Shown: positions 1-51,038 of the stretch, one piece after another | Numbering within the stretch: the stretch's first letter is position 1 | How the letters are laid out: the number at the start of each line of letters is the position of its first letter | DNA from: a virus | Virus record (IMG/VR): IMGVR_UViG_3300043664_000006 | Coordinates: 1-51,038 of that record | Length of the DNA stretch: 51,038 nt | Direction: 5' to 3' (one strand) | Translations under genes and position numbers: made by a program | Notes under the pieces: generated by a model | Seen by the model: only the letters and a program-made list of their open reading frames with translations | Databases searched by the model: none | Told to the model about the DNA's origin: nothing

Positions 1-36
1 CTTGAGGACGCCGACAAGGCACTCCCCGCGTCATGA
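1..36 (+). CDS. 3' end of the small lysis-region protein (partial copy)
   Basis: This is the tail of the 60-residue gene that is complete at 50765-50947; only its last 11 codons and the TGA at 34-36 lie here because the circular genome was opened inside it. The stop overlaps the ATG of the next gene as ATGA, exactly as at the right end of the window. It is not a separate gene. Confidence 0.85.
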   Translation, partial: LEDADKALPAS

Positions 37-127
37 CGCCGGCGAACCTGCTGCGGAACATCATCGATCCCGGCCTCGCGTTCATGGCCTCGGTGCTGGG
101 CCCGCGGCCAACCGTCACGCCGGCGGC
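1..127. repeat. 127-bp terminal direct repeat, left copy
   Basis: These 127 bases are identical to 50912-51038. An exact overlap of 127 bases is what a de Bruijn assembler run with k=127 leaves at the two ends of a circular contig, so I read this as a circularisation overlap rather than a biological terminal repeat. The copy holds the last 11 codons of one small gene and the start of the lysozyme-like gene. The unique circle is 50,911 bp. Confidence 0.9.
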
Positions 128-527
128 CAGAGTCATGCTGCTCGCGATCTCCGGCCAGGAGGGCGATTTCTCAAAGCGCCGGCAGATCGGGGGACCGGCC
201 AGGTCATACTGGCAGATGGAACGCGGCGGCGGTGTGGCTGGTGTGCTGGCGCACCATGTCACCGGGCCAATGGCCGCTAAGGTCTGCGACGCGCTGGACA
301 TCCCCGGCGACCTGACAACGGTGTTCGAGGCCGTGGCATGGTCCGACCATCTCGCGGTGGCGATGGCCCGGCTGCTGCTGTGGACCGATGTGACGCCTCT
401 CCCCACGGTCGGACAACAGGCTGTCGCCTACGCTTGCTACGCGGGCCTGTGGCGGCCGGGAAAGCCTGGGCCGGATCGCTGGCCTGACAATTACAGTGCG
501 GCACAGGCCGCCGTGGGGACGCCGTGA
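33..527 (+). CDS. Lysozyme-like protein, candidate endolysin
   Basis: This 164-residue protein is the best endolysin candidate, acting on peptidoglycan at the end of the lytic cycle. Around residues 38-65 there is a motif with AISGQEGDF, then RRQIGGPARSYWQME, which matches the layout of lysozyme and lytic transglycosylase families: a catalytic Glu in a Q-E-S/G context followed by a conserved aromatic-Q turn. The C-terminal WRPGKP segment recurs in proteins of this kind in other proteobacterial phages. No signal peptide is visible, so release would need a holin. It starts by ATGA overlap with the preceding 60-residue gene and ends by GTGA overlap with the next, within the lysis cassette. No other stand-alone endolysin is seen in the genome. 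The enzymatic role is inferred. Confidence 0.6.
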   Translation: MTPANLLRNIIDPGLAFMASVLGPRPTVTPAARVMLLAISGQEGDFSKRRQIGGPARSYWQMERGGGVAGVLAHHVTGPMAAKVCDALDIPGDLTTVFEAVAWSDHLAVAMARLLLWTDVTPLPTVGQQAVAYACYAGLWRPGKPGPDRWPDNYSAAQAAVGTP

Positions 528-745
528 GCACCCCCGATAGCGAGGACCAGCCCAACAAAGACGCGGCACGGCACAAAGCGGGGCTACAGGCCGCGCTGGA
601 AACGTGGAGGGAGGGCTGCCCAACAGAACCGATGGAACACGATTACTTCCTGCGCCTGATGGAAAAGGCCATTTCCGCCTACCATGCCCAGACAGGTGTG
701 GTTCCGCCCTACCCGATCGATCCGAACAAATGGTACACCCGCTGA
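524..745 (+). CDS. Hypothetical protein, last gene of the late operon
   Basis: This 73-residue charged protein starts at GTG in a 4-bp overlap with the lysozyme-like gene, so the two are translationally coupled. It has no signal peptide or membrane segment and I do not recognise a family; the C-terminus (PYPIDPNKWYTR) is proline- and aromatic-rich. It is the last gene before the terminator at 853-878 and so closes the late transcript. A lysis-associated role is only positional. Confidence 0.6.
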   Translation: MSTPDSEDQPNKDAARHKAGLQAALETWREGCPTEPMEHDYFLRLMEKAISAYHAQTGVVPPYPIDPNKWYTR

Positions 746-852
746 TCCGCGCTTGACCCCCTCCACGCCGGGGATACGATCCTCTGGCCACAATCTCGGA
801 GTCCCTATGTAGGCACCCAGAGCATCGCATCGCACTCATTTGCAATTCAGAG

Positions 853-878
853 CGCCAGCCCCCCGAGGCTGGCGTTTT
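853..878 (+). terminator. Rho-independent terminator of the late operon
   Basis: A perfect 8-bp stem (CGCCAGCC / GGCTGGCG) with a six-base loop is followed directly by TTTT. It lies about 105 bp after the last late gene and faces rightward, ending the head-tail-lysis transcript. Confidence 0.85.
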
Positions 879-1112
879 GCGTTTCAGGCCGAATAAATCT
901 CACCGTATTGCCGGCGCGGAACGGTGAGCACCCCACTATACCACGACAACAAAGGGGGCCTTCAGCCTGCATCACGCAGCCCCATCCCCTACCCCGGTCT
1001 TAGCGCCAGTGTGCCCTTGGTAGGGCCAGCCGCCCACACGCGGGTAAGCATGACGGTTCACTGGATGCAGTTGGGAGCGTCGTCCGGTGCGGGTCTTATC
1101 AGCCGGTTCCGC
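879..1112. other. Intergenic stretch between converging operons
   Basis: Between the rightward late terminator and the leftward early terminator I see no convincing gene. A rightward reading frame from 924 to 1238 exists, but it lacks a ribosome binding site and has a shadow-like composition. The region separates two converging transcription units. Confidence 0.6.
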
Positions 1113-1157
1113 ACAAAAGAAAACGGGGACCGACGCCCGAAACGTCTGCCATCCCCG
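1113..1157 (-). terminator. Rho-independent terminator of the leftward early operon
   Basis: Read on the minus strand, CGGGGA pairs with TCCCCG around an inner GACG/CGTC stem, followed by the T-rich run TTTTCTTTTG. It lies about 110 bp beyond the stop of the last leftward gene (1265) and should end the integrase-region transcript. Confidence 0.7.
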
Positions 1158-1264
1158 CTCTCCTCGCGCACCCGGTCGGGGAATGAGATCCCTCCGGATG
1201 CGTCAAACCGCCGGCTCTGTTCCGCCCAGGAGTGGTGAAACGATCGGCGGATTCAGTGATCCTG

Positions 1265-1630
1265 TCAGGCGGCTTTCGTGAGGGGGTAAAACCAGTCCAG
1301 CGCCGCGTCGATCATCCCCTTGAACGCTGTTCGCGTCTCCGAGGGAAGCACCGAGCCGGCCGGCGGCAGCGTTTGAACGAGAGAGATGAGCGAAGCCGGG
1401 GCGGGACCAGCGCCGATCGCGCGCGTGCTCATCGCGGCGGCGCGAGCAGGCGTGGGCTTTGGCAGCGAACTGATCGACGCGGGTGGAGCGCCGGCGGCGG
1501 CCGCGAGCTTGTTCGCCGCTCGGGTGGCGGCTGCCTTTTTCGTCCGGGCGGCTATCTGCGCCTTGGTGGGAGTCTTGCGTGTGGTGGAGCTGGGTTGGCT
1601 GGCGGTCTCGCCGCTTGTTGATGCGGACAT
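1265..1630 (-). CDS. Ala/Lys-rich small basic protein
   Basis: I place the start at 1630 because AGAGAGG lies nine bases upstream of that ATG; a longer reading to 1705 has no such site. The 121-residue product has a Ser/Thr-rich N-terminus, then an Ala/Lys/Arg-rich stretch (about residues 20-45, with KKAAATRAANK) and a hydrophobic C-terminal end (AALDWFYPL). The composition suggests nucleic-acid binding, but no family is recognised. It lies beyond attP relative to integrase and has its own palindrome upstream (1663-1680), so it may be transcribed separately from the leftward operon, perhaps in the lysogen. Confidence 0.55.
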   Translation of the reverse strand: MSASTSGETASQPSSTTRKTPTKAQIAARTKKAAATRAANKLAAAAGAPPASISSLPKPTPARAAAMSTRAIGAGPAPASLISLVQTLPPAGSVLPSETRTAFKGMIDAALDWFYPLTKAA

Positions 1631-1662
1631 GTTGGTGAGCCTCTCTGATGGAAAACGGCGAG

Positions 1663-1680
1663 ACGGTAATGAGATACCGT
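1663..1680 (-). promoter_or_regulatory. Palindrome upstream of the 1265-1630 gene
   Basis: ACGGTA and TACCGT form a perfect 6-bp inverted repeat around six bases, 33-50 bp upstream of the ATG at 1630. The position suits an operator over a promoter, but the -35/-10 boxes here are weak (TTGCTC and TACCGT with 17-bp spacing at best). Confidence 0.35.
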
Positions 1681-1776
1681 GGCGGGAGCAAATTAACGTG
1701 CACACTGGCCCCGGAAACTCGCGAACCGGACGCAGTTCAGGCCACTTCTCGCATCATGTGGGCACGGGAAACCGCG

Positions 1777-1840
1777 GCTCGCGGGTAGGAGCACTGTTTT
1801 GGTAAGGGAAAGGTCGAGAGTTCGATCCCCTCCAGCAGCA
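1777..1840 (+). other. attP: Probable attP: tRNA-Thr(GGT) 3' segment
   Basis: From 1799 to 1840 the sequence reads as the 3' part of a tRNA: anticodon loop TTGGTAA (GGT, threonine), a 5-nt strand GGGAA, variable region AGGTC, T-arm GAGAG-TTCGATC-CCCTC, acceptor strand CAGCAGC and discriminator A. Spacings are exact for a tRNA. Upstream, GCTC-N8-GAGC at 1777-1792 even mimics a D-arm, but the anticodon stem does not pair and no 5' acceptor strand is present, so it is not a functional tRNA. It lies 63 bp past the integrase stop, the usual position of attP, where integration restores a host tRNA 3' end. One A-C mismatch is present in the T-stem. Confidence 0.7.
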
Positions 1841-1902
1841 TCAACGGTTTTTCAGCTTTCAGGCGAAATCAGCAGGCGGGTTTCCGGTGCCACTGGCCCC
1901 GT

Positions 1903-2946
1903 TTACGCGGACAGAGCTTCAATAGCTCGGCGTAGATAGTCCGGACTGTGCTTGGCATAGACCCGCTCCGTGATCCGAGAATCGCGATGGCCGAGCAGCC
2001 GGGCGATTTCGGAGAACGGCACACCGCGCATCGTCATCCAGGTCGCCGCCGTGTGCCGTAGGATGTGCGGCGTCACGCCTGGCAGGTTGGCGCGCCTCGC
2101 GGCGGCCCGGGTACCCGTCTTCACGCTGGCCACGGGTTTGCCACCATGCTCGATCACGTGTTCGCAGGTCGCCGCCGCCCGTGCGTCTCTCAGGACAGGC
2201 AGCAACTTCGCGCCGATCGGCACGACCGCCCTCCCCTTGCCGCCAGGCGCATCGCCGAGGTCGATCAATCCCGCGTTGAAGTCGACCTGGCCCCAGGTCA
2301 GCTCGAGAACCGCCCCAGCTCGCGCGGCCGTGTAGAGGCATATAGCGAGAAACGTCTTGACGTGCGGGGCCAGGGCTGATCCCAGGAGACGATCGGCCTC
2401 CTCGAGGGAAAGCCAGCGGTCCCTTGGCGCCGGCTGGCGGGGAACCTCGATTTTCGGGACGTCGCTGATCCATTTTCCCTCGAGCGCCCATTTCAAAGCC
2501 GCTCGAAGTGTCACCAGTTCGCGGATGATCGTGCCGTCGCGAATCGGTTTCTTCCGCCTGGTGGCCTTCGGCCCCACGATGTGCCCTTCGGCCCGCCGTT
2601 GTCTGGCGTAGAACCGCGCCCGCTCTTTGGTCAGGTGGTCCGGCTGCAAATCCCCGAGGTGACGCCTGAGCGCATTGCCGGCGGCCTCCAGGGTGGCGTA
2701 CGCGCGTACGACTGGCTTGCGATCAGCGAGATACCCGTCGAGGATCAGCGAGACGGTGGGTTGTTCCGGGGGGGCGGGAGTTCCCCGTCCGGCGACGAAT
2801 TGCGCGAGCCAGATTGAGGCGCGGCGCTTGTCTGTCTCCCCAGTTGAAATGCGTTGCCACGTCCCGTTCTGCCACCAACGGACATAGAAACGATCTCCGC
2901 GCCGGGCGAGCCGGTAGTTTGGGGCGTCGAGTTTGGGCCGCGCCAT
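1903..2946 (-). CDS. int: Tyrosine-recombinase phage integrase
   Basis: This 347-residue protein catalyses site-specific recombination between attP and the host site. The N-terminus has the arm-binding-like start typical of phage integrases (RGDRFYVRWWQNGTW). The catalytic domain shows the first Arg in YTAARAGAVLELTW, the H-x-x-R box in HILRHTAATW, the later His in LLGHRDS and the nucleophilic Tyr in ERVYAKHSP. GAGG lies seven bases before the ATG. The gene is at the distal end of the leftward early operon, next to attP, and its first 202 bp overlap the excisionase-like gene in another frame. All catalytic positions are intact, so it should be active. Confidence 0.95.
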   Translation of the reverse strand: MARPKLDAPNYRLARRGDRFYVRWWQNGTWQRISTGETDKRRASIWLAQFVAGRGTPAPPEQPTVSLILDGYLADRKPVVRAYATLEAAGNALRRHLGDLQPDHLTKERARFYARQRRAEGHIVGPKATRRKKPIRDGTIIRELVTLRAALKWALEGKWISDVPKIEVPRQPAPRDRWLSLEEADRLLGSALAPHVKTFLAICLYTAARAGAVLELTWGQVDFNAGLIDLGDAPGGKGRAVVPIGAKLLPVLRDARAAATCEHVIEHGGKPVASVKTGTRAAARRANLPGVTPHILRHTAATWMTMRGVPFSEIARLLGHRDSRITERVYAKHSPDYLRRAIEALSA

Positions 2947-3116
2947 TGCCGTGCCTCGTATGCTTCCCGGTCGGACTGACGAACGCGGATCAACCTACCG
3001 ATGAGAATGTGGCCCAACGCCCCGCTGGCGCAAAGGTCATAGACATGCCTGGGAGAGACCGCCCAGGCACGGGCGAGTTGAGGGACGGAGTAGGCGAAGG
3101 GGCCGGATTCACTCAC
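2745..3116 (-). CDS. xis: Excisionase-like helix-turn-helix protein
   Basis: This 123-residue protein starts at GTG in a 4-bp GTGA overlap with the upstream gene. Residues about 5-55 form a MerR/excisionase-type winged helix-turn-helix (YSVPQLARAWAVSPRHVYDL, then GRLIRVRQSDREAYE). Xis proteins of this kind bind attP and steer the integrase towards excision, and the position just before int fits. The odd part is the C-terminal tail, low in complexity and rich in Gly, Ser, Pro and Arg, encoded entirely inside the start of int. Either the overlap is real or a stop was lost. The DNA-binding assignment is firm; the excisionase role is inferred. Confidence 0.7.
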   Translation of the reverse strand: MSESGPFAYSVPQLARAWAVSPRHVYDLCASGALGHILIGRLIRVRQSDREAYEARQWRGPNSTPQTTGSPGAEIVSMSVGGRTGRGNAFQLGRQTSAAPQSGSRNSSPDGELPPPRNNPPSR

Positions 3117-3319
3117 GGTGGCGTCCACTTCCAGAAGCCTTGCGCTCCCCTTGCTGGGATGGGCTTTCGGGTCGCCAGCGCCTCGGCTGTGGCATAGCCC
3201 TGTGCGGCGGTGTCCCCGTCCGCGATGGATTCCCGCCGATCTTCGAGACACCGCTCTCGGTGCTTGTGGCATGCGCCCATCGCCGCCCTGAGGCCGTCGA
3301 GATAGGTGCGCTCACCCAT
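3113..3319 (-). CDS. Hypothetical early protein
   Basis: The ATG at 3319 is chosen because GGTGGGGAG lies seven bases upstream; a GTG at 3334 is possible in the same frame. The 68-residue product begins MGERTYLDGLRAAMGAC and is charged, helical in character and without a membrane segment. Its stop overlaps the GTG of the excisionase-like gene. No family is recognised; it is one of several small genes between the recombination genes and integrase. Confidence 0.6.
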   Translation of the reverse strand: MGERTYLDGLRAAMGACHKHRERCLEDRRESIADGDTAAQGYATAEALATRKPIPARGAQGFWKWTPP

Positions 3320-3340
3320 CGATCGGCTCCCCACCTTTGC

Positions 3341-3616
3341 TCACGACGACATCGCGCGGAATGTGCGCAGTTCGAGCCTGACGATCCGCTCCGAGGCGTG
3401 CTGCGACGCGCTCTGGATGCGCCGGGCCAGGGGTGCCAACGACTCGGCCACGTGACGCCTTCCGTTCATCAGCGGCATGTGTCGCATCCCGAGTCCGCCG
3501 GGCAGGGGTATATCCGCGGCGATCATGCTCTCTCCGCCAGCGGCGTAATGTGCAATCCAGATGTGGACTTCCATGAACGGCGCGCCGGCCGGAGATTCGA
3601 TGAGGAGGTCAGGCAT
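3341..3616 (-). CDS. Hypothetical early protein
   Basis: This 91-residue protein starts at an ATG eight bases inside the end of the preceding gene. Residues 10-35 look like a beta-rich domain (FMEVHIWIAHYAAGG), followed by a basic helix (RRHVAESLAPLARRIQSA). I do not recognise a family. Tight packing in the leftward operon supports it as a real gene. Confidence 0.55.
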   Translation of the reverse strand: MPDLLIESPAGAPFMEVHIWIAHYAAGGESMIAADIPLPGGLGMRHMPLMNGRRHVAESLAPLARRIQSASQHASERIVRLELRTFRAMSS

Positions 3617-3887
3617 CGCTCGGCTCTCCGCACGGGAGGGGGAACATCGAAGGCGGGACAACGATATCGACGATGTTCGGGTCTCCGCATGCCGGCTCGG
3701 TTCCAGCGCGGGCCTTGCGCGCGGCGCGTGGCTTGCGGGTGACGATCGCCAGCATCTCGGCCAGCTCGTCTCTGCAAGCAGTCGCGATCTCCGCTCTCCG
3801 GGTGTGGGTCGCCATCTCCAGTTCCAGCTGGTTGATCCGGTCGCGCAACGCCTGGGTTGCGGGGTCGTTTGGGATTATGTCGCTCAT
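3609..3887 (-). CDS. Hypothetical coiled-coil early protein
   Basis: This 92-residue protein has a predicted coiled coil at residues 12-50 (ALRDRINQLELEMATHTRRAE) and a basic middle (TRKPRAARKARAG). It starts in a 4-bp ATGA overlap with the nuclease gene upstream and ends eight bases into the next. Its function is unknown. Confidence 0.6.
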   Translation of the reverse strand: MSDIIPNDPATQALRDRINQLELEMATHTRRAEIATACRDELAEMLAIVTRKPRAARKARAGTEPACGDPNIVDIVVPPSMFPLPCGEPSDA

Positions 3888-4183
3888 GTCATTGCCTTTC
3901 GGTGTTGGTTGCTCTCGACCCAGAGTCTCGCGGCTATCTGAGAGAGGTCCAGTCCGTGCCTCACTTCAAAGGTGCGTGACCCGATTGAATGGATTTCCGC
4001 ATGGTGTTCAAAACAAAATTGCGCTGAGTATTGATCTGACGGCTTTAACGCCACGCCAGCGCCTTTGCGGATGTGATGCGCCTGGATCATCTCCCCCTGG
4101 CAGCCCGGAACCGAGCACGGCAGCGTGCGCAGCCAGGCTAAGTGCCGGGGTGAGCGGTGGCGCTCGGTTTTGGGGAGGAGCAT
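3884..4183 (-). CDS. HNH-type nuclease, Ref/DUF968-like
   Basis: The 99-residue product has the pattern of small phage HNH nucleases of the Ref/DUF968 kind: a Cys pair in LPCSVPGCQG, the AHHIRKG box, then CFEHHAEIH near residues 67-75. The paired Cys and His residues would hold zinc and a catalytic metal. Such proteins help recombination or degrade DNA in phage recombination modules, which fits the neighbouring ERF and YqaJ-type genes. I start it at 4183, where ATG overlaps the previous stop as TGATG; an ATG five codons upstream is also in frame. The fold assignment is reasonable, the exact role inferred. Confidence 0.65.
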   Translation of the reverse strand: MLLPKTERHRSPRHLAWLRTLPCSVPGCQGEMIQAHHIRKGAGVALKPSDQYSAQFCFEHHAEIHSIGSRTFEVRHGLDLSQIAARLWVESNQHRKAMT

Positions 4184-4413
4184 CAGTTCGGTACCCACTC
4201 ACCATCCGGCGGGAGCTTCGCGTTCTCCCAACCGTCATACTCCCGCGCTCGCTGCCAGCGGCCTTTGACGCCCATCTGACGCGCGCCGTCGGGCTTGTAG
4301 GGCTTCCAGCGATACGTCGTGACCGTGGTCACGCGGACGTTGACATACATCGTGTCCGTTGGGCGCAGTTCCGAGGTTGGGCGCCACTCGGTTTCGGCGG
4401 GAATGTCCGTCAT
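4183..4413 (-). CDS. Hypothetical early protein
   Basis: This 76-residue protein begins in a TGATG overlap with the exonuclease gene and ends in another with the HNH gene. It is rich in Trp, Arg and Pro (EWRPTSELRPTDTMY, WENAKLPPDGEW). Short phage proteins with a WRP-x(n)-ELRP start are common in early operons, but no function is known to me. Confidence 0.6.
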   Translation of the reverse strand: MTDIPAETEWRPTSELRPTDTMYVNVRVTTVTTYRWKPYKPDGARQMGVKGRWQRAREYDGWENAKLPPDGEWVPN

Positions 4414-5066
4414 CACGCCGCCTCGATCAGCACGCGGTTGTCGTTCGCGAAGAAGCCAGATGCTCGCGCTTTGACAAGCATTTCATCGCGCATATCGAGG
4501 AATTCGCGGAGCGCCGCGCTCATCTTGGCGATGTAGGGTTCGTCCCTTTCGACGCGGATCAAGGCCGGCGGCAGATCAGGATGATACGCGAATAGATCAA
4601 CGTGACTTAGTTCTGCTACGGCAAGCTGGCCCTGGACCTGTTGTTTGAAATCATCCTCCGGGCCGTCGATCAGGATAGCCATGTGCCCTTCGTCGAGGCG
4701 ACATTTGACCTCGACAGCGCCACGCGTGCCGACGATGAGGCGGTCCGGGCTGCATCCGACCCGCCCGTCGTCGGTCGTAATGAAGCCGACGAGCTTCGTC
4801 TCGGCGTCTGTGATGAACTCGTATTGCTGGATGGCGATCGGCTCAAGCATCCGGCCGCGTTCCATCGCGAACGTGTTCAGCGGCGGCTTCTCCAGGGGCT
4901 TACCCATCAGTGTCTCCGCTACCAATGCGAAGGCATATTTCCGGGCGGACTTTGAGAGGTCGCCGCGCGCTGCTGTCACGATCCTGTGGAATTCGCTCGC
5001 TGTAGGAATCCCGAGGCGCGCCTTGATCCACTCGGGCGAACCCTGCTGCACATCTATGATCTTCAT
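4413..5066 (-). CDS. YqaJ/lambda-exonuclease-type recombination nuclease
   Basis: This 217-residue protein has the marks of the YqaJ viral recombinase family, 5'-3' exonucleases with a PD-(D/E)xK core: QGSPEWIKARLGIPTASEF at the N-terminus, MERGRMLEPIAIQQYE near residue 68, GCSPDRLI with the catalytic Asp near 107, AVEVKC with the E-x-K pair near 120, and a Q-rich helix (FKQQVQGQL) near 138-146. It would resect double-strand ends to give 3' tails for the ERF annealing protein encoded two genes upstream, forming a Red-like pair. It starts in an ATGA overlap with the HNH/AP2 gene. The catalytic residues all appear present. Confidence 0.9.
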   Translation of the reverse strand: MKIIDVQQGSPEWIKARLGIPTASEFHRIVTAARGDLSKSARKYAFALVAETLMGKPLEKPPLNTFAMERGRMLEPIAIQQYEFITDAETKLVGFITTDDGRVGCSPDRLIVGTRGAVEVKCRLDEGHMAILIDGPEDDFKQQVQGQLAVAELSHVDLFAYHPDLPPALIRVERDEPYIAKMSAALREFLDMRDEMLVKARASGFFANDNRVLIEAA

Positions 5067-5683
5067 AAGGATACTCCGTTGCTCATCTGAAGGACGTAAG
5101 CCTCGACATTCTTGCGGGCGTCCATCGCGGCTTCGAGGCTATCGAAGGTGCCTATGGTGATGTAGACTTTCCACTTTCCACGTTCCGTGTTGAACGTGAT
5201 GCCCGTCATGCCACTCCTGCCGTGTGCGCGCTTATTGCGCTGCTGCTCCGAGCGGGTTGCCCATTTGCAGTTTCCGGGTTCGTAGTCTCCGTCGTTTTCG
5301 ATTCGATCGAGCGAGTGAGCAGCGCTCGGCTTTGCACCCATATCGGCAAGGAAGTTGGTAAAGGCATTCCAGCGCTCGCAGACTTTGATGCCGCGTCCGC
5401 CGTAGTATCTGTAGGCGGCGTTCTTTGGATTGTGACATCGAGTGCGCATATTTACCCAACTGTTGTGTTCGGGTGATTTCCAACGCCCGTTCGCCGTCCT
5501 TCGCAAGCAGCCGCACGTCGTGGTGTGGCCGCATGTGAGGTTGGACCGAAAAGCGGTGATCTGGCCTCCGCAGTCGCACTTGCATATCCACGCTCGGCCT
5601 CGACTTGCGGGGTTGCTTGCATCAAGTGAAAGCGCGACCAGTCGCCCGAACTTCTGGCCCGTCAGATCGATCGGCCCTGTCAT
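5063..5683 (-). CDS. HNH/AP2-type endonuclease, possibly homing
   Basis: This 206-residue protein begins DLTGQKFGRLVAL, a start widely seen in phage HNH proteins, followed by a zinc-ribbon-like Cys set (CKCDCGG, CGHTTTCGC). A central segment SLDRIENDGDYEPGNCKWAT is the HNH-like core, and the C-terminus (GITFNTERGKWKVYITIGTF) looks like an AP2 DNA-binding domain. Such genes are usually mobile homing endonucleases. It is inserted between erf and the exonuclease with 4-bp overlaps at both ends, so it is fully integrated in the operon. Target and activity are not known. Confidence 0.8.
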   Translation of the reverse strand: MTGPIDLTGQKFGRLVALSLDASNPASRGRAWICKCDCGGQITAFRSNLTCGHTTTCGCLRRTANGRWKSPEHNSWVNMRTRCHNPKNAAYRYYGGRGIKVCERWNAFTNFLADMGAKPSAAHSLDRIENDGDYEPGNCKWATRSEQQRNKRAHGRSGMTGITFNTERGKWKVYITIGTFDSLEAAMDARKNVEAYVLQMSNGVSL

Positions 5684-6489
5684 GCCGCCGCTCCTGTGTT
5701 CAATGCCGTCCGCTGGGCTCGTTGGCTCTTCTTGCTCAGAAGAGCGTTTTTAAGCCGGGCGAATTCACCAGCCGGGATTTCCTTGATCGACCGCAGGTGG
5801 GAAAAGCCGAAGCTGTCGAGGAACCCGCGTTCGTTGGTCTGAACCGCTGTCGGATCGAACGCGACATCCGCGATCAACTTGTACAGCAGATCGACCGGCG
5901 CCTGACCGATCAGCTCGCCGGTATCCTCGCGACGATTGCGGTTCCCGTCATTGTCGTCGTTCGCCAAGACCACGTTGAAAATCATGCACGTCAAATACCT
6001 GCGCAGATAAGACACCGTTGAAGCCAGCCCGTGCAGTTGCGTTTTGTTCGCTTTGCCCTGGGGGCCCGCGGTGTCCGGTGCGGCCTCAAGCTGGAACTTC
6101 TTGGCGTGTCCCGAGACGTGCGAGCACTCGCAGACGATCCGCTCGTTCGGTCCGTCGATCGACTCCGAATTGAATTCGAGGATGAAGCCGTGCTTCGTGT
6201 AGATCGGCCGGATCGCGGCGTCGATCGTCTCGAGCCGTGCGTATTTGCTCCGGGTCTGGTCGTTCGTGGCATCCCGCACGACGGGCAGCATCTCGCCCTG
6301 CGCCGCGGCCATCGCCCGGTTGTATTGAAGCCTGGCGTCGTCGGCGACGATCTCGCGCTGCATGCGCATCAAGGCTTCGAGTTTGGTGACGTCGATGGAG
6401 GGATCACGCACCGCGCGGGCCACGAAGTTGAGGAGGGAGTCCGGCGCCTCCGTCATGCCGGATGCCTCGATCTTGGCGATCTCGTTCAT
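5680..6489 (-). CDS. erf: ERF-family single-strand annealing recombinase
   Basis: This 269-residue protein matches the ERF family, which anneals complementary single strands and aids circularisation and recombination of phage DNA. Typical segments are YNRAMAAAQGEMLPVVRDA, SKYARLETIDAAIRPIYTKHGF, CECSHVSGHAKKF, and the ERF signature around GLASTVSYLRRYLTCMIFNV with following acidic NDDNDGN. Length is typical. It starts in a 4-bp ATGA overlap with a 50-residue membrane-protein gene. With the YqaJ-type nuclease it makes a complete two-component recombination system. Confidence 0.92.
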   Translation of the reverse strand: MNEIAKIEASGMTEAPDSLLNFVARAVRDPSIDVTKLEALMRMQREIVADDARLQYNRAMAAAQGEMLPVVRDATNDQTRSKYARLETIDAAIRPIYTKHGFILEFNSESIDGPNERIVCECSHVSGHAKKFQLEAAPDTAGPQGKANKTQLHGLASTVSYLRRYLTCMIFNVVLANDDNDGNRNRREDTGELIGQAPVDLLYKLIADVAFDPTAVQTNERGFLDSFGFSHLRSIKEIPAGEFARLKNALLSKKSQRAQRTALNTGAAA

Positions 6490-6638
6490 CTCAAATTCCT
6501 TTGTTGATCAGAAGAACCGGGGCGGTGCCGGCGGACGGTGCAGTGCGATAACGCGAGGGACACACTCACGATCAGCAGTGCTATCGCGGGGATGGCCAGG
6601 GCGACGAGGGAAACGAAGTTGGTGATGTCGTTGGACAT
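6486..6638 (-). CDS. 50-residue single-span membrane protein
   Basis: This short gene runs from ATG at 6638 to a TGA that overlaps the ERF start as ATGA. Its product has one long hydrophobic helix (residues about 8-30, FVSLVALAIPAIALLIVSV) and a basic tail (CTVRRHRPG), so it should sit in the inner membrane with the tail inside. The tight placement (3 bp after the preceding stop, 4-bp overlap with erf) makes it likely to be real. Its function is unknown. Confidence 0.6.
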   Translation of the reverse strand: MSNDITNFVSLVALAIPAIALLIVSVSLALSHCTVRRHRPGSSDQQRNLR

Positions 6639-6641
6639 TGC

Positions 6642-6950
6642 TCAAATGTCCTTGTTGTCGTTGGCGCATTCCCACGCCTTCGCTTCGTTCTCGTCGAACC
6701 ACCTTTTGAGCGTCGCGATCTCGATCACTGTCAGCGGCCCAGGTGCATCCGAGGGAACGCCGTCGAATTCAGCGCCGATGAACTCAACCTCGAATTCCGC
6801 CGCTTCGGGTGGCTCCCAGTAGGACCCGCGCCAGCCGCGCGAGGTCATGGTCGCGGCGAACCGAACGGTGATGTCGCACTCGACCGGGCCGTACTCCTCG
6901 GTCTGCCGGATCAGCGTGGTGCCGATGGACAGGTCGTCGTTGGTGAGCAT
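6642..6950 (-). CDS. Hypothetical early protein
   Basis: The ATG at 6950 is preferred because it overlaps the upstream stop as TGATG; an upstream start at 6980 is in frame. The 102-residue product is acidic, beta-rich at first (DDLSIGTTLIRQTEEYGPVE, YWEPPEAAEFEVEF) and ends in a helix rich in Glu, Trp and Asn. I do not recognise a family. Confidence 0.6.
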   Translation of the reverse strand: MLTNDDLSIGTTLIRQTEEYGPVECDITVRFAATMTSRGWRGSYWEPPEAAEFEVEFIGAEFDGVPSDAPGPLTVIEIATLKRWFDENEAKAWECANDNKDI

Positions 6951-7201
6951 CAGTCCGTACTCCCGCCACTGGTTTTCCAAGGGTCCGTCGGTCCATTGTC
7001 CGGGTACTCTTCACGCGCTCCATCTTCGCTGTCGGGCGCGTCGTCCTCGCACATCGGGCAGTAAGCCGGGCCAGGGCAGCGACCCGGCATGTCTCCGGGG
7101 CAGCGGCAGGGCTGGGGGTGACGCCAGCGGTCCATCGCTTCGAACTCGCGCTCCTCGCGCTCCCAACGACGTTCCCTCTCGGCCGCGCTTTCCTGGACCA
7201 T
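6950..7201 (-). CDS. Small Cys-rich, probably zinc-binding protein
   Basis: This 83-residue protein has a strongly charged helical N-terminus (SAAERERRWEREEREFEAM) followed by a Cys cluster at residues about 32-52 (CRCPGD, GRCPGP, YCPMCEDD). Five cysteines in this layout suggest one zinc site. It begins in a TGATG overlap with the first gene of the operon. Function is unknown; such proteins in early operons often bind host factors. Confidence 0.55.
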   Translation of the reverse strand: MVQESAAERERRWEREEREFEAMDRWRHPQPCRCPGDMPGRCPGPAYCPMCEDDAPDSEDGAREEYPDNGPTDPWKTSGGSTD

Positions 7202-7560
7202 CACAGCACCCCGCCCTTGAGCGCCGTCGTCAGGCGGGTCATGTCGTCGTTGGCGACGACCCGTTTGGTGATGCCCACGGCCACGTTCCAGCGTTGGAAG
7301 TCCCGATCGACCGCGCGTGCCTCGCGGGCGTTGGCTGCCTCGATCCGCTCCAGTTCGTCGCTGAGGATGTCGGCGGCGCGATTCAGTTGAGAGGCCAGGA
7401 TCGCCAGCAGATCGTCTGCGTGGTCCAGCCTGTCGTTGGCCGCCGGGCTCGGCAGGACGAACGAGGCAAGTCCGCGACGCAGATCGGTGAGCGCGATCTG
7501 GTGTTCGTTGAGCGTCTGGGCGGCTGCGTGGATCGCCTGGGAGGGAGAGGGGGTTGGCAT
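7201..7560 (-). CDS. First gene of the leftward early operon, helical protein
   Basis: I start it at 7560, where GGAG lies seven bases upstream; an ATG at 7575 lacks such a site. The 119-residue product is almost wholly helical (residues 8-85, with LNEHQIALTDLRRGLASF and DDLLAILASQLNRAADILSDELERIEAAN) and ends WNVAVGITKRVVANDD. It is transcribed from the operator-controlled promoter at 7593-7621 and is thus among the first proteins made after induction. I do not recognise it. Confidence 0.6.
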   Translation of the reverse strand: MPTPSPSQAIHAAAQTLNEHQIALTDLRRGLASFVLPSPAANDRLDHADDLLAILASQLNRAADILSDELERIEAANAREARAVDRDFQRWNVAVGITKRVVANDDMTRLTTALKGGVL

Positions 7561-7592
7561 CGGGGGTCTCCGCATCGGGTTTCGATGGGGAT

Positions 7593-7621
7593 AGTAAACA
7601 CTATGTGGACTTATCTGTCAA
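7593..7621 (-). promoter_or_regulatory. Leftward early promoter with repressor operator
   Basis: On the minus strand TTGACA (7621-7616) and TTTACT (7598-7593) are 17 bp apart, a strong sigma70-type promoter about 25 bp before the mapped leader of the 7560 gene. The 19-bp element AGTAAAC-ACTAT-GTGGACT (7593-7611) covers the -10 box and spacer; its half-sites match those at 9836-9854 and 9883-9901. Binding there would block the leftward operon in the lysogen. Confidence 0.8.
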
Positions 7622-7629
7622 CAGAATGA

Positions 7630-7659
7630 TTACCACTATCCGAAGAAATCTGCTATGCT
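7630..7659 (+). promoter_or_regulatory. Rightward promoter for a leaderless gene
   Basis: TTACCA (7630-7635) and TATGCT (7654-7659) with an 18-bp spacer place the transcription start at or next to the ATG at 7666. It lies back-to-back with the leftward early promoter. No ribosome binding site follows, so the transcript is probably leaderless. Confidence 0.55.
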
Positions 7660-7665
7660 GCCGGC

Positions 7666-7887
7666 ATGAGCGATGCGACGGACGAAGAGCGGGAACTGAG
7701 GATTGCCCTGATGCGAGCGGACATAGGCAACAAGGAAGCCGACACGGCCTACAAGCAGGGCCTGCTACGCTACGAACCCTGGAAAGTGATTGCCCTCGCC
7801 GCTGGAGCGGGTGCCGGCGCCATGGCAGCGGCCGTCGCGCTCATGACGGCGTTGGTGCGTTTGCTTGTTCCTGGCGCGGGGCAATGA
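7666..7887 (+). CDS. Small membrane protein, first of a moron-like operon
   Basis: This 73-residue protein has a charged helical N-terminus (residues 4-42, with EERELRIALMRADIGNKEAD) and one or two hydrophobic segments (VIALAAGAGAGAMAAAVALM then ALVRLLVPG), so it should be anchored in the inner membrane. It probably starts without a leader, because its ATG sits seven bases after TATGCT. The next gene overlaps it by ATGA. Together with its two neighbours it lies outside the lytic operons, between the early promoter and the repressor, where genes expressed by the prophage are usual. A role in superinfection exclusion is inferred. Confidence 0.65.
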   Translation: MSDATDEERELRIALMRADIGNKEADTAYKQGLLRYEPWKVIALAAGAGAGAMAAAVALMTALVRLLVPGAGQ

Positions 7888-8252
7888 CCCGCCTCGGATT
7901 GATCGCCGGATTGCTGGCTTATTGGATGGGCTCTGGTATGGCGGCGGAGGTCGCGGCGGACCTGCCGGGATACAGCAAGCCTGAAACGATCGCGATGTAT
8001 AGCCTCTGCCGCATGAAGGATGCGCAGTGCATGCCGTTGCTGCGATCCGCCTATGTGACCGCCGTCGCGGAGAATAAGCCGAATACCTTCTGGACGTTCT
8101 GCTTGCGTGGACACGTCGTCAGCGACGACCAACTATACTCGTGGTTCATGGACGCGTCGGTCTTTTACAAAGATAGCTTCACGCTACTTACCGCACCCCA
8201 GGCGGTCGCCGCGTCACTGGCTCGCGTCGCACGGTGTGCACCCACGCCATGA
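7884..8252 (+). CDS. Secreted protein with Rap1a/Tai-like Cys pattern
   Basis: This 122-residue protein has an N-terminal signal peptide (MTRLGLIAGLLAYWMGSGMAAE) and then a Cys pattern (YSLCRMKDAQCMPLL, TFCLRGHVVSDDQLYSWFM, ARVARCAP) that resembles the Rap1a/Tai immunity-protein family of small periplasmic helical proteins. In that family they bind and neutralise periplasmic toxins. In a prophage such a protein could block injection or a cell-wall enzyme of a competing phage. It overlaps both neighbours by ATGA, so the three form one translational unit. The family match is by pattern only. Confidence 0.5.
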   Translation: MTRLGLIAGLLAYWMGSGMAAEVAADLPGYSKPETIAMYSLCRMKDAQCMPLLRSAYVTAVAENKPNTFWTFCLRGHVVSDDQLYSWFMDASVFYKDSFTLLTAPQAVAASLARVARCAPTP

Positions 8253-8467
8253 GCGAGAGCCCGATCGACTACAGCGACCCTGTCACCATGCGCGCCACCC
8301 TCGCGAGGATCGACAGGGACCAGGCGGAGACACAGAAGCTCCTCGCCGAAGGCCGGAAGTTCAACCGGGACATATGGATCGTGCCGTTGACGGTGTTCGG
8401 CGCGATCATCGTCGGGGTGGTCGCTCGTCTGCCGGAGATCCTGCACGCGTTCGGCTTCGCGTCCTGA
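8249..8467 (+). CDS. Small membrane protein with N-terminal helix
   Basis: I start this gene at the ATG that overlaps the previous stop; the product has 72 residues. Residues 10-40 form a charged helix (TLARIDRDQAETQKLLAEGRK) and residues about 44-66 a membrane span (IWIVPLTVFGAIIVGVVARL). The helix-then-span layout matches the first gene of this operon, and similar short proteins are frequent in alphaproteobacterial prophages. The function is unknown. Confidence 0.65.
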   Translation: MSESPIDYSDPVTMRATLARIDRDQAETQKLLAEGRKFNRDIWIVPLTVFGAIIVGVVARLPEILHAFGFAS

Positions 8468-8507
8468 TCCGTGCTACAGTCCGGTCCGGACCACCGGAGC
8501 GGCTATC

Positions 8508-8696
8508 ATGGATGAGGAACGTGAGCTTGCGTTGAAACTGGCCTGTGGGGTCGCCGATCGATACGTGGACCCGGAAGAGACGGTGGCCCGCGCGCGTCTC
8601 TATCTCGACTTCCTGACCGGCGGAAGCGATGCGAAGGTTATCGACGCCGCGAAGCAGTTCGGTGACACGTTGCAACGAGTCAAGGCTGGTTCCTAG
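8508..8696 (+). CDS. Hypothetical helical protein
   Basis: This 62-residue protein has GGAG eight bases before its ATG and is soluble and helical (MDEERELALKLACGVADRY, ARARLYLDFLTGG). A possible extended -10 (TGCTACAGT) lies about 30 bp upstream. Its end overlaps by 17 bp the end of the leftward 8680-8865 gene, so two transcripts converge here. No family is recognised. Confidence 0.6.
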   Translation: MDEERELALKLACGVADRYVDPEETVARARLYLDFLTGGSDAKVIDAAKQFGDTLQRVKAGS

Positions 8697-8865
8697 CGTC
8701 AGGGCGCCGCACCGCTATCAGGCATTCGGCGTAGGTGTCGAGAATCCATTTCCGGTCGGCCTTGTCTCCGTGCCCGGCAAGAGCCTTGCCCTCGCAAGAG
8801 GCGATTCGTTCCAACAGCATATACGCGACTTGCTCGGATGAGTGGCCGCCGGTTTGGTCCGCCAT
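8680..8865 (-). CDS. Hypothetical protein of the repressor operon
   Basis: This 61-residue protein (SSEQVAYMLLERIASCEGK, then DRKWILDTYAECLIAVR) is of a small soluble type widespread in alphaproteobacterial phages, with no known function. CAGGGAG lies about eight bases before the ATG. A 24-bp repeat (8888-8911), also found before the next gene upstream, sits in its leader. It is the last gene of the leftward repressor operon. Confidence 0.65.
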   Translation of the reverse strand: MADQTGGHSSEQVAYMLLERIASCEGKALAGHGDKADRKWILDTYAECLIAVRRPDARNQP

Positions 8866-8887
8866 GGTGTTTGCTCCCTGGTTAATC

Positions 8888-8911
8888 CCTGATCACGAAC
8901 GCGGCCTGAAC
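8888..8911. repeat. 24-bp repeat, copy 1
   Basis: CCTGATCACG-n2-GCGGCCTGAAC is repeated at 9357-9380 with only two differences (22 of 24 identical). Each copy lies in the leader of a leftward gene, 22 and 11 bp before the start, and includes the palindrome TGATCA. It may be a promoter element, an operator or an mRNA leader signal. Confidence 0.6.
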
Positions 8912-8916
8912 CCGTG

Positions 8917-9345
8917 CTACGGTGACACCGGCGACCGCAGTGGAATGTTTGGATGCGTCGCATCCCAGTGGACGAGGCCCGCGCTAATGACGCTGATGAT
9001 CATGCCAATCGTCGCGATTATCATGGCGATCGTGGCTCTCTTGTTCGCGGTGCGCGCGAAGCGGTTGGCTTCCTCCGCGGCGGATGCCTGCCTTTCCGCG
9101 GCCACGGCGGCTCGTTCAGCGGCGGCGCTGGCCCGCTCCGCGGCTGAGGCGGCCCGCGAAGCGGCGTCGGCTTCCAGGGCCTGGGAAGCTTCACTACGGG
9201 ACCGCTCTCCTTCATCGCGCTGAGCAACCCAGGTAACGGCTTCCACCTTCGCCTCGGGCGTGAAAAGGCCGTTGGCGATAAACCCCCTGACCTGGTCGAC
9301 CCCCATGCTTTCGAACCGTTGCCGGTAGGAATCCCTGATGCTCAC
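8917..9345 (-). CDS. Ala-rich coiled-coil membrane protein
   Basis: This 142-residue protein starts at GTG with AGGAAAGG six bases upstream. Residues 1-40 form a soluble head (YRQRFESMGVDQVRGFIANG), residues about 45-105 an unbroken Ala/Glu/Arg heptad helix (AERASAAAERAAVAAERQAS), and residues about 107-127 a membrane span (IAMIIATIGMIISVISAGLV). The tip after the span would face the periplasm. It follows the repressor and is probably co-expressed with it in the lysogen, which fits a role in exclusion or lysogen fitness. That role is inferred. Confidence 0.7.
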   Translation of the reverse strand: MSIRDSYRQRFESMGVDQVRGFIANGLFTPEAKVEAVTWVAQRDEGERSRSEASQALEADAASRAASAAERASAAAERAAVAAERQASAAEEANRFARTANKRATIAMIIATIGMIISVISAGLVHWDATHPNIPLRSPVSP

Positions 9346-9356
9346 ACCGGTCCTTT

Positions 9357-9380
9357 CCTGATCACGCGCGCGGCCTGAAC
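9357..9380. repeat. 24-bp repeat, copy 2
   Basis: This is the second copy of the element at 8888-8911. It ends directly at the AGGAAAGG ribosome binding site of the coiled-coil gene, in the 42-bp gap between that gene and the repressor gene. Confidence 0.6.
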
Positions 9381-9387
9381 TCCACGA

Positions 9388-9825
9388 TCACCCCGCGGCA
9401 CTTACCGTTCGCTTTTTCTTTGTGTCGGCGCCCCCGCCTATCGACCGGGATGGGGGTGACCTTTCTTTCGGGAGGGGACGGGGCTTGGCCGGTGGCTCGG
9501 CTGGCGGACCGAGGGGGAGTAGACCCTGGGCGACTAAGGCCAGAGTCTCTCGCTTCCGCTCATCCAGGACCGCGTAGGAAGCGAGGATGGTGGCAAGGTT
9601 CGGATCGTCCGGTGGCGCTGGCGCCCCGGTTATCAATTCTTGCCACGACACACCGAGATGCGGCGCGAGGCGCCTGGCCCATTCGACGGTCAGCTTCCGG
9701 TGGCCTTTTCGGAGGTTGAAAATCTGCTGCTTGGTAATTTCCAACGGCCGCGCGAGGTCGGGGTCCGTCAGCCCCTTCGCACGCATGAACCGCGCCAGGT
9801 GGTTGGGATAAGGCCCTTCCGTCAT
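9388..9825 (-). CDS. cI: XRE-family lysogeny repressor (CI-like)
   Basis: This 145-residue protein has an N-terminal Cro/C1-type helix-turn-helix at residues about 8-62 (HLARFMRAKGLTDPDLA, recognition region KQQIFNLRKGHRKL). The C-terminal half is Pro- and Lys-rich and has no LexA-type peptidase motif, so induction would not use RecA-driven self-cleavage. It faces the Cro-like gene across an 84-bp switch holding two operators. Its ATG lies only about ten bases after a TTTACT -10 box, so the mRNA is probably leaderless, as for lambda cI from its maintenance promoter. The repressor role rests on position and domain. Confidence 0.85.
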   Translation of the reverse strand: MTEGPYPNHLARFMRAKGLTDPDLARPLEITKQQIFNLRKGHRKLTVEWARRLAPHLGVSWQELITGAPAPPDDPNLATILASYAVLDERKRETLALVAQGLLPLGPPAEPPAKPRPLPKERSPPSRSIGGGADTKKKRTVSAAG

Positions 9826-9835
9826 GCCATGAGGT

Positions 9836-9901
9836 AGTAAACGATATGGTTACTGGCGTCGGCCACTGATCTGTTGACCGATAGTCCACATTATGTTTAC
9901 T
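9836..9901. promoter_or_regulatory. Divergent lysis-lysogeny switch with two operators
   Basis: Two 19-bp elements lie here: AGTAAAC-GATAT-GGTTACT (9836-9854) and AGTCCAC-ATTAT-GTTTACT (9883-9901). Both fit AGTnnAC-N5-GTnnACT, the same pattern as the site at 7593-7611. The first covers the -10 (TTTACT, minus strand) of the repressor promoter, which lacks a good -35; the second covers the -10 (TTTACT, 9896-9901) of the rightward promoter, whose -35 is TTGACC (9874-9879). A repressor bound here would shut off the rightward operon and control itself. Confidence 0.8.
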
Positions 9902-9909
9902 ATGCCCTC

Positions 9910-10188
9910 ATGAAGCTGGACGCCTACCTTCGCGAGCACCGCCTGACCTCGGCGCAATTCGCAAAAAACGCCGGTTTGGTGGGGAAACAGGTCGTCCACA
10001 ACTATCGACACGGCTCCCGATTCCCGACCCCGGAAGCCCTGCGTCGTATCCGCGAAGCGACGAACGGCGAGGTGACCTCGGAAGATTTTGTCGACCAGCA
10101 TGCCGGCGAGTCACCGCCCCTGAAGCGCCCGAAGCGCACCCCCTCAAAAAACACCCCGCCACCCAGCGCACCCGAAAGGGTGGCCTGA
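9910..10188 (+). CDS. Cro-like helix-turn-helix protein, leaderless
   Basis: This 92-residue protein has a compact helix-turn-helix at residues about 3-45 (MKLDAYLREHRLTSAQFAK, KQVVHNYRHGSRFPTPEA) and a basic, Pro-rich tail (PPLKRPKRTPSKNTPPP). The ATG at 9910 is nine bases after the -10 box, and nothing resembling a ribosome binding site precedes it, so its message is probably leaderless. It opens the rightward early operon opposite the repressor, the position of Cro, and would compete for the same operators. That role is inferred. Confidence 0.8.
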   Translation: MKLDAYLREHRLTSAQFAKNAGLVGKQVVHNYRHGSRFPTPEALRRIREATNGEVTSEDFVDQHAGESPPLKRPKRTPSKNTPPPSAPERVA

Positions 10189-10264
10189 TGACGGGGCGCT
10201 TCCGTCTCTCTCTCAACATCCCCCGCGTTCCAGCGCGGGTCTCCATCGCGGGAGCATTTTAGCG

Positions 10265-10588
10265 ATGGAGCGTATTTTGGCCTGGCCCGAAGATTCCAAA
10301 CCGCCCGCCCGGCTCGCGGCCGAGTACGTCGACGACGCCGTCACCTCGATCCGCAACCGCGGCCACACCCGTCAGCACGCTCTGAAGCTCGCCGCTCGGG
10401 AGCTGGGCATCCGCTTTCGCCGGGCGCGCGCGCTGGTCTACGGCGATCCCGTCGCGGTGCTGGACGATGAACTGGCGGAGATCCGGGCTGCCTACCTCAG
10501 GCACCTGGACGCCGAGGCCGCGCATCTGTCCGCGCGATCGGCCGCGGCACGGGAACGTCTCCGTCGGATGCTGGAGGGCGAACCCTGA
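10265..10588 (+). CDS. Hypothetical early DNA-binding-like protein
   Basis: This 107-residue basic protein follows the Cro-like gene after a 76-bp gap, with GGGAG about ten bases before its ATG. Residues 20-60 (AEYVDDAVTSIRNRGHTRQ, AARELGIRFRRARALVYGD) look like a helix-turn-helix, and residues 65-105 form a charged helix. It may be an early regulator, but I do not recognise the family. Confidence 0.6.
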   Translation: MERILAWPEDSKPPARLAAEYVDDAVTSIRNRGHTRQHALKLAARELGIRFRRARALVYGDPVAVLDDELAEIRAAYLRHLDAEAAHLSARSAAARERLRRMLEGEP

Positions 10589-10722
10589 TGTACTGGGCGC
10601 CGTTTTGCGCGTGGTGGTGGCGCCGCCGGCAGGCGCAGGCCGATCGCTGGGAGCGGCGCTTCCGAAGAGCGTGCGGAAAGCTGGGAGTACCGGCGGGTTC
10701 GGTAAAGCGATCACCGCCATGA
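10588..10722 (+). CDS. 44-residue Trp/Arg-rich small protein
   Basis: This short gene starts in a TGATG overlap with the previous stop. The product begins MYWAPFCAWWWRRRQAQ and is strongly basic. Small phage proteins with a Trp-rich start and Arg-rich body of this size are common after early regulators, so I accept it with moderate confidence. The function is unknown. Confidence 0.45.
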   Translation: MYWAPFCAWWWRRRQAQADRWERRFRRACGKLGVPAGSVKRSPP

Positions 10723-10900
10723 CGCACATGACGCGCCCGCGCGACGGCCCAATGCCGGTCACCGCTCACACGTCGAACAGTCTCGCTCCGGCGGGAAATG
10801 GGGAATCGCGTCGCCTGTCCGAGGCGACAACGGAGGCGCGTACGTTACGGGTCTGGACCCCGCGACATACGCTACCCGTCACATCATCAGGCATAGAAAA

Positions 10901-10928
10901 TCGCAAGTCCCGACCAAAAGACTTGCGA
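10901..10928 (+). promoter_or_regulatory. Perfect hairpin next to the gcrA ribosome binding site
   Basis: TCGCAAGTC and GACTTGCGA form a perfect 9-bp stem around a ten-base loop (CCGACCAAAA). One base later comes the strong ribosome binding site AGGAGG (10930-10935) of the GcrA-like gene. There is no T-run, so it is not a simple terminator. It could be a protein-binding operator, a 5' mRNA stabiliser or a translational control element. The 10723-10900 stretch upstream holds no gene I can support. Confidence 0.65.
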
Positions 10929-10945
10929 CAGGAGGCACCTTGGAA

Positions 10946-11719
10946 ATGCCCTCGGGGAATGGACCAGAACGGCACCCGTCGTCAAGTCTGAATATCAAGA
11001 CTGACGAAACGCCGGCCAAACCGCGAACCGAAGCGGAGTGGCGCAGGCTGCTCCAGCCGTTCGCTGATTCGTCATACGCGACATGGTCCGACGATGATCT
11101 GGTGACGCTCTGCCGGGAATGGTGTGCCGGCACCTCGACCGCTCGGATTGGCGCTCTCATTGGGAAGACTAAGAACGCCGCGGTCGGCAAATCGCATCGG
11201 TTGATCAAAGCCGGAATCCTTCAGCCCCGGCCATCGCCGATCCTCGCACGCTGGGCACATCTCGGACCCCGTCCCGTTCAACCCCTACACGCGCCGAAGG
11301 TCACACTCCCAGGGATCGCGAGTGTCCCCGCTCCGCCTCCTCCACCGGTGCGCGCGGTCCGGAAGGTCACGGTGACCCACGAATCGACTCGGGGACCGGC
11401 GGTCACGGCCGAGGTCTGGGTCACCGCCGAGTACGACGCCGGGCAGGTGATCGTCGGAGCGAGTCCCGTGCCGGCCGCGACTCGGACCCCACCCGCGACT
11501 CCGACTCAACCGCGCCCGATTCGCGCGCCCCAGCCCCGACCCTACGGCCGGATCACCGAGTGCTGCTGGCCGATCGGAGAACCCGGCACCCGCGCGTTCC
11601 ACTTCTGCGACGTCCCGTCCGACCCCGGCATTTCGTATTGCGGCGATCACGCCCGGGTCGCGTTCGTCAGAATCCGCCCGCCGGCCCGCGTGGATGATTA
11701 CGCGAGGCCCGACCCATGA
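10946..11719 (+). CDS. gcrA: GcrA-type cell-cycle regulator homologue
   Basis: This 257-residue protein has both halves of GcrA: an N-terminal DNA-binding domain at residues about 47-100 (WSDDDLVTLCREWCAGTST, then IGKTKNAAVGKSHRLIKAG) and a C-terminal sigma70-contacting domain (CCWPIGEPGTRAFHFCD, YCGDHARVAF) with the usual Cys/His set. Host GcrA binds sigma70 and activates promoters holding methylated GANTC. The linker is longer and Pro/Thr-rich, and its codons contain seven GANTC sites. AGGAGG lies ten bases before the ATG; a TTG six bases earlier is less likely. In a phage it could tie early transcription to host methylation state. Confidence 0.88.
   Translation: MPSGNGPERHPSSSLNIKTDETPAKPRTEAEWRRLLQPFADSSYATWSDDDLVTLCREWCAGTSTARIGALIGKTKNAAVGKSHRLIKAGILQPRPSPILARWAHLGPRPVQPLHAPKVTLPGIASVPAPPPPPVRAVRKVTVTHESTRGPAVTAEVWVTAEYDAGQVIVGASPVPAATRTPPATPTQPRPIRAPQPRPYGRITECCWPIGEPGTRAFHFCDVPSDPGISYCGDHARVAFVRIRPPARVDDYARPDP
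11381..11522. other. GANTC cluster inside gcrA
   Basis: Seven GANTC sites start at 11381, 11386, 11461, 11479, 11497, 11503 and 11518, against about 0.6 expected by chance in 142 bp. They lie in the linker-coding part of the GcrA-like gene. GANTC is the CcrM methylation target and the site through which GcrA acts. Confidence 0.75.
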
Positions 11720-11967
11720 CAGTGCGCATCTGTCACTCCTGCGCCGCCACCAGCGTCGAGACCAGGTTCCCGCGCAAGATCCGGGGCCAGCCCGCACCGA
11801 AGCTGTGCCTGGCCTGCGAGGCGACGGCCCTCGTTCAATCCGCTCCGATCGAGTGGCCAACCAACCCGCGCCCGGCACAGACCCGAGCGAGCTACCGGGC
11901 GGCGTACCGCGCCAGGCTCAAAAGCGCCCAGGGCGACCTCGTGGACCTTCTGGTCAAGCCGCCATGA
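11716..11967 (+). CDS. Small zinc-finger-like protein
   Basis: This 83-residue protein starts in a 4-bp overlap with gcrA. Two Cys pairs (CHSC near residue 6 and CLAC near residue 31) frame a basic loop, as in a four-Cys zinc finger; the rest is Arg/Ala-rich (YRAAYRARLKSA). It may bind nucleic acid. No known family is assigned. Confidence 0.65.
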   Translation: MTVRICHSCAATSVETRFPRKIRGQPAPKLCLACEATALVQSAPIEWPTNPRPAQTRASYRAAYRARLKSAQGDLVDLLVKPP

Positions 11968-12047
11968 TGGTCACCCTGCTCTGGATCGGCATCCTCTGCA
12001 TCGTCGGCGCCGCGCTCAGCCGCGAATCCAAGCGGCGGCCGCCATGA
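11964..12047 (+). CDS. 27-residue membrane microprotein
   Basis: This short gene overlaps the previous and next genes by ATGA at both ends. The product is a single hydrophobic helix (MMVTLLWIGILCIVGAAL) with a basic tail (SRESKRRPP). Its exact fit between coupled neighbours supports translation. The function is unknown. Confidence 0.5.
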   Translation: MMVTLLWIGILCIVGAALSRESKRRPP

Positions 12048-12262
12048 GCGACGCCATCCCCGATATCGCGGCCGAGAGCGCGGGCAACGTCGCCTACGGC
12101 GCGGCGATGCAGGCGGTTATCGCGGCGGCGAGGGCGTGGCGTGGGGCAGCGGGATGGATAACGCCATCAGGCTACGTGCCGCACCAGCACCGCCGCCTGG
12201 TTGATGCGATAGACGCTCTCGACGCGCTTGAGGCGCGGTTGCGGGAGCGCGGGACGCCATGA
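12044..12262 (+). CDS. Hypothetical small helical protein
   Basis: This 72-residue Ala-rich protein overlaps both neighbours by four bases. It has a hydrophobic helix (YGAAMQAVIAAARAW) and an amphipathic C-terminal helix (HRRLVDAIDALDALEARLRER). No family is recognised. Confidence 0.6.
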   Translation: MSDAIPDIAAESAGNVAYGAAMQAVIAAARAWRGAAGWITPSGYVPHQHRRLVDAIDALDALEARLRERGTP

Positions 12263-12612
12263 GCGACGCACCCGAGCAGGGCACCCACGCCCTCACCCCG
12301 GAACTCTCCCGCGCGATCGACGACGTCCTCGTGGCGGGACACTCGCAGAGGCATTGGCTCAAAGCCGGGCACCCGCCGTTCGAAAGTTCGCTCGCCGAAG
12401 GGATGGCGCATTACGGCTCCTTACCGGGTGCCGCGTTCGACCTTTGGACGATGTGCCGGGCGATCGAAAAACTCCGGCTGGCATGGACCGGTCAGGCCGG
12501 GCCCGCGGCGGTGCCGGGACCGATCGAGGTGCCGGACGAAGCGCCAGGGCTCACGACGGAACTCGCGAGGGGCGGGGACGCCGAGGCCGAGCAACCGCGG
12601 TTGCCGGAATAG
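12259..12612 (+). CDS. Hypothetical early protein
   Basis: This 117-residue acidic protein starts by ATGA overlap. A central segment (FESSLAEGMAHYGSLPGAAFDLWTM) is the best-conserved-looking part; the C-terminus is Glu/Pro-rich. It may be soluble and cytoplasmic. No family is recognised. Confidence 0.55.
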   Translation: MSDAPEQGTHALTPELSRAIDDVLVAGHSQRHWLKAGHPPFESSLAEGMAHYGSLPGAAFDLWTMCRAIEKLRLAWTGQAGPAAVPGPIEVPDEAPGLTTELARGGDAEAEQPRLPE

Positions 12613-12956
12613 TGCCAGGGGAGGCGGACAATCCGGACGGCGAATTCTGCCCCTGGACTCCGACTCCGCGCCAAACCCCGACGCCGGCCGAGCGACAGGC
12701 ATTCAAGGCAAGCATCGAGTTCGCGATCCAGGCGAAGTACCCAATTCGCCGGAACAAGGAACTGACGCCCGAGCAGTTGAGCATTCTCCGGGCGACTCAA
12801 CTTGGCGATGGCGCACCCTTCGCGACCCGGCGCGCGGCGTCGGCGCCGAAACCTCCCATCCGCGATCGTCGACCGCTGACGCCCGAGGAGCTGCGGGCGG
12901 CGCGGCGTGAGCAGCTTGGCGACCGGATGTTCGACGACGACGGGCCGCTCCGTTGA
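12612..12956 (+). CDS. Hypothetical protein with an internal duplicated motif
   Basis: The GTG start shares one base with the upstream TAG. In the 114-residue product the motif LTPEQLSILRATQLGDG (about residues 57-73) recurs as LTPEELRAARREQLGDR (about residues 90-106), so a short helical unit appears twice. The N-terminus is Pro/Thr-rich. It lies directly before the replication-initiator-like gene, which it overlaps by four bases, so an accessory role in replication is possible. Confidence 0.55.
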   Translation: MPGEADNPDGEFCPWTPTPRQTPTPAERQAFKASIEFAIQAKYPIRRNKELTPEQLSILRATQLGDGAPFATRRAASAPKPPIRDRRPLTPEELRAARREQLGDRMFDDDGPLR

Positions 12957-13816
12957 GCGGTCCGCCCGACAATCGCGACTGGCTCTCGCTCCCGCGGGAA
13001 GAGCAGCGAAGGCTGGTCGCGGACGATCTCATGCGCTTCGTCTACCTCTCGCCCATACAATTCGACGCCGGCCGCGCGGCCCTCCGCGGCATCGTTGGCG
13101 GCACGGTTGACCAGGCGGTGGCCAGGATACACGCCGCGGTCGAGGCCGCCGCCGCCCCTGAGACGGTCGCCTCCCGCCAGGCCGCTGAGATCGCCGCGCG
13201 CCCTCGACCCGTGCCAGTCGTCTCATCAGCGCCCCTCGCGGATGCACTGCCCAACGTGGCGCGACGCGCCATCGGACTCGAAGTCAGGAACCCGCCGGTC
13301 CATCGCGCGCAGATCAAACCCATCCCCGGGGAGATCGACACCGAGGGTTGGCTCGCACGCGTACGCATCCTTCCGGTGTGGCAAAACCTGAGTGCCAAGT
13401 GTCGGATGTCGATCGCCCGCGCCATCGTCTGGGGCCTTGGCAAGGCCGCCAGACCCGAGGATGCGGTAAGGGGCGTCTCGCAGCTCAGTTACACGAGCAT
13501 CGCGACGGCGGCGCAGTGTTCGCGCGTCCAGGTCTGGCGCGCGATACGCCAGTTCGAGGCCTTCGGCATCCTCGACACGTTCAATGTGATCGTCCGGGTT
13601 GGCAATGACAAATTGCGCGACCCGAACGCGTATGTCCTGCGGGGATTCACCAAGGCGATCCCCGTGGTCGTTGAAGCGGTGCGGGACAAGATCACCGGAG
13701 CCTTCGACCGGATGAACGAGCAGCTTCGGCGCTTTGTCGACGTGTGGGACATGAAGGCCAACCATTGGGGCCTTCGCGCCACGCCAACGTCGCGGACATA
13801 CCCCCGGCCTACCTGA
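12953..13816 (+). CDS. Replication-initiator-like winged-helix protein
   Basis: This 287-residue protein starts at TTG in a TTGA overlap. The central part carries a winged helix-turn-helix (about residues 175-215, LSYTSIATAAQCSRVQVWRAI, FEAFGILDTFNVIVRVGN), a type common in phage replication initiators that bind repeats next to their own gene. The N-terminal 100 residues are helical. Directly downstream is a non-coding stretch rich in GANTC sites and hairpins, then a DnaA domain-IV protein, which supports a replication role. No helicase or primase is encoded, so host enzymes would be recruited. The initiator role is inferred. Confidence 0.6.
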   Translation: MSGPPDNRDWLSLPREEQRRLVADDLMRFVYLSPIQFDAGRAALRGIVGGTVDQAVARIHAAVEAAAAPETVASRQAAEIAARPRPVPVVSSAPLADALPNVARRAIGLEVRNPPVHRAQIKPIPGEIDTEGWLARVRILPVWQNLSAKCRMSIARAIVWGLGKAARPEDAVRGVSQLSYTSIATAAQCSRVQVWRAIRQFEAFGILDTFNVIVRVGNDKLRDPNAYVLRGFTKAIPVVVEAVRDKITGAFDRMNEQLRRFVDVWDMKANHWGLRATPTSRTYPRPT

Positions 13817-14293
13817 GCAACGTCCTCGCGGACCGCGTGGCAACCGGGTGATCCCCGGCGGGAACGGCTGCGCTGGTCGCTGAATCCTCCGATTCCGCCT
13901 TCAAAATCCGCTGAAAAACAGTCTCCGCGGGCGAGTCCATGGCCGGTTTTTGAGTCAACCCGCGGAAAAGAGTCGCTGTTTCGTTGCGCTTTCGCCTCGG
14001 TATTCGTGCTGCGGTGCGAAGCTAAGTTTAATGGTGAAACGGGATCAGGCAGATCAGAAAGTAAGAAAGAATCGCGGAGCGCCCCTTGGGCGCATCTACC
14101 GGCTCTCGAATGGGGGCTGCGCCCCCCTTGGCGCCAAAGGCGCCCACCCCCTGCGCTCGCTTCGCTCGCCACGCGAAAGATTGCTCGACAGAAGGAGCGC
14201 GTTGAGAGGGCGGAGCGCCGATCCAACCGTCGGCGACCGGATGGACGTGACTCGCGTCCACCGTGCATAACCGGAGGATCGTGGGGAAAACTC
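13817..14293. other. ori: Candidate replication origin: GANTC- and hairpin-rich region
   Basis: This 477-bp stretch has no supportable gene. Five GANTC sites fall within 93 bp (starts 13882, 13891, 13933, 13952, 13970) and two more at 14069 and 14249. CCGCGGG at about 13926 is inverted as CCCGCGG at about 13959. Hairpins follow: GCGCCC-CTT-GGGCGC (14079-14093), GGGGGC-TGC-GCCCCC (14112-14126) and GGCGCC-AAA-GGCGCC (14130-14144), with CGCTCG repeated on either side of CTT (14155-14169). Parts between are A-rich. It lies between the initiator-like gene and the DnaA-domain gene, where phage origins are often found. Confidence 0.55.
14262..14270 (-). promoter_or_regulatory. DnaA-box-like site
   Basis: On the minus strand TTATGCACG matches the DnaA box TTATnCACA except at the last base. 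It lies 24 bp before the gene for a DnaA domain-IV protein. One near-match alone is weak evidence. Confidence 0.35.
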
Positions 14294-14626
14294 ATGCCCT
14301 GGTTGGTTGAGCCGCCGATCACCGCGATTCAGGAAGCGGTCTGCACTGTGTTCAGGGTGACCGCGATCGACCTCGTCTCCGATCGAAGGGACCGAAGAGT
14401 GGTCAACGCCCGGCATGCCGCGATGTGGCTGGCCCGCCGAGCCTCACACACCTTGATCGCGATCGGCCGGGAATTCGGCGGCCGCCATCAAACGACCGCC
14501 GCCAACGCAGTCCGGAGGGTCGATCAGGTGATGATCGAGGATCCGGTCCTCGCATCGGTGATGACGGAGCTTGCCGCCGAGGTCGATCGCATGGCGCGCC
14601 AGGGACTTCGCACCCATGCCGCGTGA
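14294..14626 (+). CDS. DnaA domain-IV-like DNA-binding protein
   Basis: This 110-residue protein is close to the C-terminal DNA-binding domain of DnaA alone: AVCTVFRVTAIDLVSDRRDRR, then VVNARHAAMWLARRASHTLIA, then IGREFGGRHQTTAANAVRRV. The signature region GGRDHTT of DnaA reads GGRHQTT here, so Asp is replaced by His, which may alter box recognition. No ATPase domain is present, so it cannot open an origin itself. It may bind DnaA boxes in the phage origin or compete with host DnaA at oriC. It starts at 14294 with GGGG about seven bases upstream. Confidence 0.85.
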   Translation: MPWLVEPPITAIQEAVCTVFRVTAIDLVSDRRDRRVVNARHAAMWLARRASHTLIAIGREFGGRHQTTAANAVRRVDQVMIEDPVLASVMTELAAEVDRMARQGLRTHAA

Positions 14627-15212
14627 CCTTCCCTCCCGGTTGGCTGAACTCTCCCTGGTCGCGCCGTCGACGGACGTCACCCTCCTGCACGTGCTCGCGT
14701 GCCTCCTCGCTGGCGACGCTGACCCCGACGCCTTGCTGATCGTCGCCGACGCGCTGCGGACCCGTTCGACGGAGCTGGGCTTCGACAAGCGGCACCGGCT
14801 CGCGGCCGACGCTGTCGCCCTGGCTGGAATTCTCTCGGAGGAAGCCGTGACCGGGCCGCTTTCTGGTGAGCGCGCCCTTGATCCTGTCGCCCGTCGTGGT
14901 CGCTGGCCTGCACCGGCTGCGCGGGTTCGCGGCAAGACGCCCGATCGAAATGGCCCCCGTGGTCGAGCAGATCAAAACCCCCGAGGGGATGAAGGAACAC
15001 ATGCGCCGGATGCACGCGCAGACCATCCGCATCCCCGGCCCGTACCCGTTCGATGTGACGTTCAGCATCGAGAACCACCCAGGCGGGATGATGCGCCACA
15101 TGAGCATGTCCATCGTCCGCGAAGGCCGCGTTCCCAGCCCGGAGGCCGTCTGGATGGTGGCGGAGGAACTCGGCTTCTCCGGCGGCCTGGAATCCAGCCA
15201 GGTGTGGTTTGA
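14616..15212 (+). CDS. Hypothetical protein with an out-of-place C-terminus
   Basis: The first 80-85 residues (LPSRLAELSLVAPSTDVTLL, GDADPDALLIVADALRTRS) look like a normal helical protein. After about residue 85 the frame continues for 110 residues of Arg/Pro/Asp/His-rich sequence that is the shadow of the gene at 14866 in another frame. Either the true stop was lost, an indel is present, or the tail is really translated. The start overlaps the DnaA-domain gene by 11 bp. Its function is unknown. Confidence 0.5.
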   Translation: MPRDLPSRLAELSLVAPSTDVTLLHVLACLLAGDADPDALLIVADALRTRSTELGFDKRHRLAADAVALAGILSEEAVTGPLSGERALDPVARRGRWPAPAARVRGKTPDRNGPRGRADQNPRGDEGTHAPDARADHPHPRPVPVRCDVQHREPPRRDDAPHEHVHRPRRPRSQPGGRLDGGGGTRLLRRPGIQPGVV

Positions 15213-15291
15213 GGATCTGACCGACGGCAGCAAGGCGGTGAACGTAGTGCAGCCGATCAGCGTCCAGGCGCGGGGTGCCGCGGTGTCGTGA
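14866..15291 (+). CDS. Hypothetical conserved-looking phage protein
   Basis: This 141-residue protein starts at GTG; no clear ribosome binding site precedes it, though GGAGG lies 24 bases upstream. It has a basic helical start (VVVAGLHRLRGFAARRPI), a Met-rich middle (MKEHMRRMHAQT, MMRHMSMSIV) and a well-ordered end (SPEAVWMVAEELGFSGG, VWFEDLTDG). The composition is that of a real soluble protein. The function is not known to me. Confidence 0.65.
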   Translation: MSAPLILSPVVVAGLHRLRGFAARRPIEMAPVVEQIKTPEGMKEHMRRMHAQTIRIPGPYPFDVTFSIENHPGGMMRHMSMSIVREGRVPSPEAVWMVAEELGFSGGLESSQVWFEDLTDGSKAVNVVQPISVQARGAAVS

Positions 15292-15473
15292 GCGACCTCT
15301 CCCCTGGTGAACCGGTCCTGATCGTCACTGGCGACCGGGATCCCCCGCTGCCTGTTTTCCTGCTGTACGAGCGTCGGTGGCGCTGCGACTGTGGTGGAGA
15401 GGTCTGGCACGTCCAACTCCGGGACGGGATGCACGGGGACTTCTGCACCTCGGTCATCCAGAGGCCGAATTAG
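15288..15473 (+). CDS. Small Cys-containing hypothetical protein
   Basis: This 61-residue protein starts at GTG in a GTGA overlap. RRWRCDCGGEVWHV and GDFCTSV place three cysteines that could join in metal binding. It closes the rightward early operon; an 84-bp gap follows before the NusG-like gene. The function is unknown. Confidence 0.6.
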   Translation: MSDLSPGEPVLIVTGDRDPPLPVFLLYERRWRCDCGGEVWHVQLRDGMHGDFCTSVIQRPN

Positions 15474-15574
15474 GCCCGCGAAGGGCCCGCGGGCGAATTC
15501 CATCGCGTTTACCCGTCGATCGGTCCATGTGAAGGCCAAGGCTGGGGGAGCCACACCATGGAGTTTCCCCCAGA

Positions 15575-16306
15575 ATGCTTGACTCTACCGCCGAACACGC
15601 GCCCCTCTGTGCCCCCGATGCTCGAGCGCCGCCTCTTGGCTCGCATGCGTTGTGCGAATGCAGTTCCGAAAACAGCGAATCATTCAAGTTTGGCCATGGC
15701 GGTGCCCGTATCGGCGCTGGCCGGCCGCGCAACGTCCCGAGGGCGGCCGTCGACGTCGAACGGTGGTACGTCGCGCGTTGCCACCATCAACAGATCAACG
15801 TTGCCGATCGCGCTGTCCGTGAGGCGGGCTTTCCCATTTTTGCTCCGACCATATTCAGGCCGGCGCGCCCCGCTCGCCGCGATTCAACCGGGGCCATGCG
15901 ACCAACCCGGCCGGCGCGGGTGGACTTCTTGCTGGTGCGCTACCTGCTGGTGCGACTCAACCTTTCTGACCCCTCATGGCGCGTCATCCTTGGGTGCGAC
16001 GGCATCGAACGCGTCATCAGTGGTGGTTACATCGACGGCAGGCCAGGCGTGCCGATAGCGGTCCCCGATAGCGCCATCGACTGGATGAAGACGCTTCTTT
16101 CGCCGGACGGCTGTCTCTATCCACCAGGACATCACGGGCAGAAGTTCGATGCCGGAACGATCCTGCGGATGCCCGATGGGCCGATCGCGGATCGTGCTGG
16201 CGTCTGTGCCATGTCCGATGGTGCGCGCGTCGTGATGATGATGGGCTGGTTCAATCGCGATGGCGTGCCGACGACAGTGCGGCAGGACTCCGTCGAGCAG
16301 GTCTAA
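15575..16306 (+). CDS. NusG-like transcription elongation or antitermination factor
   Basis: This 243-residue protein has a NusG N-terminal-like domain at about residues 62-160 (RWYVARCHHQQINVADRAV, DFLLVRYLLVRLNL, GGYIDGRPGVPIAVPDSAID) and a KOW-like end (FDAGTILRMPDGPIADRAG, ARVVMMMGWF). Such proteins ride RNA polymerase; here the likely job is antitermination of the long late operon, which starts soon after. The N-terminus carries GHGGARIGAGRPR, a short Gly/Arg motif seen in DNA-binding phage proteins. The ATG at 15575 lacks a ribosome binding site; a strong one (GGGGGAG) serves an ATG at 15558 in another frame, so coupling or frameshifting is possible. Confidence 0.75.
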   Translation: MLDSTAEHAPLCAPDARAPPLGSHALCECSSENSESFKFGHGGARIGAGRPRNVPRAAVDVERWYVARCHHQQINVADRAVREAGFPIFAPTIFRPARPARRDSTGAMRPTRPARVDFLLVRYLLVRLNLSDPSWRVILGCDGIERVISGGYIDGRPGVPIAVPDSAIDWMKTLLSPDGCLYPPGHHGQKFDAGTILRMPDGPIADRAGVCAMSDGARVVMMMGWFNRDGVPTTVRQDSVEQV

Positions 16307-16381
16307 AGTAGACCGAAATCGGCCTCGCGGCGGTTCCGATATGTTACGGTATCCGCGATTGGCTTGGGGGTAGACGACAGC

Positions 16382-17248
16382 GTGAACGATCTACTTCCCG
16401 CCACCGCCGTGCTGATTCCACCGCAGGCCTCGAGTGACACAGCGATGGTCAGTCTGTGGCTCGGGAACTACCGCAGCCTGCACACCCGCCGCCGGTACGA
16501 CGCTGATGCGCGTTCGTTCTTCGCGTTCGTTGGCAAGCCTCTCGGCATGGTCACGGTGCGCGACATTCAGGAGTTCGGCGCCAGCCTGTCGAGTGTGTCC
16601 GACGCGACCGTAGCGGCCAGGCTGACCGGGATCAAATCGCTGATCAAGTTTGCCCACCGCATCGGGTACGTGCCTTTCGACACCGCGGCACCCGTTCAAC
16701 TGCCGATCGCCCAGGATCGACTCGCGGAGCGCATCATCTCGGAATTTGACGTCCAGCGCCTCCTGGGGCTCGAACGCCACCCGCGCAACGCGATGATCCT
16801 GCAGGTGCTGTACATCACCGGGATCCGCATATCCGAGCTGGCCGGTCTGTGCTGGCGCGATCTGACTCCCCGCGACGATGGCGGACAATTATCCGTGATG
16901 GGCAAGGGATCGAAGACGCGGCCCATTCTGTTGCCGGTAACAATATGGGACCGTATCAATTTGCTGCGCGGCCAGGCCGGGCCTGACTCCGCTGTGTTCC
17001 GGTCGCGCAAGGGCGGCGCGCTGCATCCGCGCCAGATTCACGAGATCGTGAAGCGTGCCTCCCGACGCGCGAAACTGCCCGATGTGAGCGCGCATTGGTT
17101 CCGCCACAGCCACGCATCGCACAGTTTAGACCATGGATGCCCTCCGCACATCGTCCAGGCGACATTGGGGCACAGCAGTTTGAGCACCACGAGTAGATAC
17201 GTGCACGTCCGGCCCGGCGACTCGTCGTCTCGTTACCTGACCGCATAG
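16382..17248 (+). CDS. Second tyrosine recombinase, XerC/D-like
   Basis: This 288-residue protein has a core-binding N-terminus (LWLGNYRSLHTRRRYDADAR) and a full catalytic set: Arg in YITGIRISELAGLCW, Lys in GKGSKTRPI, H-x-x-R in HWFRHSHASH, His in LGHSSLSTT and Tyr in SRYVHV. It resembles XerC/XerD resolvases more than phage integrases. It lies between nusG-like and parB-like genes and far from attP, so dimer resolution of a circular form or a second integration route are both possible. A TTG 18 bp upstream is an alternative start. It is not redundant by simple duplication, as it differs widely from the 1903-2946 integrase. Confidence 0.88.
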   Translation: MNDLLPATAVLIPPQASSDTAMVSLWLGNYRSLHTRRRYDADARSFFAFVGKPLGMVTVRDIQEFGASLSSVSDATVAARLTGIKSLIKFAHRIGYVPFDTAAPVQLPIAQDRLAERIISEFDVQRLLGLERHPRNAMILQVLYITGIRISELAGLCWRDLTPRDDGGQLSVMGKGSKTRPILLPVTIWDRINLLRGQAGPDSAVFRSRKGGALHPRQIHEIVKRASRRAKLPDVSAHWFRHSHASHSLDHGCPPHIVQATLGHSSLSTTSRYVHVRPGDSSSRYLTA

Positions 17249-17293
17249 AATACGTTGACTTGCGCGGTACGTGTATAGCGGAGAACATAGTGC

Positions 17294-17995
17294 ATGGCTG
17301 CGGGTTTTAAGAGCGGCGGTAGAGTAAAGGGCACGCCAAATCGCAGTAACGCGGCGGCCCGCGCGGCGGGGGGCGCGCCGCCATCAGCCGACTTTACGAG
17401 CCCTCGCGCGCGAGGCGACGCCGGTCTGTCGATCCAATATCTTCTACTCGGGGACATCGAACCGTTCGAACAAAACGCCCGGACGCACTCGCCGGCACAG
17501 ATTACCGCCATTGAGCGCAGCCTGGCCAAATTCGGTTGGACGACGCCAATGGCGATCGCCAAGGGTGTGCTGATTTACGGACACGCGAGGCGTGAGGCGG
17601 CGATCAACCTTCGGGACCGCGGCGTTGCCATCCCGCACAACCCGGACCCTGACCGCGCGCCTGTCGTAGACCTCTCGCACCTGTCGGCCGTTGAGCGCCG
17701 GGCCTACGTTCTCGCGGATAATAAGCTTGCCGAACTGGCTGGATGGGACAATGACCTGTTGGGGGCCGAGCTACGCGGCCTGCAGCTCGCCGGCTTTGAC
17801 CTCTCTCTGACCGGCTTCGACGGCGCCGAGCTGGAAACCCTCCTCGGTACCTCAGGGGGAGACACGGACCCTGACGACGCCCCAGATGACGGTGCGTTGG
17901 ATGGCAAAGTCTGCTGTCCCTCCTGTGGGCACGAATTCCAGACGGTGTCCAAAGCCTTTCGACTGATGGCCACACGCAAGCGCCGCGCCGCTTAG
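17294..17995 (+). CDS. ParB-like N-domain protein with C-terminal zinc knuckle
   Basis: This 233-residue protein has a ParB/Srx-type domain at about residues 47-110 (YLLLGDIEPFEQNARTHS, ERSLAKFGWTTPMAIA, GHARREAA) and a second conserved block (LSHLSAVERRAYVLADNKLA). In phages such proteins often work with DNA methylases or packaging and may hydrolyse CTP or act as nucleases. The end has CCPSCGHEF, a likely zinc site, and the start (FKSGGRVKGTPNRS) is a basic DNA-binding-like tail. GGAG lies ten bases before the ATG. No ParA is encoded, so true partition is unlikely. Confidence 0.8.
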   Translation: MAAGFKSGGRVKGTPNRSNAAARAAGGAPPSADFTSPRARGDAGLSIQYLLLGDIEPFEQNARTHSPAQITAIERSLAKFGWTTPMAIAKGVLIYGHARREAAINLRDRGVAIPHNPDPDRAPVVDLSHLSAVERRAYVLADNKLAELAGWDNDLLGAELRGLQLAGFDLSLTGFDGAELETLLGTSGGDTDPDDAPDDGALDGKVCCPSCGHEFQTVSKAFRLMATRKRRAA

Positions 17996-17999
17996 CGCG

Positions 18000-18497
18000 A
18001 TGCCAGCCCGAAAACCGCCGCCCAAACGCAAGCCCGCGGCCCGCACGCAAGCCGCCGTCAAACGTCTGTCCGAAGCTGACGATGCGAAGATGCCAGGGGG
18101 CGCCAAACGCCCCCCGCACCGCCCGCCGTACGAGCCCTCCGACAAGGACCGCCAGACCGTCCGTGTGATGGTAGCCGGGGGCATCGAGCAGGCGCACATC
18201 CAGGACGTGCTCGAGATCAGTAAGACCACGCTGCGCAAGTACTTTCGCCGCGACATCGAGACGGCGGCGCACATCGCCAACGCGGCGGTAGTGGCTTCCC
18301 TGCACAAGATGGCCACCGCCGGCGAGAACGTGCACGCGGCGAAGTTCTGGCTACAGGCCCGGATGGGCTGGCAGGAGCGCATGACGGTCAAGGACGGTGG
18401 GATCGACGACAGCGACCTCTCCGCGTTGACCGATGAGCAGTTGAATGCCCGCCTCGCGGAAATCGACCGGCACAAGGGACGCGGGAAGCGCACCTGA
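18000..18497 (+). CDS. terS: Terminase small subunit
   Basis: This 165-residue protein has a basic Pro-rich tail (residues 1-45), a helix-turn-helix (PSDKDRQTVRVMVAGGIEQA, IQDVLEISKTTLRKYFRRD) and an oligomerisation helix (VVASLHKMATAGENVHAAKF, WLQARMGWQER). The K-TLRKYFR / FWLxARxGW pattern is typical of small terminases that recognise phage DNA and load the large subunit. The large terminase gene lies 870 bp downstream with three small genes between. Only weak ribosome-binding signals precede the ATG. Confidence 0.8.
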   Translation: MPARKPPPKRKPAARTQAAVKRLSEADDAKMPGGAKRPPHRPPYEPSDKDRQTVRVMVAGGIEQAHIQDVLEISKTTLRKYFRRDIETAAHIANAAVVASLHKMATAGENVHAAKFWLQARMGWQERMTVKDGGIDDSDLSALTDEQLNARLAEIDRHKGRGKRT

Positions 18498-18516
18498 CAC
18501 ACACTCGGAGTCTCAC

Positions 18517-18828
18517 ATGCCACGCGACGGCACCATCGTATCAACAGCGATCATCCGTGACGAGAAGACGATCGCCAAGGTGCATACCTACGCGATGAAC
18601 AAAGCCAAGATCGCCACGTTGGAAAAGGCGAACGTGGGACTGAAGACAACGATCCTGGCGGCGATGAACGGCCGGGACGCGGCTTCGGTCGGTACGCATG
18701 TCGTGCAGGTGACCATGGTCCCAGGGACGCCCGGCACGCCGAACCGCCAGGTGACCAAGGCAATGATCGGCTATGTCATCATCGGGAAGCCGGCGACGGA
18801 ACCGAGCACGCGGCTTGTCGTGAAATAA
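18517..18828 (+). CDS. Hypothetical protein of the packaging region
   Basis: I start this gene at 18517, where GGAG lies six bases before ATG. The 103-residue product is basic and beta/helix mixed (DEKTIAKVHTYAMNKAKIATL, GTHVVQVTMVPGTPG). It has no membrane segment. I do not recognise a family. Confidence 0.6.
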   Translation: MPRDGTIVSTAIIRDEKTIAKVHTYAMNKAKIATLEKANVGLKTTILAAMNGRDAASVGTHVVQVTMVPGTPGTPNRQVTKAMIGYVIIGKPATEPSTRLVVK

Positions 18829-18895
18829 CTGTCCTCAACCCGACACATACGCGCGACAATTCCGTGAAAACCTAGGCAGGAACAACAAACTCCCG

Positions 18896-18924
18896 TTGAT
18901 TGTCGTCAACGACAATCTTATATT
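18896..18924 (+). promoter_or_regulatory. Strong promoter with a 20-bp palindromic operator
   Basis: TTGATT (18896-18901) and TATATT (18919-18924) are exactly 17 bp apart. Between them GATTGTCGT-CA-ACGACAATC (18898-18917) is a perfect palindrome that covers the spacer and part of the -35 box. The downstream ATG is seven bases after the -10 box, so the message is probably leaderless. A bound dimer would block RNA polymerase fully, so this gene appears to be under its own specific regulator. The rest of the 18829-18895 gap shows nothing else. Confidence 0.8.
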
Positions 18925-18930
18925 CCCGGT

Positions 18931-19137
18931 ATGTTACGCCGCGTCAAAGAACCCGCTCCGACCTATCTCGGCATGCCGGTGACACTCGAAATGGTCGTGG
19001 CCTGGATGGTAACGATCGAGGCCAGGCTGGACCGGTTGGAAGGCCGTCAGGCATCCCGAGACAGACGTGGGATCGAGGCGTCGCTGGCCGATCTGGCGAA
19101 GGCCGCCGGGTTCCAGTTGCCGCCGCGGGTGGGTTAG
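18931..19137 (+). CDS. Leaderless orphan gene inside the packaging cluster
   Basis: This 68-residue protein has its own strong promoter and palindromic operator, unlike its neighbours, and no ribosome binding site. It is helical, with an amphipathic hydrophobic part (PVTLEMVVAWMVTIEARL) and a basic coiled stretch (RLEGRQASRDRRGIEASLAD). A gene with private regulation in the middle of terminase genes is typical of a moron expressed by the lysogen. No family is recognised. Confidence 0.7.
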   Translation: MLRRVKEPAPTYLGMPVTLEMVVAWMVTIEARLDRLEGRQASRDRRGIEASLADLAKAAGFQLPPRVG

Positions 19138-19373
19138 CGAAAGCCGGCGCGGTGTAGCGGCGGGATCGGTAATTCTTCGGCGGTCAGTTCCATCGCCTCG
19201 ATCGCGGCGGCTGCCTCGCTGACGCAAAGCGGCCAACCCTCGTTAACTGCACGCAACATCGCATCCGGCGCGTCCCGATACAGCCCCATGTCCGTCAGGC
19301 GCCGCCGGTAGATCGCCCTGGCCACTCGCTCGACTCTCGCCGACACAATCGCAGCATTGGTCGCCCGTGCCAT
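19134..19373 (-). CDS. Leftward small helical protein, moron-like
   Basis: This 79-residue protein is coded against the packaging genes, with GGAGGG six bases before its ATG at 19373. It reads VERVARAIYRRRLTDMGLY and then AAAAIEAMELTAEELP, a pattern shared with the other leftward single gene at 28960-29196. Its start overlaps the region where the large terminase gene begins on the other strand. The function is unknown. Confidence 0.65.
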   Translation of the reverse strand: MARATNAAIVSARVERVARAIYRRRLTDMGLYRDAPDAMLRAVNEGWPLCVSEAAAAIEAMELTAEELPIPPLHRAGFR

Positions 19374-20884
19374 CACTCGCCCTCCGTTCCCGGCCGGCTG
19401 ACCGCCATGCGTGGCATCAGTCCGCTTCGCGGCCTGATCCGCGCGCTCCACTTGTCACGGCCCGTGACGTCGAGCGGGCTATCATTACCGAGACAATCCG
19501 ACGGAGGGAATGCCGGCGCAGTCTGTTGTCCTGGTGTACCGAGACAATGGCACTCGTCGACCAGGCGCCAGCAGCTCACCATCGTCTTCTGATTAAGGAA
19601 CTTGAAGCCATAGAGCGCGGCGACAACGACCGTCTGATGGTGTTCATGCCGCCCGGCCACGCGAAAACGACCTATGCCAGCATCCTCTTCCCCGCGTGGT
19701 TCCTCGCTCAGTCAGAGGGCCGAAACGTCATCGGAGCAAGCTACAACAGCGAATTCGCCGAGAACGACATCTCCTCACCGATCCTCCGGCTGATCGAGGA
19801 AAACGGCCCGGTGCTCGGGTACGGCCTTCGGACGGGAAACCGCAAGATCTGGCGGACCACCAACCGAGGCGTCTATCGGGCGGCGGGGGCTGGATCCGGA
19901 ATTACCGGCCGGCGTGCTGACCTCGTGATGATCGACGATCCTCTGAAGGGCCGCGAGGAAGCGGACAGCCTCACGATCCGCGACAAAATCTGGGCCTGGT
20001 ATCGCGCGGAAGTCCTGACCCGCCTCAAACCAGGCGCTCGGATTGTTCTGATCCTGACACGATGGCACGAAGATGACATCGCCGGGCGCTTGCTGGACGC
20101 GGCGCAAACCGGTGCCGACCAATGGCGGGTCATCAACTTACCGGCCATTTGCGAATCAGCGGACGACGCGCTCGGCCGAGAGATCGGCGACGCCCTTTGG
20201 CCAGATTGGGAAGATGTCGCCCATCTCGAACGCAAGCGCGCCGCGGTTGGGGAAAGGGAATGGGCCTCTCTGTTCCAGCAACGTCCCCGCCCGCTCGAGG
20301 GCAGTCTCTTCAAAATCGCCATGATCTCCACGATGGAGGCGGCCCCGGCAGCGGGAACAGTGGTCCGGGCCTGGGATCTCGCCGCCACGAAGCAGACCGG
20401 GACTCGGGATCCGGATTGGACCGCCGGCGTGAAGATGCAGCGCGCTCCCGATGGAAGGTTCGTGGTCCAGAACGTGGTCCGCTTACGAGGCGGCCCTGAC
20501 GAAGTTGAGGCGGCGATCGTCAACACGGCCCACCAGGACGGCAAGGGCGTGCGCATTGGCTTGCCACAAGACCCGGGTCAGGCCGGCAAGACCCAGGTGC
20601 TTTACCTCACCCGCCGATTGGAGGGCTTCATGATCGACAGTTCTCCCGAGACAGGTGACAAAGGAACAAGGGCCGCGCCGTTCGCATCGCAGTGCAACGT
20701 GGGCAACGTCTCGATCGTCCGAGCCCCGTGGAACGCCCCGTATCTCGATGAGCTTGCTGCTTTCCCGAGTGGCACGCACGACGACCAGGCCGACGCCTCC
20801 GCCCGCGCCTTCTCGATGGTGGGCATGAACCGCGGGCCCATCAAGATCGCGCCCGAGCTGCTCGCCGCCTCGAGGCGCAGGTGA
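19367..20884 (+). CDS. terL: Terminase large subunit
   Basis: This is the packaging motor, an ATPase with a nuclease domain, 505 residues as given. The ATPase part shows a Walker A-like loop in FMPPGHAKTTYASI, Walker B in RADLVMIDDPLKGREE and a coupling region LILTRWHEDDIAGRLL. The RNase H-like nuclease has VRAWDLAATKQ and the final acidic FPSGTHDDQADASA. GTG 19367 is the first possible start, but it overlaps the leftward gene and has no ribosome binding site; the true start may be up to 60 codons later. The portal gene follows in a GTGA overlap. Confidence 0.93.
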   Translation: MPSLALRSRPADRHAWHQSASRPDPRAPLVTARDVERAIITETIRRRECRRSLLSWCTETMALVDQAPAAHHRLLIKELEAIERGDNDRLMVFMPPGHAKTTYASILFPAWFLAQSEGRNVIGASYNSEFAENDISSPILRLIEENGPVLGYGLRTGNRKIWRTTNRGVYRAAGAGSGITGRRADLVMIDDPLKGREEADSLTIRDKIWAWYRAEVLTRLKPGARIVLILTRWHEDDIAGRLLDAAQTGADQWRVINLPAICESADDALGREIGDALWPDWEDVAHLERKRAAVGEREWASLFQQRPRPLEGSLFKIAMISTMEAAPAAGTVVRAWDLAATKQTGTRDPDWTAGVKMQRAPDGRFVVQNVVRLRGGPDEVEAAIVNTAHQDGKGVRIGLPQDPGQAGKTQVLYLTRRLEGFMIDSSPETGDKGTRAAPFASQCNVGNVSIVRAPWNAPYLDELAAFPSGTHDDQADASARAFSMVGMNRGPIKIAPELLAASRRR

Positions 20885-22425
20885 CCTGGAACTGGCCATG
20901 GACCCCGCCGCCAGTCGCGGCGACGCCCCGCATCGAGCCGACGATCCGCCTTCCCATCACGATCTCCCCGCATTTGCTGGGCATCTCCCGCGCGAACCGG
21001 GCGAACCTTGGCGCAGTCCTGCCTCCCGCTTCCCCTTGGGGCCTGCCCGAACCACCCCCAGGCATGCTGCCCAAGGGCGCTCCGACCATGGCGCAGGACG
21101 AAGCCATCGGCTCGCTCTACGGCTGGGCCGGGGATTACGGCGGCGGCATGGGGGCCATGAATCTCTACGGGGAGGGCCTGTATTTCCCCGGTTACCCCTA
21201 TCTCGCGCAACTGACCCAACGCCCTGAGTACCGCCGCGGCTCCGAGATCATCGCCAAGGAGATGACAAGGAAATGGATCAAACTCACCGCCAAGGGCGAC
21301 GCGGACAAGTCTGAGACCCTGGCCAAGATCGACGCGGAACTGAAACGGCTGAAGGCGCAGGACACGTTCCGCAGAGTTGTCGAGCACGATGGGTTCTTCG
21401 GCCGCGGGCAGATTTTCCTCGACACCGGCGCCAGGGACGAACTGCTGACGACCCCGCTGATCATCGACAAGGCGACGATCAAGATCGGCGGGCTGAAACG
21501 GCTTGGCGTGGTCGAGCCGCTATGGACCTACCCGGCGCAATACGATGCCACGGATCCATTGTCGCAGGACTATTACAAGCCGCGCGCCTGGTACGTGATG
21601 GGCAAGCAAGTTCACGCCTCCCGGCTGCTGACCTTTGTCGGGAGAGAGGTGCCTGACATCCTTAAACCGGCCTACATGTTCGGCGGATTATCGTTGTCCC
21701 AACTGGGAAAGCCTTACGTCGACAACTGGATCAGAACGAGGCAGTCCGTCTCCGACCTGATCCATTCGTTCTCGACGATGGTGCTAAGTACCAACATGGG
21801 CGCGGCGCTCACCGCGATGCCCGGCACCGGGATCATGGACCGGGCGGCGTTGTTCACGAACATGGCGGACAATTCCGGCCTGATGGTGGTCGACAAAGAG
21901 ACCGAACTGTTCGCCAACGTCGCCGCTCCTCTCGGTACTTTGGACAAGCTGCTGGCGCAAAGCCAGGAGCAGATGAGTTCGGTCTGGGGCATTCCGCTGA
22001 TCGTGTTCTTCGGAATCACGCCAAGCGGGCTGAACACCTCGAGCGAAGGCGAGCTGGCCGTCTGGAACTCATGGATCGAGGCACAGCAGGAAGACCTCCT
22101 CGATGACAACCTGACGATCCTGATCCGCGCCGTGCAGCTTTCGCTCTTTGGTTCAATTGACGAGGACATCGGCCACGCCTGGGAGCCGCTGGGCAAGACA
22201 AATGAGCTGGAAGCCGCAACCATCCGCAAGAGCGATGCGGATACCGCCATTGCCTACATCGGCGCGGGCGTGCTTGCACCGATCGAGGAACGAACCCGTT
22301 TGGCGGCCGAGGAGGACAGCATTTACCCCGGTCTGGACGTCGAGGATCTGCCGGAGATGCCCGAACCTCCGGACCTGGGCGACCCGAACGAGTCCGACCC
22401 AAAGGACACGTCCGATGGCCGATGA
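20881..22425 (+). CDS. Portal protein, DUF1073 family
   Basis: This 514-residue protein forms the ring through which DNA enters the head. It follows terL and fits the DUF1073 portal family: EAIGSLYGWAGDYGGG, YPYLAQLTQRPEYRRGSEII, EHDGFFGRGQIFLD, LWTYPAQYDATDPLS, VWGIPLIVFFGITPSGLN with SSEGELAVW, and a long C-terminal helix region. The first 65 residues are Pro-rich and variable. It starts at GTG overlapping the terminase stop. Related portals occur in Bcep781-like myoviruses, as do several tail genes here. Confidence 0.92.
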   Translation: MTWNWPWTPPPVAATPRIEPTIRLPITISPHLLGISRANRANLGAVLPPASPWGLPEPPPGMLPKGAPTMAQDEAIGSLYGWAGDYGGGMGAMNLYGEGLYFPGYPYLAQLTQRPEYRRGSEIIAKEMTRKWIKLTAKGDADKSETLAKIDAELKRLKAQDTFRRVVEHDGFFGRGQIFLDTGARDELLTTPLIIDKATIKIGGLKRLGVVEPLWTYPAQYDATDPLSQDYYKPRAWYVMGKQVHASRLLTFVGREVPDILKPAYMFGGLSLSQLGKPYVDNWIRTRQSVSDLIHSFSTMVLSTNMGAALTAMPGTGIMDRAALFTNMADNSGLMVVDKETELFANVAAPLGTLDKLLAQSQEQMSSVWGIPLIVFFGITPSGLNTSSEGELAVWNSWIEAQQEDLLDDNLTILIRAVQLSLFGSIDEDIGHAWEPLGKTNELEAATIRKSDADTAIAYIGAGVLAPIEERTRLAAEEDSIYPGLDVEDLPEMPEPPDLGDPNESDPKDTSDGR

Positions 22426-22684
22426 GGCGCGTCCCGTCCGCCCCTTGCGCGTGGTCCCGCCGGCCGGCGCACCCGCGGCACCGGAGCCTGTCACCATGGC
22501 CGACGCGATCATGGAGCTGGCCGGCCAGGTCGCCGCGCTGAACCCGACATTGTTCATGGTCGTCTACGAACACCCGCCGGGAAAGCTGAACACCCGGACG
22601 GTGCCCGAGTCGGCATATGTGGCGGAAATCCTGGCCTCTCGAGCACACGACATGCTGCGCCAGGACATCGAGGCGGAGAATTGA
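22415..22684 (+). CDS. Hypothetical head-region protein
   Basis: This 89-residue protein begins 11 bp inside the portal gene, with AAGGA eight bases before its ATG. A Pro/Ala-rich N-terminus is followed by an ordered part (TMADAIMELAGQVAALNPTL, ESAYVAEILASRAHDML). It ends by overlapping the MuF gene. It is probably soluble; the function is unknown. Confidence 0.6.
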   Translation: MADEARPVRPLRVVPPAGAPAAPEPVTMADAIMELAGQVAALNPTLFMVVYEHPPGKLNTRTVPESAYVAEILASRAHDMLRQDIEAEN

Positions 22685-23499
22685 GCCGCGCCCTGACCAG
22701 CCCGACCGCCAGACCGATCGTCTTCGCGGGCTGTCACCCGAACGAAGGCCTGCGAGCGGCCTACCGCCGGAAACTCGACGCGCTGATCACCGAGATGCAC
22801 AAGAGCCTGGTGCGGTGGATCCTCGCTCAATACCGCCGGACGCCTCCGTTGATCGCCCAGGACGACGTTCTGCCCGCCGCCGGCCTGATGGCTGAGATGG
22901 CCAGATTGGGGGACAGATGGCTCGATCGCTTCGACCAGGCCGCCCCTGAGCTGGCGAAGTGGTTCGCCACGAACGCGAAGGATCGTTCCGATTTCGCGCT
23001 GAAGGACATCCTGCGGCGCGGCGGCTTCACGGTGAAGTTTCAGATGACCCCCGAAGTGCGGGACATCTGGCGCGCCACGGTCGAACAGAACGTTGGCCTC
23101 ATCAGGTCGATCGCGACCGAACACCTGCAGCAGGTGCAGGGCGCGGTGATGCGGTCGGTCCAGGCGGGCCACGATGTCGGCGCGTTGGCGAAGGAACTTG
23201 AGGCCCGGTACGGAGTCACCAGGAACCGCGCGGCGCTGATTGCCAGGCACCAAAACGCGATGGCGAATTCGACTATCACCCGTGCGAGACAAACCGAGTT
23301 GGGTATCACCACAGCCCGTTGGTTGCACTCAAGCGGCGGGAAGGAACCAAGGCCCTCACACGTTAAAGCCTCGCGCGATCGTGTGACCTACGACGTGACG
23401 AAGGGCTGGTACGACCCGGACGAAGGCAAATTCATCCGGCCCGGGGAATTGATTTCGTGCCGCTGCGTGAGTGTCAGCATCATTCCGGGACTTGATTAG
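22681..23499 (+). CDS. MuF-type head morphogenesis protein
   Basis: This 272-residue minor head protein starts at TTG in a TTGA overlap. The C-terminal third is the MuF domain: TRNRAALIARHQNAMANSTI, RARQTELGITTARWLHSSGG, PRPSHVKASRDRVTYDV, and the ending GELISCRCVSVSIIPG with its Cys-Arg-Cys. Proteins of this family sit next to the portal inside the procapsid and help DNA packaging or ejection. Position and length are typical. Confidence 0.9.
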   Translation: MSRALTSPTARPIVFAGCHPNEGLRAAYRRKLDALITEMHKSLVRWILAQYRRTPPLIAQDDVLPAAGLMAEMARLGDRWLDRFDQAAPELAKWFATNAKDRSDFALKDILRRGGFTVKFQMTPEVRDIWRATVEQNVGLIRSIATEHLQQVQGAVMRSVQAGHDVGALAKELEARYGVTRNRAALIARHQNAMANSTITRARQTELGITTARWLHSSGGKEPRPSHVKASRDRVTYDVTKGWYDPDEGKFIRPGELISCRCVSVSIIPGLD

Positions 23500-23521
23500 C
23501 GTCCCGCTGTCGGAATCATCA

Positions 23522-24898
23522 ATGCCAGTCATGCCACAGGACCGCCTGGCGCTCGATCGCGCGAGTGCCCGGACGATCACGGCGGACGGACACATGCGCG
23601 TGGTCGGATCGGCTGTGTCGAAGTCAAACGTGTGCGGATACCTGGGCAGAGAGATTCCTGATTACGAAGCCCTCGGTCTGACAGCGGACAAGCTCTATCA
23701 ACTCTACCGCGACCCGGCCTCGCTCGAGGCGGCGGCGTCTTCCCTGAACGCGAAACCGCTGATGATCGTGCACCGGCCCGTAACGGCCGGTGATCATGCC
23801 TCGGAACTTGTCGTTGGCGCTTTGGACAATGCCCACTGGGATGCCCCCTACCTCCGGGCTGACCTCACGATCTGGGACCAATCCGCGATCGATCTCGTTG
23901 AAAGCGGGGAACAGCGCGAACTGAGTTGTGCTTATCGCTACGTCCCAACGATGCAGAGCGGGACCACGCCAGAAGGTGAACGCTACGACGGCGTGATGAC
24001 GCAAATCGAAATGAACCACTGTGCTCTCGTCGCCGACGGGAGAGCCGGTCCTGACGTGCATGTCGGCGATTCCGCAATTGAACCCAAGGAGAAGCGTACC
24101 ATGGCGAAAGCCAACGCCCTATCGCGCCAGGCTTTATTCGCCTCCGGCGCGCTGCGTGCATATCTCAGGCCCAAGCTGGCCAAAGACGCGAAGCTCGACC
24201 TCGCTCCCATGCTCGCCGGTGTCACCGCCAAAACCTGGGACGCCGATCGCAAGCGAATCAAGCTCGCTCTCGACGCGGCTCTTCCCAAGGGCAGCAAGCT
24301 GCTCGCCGCCGACTCGGACCTGGCGGACGTCGACGAACTCCTCTCCGAACTGAAGAGCGCGATCAACGAGGTGGCTGAGCCGGAGGACGACAAAACCGCT
24401 GAAGATGAAGAGGCCGAGACGGAGGAAGAGAAGAAGGCCCGCCTCGCCAAGCGCGCCGCCGACAAAGCCGCGAAGGACGCCGAGCCGGACCCGAAAGACA
24501 AGGACAAGGAAAAGGACAAGCCCGCGATGGACACCATCACCAAACCGGCGATGGACGCCGCGATCACGGCCGCCGTCGCCAAGGCGCAGGCCGACACCAG
24601 GGCGGCCACGATCGCCGACATGCGGGCGATTCAGGAAGCCGAGCGCACCGTCCGTCCGTTCATCGGCGAACTGGTGCTGGCCCAGGACAGCGCCGAAGCC
24701 GTTTACAAGCTGGCGCTGGATATGAACGGCGTCACGACTGAGGGCGTCCATCCGTCCGCTTACGCCGCGATGGTGGGGATGCTGCAGGTGCCCGGTTCCG
24801 GTCAGGCGGCCAGGCCGAAATTCGCCCAGGACAGCGCCGACGCGGCCTCAAGGTTCGCGGCTCAGTACCCGACCGCCGTCAAGCTGATGAGGAGCTGA
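23522..24898 (+). CDS. Prohead protease/scaffold precursor, DUF2213 family
   Basis: This 458-residue protein starts with a DUF2213 domain (about residues 1-190), which takes the place of a head maturation protease in many myoviruses: RTITADGHMRVVGSAVSKSN, YLGREIPDYEALGLTADKLY, AKPLMIVHRPVTAGDH, ELSCAYRYVP, MTQIEMNHCALVADGRAG. Residues about 270-350 are an acidic/Lys-rich coiled segment (ETEEEKKARLAKRAADKAA) and the end is helical, as in scaffolds. An internal in-frame start at 24101 with a strong ribosome binding site probably gives the scaffold alone. It precedes the decoration and capsid genes as expected. Confidence 0.85.
   Translation: MPVMPQDRLALDRASARTITADGHMRVVGSAVSKSNVCGYLGREIPDYEALGLTADKLYQLYRDPASLEAAASSLNAKPLMIVHRPVTAGDHASELVVGALDNAHWDAPYLRADLTIWDQSAIDLVESGEQRELSCAYRYVPTMQSGTTPEGERYDGVMTQIEMNHCALVADGRAGPDVHVGDSAIEPKEKRTMAKANALSRQALFASGALRAYLRPKLAKDAKLDLAPMLAGVTAKTWDADRKRIKLALDAALPKGSKLLAADSDLADVDELLSELKSAINEVAEPEDDKTAEDEEAETEEEKKARLAKRAADKAAKDAEPDPKDKDKEKDKPAMDTITKPAMDAAITAAVAKAQADTRAATIADMRAIQEAERTVRPFIGELVLAQDSAEAVYKLALDMNGVTTEGVHPSAYAAMVGMLQVPGSGQAARPKFAQDSADAASRFAAQYPTAVKLMRS
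24101..24898 (+). CDS. Nested in-frame scaffold protein (internal start)
   Basis: Codon 194 of the DUF2213 gene is an ATG preceded by AAGGAG at nine bases, a better site than that of the full gene. Starting there gives a 265-residue protein made of the helical and charged scaffold part without the protease-like domain (MAKANALSRQALFASGALRA at its start). Nested scaffold genes in the same frame are known, as for lambda Nu3 within C. This lets the phage make more scaffold than protease. Confidence 0.65.
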   Translation: MAKANALSRQALFASGALRAYLRPKLAKDAKLDLAPMLAGVTAKTWDADRKRIKLALDAALPKGSKLLAADSDLADVDELLSELKSAINEVAEPEDDKTAEDEEAETEEEKKARLAKRAADKAAKDAEPDPKDKDKEKDKPAMDTITKPAMDAAITAAVAKAQADTRAATIADMRAIQEAERTVRPFIGELVLAQDSAEAVYKLALDMNGVTTEGVHPSAYAAMVGMLQVPGSGQAARPKFAQDSADAASRFAAQYPTAVKLMRS

Positions 24899-24901
24899 AC
24901 C

Positions 24902-25612
24902 ATGGCGCTCAATTTTCAAACCACGATCAACCCGTTCGCTTCTTCCCTTCCCCTGGCGGTGGAGGGAGATTTTTGTTCCGCGAACGTCCGCACCTCGATG
25001 GTAGCCGGCGAGGGCGCTTTTGTCGTCGGCGTCAATCCCGTCACTGTTGGGCGGTTCGCCTGGGTCAATGCCGCCGGCCAGGCCAGCAACAACGCCGCCG
25101 GCGGCCTGCGGGTGGGCTTCGTCTGCCTTCGGGGCCAGATGGTCATCATCACCCCCTGGCTTGGCGGGTTCGGCATGACTGTTCAGCCCGGCCAGGAAAT
25201 CACCCTGCACGACGCGGCGGATGTGTTTATCCGCTTCGCCGGGGGCGCGGCCATCGGGCAAAAGGTGTTCGCGTCGTACGCGGATGGCACTGCAGTGGCC
25301 GGAGCGGCCGGCTCGACACTGGCCGGCTCTTCGGTGACCGCTTCGATCACCTCCAACGTGATGACGGTCACCGCCGTGGGCTCTGGGACCCTTGCTCCGG
25401 GGCAGCCAATCGCCGGGGGCACCACGACGCCGGGCACCACCATCGTGGCCCAGCTCACCGGGACTCCAGGAGGCATCGGCACTTATTCCACCACCACCAC
25501 GGCGAACGTGGTCAGCGGCACGCTCACGACGAACGGCGGAGTTGAGACCCGTTGGTTCGTCGATAGTACAGCCGCCGCCGGCGAACTCGCCATGTGCACC
25601 ACGAGGGGTTGA
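24902..25612 (+). CDS. Capsid decoration-like protein with an extra beta domain
   Basis: This 236-residue protein lies between scaffold and capsid genes, the usual place for a decoration or DUF2190-like head protein. Residues 1-135 form that body (ANVRTSMVAGEGAFVVGVNP, GGLRVGFVCLRGQMVIIT, QPGQEITLHDAADVF). Residues about 138-210 are a Ser/Thr/Gly/Val-rich beta domain (SITSNVMTVTAVGSGTLAPG, GTTIVAQLTGTPGGIGTYST) that also occurs in the tail sheath of this phage. It probably projects from the particle surface. Its name as decoration protein is by position. Confidence 0.7.
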   Translation: MALNFQTTINPFASSLPLAVEGDFCSANVRTSMVAGEGAFVVGVNPVTVGRFAWVNAAGQASNNAAGGLRVGFVCLRGQMVIITPWLGGFGMTVQPGQEITLHDAADVFIRFAGGAAIGQKVFASYADGTAVAGAAGSTLAGSSVTASITSNVMTVTAVGSGTLAPGQPIAGGTTTPGTTIVAQLTGTPGGIGTYSTTTTANVVSGTLTTNGGVETRWFVDSTAAAGELAMCTTRG

Positions 25613-25616
25613 TTAC

Positions 25617-26630
25617 ATGATCAAAAGAGAAGATCTGGCCTTTCTGGCCACGCAAGGCATCCTGCTGCCACAGGGCACGATGTACGCCGCCGACGCGCAA
25701 ATCGCGATGGACGCGCAATTCGCGACCATCTTCCCGCAGAACGCGGGTGTTCCCTGGCAGATGACCAACATCATCGACCCGGAGGTCATCCGGGCTCTCG
25801 TCACGCCGATGAAAGCCTCGATCATTCTTGGTGGAGAAACCAAAAAGGGCGACTGGACCACTCTTACAGCGCAGTTCCCCGTCACCGAGTCGACCGGCTT
25901 CACCACCTCGTACGGCGACTTCAATAACAACGGCAACGTGGGCGCCAATTTTGGTTGGGTGCCTCGGCAGAGTTACCATTTCCAGACGGTCACCCAGTGG
26001 GGTGAACGAGAGGCGGATCTGTACGGGGCCGCGGCGATTTCCTACACGACCGAGCTGACGTACGCGGGTGCTCTTGTCCATGCCAAGTTCATGAACAAGT
26101 CGTACTTTTTCGGCATTGGCGGGTTGTTGAACTTCGGGCTGTTGAACGACCCCTCTCTGTCCGCGGCGATCACGCCGTCAACGAAGGCGGCGACCGGAAC
26201 GCTTTGGAACAACGCGACGCCCACCGAGGTCAACACCGACATTCAGTTGCTGTATTCGAGATTGCAGCTGCAGCTCGCCGGCAATCTGAGCCTCGATAGC
26301 CCGATGGTGCTGGCGATGTCACCGGCTTCGGAAGTGTCCCTGTTGAACACCAACTCGTTCGCGGTTTCGGTGAAGGACCTCCTCAAGAAAAACTTCCCGA
26401 ACCTGCGCATCGAGACCGCCCCGGAATACGGGACTGTCGGTGGTAATCTCGTGCAACTGATCCTGACCGAGATTGACGGGATCAGGACAGGTTATTGCGC
26501 GTTCACCGAGAAAATGCGCTCGCACGCTTTGATCCCCATGTTGTCGTCGTGGCAACAGAAGAAATCAGGTGGCACCTGGGGTACCATTGTGAGAAGGCCG
26601 CTGTGCATTGCTCAGATGATCGGGGTTTAA
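25617..26630 (+). CDS. Major capsid protein, DUF2184 family
   Basis: This 337-residue protein is the main shell subunit. It fits the DUF2184 family of myovirus capsids: FATIFPQNAGVPWQMTNIID, MKASIILGGETKKGDWTT, FPVTESTGFTTSYGDFNNNG, PRQSYHFQTVTQWGEREADL, and the C-terminal WGTIVRRPLCIAQMIGV. AGGGG lies eight bases before the chosen ATG; longer readings run into the previous gene. No cleaved delta domain is evident, in line with a separate scaffold. Confidence 0.9.
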   Translation: MIKREDLAFLATQGILLPQGTMYAADAQIAMDAQFATIFPQNAGVPWQMTNIIDPEVIRALVTPMKASIILGGETKKGDWTTLTAQFPVTESTGFTTSYGDFNNNGNVGANFGWVPRQSYHFQTVTQWGEREADLYGAAAISYTTELTYAGALVHAKFMNKSYFFGIGGLLNFGLLNDPSLSAAITPSTKAATGTLWNNATPTEVNTDIQLLYSRLQLQLAGNLSLDSPMVLAMSPASEVSLLNTNSFAVSVKDLLKKNFPNLRIETAPEYGTVGGNLVQLILTEIDGIRTGYCAFTEKMRSHALIPMLSSWQQKKSGGTWGTIVRRPLCIAQMIGV

Positions 26631-26634
26631 AACA

Positions 26635-27057
26635 ATGGCAACCGAACCAAAAGCCAACACAGTCTGTGTCGCCTGCAAGCTCCCGCACGGGCTTGAGCTG
26701 CAGCTCTACAAGCCCGTCCCTCTCGTGGCCGCTGGAGCCCTTGTCCCGGCTCCGGAACCGATCGGCGACCCGATCGTCATCGCCGGAGCGAATGCTGAAA
26801 ACGCTGTGGGGGGCTACGGCTTCACCTATGGCGTCGATGCGTCACGCTTCGGCGATTGGATGAGAGCGAACGAGAACTTCCCAGCCGTGCGCCGGGGATT
26901 GATCTTCTCGGAGTCCAATCCCGATCGCGCCCGCGACAGAGCCCGTGAGCAGGCTAATATTGTTTCAGGGTTCGAGGGGATCAACGCGCAGAATCCCCCT
27001 GATGTCCTGCCGGACAAGTACGAGGGCATGCCGAAGGCGGCGACGAAGGCGACCTGA
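26635..27057 (+). CDS. Head-region protein of unknown role
   Basis: This 140-residue protein follows the capsid gene by four bases. It begins with a possible small beta domain (ANTVCVACKLPHGLELQLY) and contains GGYGFTYGVDASRFGDWMRA, then an Arg/Asp-rich helix (SNPDRARDRAREQANIVSGF). Position between capsid and connector genes suggests a structural head or completion protein. I do not recognise a named family. Confidence 0.6.
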   Translation: MATEPKANTVCVACKLPHGLELQLYKPVPLVAAGALVPAPEPIGDPIVIAGANAENAVGGYGFTYGVDASRFGDWMRANENFPAVRRGLIFSESNPDRARDRAREQANIVSGFEGINAQNPPDVLPDKYEGMPKAATKAT

Positions 27058-27058
27058 C

Positions 27059-27505
27059 GTGCCGGCCGTGGTTTTCGACGACCAGGCCTGGCGATTCCGT
27101 TATCCGGAGCTTTCGGACTCGGTCCCCGCCGGAATGGCCCAGGCCCTCTTCGCTGAAGCGGGTCTGTACCTGTTCCCCGGCGACGGCTCGCTTGTCACCG
27201 ACGAGGGCCAACGGCTGATTATCTTGCAGATGATCGTCGCCCACATCGCCCAGCTGCGTTCCCAGGTGGGCACGGGACTGGTCGGCCGGATCACAAGCGC
27301 GTCGGAAGGTTCGGTGTCTGTCTCTGTGGCGCCAATGTCGCTGCCTGGAAGTGCGGAGTGGTTCGGCCTCACGGCATATGGGATCACCGCGTGGGGTGCG
27401 ATGGCTCAGTACAGGACCGCTCGCTACGTCCCTGGACCGGGCGCGTTCCGTCGATCGCCCGGCTTTCCGGGCGTCTCGCCATGGTTCGGCGGGCGGGGTT
27501 TCTGA
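27059..27505 (+). CDS. Head-tail connector protein, DUF4054 family
   Basis: This 148-residue protein starts at GTG one base after the previous stop. The layout (VVFDDQAWRFRYPELSDSVP, ALFAEAGLYLFPGDGSLVTD, RLIILQMIVAHIAQLR) fits the DUF4054 family, helical adaptors that attach below the portal. The C-terminus (YRTARYVPGPGAFRRSPGFP) is typical of these proteins. It lies in order with the other neck genes. Confidence 0.8.
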   Translation: MPAVVFDDQAWRFRYPELSDSVPAGMAQALFAEAGLYLFPGDGSLVTDEGQRLIILQMIVAHIAQLRSQVGTGLVGRITSASEGSVSVSVAPMSLPGSAEWFGLTAYGITAWGAMAQYRTARYVPGPGAFRRSPGFPGVSPWFGGRGF

Positions 27506-28056
27506 TGCCACCCCCTGACGGAATGTCGGGAGGAGGCAAGCTCGAGGCCCTTCTCCGAAACATCGCGGCCAGGACGGGCGGGTCAAGAACCGTACGGGTT
27601 GGCTTTCTCGAAGGCTCGACCGAAAGCGACGGGACCAGCATGCCAATGGTGGCCGCGATTCAGGAGTTCGGTGCGCCCAAGGCCGGAATTCCACCCAGAC
27701 CGTTCATGCGCACGACGGTGGCGAAGCACAAAGGCGAGTGGGCGGGCCAGCTCGCCAAGGTGTTGGTGGCCCAGGACTATGACGCGGCCACGGCACTTGG
27801 TCAGATGGGCATGCTGATCGGCGGCGAGATACAGCAGTCGATCGCGGACCTGACATCGCCGGCATTGAGTCCGGTCACGTTGATGCTGCGGAAGATGCGG
27901 GCGGCCGATCCAAGCCTGAAGGTCACCCGCAAGACTGTCGGCGAAGCCGCCGCGCGGGTCAAAGCCGGAGAGACAACTTCCGGCGTCTCCACCAAACCGC
28001 TGATCGATCACGGCACGATGTTCCAGGGCGTGCACCACGAGGTCGTGGACGAATGA
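27505..28056 (+). CDS. Neck/tail-completion protein, HK97 gp10-like
   Basis: This 183-residue protein begins in a TGATG overlap. The core VRVGFLEGSTESDGTSMPMV, AAIQEFGAPKAGIPPRPFMR resembles the N-terminal strand and loop of virion-morphogenesis or HK97 gp10-like proteins, followed by helices (EWAGQLAKVLVAQDYDAATA) and the closing GTMFQGVHHEV. Such proteins join head and tail. The order of genes agrees. Confidence 0.75.
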   Translation: MPPPDGMSGGGKLEALLRNIAARTGGSRTVRVGFLEGSTESDGTSMPMVAAIQEFGAPKAGIPPRPFMRTTVAKHKGEWAGQLAKVLVAQDYDAATALGQMGMLIGGEIQQSIADLTSPALSPVTLMLRKMRAADPSLKVTRKTVGEAAARVKAGETTSGVSTKPLIDHGTMFQGVHHEVVDE

Positions 28057-28424
28057 ATCTGCATCTAATCGTCTCGGGAGCGATCGGCGCGGTCAACCCA
28101 CAGTCCTCCGCGACGTTCCAGGCATCGACCGGTTCGACCACCAATGACGACGGAACCCGCGTGCCGACCTACGCCGCGCCGGTCACCATTCAATGCCAGA
28201 TACAGTCGTTGCAGTACAATGATCTGATGAAACTCTCCGGGCTCAACATCCAGGGCGTGCGATCGAAAATTTACGTCAATGGTTCGTGGTCCGGCCTGGT
28301 GCGTCCGGAAGGCAAGGGCGGCGATCTGATTACGTTCGCGGATGGTTCGGTCTGGCTGGTCGCGGTTGTCCTCGAGGATTGGCCGGACTGGTGTTCGGTC
28401 GCGGTTACGCGACAAGTGCCCTGA
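28053..28424 (+). CDS. Neck protein of unknown family
   Basis: This 123-residue beta-rich protein overlaps its neighbours by ATGA and TGATG. It reads PVTIQCQIQSLQYNDLMKLS, LNIQGVRSKIYVNGSWSGLV, ADGSVWLVAVVLEDWPDW. The small beta-barrel look and position suit a head-closure or stopper protein. That role is inferred. Confidence 0.65.
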   Translation: MNLHLIVSGAIGAVNPQSSATFQASTGSTTNDDGTRVPTYAAPVTIQCQIQSLQYNDLMKLSGLNIQGVRSKIYVNGSWSGLVRPEGKGGDLITFADGSVWLVAVVLEDWPDWCSVAVTRQVP

Positions 28425-28963
28425 TGCCAGCGACCATATCGCTCACTGAGTCGCAAATCTTCAAGGCGCTGCGCTCGGTCCTCCTCGGCATTCTGCCCGC
28501 CGGGACCGAAGTCGTCCAAGGTCAGCAGAACCGGGTGGCGGAACCGAAGGGCGCGGACTTTTGCATCTGCACTCCAATCCTGCGCACCCGCCTTGAGACC
28601 AACCGCGACACCTTCACAGACGCCCCTCTGGCCACGCCTCCAATCGGCACAAGGGACTCGCTCGCGCCAACCCAGGTCACCATTCAACTCGACGTGCACG
28701 GGCCTGCCAGTGCCGATAACGCCCAAATGATCTCGACGCTGTTCCGGGACGAATATGCGACGATCGAGTTCGCCCGCCTGCCGTACGACGTGCAGCCGCT
28801 CTATGCCGACGATCCGAGGCAGATTCCGTTCGAGTCCGGAGAGCAGCAAACGGAAGAACGCTGGAGTGTTGACGTGGTGCTCCAGGCAAACCCCGTGACG
28901 GGCACCGCCCAAGACTTCGCGGACGTCGTCACCGTCACGACGATCGAGGCCGACGCGCCCTAG
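28424..28963 (+). CDS. Neck/tail terminator-like protein
   Basis: This 179-residue protein begins in a TGATG overlap. LTESQIFKALRSVLLGILPA and TEVVQGQQNRVAEPKGADFC, followed by QVTIQLDVHGPASADNAQMI and a beta-rich end, match tail-terminator-type proteins of contractile-tailed phages (LIC_12616 or similar). It is the last gene before the sheath and would cap the tail next to the head. Confidence 0.7.
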   Translation: MPATISLTESQIFKALRSVLLGILPAGTEVVQGQQNRVAEPKGADFCICTPILRTRLETNRDTFTDAPLATPPIGTRDSLAPTQVTIQLDVHGPASADNAQMISTLFRDEYATIEFARLPYDVQPLYADDPRQIPFESGEQQTEERWSVDVVLQANPVTGTAQDFADVVTVTTIEADAP

Positions 28964-29196
28964 ACCTCCGTCGCCGCGGCAATCATTCGACCCCAAACGC
29001 GAATCGCATTCGTGTCTCGCTCTGGCGTTGGATCGGCGCTCATGCCAGCGGCGAGCATCGCCTCTGTCGGTTCATGCATGGCCTCGATCGCCGCGCGGGC
29101 GAGTAGCGGCCCAAGATGCTTCATCTGATTCGGTAGAGCGCCTTCGATCGCGATCGCGACCCGCTCCACCATCTCGGGCAATTCGAAACCCCCCAC
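28960..29196 (-). CDS. Leftward small protein between neck and sheath genes
   Basis: This 78-residue protein begins at GTG with AAGGAGG seven bases upstream. MVERVAIAIEGALPNQM, AAIEAMHEPTEAMLAAGM and VWGRMIAAATEV are the motifs of a short phage family with no known role; the gene at 19134-19373 shares VERVA-x-AI and AAIEAM. It overlaps the end of the neck gene by four bases, in the opposite direction. Confidence 0.65.
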   Translation of the reverse strand: MGGFELPEMVERVAIAIEGALPNQMKHLGPLLARAAIEAMHEPTEAMLAAGMSADPTPERDTNAIRVWGRMIAAATEV

Positions 29197-29226
29197 GCCG
29201 ATCCCTCCTTTTAGGAGCCTTCAACT
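29197..29226. promoter_or_regulatory. Bidirectional ribosome-binding region
   Basis: The sequence TCCCTCCTTTTAGGAGCC gives AAGGAGG on the minus strand (for the 29196 gene) and TAGGAG on the plus strand (for the sheath GTG at 29227). One short near-palindrome thus serves two divergent starts 31 bp apart. Confidence 0.6.
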
Positions 29227-30966
29227 GTGCCCTCGATCCCAGCAAGTCAAATTGTATCCGTAGTACCGTCAGTCATCGGTGCCGGCGGTGCCGCGCTCGA
29301 TCTCTCCGGCCTGATCCTGACCGCCAGCACACGCTCGCCGATCGGAGCCGTGCCCTCGTTCCCGGACCAGTTGTCCGTGGCCCGGTATTTCGGCTCGACC
29401 TCTCAGGAGGCATCGCTGGCCGGGATCTATTTCAACGGCTTCGACGGATCCACGGTCAAACCGGGCGCGCTGTGGTTCAGCCAATATCCCGTCGCTCCGG
29501 TCGGGGCCTGGCTTCGAGGGGGAAATATCTCCGCGATGCCCCTGGCCAACTTGCAGGCGCTCTCCGGCACGCTGATCGTCACCGTCGACGGAGTGGTGAA
29601 AACGGCGGCCGCGCTGAACCTTGCCGCGGCTTCCTCGTTCTCCGCCGCGGCCCTTCTTATCGCGGCCGGACTGACCCTCACGGCGCTTCCTGGGGCCTCG
29701 GTGACGGGCTCGATCGCGACCACCGTCCTGACGGTCACCGCGGTCGCCTCCGGGGTGCTGGCGGCCGGGCAGACGATCAGCGGGGGCACGATCGCCGCCG
29801 GCACGACGATCGTGGCGCAGCTCACCAGCACCGAACCGGACCTGTCGCTCGGCAAGCGGGGCACCTACACCGTCTCGGCCTCGCAGACGGTCACCAGCGG
29901 CGCGGTCGCCTCGACCAACCCGCCAGTTACCTACGACAGCGGGACCGGCGCGTTCCAGATCGCCTCCTCGACGACGGGGGCGACCTCGACGGTAACCTAC
30001 GCCACCGGGACGCTCGCCCCCGCCCTGCTGCTCACCCAGGCGACGGGTGGGGTCACAAGCCAAGGCGCGATAGCTGGAGTCCCCGCCACGGCGATGAACG
30101 CGATCATCGCGGCGACCCAGGACTGGGCCAGCTTCATGACAGCCTTTGAGCCTTCAATTCCGGACAAGGTCGCCTTCGCGGCGTGGAACAACACGCAAGG
30201 GAACCAATACCTCTACGCGATGTGGTCGACCAACGCGGCGGCGACGGTCACCCCCGATACGACGACAGCGGGGGCGCTGATCCAGACCGCGACCTATTCC
30301 GGCACGGCACTGATCTATGAGACCGACGTGGGGGTGGGGGACGTGCCGGGGGACAAGGCCGCTTTCCTGTTGGGATCCATCGCTTCCCTCGACTTCGGTG
30401 CGACGAACGGACGGTCCACCATGAAGTTCCGCAGCCAAAGCGGGCTTTCGGCCGATGTGACCGACGGGACGATCTCAAAGAACCTCGAGGCAAACGGCTA
30501 TAACTTCTACGGCGATTGGAGCACACGCAACGACGACTTCATCTTCTTCGCGAATGGAGCCGTGACCGGGCCGTTCAAATGGATCGATTCATACGTCGAC
30601 CAAATCTGGATGAACAACCAGTTTCAGTTGGCGCTGATGTCGTTGCTGGTCGCGATGAAGTCCATTCCGTACAACCAGGCCGGCTATGCGACCATCAGGG
30701 CAGCCTGCCTCGACGTCATCATCGCGGCCCTCAATTTCGGCGCGATCCGGGCGGGGGTCACACTCTCCAACGCGCAAGCCGCTGAAGTTAATTTCGCGGC
30801 CGGGTTGAAGATCGACGATGTTCTGAACAACCGCGGTTGGTATCTGCAAGTACTCGATCCAACCGCCCAGGTCAGGGGCGTGCGCGGAACGCCTCAATGT
30901 TCGTTCTGGTATATGGATGGCCAGAGTGTGCAAAAGATCAACCTCGCATCCGTCGAGGTGATGTGA
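29227..30966 (+). CDS. Tail sheath protein, DUF3383 family
   Basis: This 579-residue protein forms the contractile sheath. IPASQIVSVVPSVIGAGGAA, LARYFG-like VARYFGSTSQEASLAGIYFN, AATQDWASFMTAFEP, FAAWNNTQGNQYLYAMWSTN and DDFIFFANGAVTGPFKWIDS fit the DUF3383 sheaths of Bcep781-like phages. Residues about 155-230 are an added Ser/Thr/Val-rich beta domain (SIATTVLTVTAVASGVLAAG, GTTIVAQLTSTEPD) also present in the decoration-like head protein. It starts at GTG with GGAG nine bases upstream. Confidence 0.92.
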   Translation: MPSIPASQIVSVVPSVIGAGGAALDLSGLILTASTRSPIGAVPSFPDQLSVARYFGSTSQEASLAGIYFNGFDGSTVKPGALWFSQYPVAPVGAWLRGGNISAMPLANLQALSGTLIVTVDGVVKTAAALNLAAASSFSAAALLIAAGLTLTALPGASVTGSIATTVLTVTAVASGVLAAGQTISGGTIAAGTTIVAQLTSTEPDLSLGKRGTYTVSASQTVTSGAVASTNPPVTYDSGTGAFQIASSTTGATSTVTYATGTLAPALLLTQATGGVTSQGAIAGVPATAMNAIIAATQDWASFMTAFEPSIPDKVAFAAWNNTQGNQYLYAMWSTNAAATVTPDTTTAGALIQTATYSGTALIYETDVGVGDVPGDKAAFLLGSIASLDFGATNGRSTMKFRSQSGLSADVTDGTISKNLEANGYNFYGDWSTRNDDFIFFANGAVTGPFKWIDSYVDQIWMNNQFQLALMSLLVAMKSIPYNQAGYATIRAACLDVIIAALNFGAIRAGVTLSNAQAAEVNFAAGLKIDDVLNNRGWYLQVLDPTAQVRGVRGTPQCSFWYMDGQSVQKINLASVEVM

Positions 30967-30967
30967 C

Positions 30968-31408
30968 ATGGCCAAGTATAATACCATTACGTCTGCGAAC
31001 AGTATCATCATGTTGTCGATCCTCGGCCTGTTCCCCGTGCCGCAGCAACTGCAAGGCTTCTCCGCCGACGCTGGTTTCAGCACAGAGGCGTTCGCGTCCG
31101 TCGAAACCGTGATGGGTGTTGACGGGAACATGTCGGCCGGCTGGGTGCCGGTCGAGAAGAAGATGTCCATCATGATCATGCCGGACAGTCCTAGTATTTT
31201 GATTTTCGACGCGTGGTATGCTGCACAGGAAGCGGCCAGGGAACTGTTCTTCGCGGAAGGCGTGATCATCCTCCCGGCCGTGGCGAGGGAGTTCACAATG
31301 CTTAAGGGCGTGATGAGCACCTACATGCCGATCCCGGAAATCGGGAAGGTGCTGAAGGCGAGGACGTTCGGAATCACTTTCCAATCAATCCTTCCGGCAC
31401 CGATCTGA
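30968..31408 (+). CDS. Tail tube protein
   Basis: This 146-residue protein directly follows the sheath gene, the standard place of the inner tube. It is beta-rich with typical tube features (NTITSANSIIMLSILGLFP, ADAGFSTEAFASVETVMGVD, ILIFDAWYAAQEAARELFFA, TFGITFQSILPAPI). It would polymerise into the needle driven through the host envelope. The assignment is by order and shape. Confidence 0.85.
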   Translation: MAKYNTITSANSIIMLSILGLFPVPQQLQGFSADAGFSTEAFASVETVMGVDGNMSAGWVPVEKKMSIMIMPDSPSILIFDAWYAAQEAARELFFAEGVIILPAVAREFTMLKGVMSTYMPIPEIGKVLKARTFGITFQSILPAPI

Positions 31409-31412
31409 TCCC

Positions 31413-31937
31413 ATGGCCCGCAAGACCGTCACCATCACGATCGACACGCCGGGCCGCGACATGGGCCGGGTCTACTCGATCAAGGAAATGTCTGCATCTC
31501 AGGCAGAGGAGTGGGCCACCCGCGCGCTGCTCGCCCTTGGCCAGTCAGGCGTGGACATCCCGGACAATATCGCCCAAGCGGGGTTCGCTGGTGTCGTCGC
31601 GATTGGCGTGCGGGCGTTCGCCGGCCTCCCCTGGGACCTGGCCAAACCGCTCCTCGGCGAGATGATGGGGTGCGTGTCGTTCCTGCCCGACCCCGCGCGG
31701 CCATTGGTCGGTGCGAGGTGTCCTCCATGGGATGACGACATTGAAGAAGTCCAGACGCGGTTGCAGCTACGCGACGAGGTGATAAGCCTGCATACGGGTT
31801 TTTCCATCGCCGCCAAAATCTCCAAATTCAAGGCGGCGCTCAATCAGACGACGGACGAGAATACCTCGATTACGTCAACGTCCCCCGAGCCATCGGAGCA
31901 GTCATCTCAGCGGGCCGCGCGACGCTCAAAGAGCTAG
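31413..31937 (+). CDS. Tail assembly chaperone, short form (gpG-like)
   Basis: This 174-residue protein sits between tube and tape measure, the fixed place of the tail chaperone pair. It has a domain rich in Trp, Leu and Ala (SASQAEEWATRALLALGQSG, AGLPWDLAKPLLGEMMGC). It ends unframed in a Ser/Thr/Gln-rich stretch, while the -1 frame stays open from a GGGTTTT heptamer to 32032. It should be made in excess over the frameshift product and coat the tape measure during assembly. Confidence 0.85.
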   Translation: MARKTVTITIDTPGRDMGRVYSIKEMSASQAEEWATRALLALGQSGVDIPDNIAQAGFAGVVAIGVRAFAGLPWDLAKPLLGEMMGCVSFLPDPARPLVGARCPPWDDDIEEVQTRLQLRDEVISLHTGFSIAAKISKFKAALNQTTDENTSITSTSPEPSEQSSQRAARRSKS

Positions 31938-32032
31938 ACGAGTACTACAGCGTCAGTGACCTGTACTTGCTGCTGGAGATCGTGATGATTGACGACGAGA
32001 ATTCACGCATCGCGGCGGAGCCTCGCGGCTGA
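31413..32032 (+). CDS. Tail assembly chaperone, frameshift form (gpGT-like)
   Basis: A -1 shift after codon 130 at GGGTTTT joins the short chaperone to 76 residues of the -1 frame, 206 in all. The added part is protein-like and has no early stop: REYLDYVNVPRAIGAVISAG, TLKELDEYYSVSDLYLLLEI, VMIDDENSRIAAEPRG. Its TGA overlaps the tape-measure ATG as TGATG. In lambda the same arrangement gives G and GT, with GT binding the tape measure. The -1 frame has no start of its own with a ribosome binding site. Confidence 0.85.
31796..31802 (+). other. Programmed -1 frameshift site
   Basis: GGGTTTT is in the correct register (G GGT TTT) for X-XXY-YYZ slippage. After a -1 slip the tRNAs re-pair as GGG and TTT. 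The -1 frame then runs open for 76 codons to the stop that overlaps the tape-measure start. Confidence 0.85.
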
Positions 32033-33915
32033 TGGCGACCGGAGTCATCGACGCGCTTGTTGTCACTCTGGGTCTGGATGCGAGCCATTTCCGCACCGGT
32101 CAGAAACAAGCTAGCGAGGACCTGAAGAAAACCCGGCTCGATGCAAACTCGGCCGCGAAAGAGATCAGCGCGTCCGGCAAGCAGGCGGCGGAGTTCTTCG
32201 GTCGCATCCGCAACGAAGCCCTGTCCCTTGCCGCGGTGTTCCTTGGCGGGATGGGCATCAAGGCGCTTGTTCAAAACCTGACGTCAACCGACGCGGTGCT
32301 CGGCCGGCTCTCGCGCAACCTGGACATCGCACCGGAGAAACTGTCCGCGTGGCAGGCCGTGGTCGAACAAGCCGGCGGCTCGGCCCAAGGGCTCACCTCG
32401 ACCGTCCAGGGACTGACCGAGGCCTACCAGCATTATCTCCAGACGGGAGAGGTCACGGTCGGGCCTATCCTGGCGCAGTTCGGGATCACGGACCCGAACG
32501 AACTCAAGGACGTTCCCGCGCTTCTGATGAAGATCGGCGACGCGGCGGCGAAGATGAACCGGCAGCGCGCCCTGTCGCTGATGAAACAGGCCGGGATCGA
32601 CGAGGGCACATCAAACTTCCTGCTCAAGCCGCACGACGTCAGGGCCAGGGAACTTGCTGAGGCCGAGCGGACCAGCGCACCGCACAAGAAGGACACCGAC
32701 GCCGCTGAAGCCCTGGAGAAGGCGTTCCTCAAGGTCAAGCAGGAGGTGATGAACGTCGCGACCGAGATCGTGACGAACCTCACGCCGAAACTCCTGGAGG
32801 TGCTGAAGGCGGTCAACGACTGGCTGAGCGACGACAAAAATCGGAAATGGCTCGGCGAGGAGATCGAACGGATCGGGACAAGCATCGGCGAGTTCCTGAC
32901 GAAACTGAACTCGCTTGTCGAAAAGTTTGGCGGCTGGAAGGTGGTTATCGAGGCCCTGGTCGCGATCAACCTCGGTGCCTGGGCGCTCGGAGTCCTGGCC
33001 GTCTTCGGTCCCCTCGGGGTCGCGGCAGGCGCCGTGGCGCTGGCCATGGAGGAGATCAACCGTCTCGGAACAACGGGGATCCTCGGAGGTCCGGGCAATT
33101 ACCCGGTTGGCTCCCCGTTGTGGCGCGACATGCCGGTCGAGGAGCAGCTTCGCTACCCCAATTCACCAGCGAGTCAGGCGCGCGGCGCCGGCACCAATCC
33201 GAACCCGTTCTCCTGGTGGAACCCCGGCTCATGGCTCAACCGGGGTGGTGGTGGCGTGAATACCGGCGGCAATGGCTCGACCGCGATCGACCCACAGACC
33301 AGGACGCGCGCCGAAATGGTCAAGCAGGGGCTCATGGCGCGGGGCATGGACGCCGACACGGCGACGGCCTTCGCGGCTAACGCGATCGCGGAAAGTGGCG
33401 CGCGTCCGGATGCCATGGAGAACGGCGGCGGCCCAGGTCGAGGGCTGTTTCAGATCACCAGCGCCAGCCGAAAAGCTGACTATATGCGGCTGTATAACCA
33501 TTCCCCTGAGCAGGGGTCGCTCGCCGAACAACTCGACTTCGTGAAGTGGGAACTGGAAAACACTGAGAGAGGCGCGGCGTTCCGCATCGCCGGCGCGCAA
33601 GGTGCCGCGGCGAAGGCGGCGGCGGTCTCAAAGTTCTTCGAGCGACCGAGGGACGTTGACGCGCAGCAGGAACGCCGCGCGGCGATCGCCAGAGGTCTCG
33701 CGGGCGCTTCGGGGCTCGATCCCTCGCTGATTCCCCGTGCCGGTCCGCGTGCCGGGACATCTCTGGGCACCACCAACACCAGCATGTCCGACACCCGCAT
33801 CGGAGCGATCAACATCCATACCGCGGCGACCGACGCCACTGGTATCGCCCGGAGCATCGGCCCGGCCATGCAACGCTTCGGGCTGGTTTCACAAGCGAAC
33901 TCGGGTTTGGCCTGA
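32032..33915 (+). CDS. Tape measure protein with tail lysozyme domain
   Basis: This 627-residue protein sets tail length and helps DNA entry. It has a helical N-terminal region (VVTLGLDASHFRTGQKQASE, DLKKTRLDANSAAKEIS), a central hydrophobic segment (about 300-345, INLGAWALGVLAVFGPLGVA) and, at about residues 425-535, a phage tail lysozyme domain: MVKQGLMARGMDADTATAFA, ANAIAESGARPDAMENGGGP, GRGLFQITSASRKADYM. The Glu in AESGA is the likely catalytic residue. At about 0.15 nm per residue it predicts a tail near 90 nm. The lysozyme would open peptidoglycan locally during infection. Confidence 0.9.
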   Translation: MATGVIDALVVTLGLDASHFRTGQKQASEDLKKTRLDANSAAKEISASGKQAAEFFGRIRNEALSLAAVFLGGMGIKALVQNLTSTDAVLGRLSRNLDIAPEKLSAWQAVVEQAGGSAQGLTSTVQGLTEAYQHYLQTGEVTVGPILAQFGITDPNELKDVPALLMKIGDAAAKMNRQRALSLMKQAGIDEGTSNFLLKPHDVRARELAEAERTSAPHKKDTDAAEALEKAFLKVKQEVMNVATEIVTNLTPKLLEVLKAVNDWLSDDKNRKWLGEEIERIGTSIGEFLTKLNSLVEKFGGWKVVIEALVAINLGAWALGVLAVFGPLGVAAGAVALAMEEINRLGTTGILGGPGNYPVGSPLWRDMPVEEQLRYPNSPASQARGAGTNPNPFSWWNPGSWLNRGGGGVNTGGNGSTAIDPQTRTRAEMVKQGLMARGMDADTATAFAANAIAESGARPDAMENGGGPGRGLFQITSASRKADYMRLYNHSPEQGSLAEQLDFVKWELENTERGAAFRIAGAQGAAAKAAAVSKFFERPRDVDAQQERRAAIARGLAGASGLDPSLIPRAGPRAGTSLGTTNTSMSDTRIGAINIHTAATDATGIARSIGPAMQRFGLVSQANSGLA

Positions 33916-33917
33916 AT

Positions 33918-34688
33918 ATGGCTCTGACCGACATCATCGTGCCGGCGTTCCCGGACGTGCCGAGCGTGCCTGGTGTGCCCGCGGTGCTCCGCCAGATCGG
34001 CGCCGTGACAAACAATATCGCCCTGCTCGCGGCCGACGTCGCCTCGATCGCGCGGATGTTCCTGGGACCGCAATGGGGCATCCTGAAGGGCGGCCAGCCT
34101 CTCCTCGTGGGCAATTCCGTCGTCGCGTTCGACTTCCGGAAAGAGTGGCGCGTCTCCGACTACCCGGTCGAAAAGGGAGCCTTCGCGTCCTACGACAAGG
34201 TAGCGGTGCCGTTCGACGTGCGGATCACGTTCGCGGTCAGTGGCGAGGGATCGTTGCTTTCCTCCCTGATCCCAGGTGCCGCGGGCTGGATGGCGGTGCC
34301 GAACCGGACAGCGATGCTGACCCTGCTCGACACGGCGGCGAAATCGCTCGATCTCGTATCGGTCATCACCCCCGAGGCGACTTACGATAGCTGCAACATC
34401 GTCCATTACGACTACCGGAGAGAGGCTCGCGGCGGCACGACCCTGATCCGGGTGGACGTCTGGCTGGTCGAGATCAGAATCGCTCCCTCGCCTCAGTTCA
34501 CCCAGACGAAAACCGAGGCCGCGGCGGCTCCGGTCAATGACGGCCCGGTGCAGGCAACTCCGCCAGCCACACCGGACGCCGGCGGCATTCCGGACTCGGT
34601 CCGCACGCAGGCGATACAGCAGGCGGCCGCGGGAGGGACGGGCACGGTGGTGAACGTTGCGGTGACGCCGGTGGGGAACTTCACCTGA
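33918..34688 (+). CDS. Baseplate/tail hub adaptor-like protein
   Basis: This 256-residue protein follows the tape measure. The conserved-looking core is VVAFDFRKEWRVSDYPVEKG, AFASYDKVAVPFDVRITFAV, ATYDSCNIVHYDYRREARGG, IRVDVWLVEIRI, with an Ala/Pro-rich tail. Proteins with this core lie at the same place in Bcep781-like phages and probably join tube to hub. A precise name cannot be given. Confidence 0.7.
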   Translation: MALTDIIVPAFPDVPSVPGVPAVLRQIGAVTNNIALLAADVASIARMFLGPQWGILKGGQPLLVGNSVVAFDFRKEWRVSDYPVEKGAFASYDKVAVPFDVRITFAVSGEGSLLSSLIPGAAGWMAVPNRTAMLTLLDTAAKSLDLVSVITPEATYDSCNIVHYDYRREARGGTTLIRVDVWLVEIRIAPSPQFTQTKTEAAAAPVNDGPVQATPPATPDAGGIPDSVRTQAIQQAAAGGTGTVVNVAVTPVGNFT

Positions 34689-34990
34689 TGCTGGTGATCC
34701 CTTTGGCGGCGGTGCCTTCACAAACCCTGAGCGTCCAGTTGGCCGGGCAGGACTGCCGCATCTCCTGCTACGCAAAAACGACCGGATTTTATCTCGATCT
34801 GTATGTCGCCGGAGTCCTGGTCATTGGCGGGGTGCTCTGCCTCGATCGCAACCGGATCGTGCGGGATATCTATCATGGGTTCATCGGGGATCTCGGCTTC
34901 GCGGACATGCAAGGCACGTCGGACCCAGAGACCAGCGGGCTCGGCTCTCGGTTCATTCTGGCCTACCTCGAAGCGGCGGACCTGGCATGA
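34688..34990 (+). CDS. Baseplate plug-type protein
   Basis: This 100-residue protein begins in a TGATG overlap. MLVIPLAAVPSQTLSVQLAG, ISCYAKTTGFYLDLYVAGVL, VLCLDRNRIVRDIYHGFIGD, LGFADMQGTSDPETSGLGSR closely follow the small phage baseplate-plug family described for a cyanophage tail (Pam3 type). It would close the channel at the hub before infection. The ending ATGA leads into a minigene. Confidence 0.8.
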   Translation: MLVIPLAAVPSQTLSVQLAGQDCRISCYAKTTGFYLDLYVAGVLVIGGVLCLDRNRIVRDIYHGFIGDLGFADMQGTSDPETSGLGSRFILAYLEAADLA

Positions 34991-35058
34991 GTGCGGCAGA
35001 CGCCTTCCGGCACGTCATGCCCGCCTGTAGGCGCGCTTCGCGAGGCCGGCGGGCATGA
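34987..35058 (+). CDS. 23-residue coupling minigene
   Basis: This short frame overlaps the plug gene and the hub gene by ATGA at both ends (MSAADAFRHVMPACRRASRG is its first part). Its coding region contains the left arm of a hairpin whose right arm holds the hub start codon. A ribosome moving through it would open that hairpin, so its translation, not its product, is the likely role. Confidence 0.5.
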   Translation: MSAADAFRHVMPACRRASRGRRA

Positions 35059-35059
35059 C
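35014..35059 (+). promoter_or_regulatory. Hairpin covering the hub-gene start codon
   Basis: GTCATGCCCGCC (35014-35025) pairs perfectly with GGCGGGCATGAC (35048-35059) across 22 bases. The right arm includes the ATG (35055) of the next gene and the minigene stop. In folded mRNA the start is hidden; a ribosome on the minigene would expose it. Confidence 0.65.
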
Positions 35060-35957
35060 CGGAGAATACAAACACCGAAAACTCGACGTCGCCTTCACCC
35101 TGGGTGAGGGGTCGTTCGGCGAAGATGGAACACAGAACACCATCACGTTGACCGGGCTCCGCGTCGCGATATCGGTGAACAAAGCCGGGCAGACGGGGTT
35201 TACCGAGGCACAGATCAGGGTGTTTGGCATGTCGCTCTCGGACATGAACAAGCTGGCGACGCTGGGTACTCCCCTGGAGAACCAAACCCGGCGGAATTTC
35301 ATCGGTGTGGCGGCGGGAAGCGGGGACGGCGCGACCTCGATCGTCTTCCAGGGCAACATCCAACAGGCGTGGGCCGACATGAATGGCTCTCCCCAGGTGC
35401 CATTCACCGTGCTGGCGCACGACGGCGGAATGCTCGCCACGAAGCCGGTCCCGGCCACCAGCTACAAGGGGGCTGTCGACGTTGCCACCGTCATGGCGCG
35501 GCTGGCGGTCCAGAACCAAATGACCCTGGAGAACAACGGCGTCTCGGTCATTCTCAACAACCCGAACCTATGGGGCTCGCCGCGCGATCAGATCGCCTCG
35601 GTCGCGACCCAGGCAAACATCAACTACCTCATAGAGGACATGGGCGCGGCCGGCGGGAAGCTCGTGATCTGGCCGAAGGGCGGCACGCGCGGCGGATCGA
35701 CCGTGCTCTTGTCGCCGGAGACCGGCATGGTCGGATACCCGGCGTTCTGGCAAGCCGGGATCGTCGTCAAAACGCTGTATAATCCGACGATCCTGTTCGG
35801 CTCGCGCATCGAGGTGAAAAGCGAACTAACACCGGCCTGCGGCTTCTGGTCCCCGGCCAACGTCACGCATGACCTTGAGTCGGAAACCCCCGGCGGGCAG
35901 TGGTTCACCACGCTGCACTGCATCACCTTCGGCCACGCGCCGGCGGTAATCCGCTGA
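35055..35957 (+). CDS. Baseplate hub protein
   Basis: This 300-residue protein lies where contractile phages encode the hub (gp27 or Mu gp44 equivalent). It has a beta-rich first half (RKLDVAFTLGEGSFGEDGTQ, NTITLTGLRVAISVNKAGQT) and a middle typical of hubs (TSIVFQGNIQQAWADMNGSP, VPFTVLAHDGGMLATKPVPA, LVIWPKGGTRGGSTVLLSPE). Its start codon lies in a hairpin, which may keep its level low. The assignment rests on position and shape. Confidence 0.75.
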   Translation: MTGEYKHRKLDVAFTLGEGSFGEDGTQNTITLTGLRVAISVNKAGQTGFTEAQIRVFGMSLSDMNKLATLGTPLENQTRRNFIGVAAGSGDGATSIVFQGNIQQAWADMNGSPQVPFTVLAHDGGMLATKPVPATSYKGAVDVATVMARLAVQNQMTLENNGVSVILNNPNLWGSPRDQIASVATQANINYLIEDMGAAGGKLVIWPKGGTRGGSTVLLSPETGMVGYPAFWQAGIVVKTLYNPTILFGSRIEVKSELTPACGFWSPANVTHDLESETPGGQWFTTLHCITFGHAPAVIR

Positions 35958-36571
35958 TGTCCGGCCACACGGGGTTTCGCGAGGCCGAAGACTCTGGCTC
36001 GGAGTTCAACGCGATTTCGTTCCTGGTCAAGCAGATGATCAGCCGCATCGCGACGTCGACCCAGGTTGAAGTCGTGGCGGTGACGAACGCGGGGGAACTG
36101 GCGCCAGGCGGGACCGTCGACGTGCAACCCCTGGTCAACCAGGTGGACGGCGCCGGCAACGCGGTACCTCATGCTGTCATTTACGGCCTGCCTTACGTGC
36201 GTTCGCAGGGCGGCGGGAACGCCATCATCATGGACCCGCAGGTAGGGGACAAGGGCGTCGTCGTCTTCGCATCGCGGGATATCTCGTCGGTCAAAGCGAA
36301 CAAGGGTCAGGCCAATCCCGGCTCGCACAGGCGGCATGACATGGCGGACGGCATGTTCGTCGGCGCCAACCTGAACGGCACGCCTACCCAGTTCGTCCAA
36401 TTCCACGCCGACGGGATCACGATCAGGTCGCCGGTCAAGGTCACACTCGACGCGCCTTTGAGCGCGACCACGGGCAATTTCATCGTGGGCACCGGTGCTT
36501 CAGGCACTTTCGTCGCGGCCTCTGGCCAACTCGTCACCGTCCAGGACGGTATCGTCATCAACCTGATCTGA
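35957..36571 (+). CDS. Baseplate spike protein, Gp138-N/gpV-like
   Basis: This 204-residue protein begins in a TGATG overlap. The N-terminal OB-like domain (QVEVVAVTNAGELAPGGTVD, VQPLVNQVDGAGNAVPHAVI, DPQVGDKGVVVFASRDISSV) is that of the Gp138-N family, and the C-terminal GITIRSPVKVTLDAPLSATT is the repeat-like start of a beta-helix needle. It would form the membrane-piercing trimer at the tail tip. Confidence 0.85.
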   Translation: MSGHTGFREAEDSGSEFNAISFLVKQMISRIATSTQVEVVAVTNAGELAPGGTVDVQPLVNQVDGAGNAVPHAVIYGLPYVRSQGGGNAIIMDPQVGDKGVVVFASRDISSVKANKGQANPGSHRRHDMADGMFVGANLNGTPTQFVQFHADGITIRSPVKVTLDAPLSATTGNFIVGTGASGTFVAASGQLVTVQDGIVINLI

Positions 36572-36579
36572 GGTCGAGC

Positions 36580-37146
36580 ATGCAACCGCAGGGCGCCGGC
36601 CTCATCAACACGGCCTACTTCACCAACATCGCGACGGCTACCCAGGCGCGCGCGCAGGCAGCGATCGACACAATCGCGGGGACGGGGTTGCAGGCGAAGA
36701 TCGAGGCCATCGCCGATTCCCTCGTGGGCACTACCCTGCCGGCGGTTCCGGCGGGTCTGTCCGAGGCTCTGGGGCAACTGAGCAACATCACCTCAGGCGC
36801 CGAGTCCATGCTTCAGAGCATGATCGGGGGAGTCATCCCGTCTCTCCAGGCCGGGGTTACAGCGATTCAAGGGTCGATCGGCAAGCTGACCCCGCTGAAC
36901 ACCATCACCTCCACGGACTCCTGGGTAAACAGTTTCAAGTCGTCGTTCGCGGTCCCGGCGTTCGCCGGCGCGGTGCCACAACTGAGCACCGTTATGACAT
37001 CGGCGGTCACTGGCCTGACTTCACAGATCCAATCGGCGGCTGACGGTATCCTTGCTCCGTTGTCAGGGGCGTTCGCGAAGATCACGGCGGCGATCCCCTC
37101 GATCACTCTGCCGAGCGTGTCGATCACCATTCCGACGATCAGTTAA
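36580..37146 (+). CDS. Baseplate-region protein of unknown role
   Basis: This 188-residue protein has a low-complexity Ala/Ser/Thr/Ile composition, with a long helical middle (AQAAIDTIAGTGLQAKIEAI) and hydrophobic repeats (VTGLTSQIQSAADGILAPLS, ITLPSVSITIPTIS). It may be elongated. It is placed between spike and wedge genes but I know no family. Confidence 0.55.
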   Translation: MQPQGAGLINTAYFTNIATATQARAQAAIDTIAGTGLQAKIEAIADSLVGTTLPAVPAGLSEALGQLSNITSGAESMLQSMIGGVIPSLQAGVTAIQGSIGKLTPLNTITSTDSWVNSFKSSFAVPAFAGAVPQLSTVMTSAVTGLTSQIQSAADGILAPLSGAFAKITAAIPSITLPSVSITIPTIS

Positions 37147-37166
37147 GCAAGCGAATTCGAGGCCGA

Positions 37167-37601
37167 ATGCCCAGTACCCTCCTGCTCGCGCGTGACACAT
37201 GGGATCTCTGTGTCGATGCCCGCGGCAACATCGCCGTGGCGTCCGAGCCGTACGCGCTTGCTCAGGATGCGGCGAGTGCGATCCGGCTCTTTCAAGGCGA
37301 GTTGTGGTACGACACCGGCCAGGGCGTCCCCTACTTTTCCGAGATCCTCGGACAGGCGCCACCGCTCAGCTTCCTGAAGGCGAGTTTCGTCACCGCGGCT
37401 CTGACCGTCCCTGGTGTCGTCTCGGCTGTTTGCTTCATCTCCGGGATCGTCGGTCGAACGGTGACAGGGCAGGTCCAGGTGACTGACGCCAGCGGCAACG
37501 TCACGGTCGCGGCGTTCGGAGCTTCCCCATCCGGTGTGGTTCCCAGGCCCCTTAGCGCGCCGCTGGACGTCTTCGTACTCGACAGGGATGCACTGGCATG
37601 A
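37167..37601 (+). CDS. Baseplate wedge protein, gp25-like
   Basis: This 144-residue protein fits the gp25/lysozyme-like wedge type of contractile tails: LLARDTWDLCVDARGNIAVA, PYALAQDAASAIRLFQGELW, YDTGQGVPYFSEILGQAPPL. The tryptophan-tyrosine-aspartate run with GVPY is typical. It normally contacts baseplate protein J, which here is two genes downstream because two signal-peptide genes intervene. Confidence 0.85.
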   Translation: MPSTLLLARDTWDLCVDARGNIAVASEPYALAQDAASAIRLFQGELWYDTGQGVPYFSEILGQAPPLSFLKASFVTAALTVPGVVSAVCFISGIVGRTVTGQVQVTDASGNVTVAAFGASPSGVVPRPLSAPLDVFVLDRDALA

Positions 37602-38713
37602 AGTTGATCCAGGCTTTAATCGTTGCGCTGGGACTCGCGTTCGCGACGCAGGGCAGCGCGCAAACCCCTGGGGGCTTTACCGGGACAAGCACGGGCAACT
37701 TCGCGCCGCTTTCGGCGGCGGCGCTGAACGCGGCGTTCGCTGCGAAGCAGGATTGTTGTGTCTCGAGCACCGGTGTGTTCACGAGCCTAAGCGCGAGCGG
37801 CGCTGTCCTGTTCGGCACCGGAACGCCGCAGGGCACACCCTACCAATTCCAGACCGCATACAACGCTGATCCGTCCGTGGGGCCAGTCGACACGCGGCAA
37901 AATATGTTCAACACGACGCTCAGTTATGCCACGACCTCGACGCATATCTGGGAGAATATGAATTCGTTCGTGCAGGTGAACGGTCCCGGCACGGCGAGCG
38001 GTGAGATCAACGTCGCGCACACGTTCCTGGGCATCAGTGCCGGCGCGAACGTCGCGGTGGCGGAAGGCTATGAGAGCAGCGCCACGAACAGCGGTATCAT
38101 CGGGTCGTTCGCCAATTACCTAGGCCTCACCAACAATTTCGTGGGTGGCACCGCCGGGGCGATCCATGGAATGAACCTCTATTTGAACAACCTGAACACG
38201 ACGCCGGGCGCGATCGGTGAGTGGGCTGGCATCAATATCGGGCCGATGGTCGGCGGTGGCGCGCTCCCGACCTTCTACAGCGCGATTCGTATCCCCGACG
38301 CCAACGCGGGGATCGTCACATTGGGCGGCATTCTCGTCGGGAACCTCGGCAACGCGGTGCCTGGGCAGGTATTGATCCAGGGAGCCGACAACAGTGACGG
38401 CACGTTTACATTCCAGGCCCGCGATCTGGCCGGAGCCAACGCTCTTTTGATCGCCAATAGTGGCAGGGTGTTGTTTCAGGCATCGGGAATTACGATCCAG
38501 CCAACCACCATCGGTCCGAACCTTTTTATACAGGGGGTCGATAGCGCCGGTACAACGGCTTCCCTAATGGTCAGGAATCTTGCCACCACCGTTGCCTTTT
38601 CCGTCAGGAACGATGGAACGCTCATTGCTAATGGGAATGCTGGCGTAACCTGCGCGCCTGGAGCGCCGACCGCTTCGTTCGCCACATCAGGTGGGATCGT
38701 CACACATTGCTGA
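37598..38713 (+). CDS. Repetitive protein with signal peptide inside the baseplate cluster
   Basis: This 371-residue protein starts with a clear signal peptide (MKLIQALIVALGLAFATQGS-AQT) and continues as a Ser/Thr/Gly/Asn-rich beta-repeat sequence (FTSLSASGAVLFGTGTPQGT, LLIANSGRVLFQASGITIQP, LMVRNLATTVAFSVRNDGTL). It resembles a fibre or appendage but would be exported by the Sec system. It separates gp25-like and J-like genes, which usually touch. It overlaps the wedge gene by ATGA. The role is unknown. Confidence 0.75.
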   Translation: MKLIQALIVALGLAFATQGSAQTPGGFTGTSTGNFAPLSAAALNAAFAAKQDCCVSSTGVFTSLSASGAVLFGTGTPQGTPYQFQTAYNADPSVGPVDTRQNMFNTTLSYATTSTHIWENMNSFVQVNGPGTASGEINVAHTFLGISAGANVAVAEGYESSATNSGIIGSFANYLGLTNNFVGGTAGAIHGMNLYLNNLNTTPGAIGEWAGINIGPMVGGGALPTFYSAIRIPDANAGIVTLGGILVGNLGNAVPGQVLIQGADNSDGTFTFQARDLAGANALLIANSGRVLFQASGITIQPTTIGPNLFIQGVDSAGTTASLMVRNLATTVAFSVRNDGTLIANGNAGVTCAPGAPTASFATSGGIVTHC

Positions 38714-38910
38714 AATATCTCATCATCGCCTTTCTCGCCGCGACGCCCGCGCTGGCGCAGCAAGCGCCTGACGCGACCGCCATGGGCAACGAACTCATGG
38801 AGTGCGTTGGCGGCAAAGTTCAACTGCGGACGAAGATCGCCCAACTTGAGGCGGAGATCGCGAAGCTGAAGGCGGACGCCGCGAAGCCAGCGGAACCCAA
38901 GGCTCCCTGA
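38707..38910 (+). CDS. Small secreted coiled-coil protein
   Basis: This 67-residue protein starts at TTG (38707), overlapping the previous gene by seven bases. It has a signal peptide (LLKYLIIAFLAATPALAQQA), one Cys (MECVGGK) and a C-terminal heptad coil (RTKIAQLEAEIAKLKADAAK). It should be periplasmic and oligomeric. It may assist the exported protein encoded upstream. No family is recognised. Confidence 0.6.
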   Translation: MLKYLIIAFLAATPALAQQAPDATAMGNELMECVGGKVQLRTKIAQLEAEIAKLKADAAKPAEPKAP

Positions 38911-40151
38911 TGTCCGGTTCCACGAGTGTTCCGCGTCCCTCGATCACCGACAAGGGCTTCGTCGCCCCCGCCGAGTCGGACGTCCTGGCCGGCGTCCAGG
39001 CTGATGTCCAAGCCGCGTTCGGTGGCGTCCTCAACTTCACCACGACCGACGGGGCTCCGACGAACGCCACGCCACAGGGCCAGCTCTCCGCGTCCGAGTC
39101 GGCGATCATCGGCGACGCGAACGACACGTTCCTGTTCCTCTCTAACCAAATCGACCCCGCTCTCGCCTCTGGAAGATGGCAGGACGGACTGGCCAGGATT
39201 TACTTCATCACCCGCAACCCAGCCCTTCCCACGGTGGTCACGGCGACCTGCACTGGGCTGCTGAACGTTCAGATCCCGGTCGGAGCCCAGGCGCGCGCGA
39301 CAGACGGCACGCTCTATCTGTGCGTCTCCGGAGGCACCATTCCACCCGGCGGCTCGGTCGACCTGCAATTCGCGGCCTCAATCACCGGTCCGATCGCCTG
39401 CCCTGCCGGATCCCTGACCACGATCTACCAGACCATTCCAGGTTGGGACTCGATCACCAACGCGGCCGACGGGGTGCTGGGGGTCAACGTCGAGACACGC
39501 GCGGCCTTCGAAGCCCGACGAGGCCAGAGTGTAGCCAAGAATTCCGTGGGCCAGGTCACGTCGATCCTGGGGGCCGTCCTGGGAGTCCCTGGCGTGCTCG
39601 ATGCCTATGTCGTCTCCAATGACACGGGCACGACGGCGACGATCGGCGGGCTCTCCATTGGGGCCAATCAACTCTATGTCGCCGCTACAGGGGGAGCGGA
39701 CCAGGACGTGGGCAACGCGATCTGGACCAAGAAGATGCCCGGCGGGCCGTACTACGCCAGCGCGAACACTTCCGTCACCGTGCTCGACACACTTTCCGGC
39801 TACTCTCTCCCGCTGCCGGCCTACACCGTCAAATTCCACCGGCCGACGGCGACGGCGATCAAGTACGTGGTGACGATCGCCAACTCGACGGGAGTCCCCT
39901 CAACCGCATTGGTCCAGGTTCGGGGCGCCATCATCGCTGCCTTCGCGGGGTCCGACGGCGGGCAGAGGGCAAGGATAGGTTCCACGGTCTATGCCTCAAG
40001 GTTCTATGCCTCAGTAGCGTTGCTGGGGGCCTGGGCACAGGTCATCTCGATCCAGGTCGGGCTGACCACCGGAAACGCGGACACGGTCGCCCTCACGATT
40101 GCCCAGGTGCCCACGACTTCGGCGGCGGATATCTCACTGGTCCTGGTTTAG
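38910..40151 (+). CDS. Baseplate J-like protein
   Basis: This 413-residue wedge protein begins in a TGATG overlap. ITDKGFVAPAESDVLAGVQA, DGAPTNATPQGQLSASESAI, NQIDPALASGRWQDGLARIY, and VETRAAFEARRGQSVAKNSV, then LGVPGVLDAYVVSNDTGTT match the baseplate J/gp47 family. It joins the wedges around the hub and triggers sheath contraction. Length is typical. Confidence 0.92.
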   Translation: MSGSTSVPRPSITDKGFVAPAESDVLAGVQADVQAAFGGVLNFTTTDGAPTNATPQGQLSASESAIIGDANDTFLFLSNQIDPALASGRWQDGLARIYFITRNPALPTVVTATCTGLLNVQIPVGAQARATDGTLYLCVSGGTIPPGGSVDLQFAASITGPIACPAGSLTTIYQTIPGWDSITNAADGVLGVNVETRAAFEARRGQSVAKNSVGQVTSILGAVLGVPGVLDAYVVSNDTGTTATIGGLSIGANQLYVAATGGADQDVGNAIWTKKMPGGPYYASANTSVTVLDTLSGYSLPLPAYTVKFHRPTATAIKYVVTIANSTGVPSTALVQVRGAIIAAFAGSDGGQRARIGSTVYASRFYASVALLGAWAQVISIQVGLTTGNADTVALTIAQVPTTSAADISLVLV

Positions 40152-40157
40152 TCGGCC

Positions 40158-40724
40158 ATGCTCGATCCCCTGGTCACGATCCAGAGCGAGTACGCCAATT
40201 CACCGACGATCGTTTCGTTGATTGAAAGCTTCAACGACTGGCTGGACCCGAACGCGAACATCGACGAGTTCTATGACCTCGTTTGGAATCTCGACACCGC
40301 GCAAGGGTACGGGCTGGACGTCTGGGCGAGAATTGTCGGCGTCGGTAGAGTCCTCAATGTCGCCACGGGAGAATTCTTCGGCTTCACCGGGCCATCCGGG
40401 GCGTCCGGCGATCCCTACGACCAAAGCCCGTTCTACTCCGGCCAGGCCACCACATCGAATTTCGCGCTGTCAGACGATGGTTTCCGGGTTCTTATCCTCG
40501 CCAAGGCGCTGGCCAACATCACCGACGGATCTATCCCCTCGATCAACAAAATCCTAATGACGCTCTTCCCCGGACGAGGCAATGCCTACGTCGTGGACAA
40601 CGCCGACATGACGATGATCTATCATTTTGAATTCATATTGACCCCAGTTGAAGCGGCGATCGTCTCGCAATCGGGTGCGTTGCCGAAGCCCGCCGGCGTC
40701 GCGGCGACCATCGTGCAGGTTTAG
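40158..40724 (+). CDS. Baseplate/tail protein, DUF2612 family
   Basis: This 188-residue protein follows J, where tail protein I or its equivalent lies. PTIVSLIESFNDWLDPNANI, DEFYDLVWNLDTAQGYGLDV, WARIVGVGRVLNVATGEFFG, and LSDDGFRVLILAKALANITD are diagnostic of DUF2612. It links baseplate to fibre proteins. Only the domain name is certain. Confidence 0.88.
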   Translation: MLDPLVTIQSEYANSPTIVSLIESFNDWLDPNANIDEFYDLVWNLDTAQGYGLDVWARIVGVGRVLNVATGEFFGFTGPSGASGDPYDQSPFYSGQATTSNFALSDDGFRVLILAKALANITDGSIPSINKILMTLFPGRGNAYVVDNADMTMIYHFEFILTPVEAAIVSQSGALPKPAGVAATIVQV

Positions 40725-40734
40725 GAGCGGCGCC

Positions 40735-41694
40735 GTGCAGTTATCAAATATCCCGGTCAAATTCAGCGTGCCCTGGGCGAACACCGCCAGTGCCACGTAC
40801 CTCCGCGCCATCCCGACGGCGTCGCAGATCGGTATCGTTCCGGGCGAAGCCTCGCTCACCGATGGCTGGCCACCGCTCACCGCTTTGCCAGTGGCGGGTG
40901 GGGGCATCCCGCCGGACATCCGGGACGCGAACGGCATCCTCAAGCAGATCACGTCCTGGGATCGCTGGCTCCAGGCCGGCGGCAGGATCGCGTGGGACTC
41001 CGCGTTCTCCGCGGCGATCGGCGGGTATCCCTTTGGGTGCGAGGTGCCATCAGCGACAACGCCGAACGTGACCTGGGTCTCGACCGCCGAGAACAATGTC
41101 ACGAACCCAGACACAGGCGGCGCGGGCTGGGTCCATCGCGTGATCGCCGAGATCGGCTATATCCCCGTCAACAAGGCGGGTGACAGCGGCATTGGTGCTT
41201 TATCCGCAAGTAGTCTGGCATCGACCGGTGCAATCACCGCGACTGGTGCCATTAGTGCGGGCGGTGCGCTCAATGCCGGCGCCACCGTCAATGCCACTGG
41301 AAATGTCAATGCCAATGGCGGCCGCCTGCGCGCGGCGCTTGGCGCGACCGGATCAGGAGATCCCGCGGTTGCCACCATATTGAGTGACTTTCTCGCATCT
41401 TTGGCAGTTAATGGTTATCAAAAGTTACCGAGCGGCTACATCATTCAGTGGGGAGAAGCAGCCACCGGAAATGGAGTTGGCGTCAACTTTCCTTTGGTGT
41501 TTCCGAATAATTGTCTAGGCGTGGTCGCCAATGAAAGTCAGGCGAGTAACCTGACATGGGGCGCCGGAACTCCAACCATTCACGCGATTGGAGACAGAAC
41601 GACATCTGGCTTTACCCATTGGACATTAACCTGGAACGGGACAGGGTTTATCGCGGCGGGGAACGCGTGTTGTTACATCGCGATCGGAAATTAG
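40735..41694 (+). CDS. Tail fibre protein
   Basis: This 319-residue protein starts at GTG with AGGAG seven bases upstream. The N-terminal baseplate-attachment part (FSVPWANTASATYLRAIPTA, SQIGIVPGEASLTDGWPPLT, ITSWDRWLQAGGRIAWDSAF) is the type found after DUF2612. A Gly/Ala/Asn-rich repeat (ITATGAISAGGALNAGATVN) forms the shaft and a C-terminal knob ends in YIAIGN. The domain GYQKLPSGYIIQWGEAATGN is gp53-like and probably binds the receptor. It is the main host-range determinant candidate. Confidence 0.85.
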   Translation: MQLSNIPVKFSVPWANTASATYLRAIPTASQIGIVPGEASLTDGWPPLTALPVAGGGIPPDIRDANGILKQITSWDRWLQAGGRIAWDSAFSAAIGGYPFGCEVPSATTPNVTWVSTAENNVTNPDTGGAGWVHRVIAEIGYIPVNKAGDSGIGALSASSLASTGAITATGAISAGGALNAGATVNATGNVNANGGRLRAALGATGSGDPAVATILSDFLASLAVNGYQKLPSGYIIQWGEAATGNGVGVNFPLVFPNNCLGVVANESQASNLTWGAGTPTIHAIGDRTTSGFTHWTLTWNGTGFIAAGNACCYIAIGN

Positions 41695-41695
41695 G

Positions 41696-42241
41696 ATGAC
41701 AAAATACGCGTGCTTCGACCCCTCCTCGCCGGCGCCGTTTCGCGTGACGGGATGGTATGACACGTCAGTCTTCGATTATCCGAACCTCCCTTCGGCGGAC
41801 TGGTTGCTCGAGATGACTGATGAGCAGTGGGATGCCCGATTGACGGGTGTATGGGCCGTCAACGATGGCGCGTTGGTCGCTTATGCCCCGCCCCCGCCGA
41901 CTCCGACCTCTCATGACATCCTCGCGGAGAAGATCGCCGCCGGCATTGGGATCACGTGCACGTCCAACCCGTCCCTCGATGCCGTGTATGCTTTGGACGA
42001 TCTGAGTGCCGCGCAGATATTCCAGCTTGGCCTTTATGCATCTCAGTTCGGCGTGTTCCCCGGCGGTGCGACGCAAGCCTATCCGGACATCACCGGAGTC
42101 CCGCACACCTTCACCGTCGCTCAGTTCGTGGCGTTCCTTCGGGTGGTGGCGCCGCTGATCTCCGCTCTGACCACGCAAGCCGCCGTCATGTCGCACGGCG
42201 GGAATCCCGCGTGGCCATCGCAGTCCGCGACGATCCCGTGA
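41696..42241 (+). CDS. Tail fibre assembly-like protein
   Basis: This 181-residue protein follows the fibre gene by one base. The first half (YACFDPSSPAPFRVTGWYDT, DEQWDARLTGVWAVNDGALV, AYAPPPPTPTSHDIL) has the D-x-Q-W-x-A-R pattern of fibre-assembly chaperones (DUF4376-like). It would help trimer formation and may not be in the virion. The rest is helical. Confidence 0.75.
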   Translation: MTKYACFDPSSPAPFRVTGWYDTSVFDYPNLPSADWLLEMTDEQWDARLTGVWAVNDGALVAYAPPPPTPTSHDILAEKIAAGIGITCTSNPSLDAVYALDDLSAAQIFQLGLYASQFGVFPGGATQAYPDITGVPHTFTVAQFVAFLRVVAPLISALTTQAAVMSHGGNPAWPSQSATIP

Positions 42242-42720
42242 CATCCCCCGCCCGCACCATCATCGTCCCGGCGGTCGCTCCGGTCCCCACCTGGTTCTCC
42301 CCCAACACACTCCGTTGGCCGATGGCCGAGCCGGACGACGTGCTTGACTACGCGCTCGATGTGTCCGGACCACTTCTGGACTCAGGTGGAGATTCCATCG
42401 CTTCCGCTTCGGTCTCCGTCGCACCCTCGGGGATTGGGGAATTGTCGGTCCAGAGCATCGACGTCGAGGATCCGATCATCACCGCATGGCTCTCGGGTGG
42501 CGTGGCGGGGCGGCACTACACCGTCCGGATCGAAGCGACCACGGACGGCGGGCGCACGTTCGAATGGCTGATTGGCCTCCGGATCGATCCGGAACTGGCG
42601 ACTTATCCGATGCCTCGTTTGGACAGCCCACACTTTGGCGACGCGGTCACCTGGCCGATCGGTTCTCGGACCGCTGTCTACAACGTGTCCAAGTACAACG
42701 ATGGAAGTACTTATCAATGA
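42238..42720 (+). CDS. Fibre-associated beta protein
   Basis: This 160-residue protein starts at GTG in a GTGA overlap. It has a proline-rich start (VPAVAPVPTWFSPNTLRWPM), then a beta sandwich (DYALDVSGPLLDSGGDSIAS, ASVSVAPSGIGELSVQSIDV, RHYTVRIEATTDGGRTFEWL). It resembles short phage fibronectin-like or tail-accessory proteins. The role is unknown, but its place in the fibre cluster is clear. Confidence 0.65.
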   Translation: MTSPARTIIVPAVAPVPTWFSPNTLRWPMAEPDDVLDYALDVSGPLLDSGGDSIASASVSVAPSGIGELSVQSIDVEDPIITAWLSGGVAGRHYTVRIEATTDGGRTFEWLIGLRIDPELATYPMPRLDSPHFGDAVTWPIGSRTAVYNVSKYNDGSTYQ

Positions 42721-43136
42721 CCATCGCCCCGGGCGATCTTCTCGACGCCGCCGACATACTTGCCATCCAGGCCACCGCCGCATCCGCTTCTACCCTGGCG
42801 AGCGCGGCATTGCCCGCGGCGGGCGGACTTTTGACCGGACCGGTCATTCCGTTCGGAGCTCTGAACGTCACCGCCGCCGGAAATACCCAGGGGACGGCGA
42901 CACCGGTCACCGCCCAACGAATCTTCGCCACGACCGTCGCGCCTGGAACGGGCATTCAACTGCCTGCTGACCTTGCTCCCAGACGCGTATTCAACCGCGG
43001 GGCCAACACCTTGTCGGTCTATCCACCGAACGGCGCGGAGTGGGAACTGCTCGGCGCCAACAATCCAGCCGGGGTCGCGGCCGGAGGTTCCGCGGAATTT
43101 CAGATGGTCAGCGCCGGGCAGGGATACGTCGCATGA
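42717..43136 (+). CDS. Fibre-associated protein
   Basis: This 139-residue protein overlaps both neighbours by ATGA. It begins with an acidic helix (GDLLDAADILAIQATAASAS) and ends in a compact beta part (QRIFATTVAPGTGIQLPADL, RVFNRGANTLSVYPPNGAEW, GGSAEFQMVSAGQGYVA) like C-terminal pieces of phage fibres. It may be a structural adaptor between particle and the enzymes encoded downstream. That is inferred. Confidence 0.6.
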   Translation: MTIAPGDLLDAADILAIQATAASASTLASAALPAAGGLLTGPVIPFGALNVTAAGNTQGTATPVTAQRIFATTVAPGTGIQLPADLAPRRVFNRGANTLSVYPPNGAEWELLGANNPAGVAAGGSAEFQMVSAGQGYVA

Positions 43137-44656
43137 ACAAAGTGATCACGCGCCTGCTCATTGCCGCCTGCATCGCACTCCCGTTTCCGTGTTGGGCGGC
43201 GGACCCGCCGATAGTCGGAACTCCCGGTCTGGATCGGCCTAATGTCTGGAGAGCACCGCAGTTCTATTCCCAGGTATTCCCGCTGGCCGCCCTGGCGCGC
43301 TCCTCGGCAATCGCGGCGACCAGCAACCCGCGCAGCAATCCGGTTATGGCCTCGCCTCCTGCTCTGACAATCGCGGCAAAGTGGACACCGAGCGCGGTCT
43401 ACCCGGCGGGTGCCAAAGTCGTTGCGTTCACCGGCGCCGGCACATCGACAATCGGCAATCTCTGGTCGACGGTCGCGGGAGGCACTGCCTCAACGACAAG
43501 CCCCACGGGCGCGGGACCGTTTACGGACGGGACAATAACGTGGACTCTTCTGTCATCGCATCCAGCCGCCGCTTTCAGCAATTCGGCCGCGAATTCCTAT
43601 CTTTGGAACACCGGCACCGGAAAGGCCGGATTGACGGGGGTCGTCACTTATCTGGGAGGTACCCCGACGAACAACGTCGGAACCGGTTACGAGGTAACCA
43701 TTGGTCCCACGGTCGCCGGCGTGCCGGCCTCAGTCGCCAGCGCGAGAACGGAATTCGCGACAGACTCCGCCGCTTTCTATATCAGAGTTGAAGGTGTATC
43801 CGTAGGTCTTGCCAGCAGGCTGATTGTCAACGGCCAGTATGTTTCACTGGCCCCCTTGACCAGCCTTAACACTGGATATGGATACATTCTCGTTGATTTC
43901 ACGGCCGCCGGCGGGCGGCAACTGCGAAATCTCCTTTTTGAAACGCAAATGTTTTTCGGTGGGGTCGATGTCCTCGCCACAGAAGGTGTTTACCAGGTAC
44001 AGCCGACGAACGATCTGACGCTCATTGCGACCGGCGACAGTATCACCGCGGGCTCCGGGGCGACGCCCGTTTTTGATGGCTATGGACCGGTACTCGCCGA
44101 TCTCCTGGGCGTGCATAATTGGATAAACACCGCGATCGGCGGGACAGGCTATACCGATCCATCGACATCAGGCACCGCGCTCTCCCGCCTGACCGATATA
44201 ACCAATCAGGTCGCGCTCCATCCGAACGCCATCATCCTCGACGGCAATGGGCACAATGATGTCGAAACCGGCATCCGCGCCGCCTGTGTGGCGTACCTAC
44301 AAGCCTTGCGCGCCGTCGTCGGGCCGTACGTTCCGATCATTGAGACCGGCATCTGGCCGGTGAGTTCTCAGGCCACTGTCGATGCGGGCCTTTTGCTTGA
44401 TGAACCGGACAAGATCGGTTGCGTGGCGGACATGAACGACCCGCTGATCATGTTTATTCCGTTCACCAGCATGGTAGGCGGCTCGCCACTCACCGGGACC
44501 GGTCAGAGCAACGACGTCACTCCGACCGGCACCGGAAATGGCGATATTTACGTGAATGGATCGAGCCTCCCGCATCCGAACGCGGCGGGTCACAGTTTCC
44601 TGGCTCATATGTTCCTGGAGGGAGCCAAAACCGTGCTGCACTCCAAGGGATATTGA
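43133..44656 (+). CDS. SGNH/GDSL hydrolase with signal peptide, tail-region
   Basis: This 507-residue protein begins with a signal peptide (MNKVITRLLIAACIALPFPC-WA). The C-terminal half is an SGNH hydrolase: LIATGDSITAGSG (nucleophilic Ser), INTAIGGTGY (Gly), AIILDGNGHNDVE (Asn) and PHPNAAGHSF (His). The Asp three residues before the His is replaced by Ser. SGNH enzymes remove acetyl groups or cut esters; a phage would use one to process capsule or exopolysaccharide. The N-terminal half is beta-rich. The signal peptide suggests export instead of, or before, virion assembly. Confidence 0.82.
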   Translation: MNKVITRLLIAACIALPFPCWAADPPIVGTPGLDRPNVWRAPQFYSQVFPLAALARSSAIAATSNPRSNPVMASPPALTIAAKWTPSAVYPAGAKVVAFTGAGTSTIGNLWSTVAGGTASTTSPTGAGPFTDGTITWTLLSSHPAAAFSNSAANSYLWNTGTGKAGLTGVVTYLGGTPTNNVGTGYEVTIGPTVAGVPASVASARTEFATDSAAFYIRVEGVSVGLASRLIVNGQYVSLAPLTSLNTGYGYILVDFTAAGGRQLRNLLFETQMFFGGVDVLATEGVYQVQPTNDLTLIATGDSITAGSGATPVFDGYGPVLADLLGVHNWINTAIGGTGYTDPSTSGTALSRLTDITNQVALHPNAIILDGNGHNDVETGIRAACVAYLQALRAVVGPYVPIIETGIWPVSSQATVDAGLLLDEPDKIGCVADMNDPLIMFIPFTSMVGGSPLTGTGQSNDVTPTGTGNGDIYVNGSSLPHPNAAGHSFLAHMFLEGAKTVLHSKGY

Positions 44657-44658
44657 AA

Positions 44659-45213
44659 ATGCGCCTGGCTGTCCTCCTACTTGCGGCAATCGTTCCGGTC
44701 GCGCCGATGTCGGTCGCGCAGCAGGTCACGCCCGGAAGTTCCCCTCTGACAGTCGTCGCGACGGCGGGGCCTGTGTCGGTCACCGGGACGCTTACCGAAA
44801 CCAATTTGGCGGCAATGCGCATTCCCGCCGGCAGCATGGGACCGAACGGAGCCATCGATCTGAAGTGTGTCTGGTCTTACACGAACAGCTCTAACATCAA
44901 ACTACTGACCACGAGGTTTACCACAGCCGCGGGCTCGATTGGCGGCGGAGTTATTGGCTCTGCTGTCAGTGCGACCACGTCGGCAGCCGCTCAAACCGAG
45001 CATGTGATCAGGAACAACAACGCGACCAACGCCCAGAGCGCCTTTGCAGGGACGGGGATCGGACCCTTTGTTGTCGGCGCCGCCGCCATATCGGTGCTGA
45101 CGAACGATACGACCGCTGATACGTTTCTCAACGTCAACGGAACCCTCGCGAATACCGGCGAAACGATCACTCTACAGCATTGTATTGCATTGGTCATGAG
45201 ATCCACACCATGA
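44659..45213 (+). CDS. Secreted beta protein of the fibre cluster
   Basis: This 184-residue protein starts two bases after the hydrolase stop. A signal peptide (MRLAVLLLAAIVPVAPMSVA-QQ) precedes a beta-rich domain (TLTETNLAAMRIPAGSMGPN, IDLKCVWSYTNSSNIKLLTT, TEHVIRNNNATNAQSAFAGT) with two Cys. This kind of domain occurs in phage particles as a small carbohydrate-binding or appendage protein. Export is predicted; the function is not known. Confidence 0.65.
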   Translation: MRLAVLLLAAIVPVAPMSVAQQVTPGSSPLTVVATAGPVSVTGTLTETNLAAMRIPAGSMGPNGAIDLKCVWSYTNSSNIKLLTTRFTTAAGSIGGGVIGSAVSATTSAAAQTEHVIRNNNATNAQSAFAGTGIGPFVVGAAAISVLTNDTTADTFLNVNGTLANTGETITLQHCIALVMRSTP

Positions 45214-45716
45214 AACTTCTCATTCTCGCGCTCTCTCTCGCGCTCGGGCTCCCCGTGTTCGCGCAAACGCCTCCGGCTCCTCCTCCTCCATCGCAACAGA
45301 CTCAGATCACCACCGATTGCTGGGACCCGGTTGGTCTCACGCTTGTGGTCTGTGGCGCCTCGGGGACAGGCGGCACTCCCGCCGTGGTCACTCCGGTCGT
45401 CACGCCCGCTTTGGCCAACAACCTTGTCATCAAAGCATCCGCGGGATCGCTGTTCTCGGTCTACGCGACGAATCTGACCGGCAGCTCTTCGGGCTATCTC
45501 CAGGTTTACAACCTCGCCGCGGCTCCCGCTGACGGCGCCGGGCAGACGCCCGTCATCATGGTTCCGTTCTCCGGCGGAGTGGCGAGCGCGAATTATCAGG
45601 GGCTCCCGCCGGCGGCGTTCTCAAACGGAATTGTCGCCGTCGTCAGTTCGTCCCCGCTCGGCTTCACCAAAACGACCGGCGTGCTCACGGCGTTTATCTC
45701 CGGCCTCGCGAGGTAG
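45210..45716 (+). CDS. Secreted beta protein of the fibre cluster
   Basis: This 168-residue protein overlaps the previous one by ATGA. It has a signal peptide (MKLLILALSLALGLPVFA-QTP), a Pro-rich linker (PPAPPPPSQQ), two Cys (DCWDPVGLTLVVCGASG) and an Ig-like part (SLFSVYATNLTGSSSGYLQV, VIMVPFSGGVASANYQGLPP). It may be exported together with its two neighbours. Similar small proteins are found beside phage fibres, but I cannot name a family. Confidence 0.65.
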   Translation: MKLLILALSLALGLPVFAQTPPAPPPPSQQTQITTDCWDPVGLTLVVCGASGTGGTPAVVTPVVTPALANNLVIKASAGSLFSVYATNLTGSSSGYLQVYNLAAAPADGAGQTPVIMVPFSGGVASANYQGLPPAAFSNGIVAVVSSSPLGFTKTTGVLTAFISGLAR

Positions 45717-45785
45717 TGCGGCGGTATTCGGAATACCCATTCTGGGGCTGCCACGCCCGAATACCCCTCTCGCGCCACGACGGCC

Positions 45786-46373
45786 TCAATCTGCCTTGTT
45801 GCCGCGGTCGGATGCTTCCATCTCGCGGGGCGCCCCGGGATTATTATGGTACCGGAATTCTGTGTTCCGGAGTTTGCCAAACACATCGACGTATCTTGCC
45901 TTCCCGATGGCATGGATGACGCGCGCGCCCGATTGAAGGGTTTGATCCAGGCCAGCATGAGGTTTTTGCAACGAACTTCCAACATCGGAGATGACGGTCG
46001 GACCCAGGACGCTTCGGCTCATACTTCTTTCTGGCCAGCCTCCCAGGGAAAAAGCGTCGATATCAGCGGGACTACCAATCGTGATCGCGGTCATCACTTC
46101 GAGATCATGCGCGGGAGTCTGACCTACATTCTTGAGTGCGACCGATATTCCATAAATGTCTGGCCCAATTCTTGTAAGAGTGACGCGATCGACCATGACG
46201 TAAGCGCGCAATTGGTATTCGGCAGCCCTCTCACTTCCTTCGACAAGGTGCTTGGTCGCCAACCAGAGGGATACCGTGCCGAACGCCAATATAACGGTGA
46301 GCACCGCGAGAACGGTCGTGCTGATAGCGGTGACTGTTTCGGAAGTCCAGCCAATGGAGGCGAGCCAATGCAT
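45786..46373 (-). CDS. Leftward membrane-anchored protein, lysogenic-conversion candidate
   Basis: This 195-residue protein is coded against the late genes. I start it at 46373 (MHWLASIGWTSETVTAISTT). Residues about 12-37 are a membrane span (VLAVLTVILAFGTVSLWLAT), then a short helix (EGSERAAEYQLRAYVMVDRV) and a beta-rich soluble domain (RIGPDIYGISVALKNVGQTP, AHDLEVMTAITIGSPADIDA). This single-span layout with a beta domain is common in bacterial and prophage proteins of unknown role. Direction and location suggest expression from the prophage. Alternative longer starts overlap the opposite gene. Confidence 0.7.
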   Translation of the reverse strand: MHWLASIGWTSETVTAISTTVLAVLTVILAFGTVSLWLATKHLVEGSERAAEYQLRAYVMVDRVTLTRIGPDIYGISVALKNVGQTPAHDLEVMTAITIGSPADIDAFSLGGWPERSMSRSVLGPTVISDVGSSLQKPHAGLDQTLQSGARVIHAIGKARYVDVFGKLRNTEFRYHNNPGAPREMEASDRGNKAD

Positions 46374-46565
46374 GAATCGCCTCACAAAAAGTATCCGATT
46401 ATGAAACCGGTGATCGCCGGAGTCGTGCTCAGCGTCTTCATGTTCGTGGCCATGCTTGTCGCATGGGTATTCGCATACGGAGAAGATAACGGTCGGCGCA
46501 GCCGCGATCCGGAGGCTCATTGGTCACCGCCGAATCAGCGGCCCGTGCCACCACCGCGCAACTAG
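46368..46565 (+). CDS. Small membrane protein
   Basis: This 65-residue protein has GGAGG seven bases before ATG 46368. It has a strong membrane span (VIAGVVLSVFMFVAMLVAWV) and a charged Pro-rich tail (GEDNGRRSRDPEAHWSPPNQ). Its first six bases overlap the start of the leftward gene at 46373, so the two genes diverge from one point. Coding is plausible but not certain, since both strands are open here. Confidence 0.45.
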   Translation: MHESPHKKYPIMKPVIAGVVLSVFMFVAMLVAWVFAYGEDNGRRSRDPEAHWSPPNQRPVPPPRN

Positions 46566-46620
46566 CCGCGTTCACGAAGTCTCCCTGCCCGAATCCCGCC
46601 ATGTCGCCGGCGCCCACCCG

Positions 46621-46812
46621 TCACGCCGTTGGGCCGGCGGCCGCCCGTTCGCGCTGCCGCTGATCCTCCCATTCGAGGTCGCGTTCAGCGTCATCCAACG
46701 CGGCGACACGAACATAATCGGAAACCGTTCGTCGCAAGAGCTTCGCTGCCTGACGGATCGCGTCTCTCTCCGCGGGCTCAACCAAAACCTTGATCGTGAT
46801 GGTGCGTGCCAT
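46621..46812 (-). CDS. Ribbon-helix-helix-like DNA-binding protein
   Basis: I start this gene at 46812, giving 63 residues. MARTITIKVLVEPAERDAIR and QAAKLLRRTVSDYVRVAALD have the pattern of ribbon-helix-helix repressors (beta strand, then two helices), with a charged tail (DLEWEDQRQRERAAAG). It could regulate a small set of genes as a dimer. The 10-mer CGTCAACGAC, the core of the operator at 18898-18917, is found 31 bp upstream of its start. No good ribosome binding site precedes the ATG. Confidence 0.6.
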   Translation of the reverse strand: MARTITIKVLVEPAERDAIRQAAKLLRRTVSDYVRVAALDDAERDLEWEDQRQRERAAAGPTA

Positions 46813-46913
46813 GGCCGGAACATGGTCCTGTTCTGGCCGTGCCGTCAACGACCTTCCGAGGGTGCGCGGCCGACGATTCAACGCCGATCGACAGCTAACG
46901 CGGGAGGTCCTCC

Positions 46914-47306
46914 ATGCCCGACCATCACAACGAAGATCACGTAACCATCATCGTCCCAGTCAGTTTGGCTGGGGCATTGATCGAGGCGCTCCGATCCGCC
47001 GCGCGCCCCGTCCACGACCCGCGGACCGATGAAATTCTCGCAACCGTCAAAAGGATTGAAACAATGGGCACCACCGTCTCCCAGCAGCTCGACGACGCCG
47101 CCACCCGCGACGAAGCCGCGATGGCCAAACTCTCGACCGATCTCGCGGCCATCGCCGCCGAACTGAAAGCCACCGCGCCGGCGCCCGGCTCAACAGTTAC
47201 CCAGGCGCAGGCCGACCGTCATACCGCCATCGCGACCGCGCTCGAGGCCGCTTCAGCAGCGGCGGACGCGTTGGTCACGCCGCCCGCGCCGCCCGCAACT
47301 GCCTGA
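46914..47306 (+). CDS. Coiled-coil virion-associated protein
   Basis: This 130-residue protein has GGAGG six bases before ATG. After a short beta start (HVTIIVPVSLAGALIEAL) it is helical and Ala/Thr-rich (TTVSQQLDDAATRDEAAMAK, LSTDLAAIAAELKATAPAPG), ending Pro/Ala-rich. Similar Ala-rich coils lie near spike genes of many phages and may be short fibres. It precedes the beta-helix spike. Confidence 0.6.
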   Translation: MPDHHNEDHVTIIVPVSLAGALIEALRSAARPVHDPRTDEILATVKRIETMGTTVSQQLDDAATRDEAAMAKLSTDLAAIAAELKATAPAPGSTVTQAQADRHTAIATALEAASAAADALVTPPAPPATA

Positions 47307-47357
47307 ACCCATGGCCCGGAGGCGACTCCGGGCCGTTCGCCCCTCGCGGAGACCTGA

Positions 47358-48752
47358 ATGACAATCACACTCTCGACCAACGACCTGACCGCTGACCGCG
47401 ACGCGCTGCTTGCCTTGCTCGGCGGCACTCCCGCCGCTCCAGGAGGCACGGTCGCACCGCCACCGCCAGCAGAGTCCACGGACTTTCCCGCCGACTCGGC
47501 GAACGCCACCGTGCCATCGCCGGAGAACTCGCGCATCGAGGTCGCGAATGGCGTGCTGTCGGGGCGGCCATACCTGGTTGACGCGAACGCGATGACGCAT
47601 CGGTTGGACGTCGCGGGGAAATACACGGTCAACGGGATCGCGGCGCAGTTCGCCGATCCGGCGGCAACCGTGACCACTTTGCTGGTCCGCCAGGGTATGG
47701 TCTTTGCCACGATCAGCAGCGGACAAATCCAGCAAGCAAATCCAGGCATGGGCATGGGCATGTATAATGTCGCGCTGCCTTCCGCTTGGGCTCCGGGCAC
47801 AAATGCTCCGCCACCGCCCGTACTCGCTGAAATGCCCTCCCCATCTATCACTGCGCCTGGATCAAGCGGCGTTGTCATTCGTTGCGGTAACGGCGAGGTC
47901 ATTCCGACCATTTCGGCGGGTATCTTGCTCGCGATGAATGGCGACACCGTGCAGATCACCAGGGGTAACTATCATGAAGCTCTGCCCGCGATCACGAAAG
48001 CCATCATCCTTGATGGCGGCGGCAGCACGCTGGATGCCACGGGGCTAACCGCTCAACTGGCGGGGGGCGGCAAGGGGCTGATCGTGCCCCAGGTTGATTG
48101 CATAATCCGTAACTTCGCGATGATCAGCGGCGTGGCGATGGACCAGCCCGCGGGCCAACTGACCTCCGCGATCCGGCCCGACTTTGGCTGCGGCTACCTG
48201 ACCGTGGAAGGCGTGATCCTGCAGGCCAACCAATGCGGCATTGGACACGGCGGTTCACCATGCGTGATCAGCGTCACTGATAGTGACATCAGCAATAACG
48301 GTCTTAAGGCAAACCCGGGATCGTTAACGCATAACATGTACGTCGGGGCTGAGTGCCGCCGCTTGACGCTTACTAACGTGACCTCGCTGAATCCCAATGA
48401 AGCGCACGCGGTCAAGTATCGCGGACCGGAACTGATTGTGAGCGGCGGCACCTATGAGGCTCCGCATGGAAGTTGCTTCAACCTACCTGATGGCTCAGGG
48501 GTAAAGGCAAAGTTAACCAACGTTCGATTGATGAAAATCGCGACGGCGGATGACCACAAGGTCTTGAGTTATTGTGATGAGGCGCAATCGATGGGCGTAG
48601 CGGGAATGTTGATCACGGGAGGCTCGGCTGACCTGCGGTGCGCCAATCCGCTCGCGGCTGGACAAGCAGGCACGCTTAGCTTTGTTGGCACGACTTTCAG
48701 CGGGAATAAGCTAACCGCGAGCGGCGGCGTTATCGTTACGGGCGTATCATGA
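47358..48752 (+). CDS. Right-handed beta-helix tail spike
   Basis: This 464-residue protein has a helical start (NDLTADRDALLALLGGTPAA), a linker, a short domain (NGVLSGRPYLVDANAMTHRL) and from about residue 185 a pectate-lyase-like beta helix: GDTVQITRGNYHEALPAITK, AIILDGGGSTLDATGLTAQL, FAMISGVAMDQ, GVILQANQCGIGHGGSPCVI, VTDSDISNNGLKANPG. Such folds in phages cut or bind surface polysaccharide. It lacks a signal peptide, unlike several neighbours. Substrate is unknown. Confidence 0.8.
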   Translation: MTITLSTNDLTADRDALLALLGGTPAAPGGTVAPPPPAESTDFPADSANATVPSPENSRIEVANGVLSGRPYLVDANAMTHRLDVAGKYTVNGIAAQFADPAATVTTLLVRQGMVFATISSGQIQQANPGMGMGMYNVALPSAWAPGTNAPPPPVLAEMPSPSITAPGSSGVVIRCGNGEVIPTISAGILLAMNGDTVQITRGNYHEALPAITKAIILDGGGSTLDATGLTAQLAGGGKGLIVPQVDCIIRNFAMISGVAMDQPAGQLTSAIRPDFGCGYLTVEGVILQANQCGIGHGGSPCVISVTDSDISNNGLKANPGSLTHNMYVGAECRRLTLTNVTSLNPNEAHAVKYRGPELIVSGGTYEAPHGSCFNLPDGSGVKAKLTNVRLMKIATADDHKVLSYCDEAQSMGVAGMLITGGSADLRCANPLAAGQAGTLSFVGTTFSGNKLTASGGVIVTGVS

Positions 48753-48778
48753 GGCACTGTCGCTGACCCACGGTCCCC

Positions 48779-49249
48779 ATGACCGACATCGAACCCCGGC
48801 GTCGAGCGAGCGACTTCGAAAGGCCGAAACGCACGCTGAGCGGTTGGCTCGCGGAGAACGTCACGCTCGCGCTTATCATCGGCGCTATCGTCGGTATCGG
48901 GGGCCTGCTGATTGGAGGAACGCTTTGGTATTCCAGTGTCAACGGTCTTGGCCCGCGCGTCGATAAAGTCGAGCCGAAGGTCACCCTGCTCGAAAACAGA
49001 GTCTCCGCCGCCGAAGCGACTCTGACGCGAATGCAAAGCGACCTGGTTTCCGCCGACAAGCGGCTGAACGACATGCGCGAAAAGATCGACGCCTCCGACA
49101 AGAGTGCCAGCGATGTTCGCCGCACGCTGGATGCCGCGGATAACAAGGCAAGTGAAATGCTTGGCCGTCTTGATGAACGGCTGAAGGCGAATGAAGCCCA
49201 TTCCGCACCGTTGCCGTTCAACCCGCCGAGCCGAGGTGCATCACGGTGA
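48779..49249 (+). CDS. Membrane coiled-coil protein, inner-spanin candidate
   Basis: This 156-residue protein has one N-terminal membrane span (residues about 31-51, LALIIGAIVGIGGLLIGGTL) and a long periplasmic coiled coil (LLENRVSAAEATLTRMQSDL, VSADKRLNDMREKIDASDKS, LDAADNKASEMLGRLDERLK). That is the layout of an inner-membrane spanin. The next gene, overlapping by GTGA, is a lipoprotein, as expected for a spanin pair. The pair would fuse inner and outer membranes at lysis. The role is inferred. Confidence 0.65.
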   Translation: MTDIEPRRRASDFERPKRTLSGWLAENVTLALIIGAIVGIGGLLIGGTLWYSSVNGLGPRVDKVEPKVTLLENRVSAAEATLTRMQSDLVSADKRLNDMREKIDASDKSASDVRRTLDAADNKASEMLGRLDERLKANEAHSAPLPFNPPSRGASR

Positions 49250-49662
49250 ACGTCGTCGTCGCCACCTCGCTTCTTGCCGTTGTCATCGCCGGGTGCTCGC
49301 GTGTTCCCGTACCGGAAGCCGTTGTCGCGGCACCAAAGCACGCGGCTCCCGTGGTCATCAGGCGAACGGTCGTGATACAGGCCACGGAGTCGGAGGTACT
49401 TGGAGTAAAGCCTGGATCACGGGCCGCCCGCGCGCTGAAGGCGTTTCGGACAGAGGAAAAAGCGGCCAGCGCCGCGCGGTCATATCCAGGCGCCACAGCC
49501 GAACAACTACGGGTAATCAACGAAACCGAGCGTGCGGCGCATGCGGCGACGCAAAACCTCATCAACAAGGATGGGCACTTCACGTCTGACGACGAGAAGT
49601 CCGCGCACGACGCGATCGACAATCTTCACAATGCGCGTCAGGCGCCAACGGAGGACAAGTAA
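49246..49662 (+). CDS. Lipoprotein, outer-spanin candidate
   Basis: This 138-residue protein starts at GTG in a GTGA overlap. It has a lipoprotein signal (VVVATSLLAVVIAGC, Cys at about 17), a Pro/Ala/Val-rich region (RVPVPEAVVAAPKHAAPVV) and a helical C-terminus (LRVINETERAAHAATQNLIN). An outer-membrane spanin would look like this, though most are shorter and more Pro-rich. A second lipoprotein at 50397-50753 is a rival candidate. Confidence 0.6.
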   Translation: MNVVVATSLLAVVIAGCSRVPVPEAVVAAPKHAAPVVIRRTVVIQATESEVLGVKPGSRAARALKAFRTEEKAASAARSYPGATAEQLRVINETERAAHAATQNLINKDGHFTSDDEKSAHDAIDNLHNARQAPTEDK

Positions 49663-49856
49663 TGGAACAAGAGCCGATCCTGCAATTTTTCGCCTACGAC
49701 CATTTGCCGGCGGTTCTTCAGGCTATCTCGCAACCGTTCGGTGAACTGGCCGGGCTGATCGTCAGCACCTTGCCGCGCAATCCGGAGCGCACGGTGGCGC
49801 TGCGCAAGCTGCTAGAGGCCAAAGACGCGGCGGTGCGTTCGAAGCTTTACAAATGA
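49662..49856 (+). CDS. Acb2/Tad1-hairpin-like protein, possible anti-CBASS factor
   Basis: This 64-residue helical protein reads LQFFAYDHLPAVLQAISQPF, GELAGLIVSTLPRNPERTVA, LRKLLEAKDAAVRSKLYK. The pattern of F-x(3)-H-x-P at the start, a central L-A-x-x-I, then P-x(3)-E-R-x-x-A-L-x-K-L-x-E-A resembles small phage proteins grouped with the Acb2/Tad1 hairpin, some of which bind cyclic nucleotides and block CBASS or Thoeris defence. It overlaps both neighbours in the lysis cassette, expressed late. The family match is by pattern, so the activity is a hypothesis. Confidence 0.45.
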   Translation: MEQEPILQFFAYDHLPAVLQAISQPFGELAGLIVSTLPRNPERTVALRKLLEAKDAAVRSKLYK

Positions 49857-50275
49857 CCCCGGATTGGGCTCCTGTCGTCAACGCGGCCATCTCAGGCCTG
49901 GCCACGATTGTCGGGCTGGTGATCGCAGGCATCGCCGCGATCTATGTCCCGAAAGCCATCGCCGCGTTCACGGCCCGGACCGGCGTTCAGGTCACCGACC
50001 AGCAAAGAGCGGCTGTCTATGCGGCCGTGAAAACGGCAACCGGCATCATCCAAACACGGCTTGACCAGGGACTCCTCAAAGTCTCGGACATACACGAAGC
50101 CAATCCAGATATTACCTCGGAAGCCACGGCCGCGCTCAGATCGGTCCCAGATGCGGCCCAGGCCCAGGGCACTTCGTTCAACACCGTCGTGCGCAAGATC
50201 GTGGCCGGGGTGGACACCTCCCCCAAGCCAGTGATCGTGCTGCCTCAAGGGGCCGTGCTGGCGCCTGCCGTTTAA
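49853..50275 (+). CDS. Holin-like membrane protein
   Basis: This 140-residue protein begins in an ATGA overlap. It has one N-terminal membrane span (AAISGLATIVGLVIAGIAAIYV, about residues 10-32), then an amphipathic helix (VTDQQRAAVYAAVKTATGII) and a soluble tail. LLH-type phage holins have this layout. It lies in the lysis cassette upstream of the lysozyme-like gene, which lacks a signal peptide and needs a holin. Confidence is moderate as no family motif is decisive. Confidence 0.55.
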   Translation: MTPDWAPVVNAAISGLATIVGLVIAGIAAIYVPKAIAAFTARTGVQVTDQQRAAVYAAVKTATGIIQTRLDQGLLKVSDIHEANPDITSEATAALRSVPDAAQAQGTSFNTVVRKIVAGVDTSPKPVIVLPQGAVLAPAV

Positions 50276-50354
50276 GGCTGGGCCGACCCCTGCGAATTCA
50301 GTGGCCGGCGCTCGTCCTCGGTAGATGGTCGGGGGGGAATGGAACGAACGAGAC

Positions 50355-50372
50355 ACCCGATCGCTCGGGTTT
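50355..50372 (+). other. Short stem-loop before the second lipoprotein gene
   Basis: ACCCGA-TCGC-TCGGGT is a perfect 6-bp stem followed by only two T residues, in the 121-bp gap before the lipoprotein gene. It could be a weak terminator or mRNA-processing signal. The rest of the gap shows nothing. Confidence 0.4.
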
Positions 50373-50396
50373 GCAATCCTCCAACGGAGATCACCA

Positions 50397-50753
50397 ATGA
50401 AACTATCGCACCGGCTCGCCATCGGCGGGCCGACTCTCGCCGCCGTCGTTCTCGCCGGCACCCTCATGGGGTGCTCGACCCCAGCCGCGGTAGCCCCCGT
50501 CAGCCGCGCCGACATTGCGGCCATTGAGGTCTCTGTCACGGAGGCCGAGCGTGTCGCCAAAATCTGCCTGGACCAGACGGTTGGCCCGTGCACGGTTCCC
50601 GCGACGCGCGCTGTCATCATCCGCGACGCGCACGCCGCGCACGACGCGTTCCGCCGGCTTCAGGTGGAGTCCGCCGCCGGTGCTCCCGCGGCCATGGTCG
50701 CGGTGCAAGAGGCGCTGCGGCTGCTGACCAGCGAAACCCCCGTCGTGAACTGA
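50397..50753 (+). CDS. Small lipoprotein of the lysis cassette
   Basis: This 118-residue protein has GGAG seven bases before its ATG and a lipoprotein signal (LAAVVLAGTLMGCSTP, Cys at about 26). The mature part is helical with a Cys pair (AKICLDQTVGPCTVP) and an Ala-rich end (AHDAFRRLQVESAAGAP). It may be the outer spanin or a lysogen surface lipoprotein. Similar short lipoproteins are found in many phage lysis cassettes. Confidence 0.65.
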   Translation: MKLSHRLAIGGPTLAAVVLAGTLMGCSTPAAVAPVSRADIAAIEVSVTEAERVAKICLDQTVGPCTVPATRAVIIRDAHAAHDAFRRLQVESAAGAPAAMVAVQEALRLLTSETPVVN

Positions 50754-50764
50754 GGAGACCCGAT

Positions 50765-50947
50765 ATGCTCGCAGCCCTTCCGATCATCCAGGCGCTTATC
50801 GCCCTGGCCGGCGAAATCCCGTCACTCGTCACGGCGGGAAACACCGTGATGACTCTGATCCGCGAGGGTCGCGATCCGACCCCCGAGGAGCAGGCGCAGT
50901 TCGACCAGGCGCTTGAGGACGCCGACAAGGCACTCCCCGCGTCATGA
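50765..50947 (+). CDS. Small hydrophobic-start protein of the lysis cassette
   Basis: This 60-residue protein has GGAG seven bases before ATG. MLAALPIIQALIALAGEIPS is a mildly hydrophobic helix, followed by LVTAGNTVMTLIREGRDPTP and an acidic coil (EEQAQFDQALEDADKALPAS). Short proteins with this pattern often stand just before phage endolysins. A holin-related role is possible but unproven. Its stop overlaps the lysozyme-like start. Confidence 0.65.
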   Translation: MLAALPIIQALIALAGEIPSLVTAGNTVMTLIREGRDPTPEEQAQFDQALEDADKALPAS

Positions 50948-51038
50948 CGCCGGCGAACCTGCTGCGGAACATCATCGATCCCGGCCTCGCGTTCATGGCC
51001 TCGGTGCTGGGCCCGCGGCCAACCGTCACGCCGGCGGC
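50912..51038. repeat. 127-bp terminal direct repeat, right copy
   Basis: These bases equal 1-127 exactly. The overlap closes the contig to a circle of 50,911 bp. The copy contains the end of the 60-residue gene and the start of the lysozyme-like gene. Confidence 0.9.
50944..51038 (+). CDS. 5' start of the lysozyme-like gene (partial copy)
   Basis: The first 31 codons of the gene that is complete at 33-527 lie here because of the terminal overlap. The frame is cut by the end of the window. It is the same gene, not a duplicate. Confidence 0.85.
   Translation, partial: MTPANLLRNIIDPGLAFMASVLGPRPTVTPA

Follow-up and report, generated by a model that had tools for sequence, protein, structure and literature searches.

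Clusters of GANTC sites beside gcrA and at a probable replication origin in a group of phages

The window analysed here, an IMG/VR virus record taken over its whole length of 51,038 bp, looks from its gene content like a temperate phage: it encodes a tyrosine integrase, recombination proteins of the YqaJ and ERF families (identified in a family scan of the ORFs) and a cI-like repressor whose gene is divergent to a cro-like gene. Its rightward early operon comprises, in order, gcrA, several small genes, rep, a noncoding region and an orphan gene for DnaA domain IV, after which come the terminase, portal and tail genes. No tRNA genes were found in the window. The main features are as follows.

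1903–2946, minus strand: tyrosine integrase
9388–9825, minus strand: cI-like repressor gene, matching helix-turn-helix (HTH) families, with homologues in the relatives L007 and L053
from about 9910, plus strand: cro-like gene
10940–11719, plus strand: gcrA, encoding a GcrA-family protein (PF07750, E = 1.4e-16, residues 48–244) and starting with TTG at 10940 or ATG at 10946
12953–13816, plus strand: rep, a winged-HTH replication-initiator-like gene with weak HTH matches and a weak PHROG match to HTH DNA-binding proteins
13817–14293, noncoding: post-rep region with seven GANTC sites, a probable replication origin
14294–14626, plus strand: orphan DnaA domain IV gene (PF08299, E = 1.5e-18), with an assumed start at 14294 and an open frame that extends further upstream

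Searches of viral contigs at the protein and DNA levels yielded five syntenic relatives (L002, L007, L008, L049 and L053) and one partial relative (L036), which was the sole new relative from DNA pattern scans that otherwise returned mainly chance matches. No relatives turned up in scans of genome contigs or in an annotated phage collection. The host is presumably an alphaproteobacterium, because the phage carries gcrA, and the presence of CcrM in that host is our assumption, since virus records are the sole source of both the window and its relatives. A CcrM-like N6-adenine methyltransferase (PF01555) had no match in the window and one in the contig of L049.

Host GcrA reads CcrM-methylated GANTC sites and so times transcription through the cell cycle, and GcrA genes of phages have been known since 2012. 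The initial annotation had proposed that this phage encodes a GcrA homologue, and the family match was borne out by a phmmer search of PDB sequences, in which both the N-terminal methyl-GANTC-binding domain and the C-terminal sigma70-interacting domain that characterize PF07750 were found, with 7ye1 matching the two together.

about 11081–11203, plus strand: GcrA DNA-binding domain (Pfam and PDB matches over residues 48–88; PDB entry 5yiu)
about 11546–11668, plus strand: GcrA sigma-interacting domain (residues 203–243; PDB entry 5yix)

Judged by its sequence, the protein is complete in outline, with both DNA-binding and sigma-binding domains. In the AlphaFold model, only the DNA-binding region was confidently predicted (pLDDT about 90 or more), which explains why Foldseek returned no significant match with it. 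Among the relatives, L008, L053 and one of the two gcrA copies of L002 encode proteins in which the sigma domain is accompanied by an additional HTH-like domain at the N-terminus. The GcrA proteins of L007 and L049 have no sigma domain, and sigma recruitment therefore cannot be the common function of these proteins. Genes for the DNA-binding domain only lie at 8506–8862 in L007, at about 7086–7457 in L049 and at 1943–2278 in L002, and their products might act as competitors of host GcrA instead of activators.

Across the window, GANTC is depleted, with 147 sites observed versus 266 expected (observed/expected, 0.56), the lowest ratio among eight composition-matched palindromes. Two clusters noted in the initial annotation stand out on this background: seven sites in 142 bp of gcrA (cluster A; 11381, 11386, 11461, 11479, 11497, 11503 and 11518) and five sites in 93 bp just after rep (cluster B; 13882, 13891, 13933, 13952 and 13970), all of which were located as described.

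11381–11522: GANTC cluster A, in the linker-coding part of gcrA (site count)

Cluster A is the densest 142-bp stretch of GANTC in the 51 kb. When 147 sites were placed at random, seven in 142 bp had P = 0.0006 and five in 93 bp had P = 0.015. The gene as a whole contains 10 sites versus 2.95 expected from codon-usage shuffles (P about 5e-5), its clustered part was matched in none of 20,000 such shuffles, and the excess was reproduced with a second usage table. The extended motif YGAKTCK, described in Caulobacter for activation by GcrA (PMC7987155), fits five of the seven cluster A sites compared with 28 of 140 elsewhere (P = 0.0065, in a comparison picked post hoc with the data already seen) and none of the five in cluster B. 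Cluster A is thus real in the window, yet it is not a feature kept among the relatives: the codon test revealed no GANTC excess in gcrA of L002 or L053, and the gene is shorter in L007 and L049. A gcrA cluster in L008 was considered as common with that of the window and rejected, being predicted by its amino acids.

A smaller array of GACTC sites lies near the start of the ORF that precedes rep.

12656–12666: two GACTC sites with a 6-bp period (site count)

The same place holds three sites in L002, where the array falls in a different reading frame, four in L007 and five in L049. In the codon test, the array was significant in the window (P = 0.014 to 0.021) and in L007 (P = 0.003 to 0.008) and not in L002, where amino acids explain it. 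The array may have arisen by slippage. Such arrays raise the possibility of a compositional accident, in which low-complexity linkers (TP, DS and ES repeats) and slippage generate functionless GANTC arrays. The coding arrays do sit in linkers, and amino acids account for two of them, in gcrA of L008 and before rep in L002, and for part of the L053 repeats described below. We nevertheless regard this explanation as very unlikely, because the gcrA cluster of the window exceeds codon-matched shuffles, the excess in the noncoding post-rep region, which cannot stem from protein repeats, already weakens it, and an early-region excess is seen in six of six phages.

That excess amounts to a GANTC density 2.0 to 3.4 times that of the rest of the contig in all six syntenic phages, window included, with per-phage P values of 0.023 to 1.7e-5. 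Among 16 palindromes, GANTC took the first or second rank in every phage and the first when pooled (ratio, 2.35). Gene order was our guide in delimiting the early region, which runs from cI as far as the second integrase, except in L007, where it reaches the locus end, and in L002, where it stops at the next block of genes. Because of this choice and of the shared descent of the relatives, the P values are not fully independent. Array positions vary among the phages, and three other, non-syntenic GcrA loci (L003, L004 and L005) have no GANTC clusters.

The strongest signal comes from the post-rep noncoding region, where seven GANTC sites were found versus 2.5 expected from dinucleotide shuffles (P = 0.002), so that both clusters of the initial annotation exceed a shuffled expectation. 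Pooled over five phages (the window, L007, L008, L049 and L002), the corresponding regions contain 31 sites versus 10.1 expected (z = 7.2; P below 0.001 to 0.06 per phage), and GANTC came top of 16 matched palindromes with the runner-up at z = 3.0. The region is kept in L007, L008, L049 and L036, the last of which takes the place of L002 in the alignment used for conservation, and the expectation that the clusters would be kept in relatives with gcrA therefore holds for cluster B and fails for cluster A. Within the region lie two further features.

13923–13958: conserved block CTCCGCGGGCGANTC-N14-GAGTCAA, with two GANTC sites 19 bp apart, in five phages (the window, L007, L008, L049 and L036)
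14019–14078: 60-bp stretch with the highest AT content in the early region (58%; mean, 34%), a possible unwinding element

The block varies in L049, which has CCCC for CTCC, and within CCGCGGGCGANTC, around its first GANTC, the sole change among the five phages is at the N position, again in L049. Positions 13951–13957 read TGAGTCA, the sole TGASTCA in the window, and the AT-richest stretch sits just downstream of the block in both the window and L007. A 19-bp GANTC pair in L002 was not counted as a counterpart, since the alignment puts it at another site.

Being kept in relatives, cluster B probably marks an origin, and we consider replication origin the most likely role of the noncoding region, judging from its anatomy. 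DnaA boxes were below the chance number, and a structured RNA was considered and rejected, with an unfavourable covariation term (+8.39) and no Rfam match in the region. The neighbouring rep gene has homologues in L002, L007, L008 and L049 that have in common an HTH part and a C-terminal RTxPxP-like motif and otherwise differ. PHROG replication-initiation matches for the L002 and L007 homologues were weak, no significant similarity of rep to known initiator families was found, and the predicted Rep structure model was poor. Orphan DnaA domain IV genes directly follow the probable origin in both the window (14294–14626) and L008 (11898–12242).

The initial annotation had put its origin candidate just after the initiator-like gene; the AT-rich stretch adds to this placement, as do GANTC repeats within the initiator gene of L053, a phage that has no post-rep noncoding region of the window type.

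4066–5505 of L053: initiator gene, encoding a DnaA_N domain at the C-terminus of its product (E = 2.8e-13)

This gene contains 15 GANTC sites in 270 bp, mostly within TGAGTCAC repeats, five of which follow a 15-bp period and are joined by inverted copies around a strong palindrome at about 4785–4845 (fold z = −6.6). The repeats lie in coding sequence and are partly explained by amino acids in the codon test, and the repeat-linked motifs CTNAG and GTNAC cluster with them. Lambda-type O genes likewise carry iterons within coding sequence near the early operon, whereas the window and the relatives other than L053 have their sites in noncoding DNA after rep. On anatomical grounds, the L053 array is our best evidence that GANTC-rich DNA may serve as origin.

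These repeats also provide the case for the main rival explanation, an iteron origin whose initiator recognizes a TGAGTCA-like core, the CcrM site inside it being incidental and its methylation without a role. In its favour, the L053 repeats have TGAGTCAC in common, beyond the 5-bp site, their TGAGTCA core occurs in the window once and inside the post-rep block, and CTNAG and GTNAC co-cluster with the repeats. Clear repeats are seen in L053, and the window has only the two-site block and the AT-rich stretch as iteron-origin features. Three observations speak against this explanation: the flanks of the post-rep GANTC sites are varied, the GANTC excess of the window reaches gcrA and the ORF before rep, and the N position changes inside an otherwise kept stretch. 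We consider an iteron origin of this type a serious but doubtful alternative.

The clusters could instead concern transcription only, as early promoters dependent on phage or host GcrA, with the post-rep region a promoter for downstream genes and not an origin. The full GcrA with its sigma domain and the fit of YGAKTCK to most cluster A sites agree with this proposal, as does a −35-like TTGAC element before cro, which overlaps GACTC in L002 (724–730), L007 (7607–7613), L008 (7607–7613) and L049 (6249–6255); the corresponding element is TTGACC in the window and TTGACA in L053, both without GANTC. But the two clusters yielded no sigma70-like promoter, the sites of cluster B do not match YGAKTCK, and the gene 3' of the conserved block differs from phage to phage while the block stays, which speaks against a promoter dedicated to a single gene. 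Overall, we judge a purely transcriptional role unlikely.

The reading that we tentatively favour, while giving it somewhat less than an even chance, is that replication and early transcription both respond to methylation. The early and replication module of this temperate and presumably alphaproteobacterial phage would be built to respond to GANTC methylation of the CcrM type. Origin GANTC sites would be part of, or overlap, binding sites of the initiation complex, presumably including Rep, and their full, hemi- or absent methylation by host CcrM would change initiation, as has been proposed for repABC origins. Phage GcrA would bind methylated GANTC promoters and recruit RNA polymerase to them, within the early region of the phage and probably also in its host. 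Against this reading count the varying array positions, the misfit of cluster B to YGAKTCK and the absence of clusters from L003, L004 and L005. A role in timing is conceivable as well. CcrM is active solely late in the host cycle, and fast phage replication would therefore leave the early region and origin, dense in GANTC, stripped of methylation. Phage GcrA, reading this loss, might shut down early transcription or renewed initiation once a few rounds of copying have passed, or keep a prophage synchronized with the cycle of its host, although we think such a methylation clock distinctly unlikely.

Several known systems resemble parts of the favoured arrangement. The nearest working parallel is the repABC module of Agrobacterium, whose expression and ori2 firing are influenced by CcrM and GcrA and whose promoters and origin hold GANTC in excess of expectation (PMC11514494); by this analogy, methylation control is plausible for the phage. 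The window is like such replicons (for example, A. tumefaciens ori2) in the GANTC excess of its replication module, a likeness rather than membership: the ORFs scanned contain no repA, repB or repC families, and the window is a temperate phage with unrelated initiators and its own GcrA. In Vibrio cholerae, the RctB iterons of ori2 contain GATC, and initiator binding depends on methylation (PMC6090056). Here too repeats contain a methylation site, although that case concerns Dam and GATC on a chromosome, compared with CcrM and GANTC on a phage in which any methylation dependence is putative. Two reports count against the favoured reading: RepC binding in repABC is reported to be methylation-independent in vitro (PMC6090056), and a survey of alphaproteobacterial phages found GcrA sites without asymmetry (PMC9437464).

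Among phages, phiCbK encodes a PF07750 protein, gp222, that was proposed to influence the host cell cycle (PMC3556154); phiCbK itself, at 205 kb and with a T7-like polymerase, differs from the window, and GANTC clustering is not reported for it. Sinorhizobium phiLM21-like prophages are temperate with an annotated GcrA, as is the window, and no description of a GANTC-rich origin in them was found (PMC12429752). According to an entry in the reference list of that paper, phiLM21 encodes a methyltransferase whose specificity is CcrM-like, while the window has no PF01555 methyltransferase. In Brevundimonas, expression of a prophage region was reported to depend on GcrA (PMC7987155). The literature searched contained no report of GANTC clusters at a phage origin beside a phage gcrA, and none naming target sites of phage GcrA on a phage genome. 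The phage group described here offers such candidate sites both beside gcrA and at a probable origin, with those at the origin kept in relatives. If methylation is how the sites act, a form of replication control by CcrM and GcrA that is otherwise described for secondary chromosomes and megaplasmids of alphaproteobacteria would extend to a phage. The phage may thus couple its gene expression or its copying to the host's methylation clock.

Finally, the fold analysis revealed a hairpin just upstream of gcrA.

10900–10929, minus strand: leftward intrinsic-terminator-like hairpin

A comparable hairpin occurs upstream of every gcrA in the group that encodes a sigma domain (L002, about 1805–1840; L008, 8657–8686; L053, 2618–2650), the structure being kept while the sequence differs (z = −3.0 to −3.8), and none was found upstream of gcrA in L007 or L049. 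This arrangement suggests that an antisense transcript of gcrA terminates at this point. Further GANTC clusters lie beyond the early region in L002 (8903–9051, in a ParB-like gene), in L036 (2573–2618, near terS) and in L067 (2162–2196), the last being further along the contig of L049.
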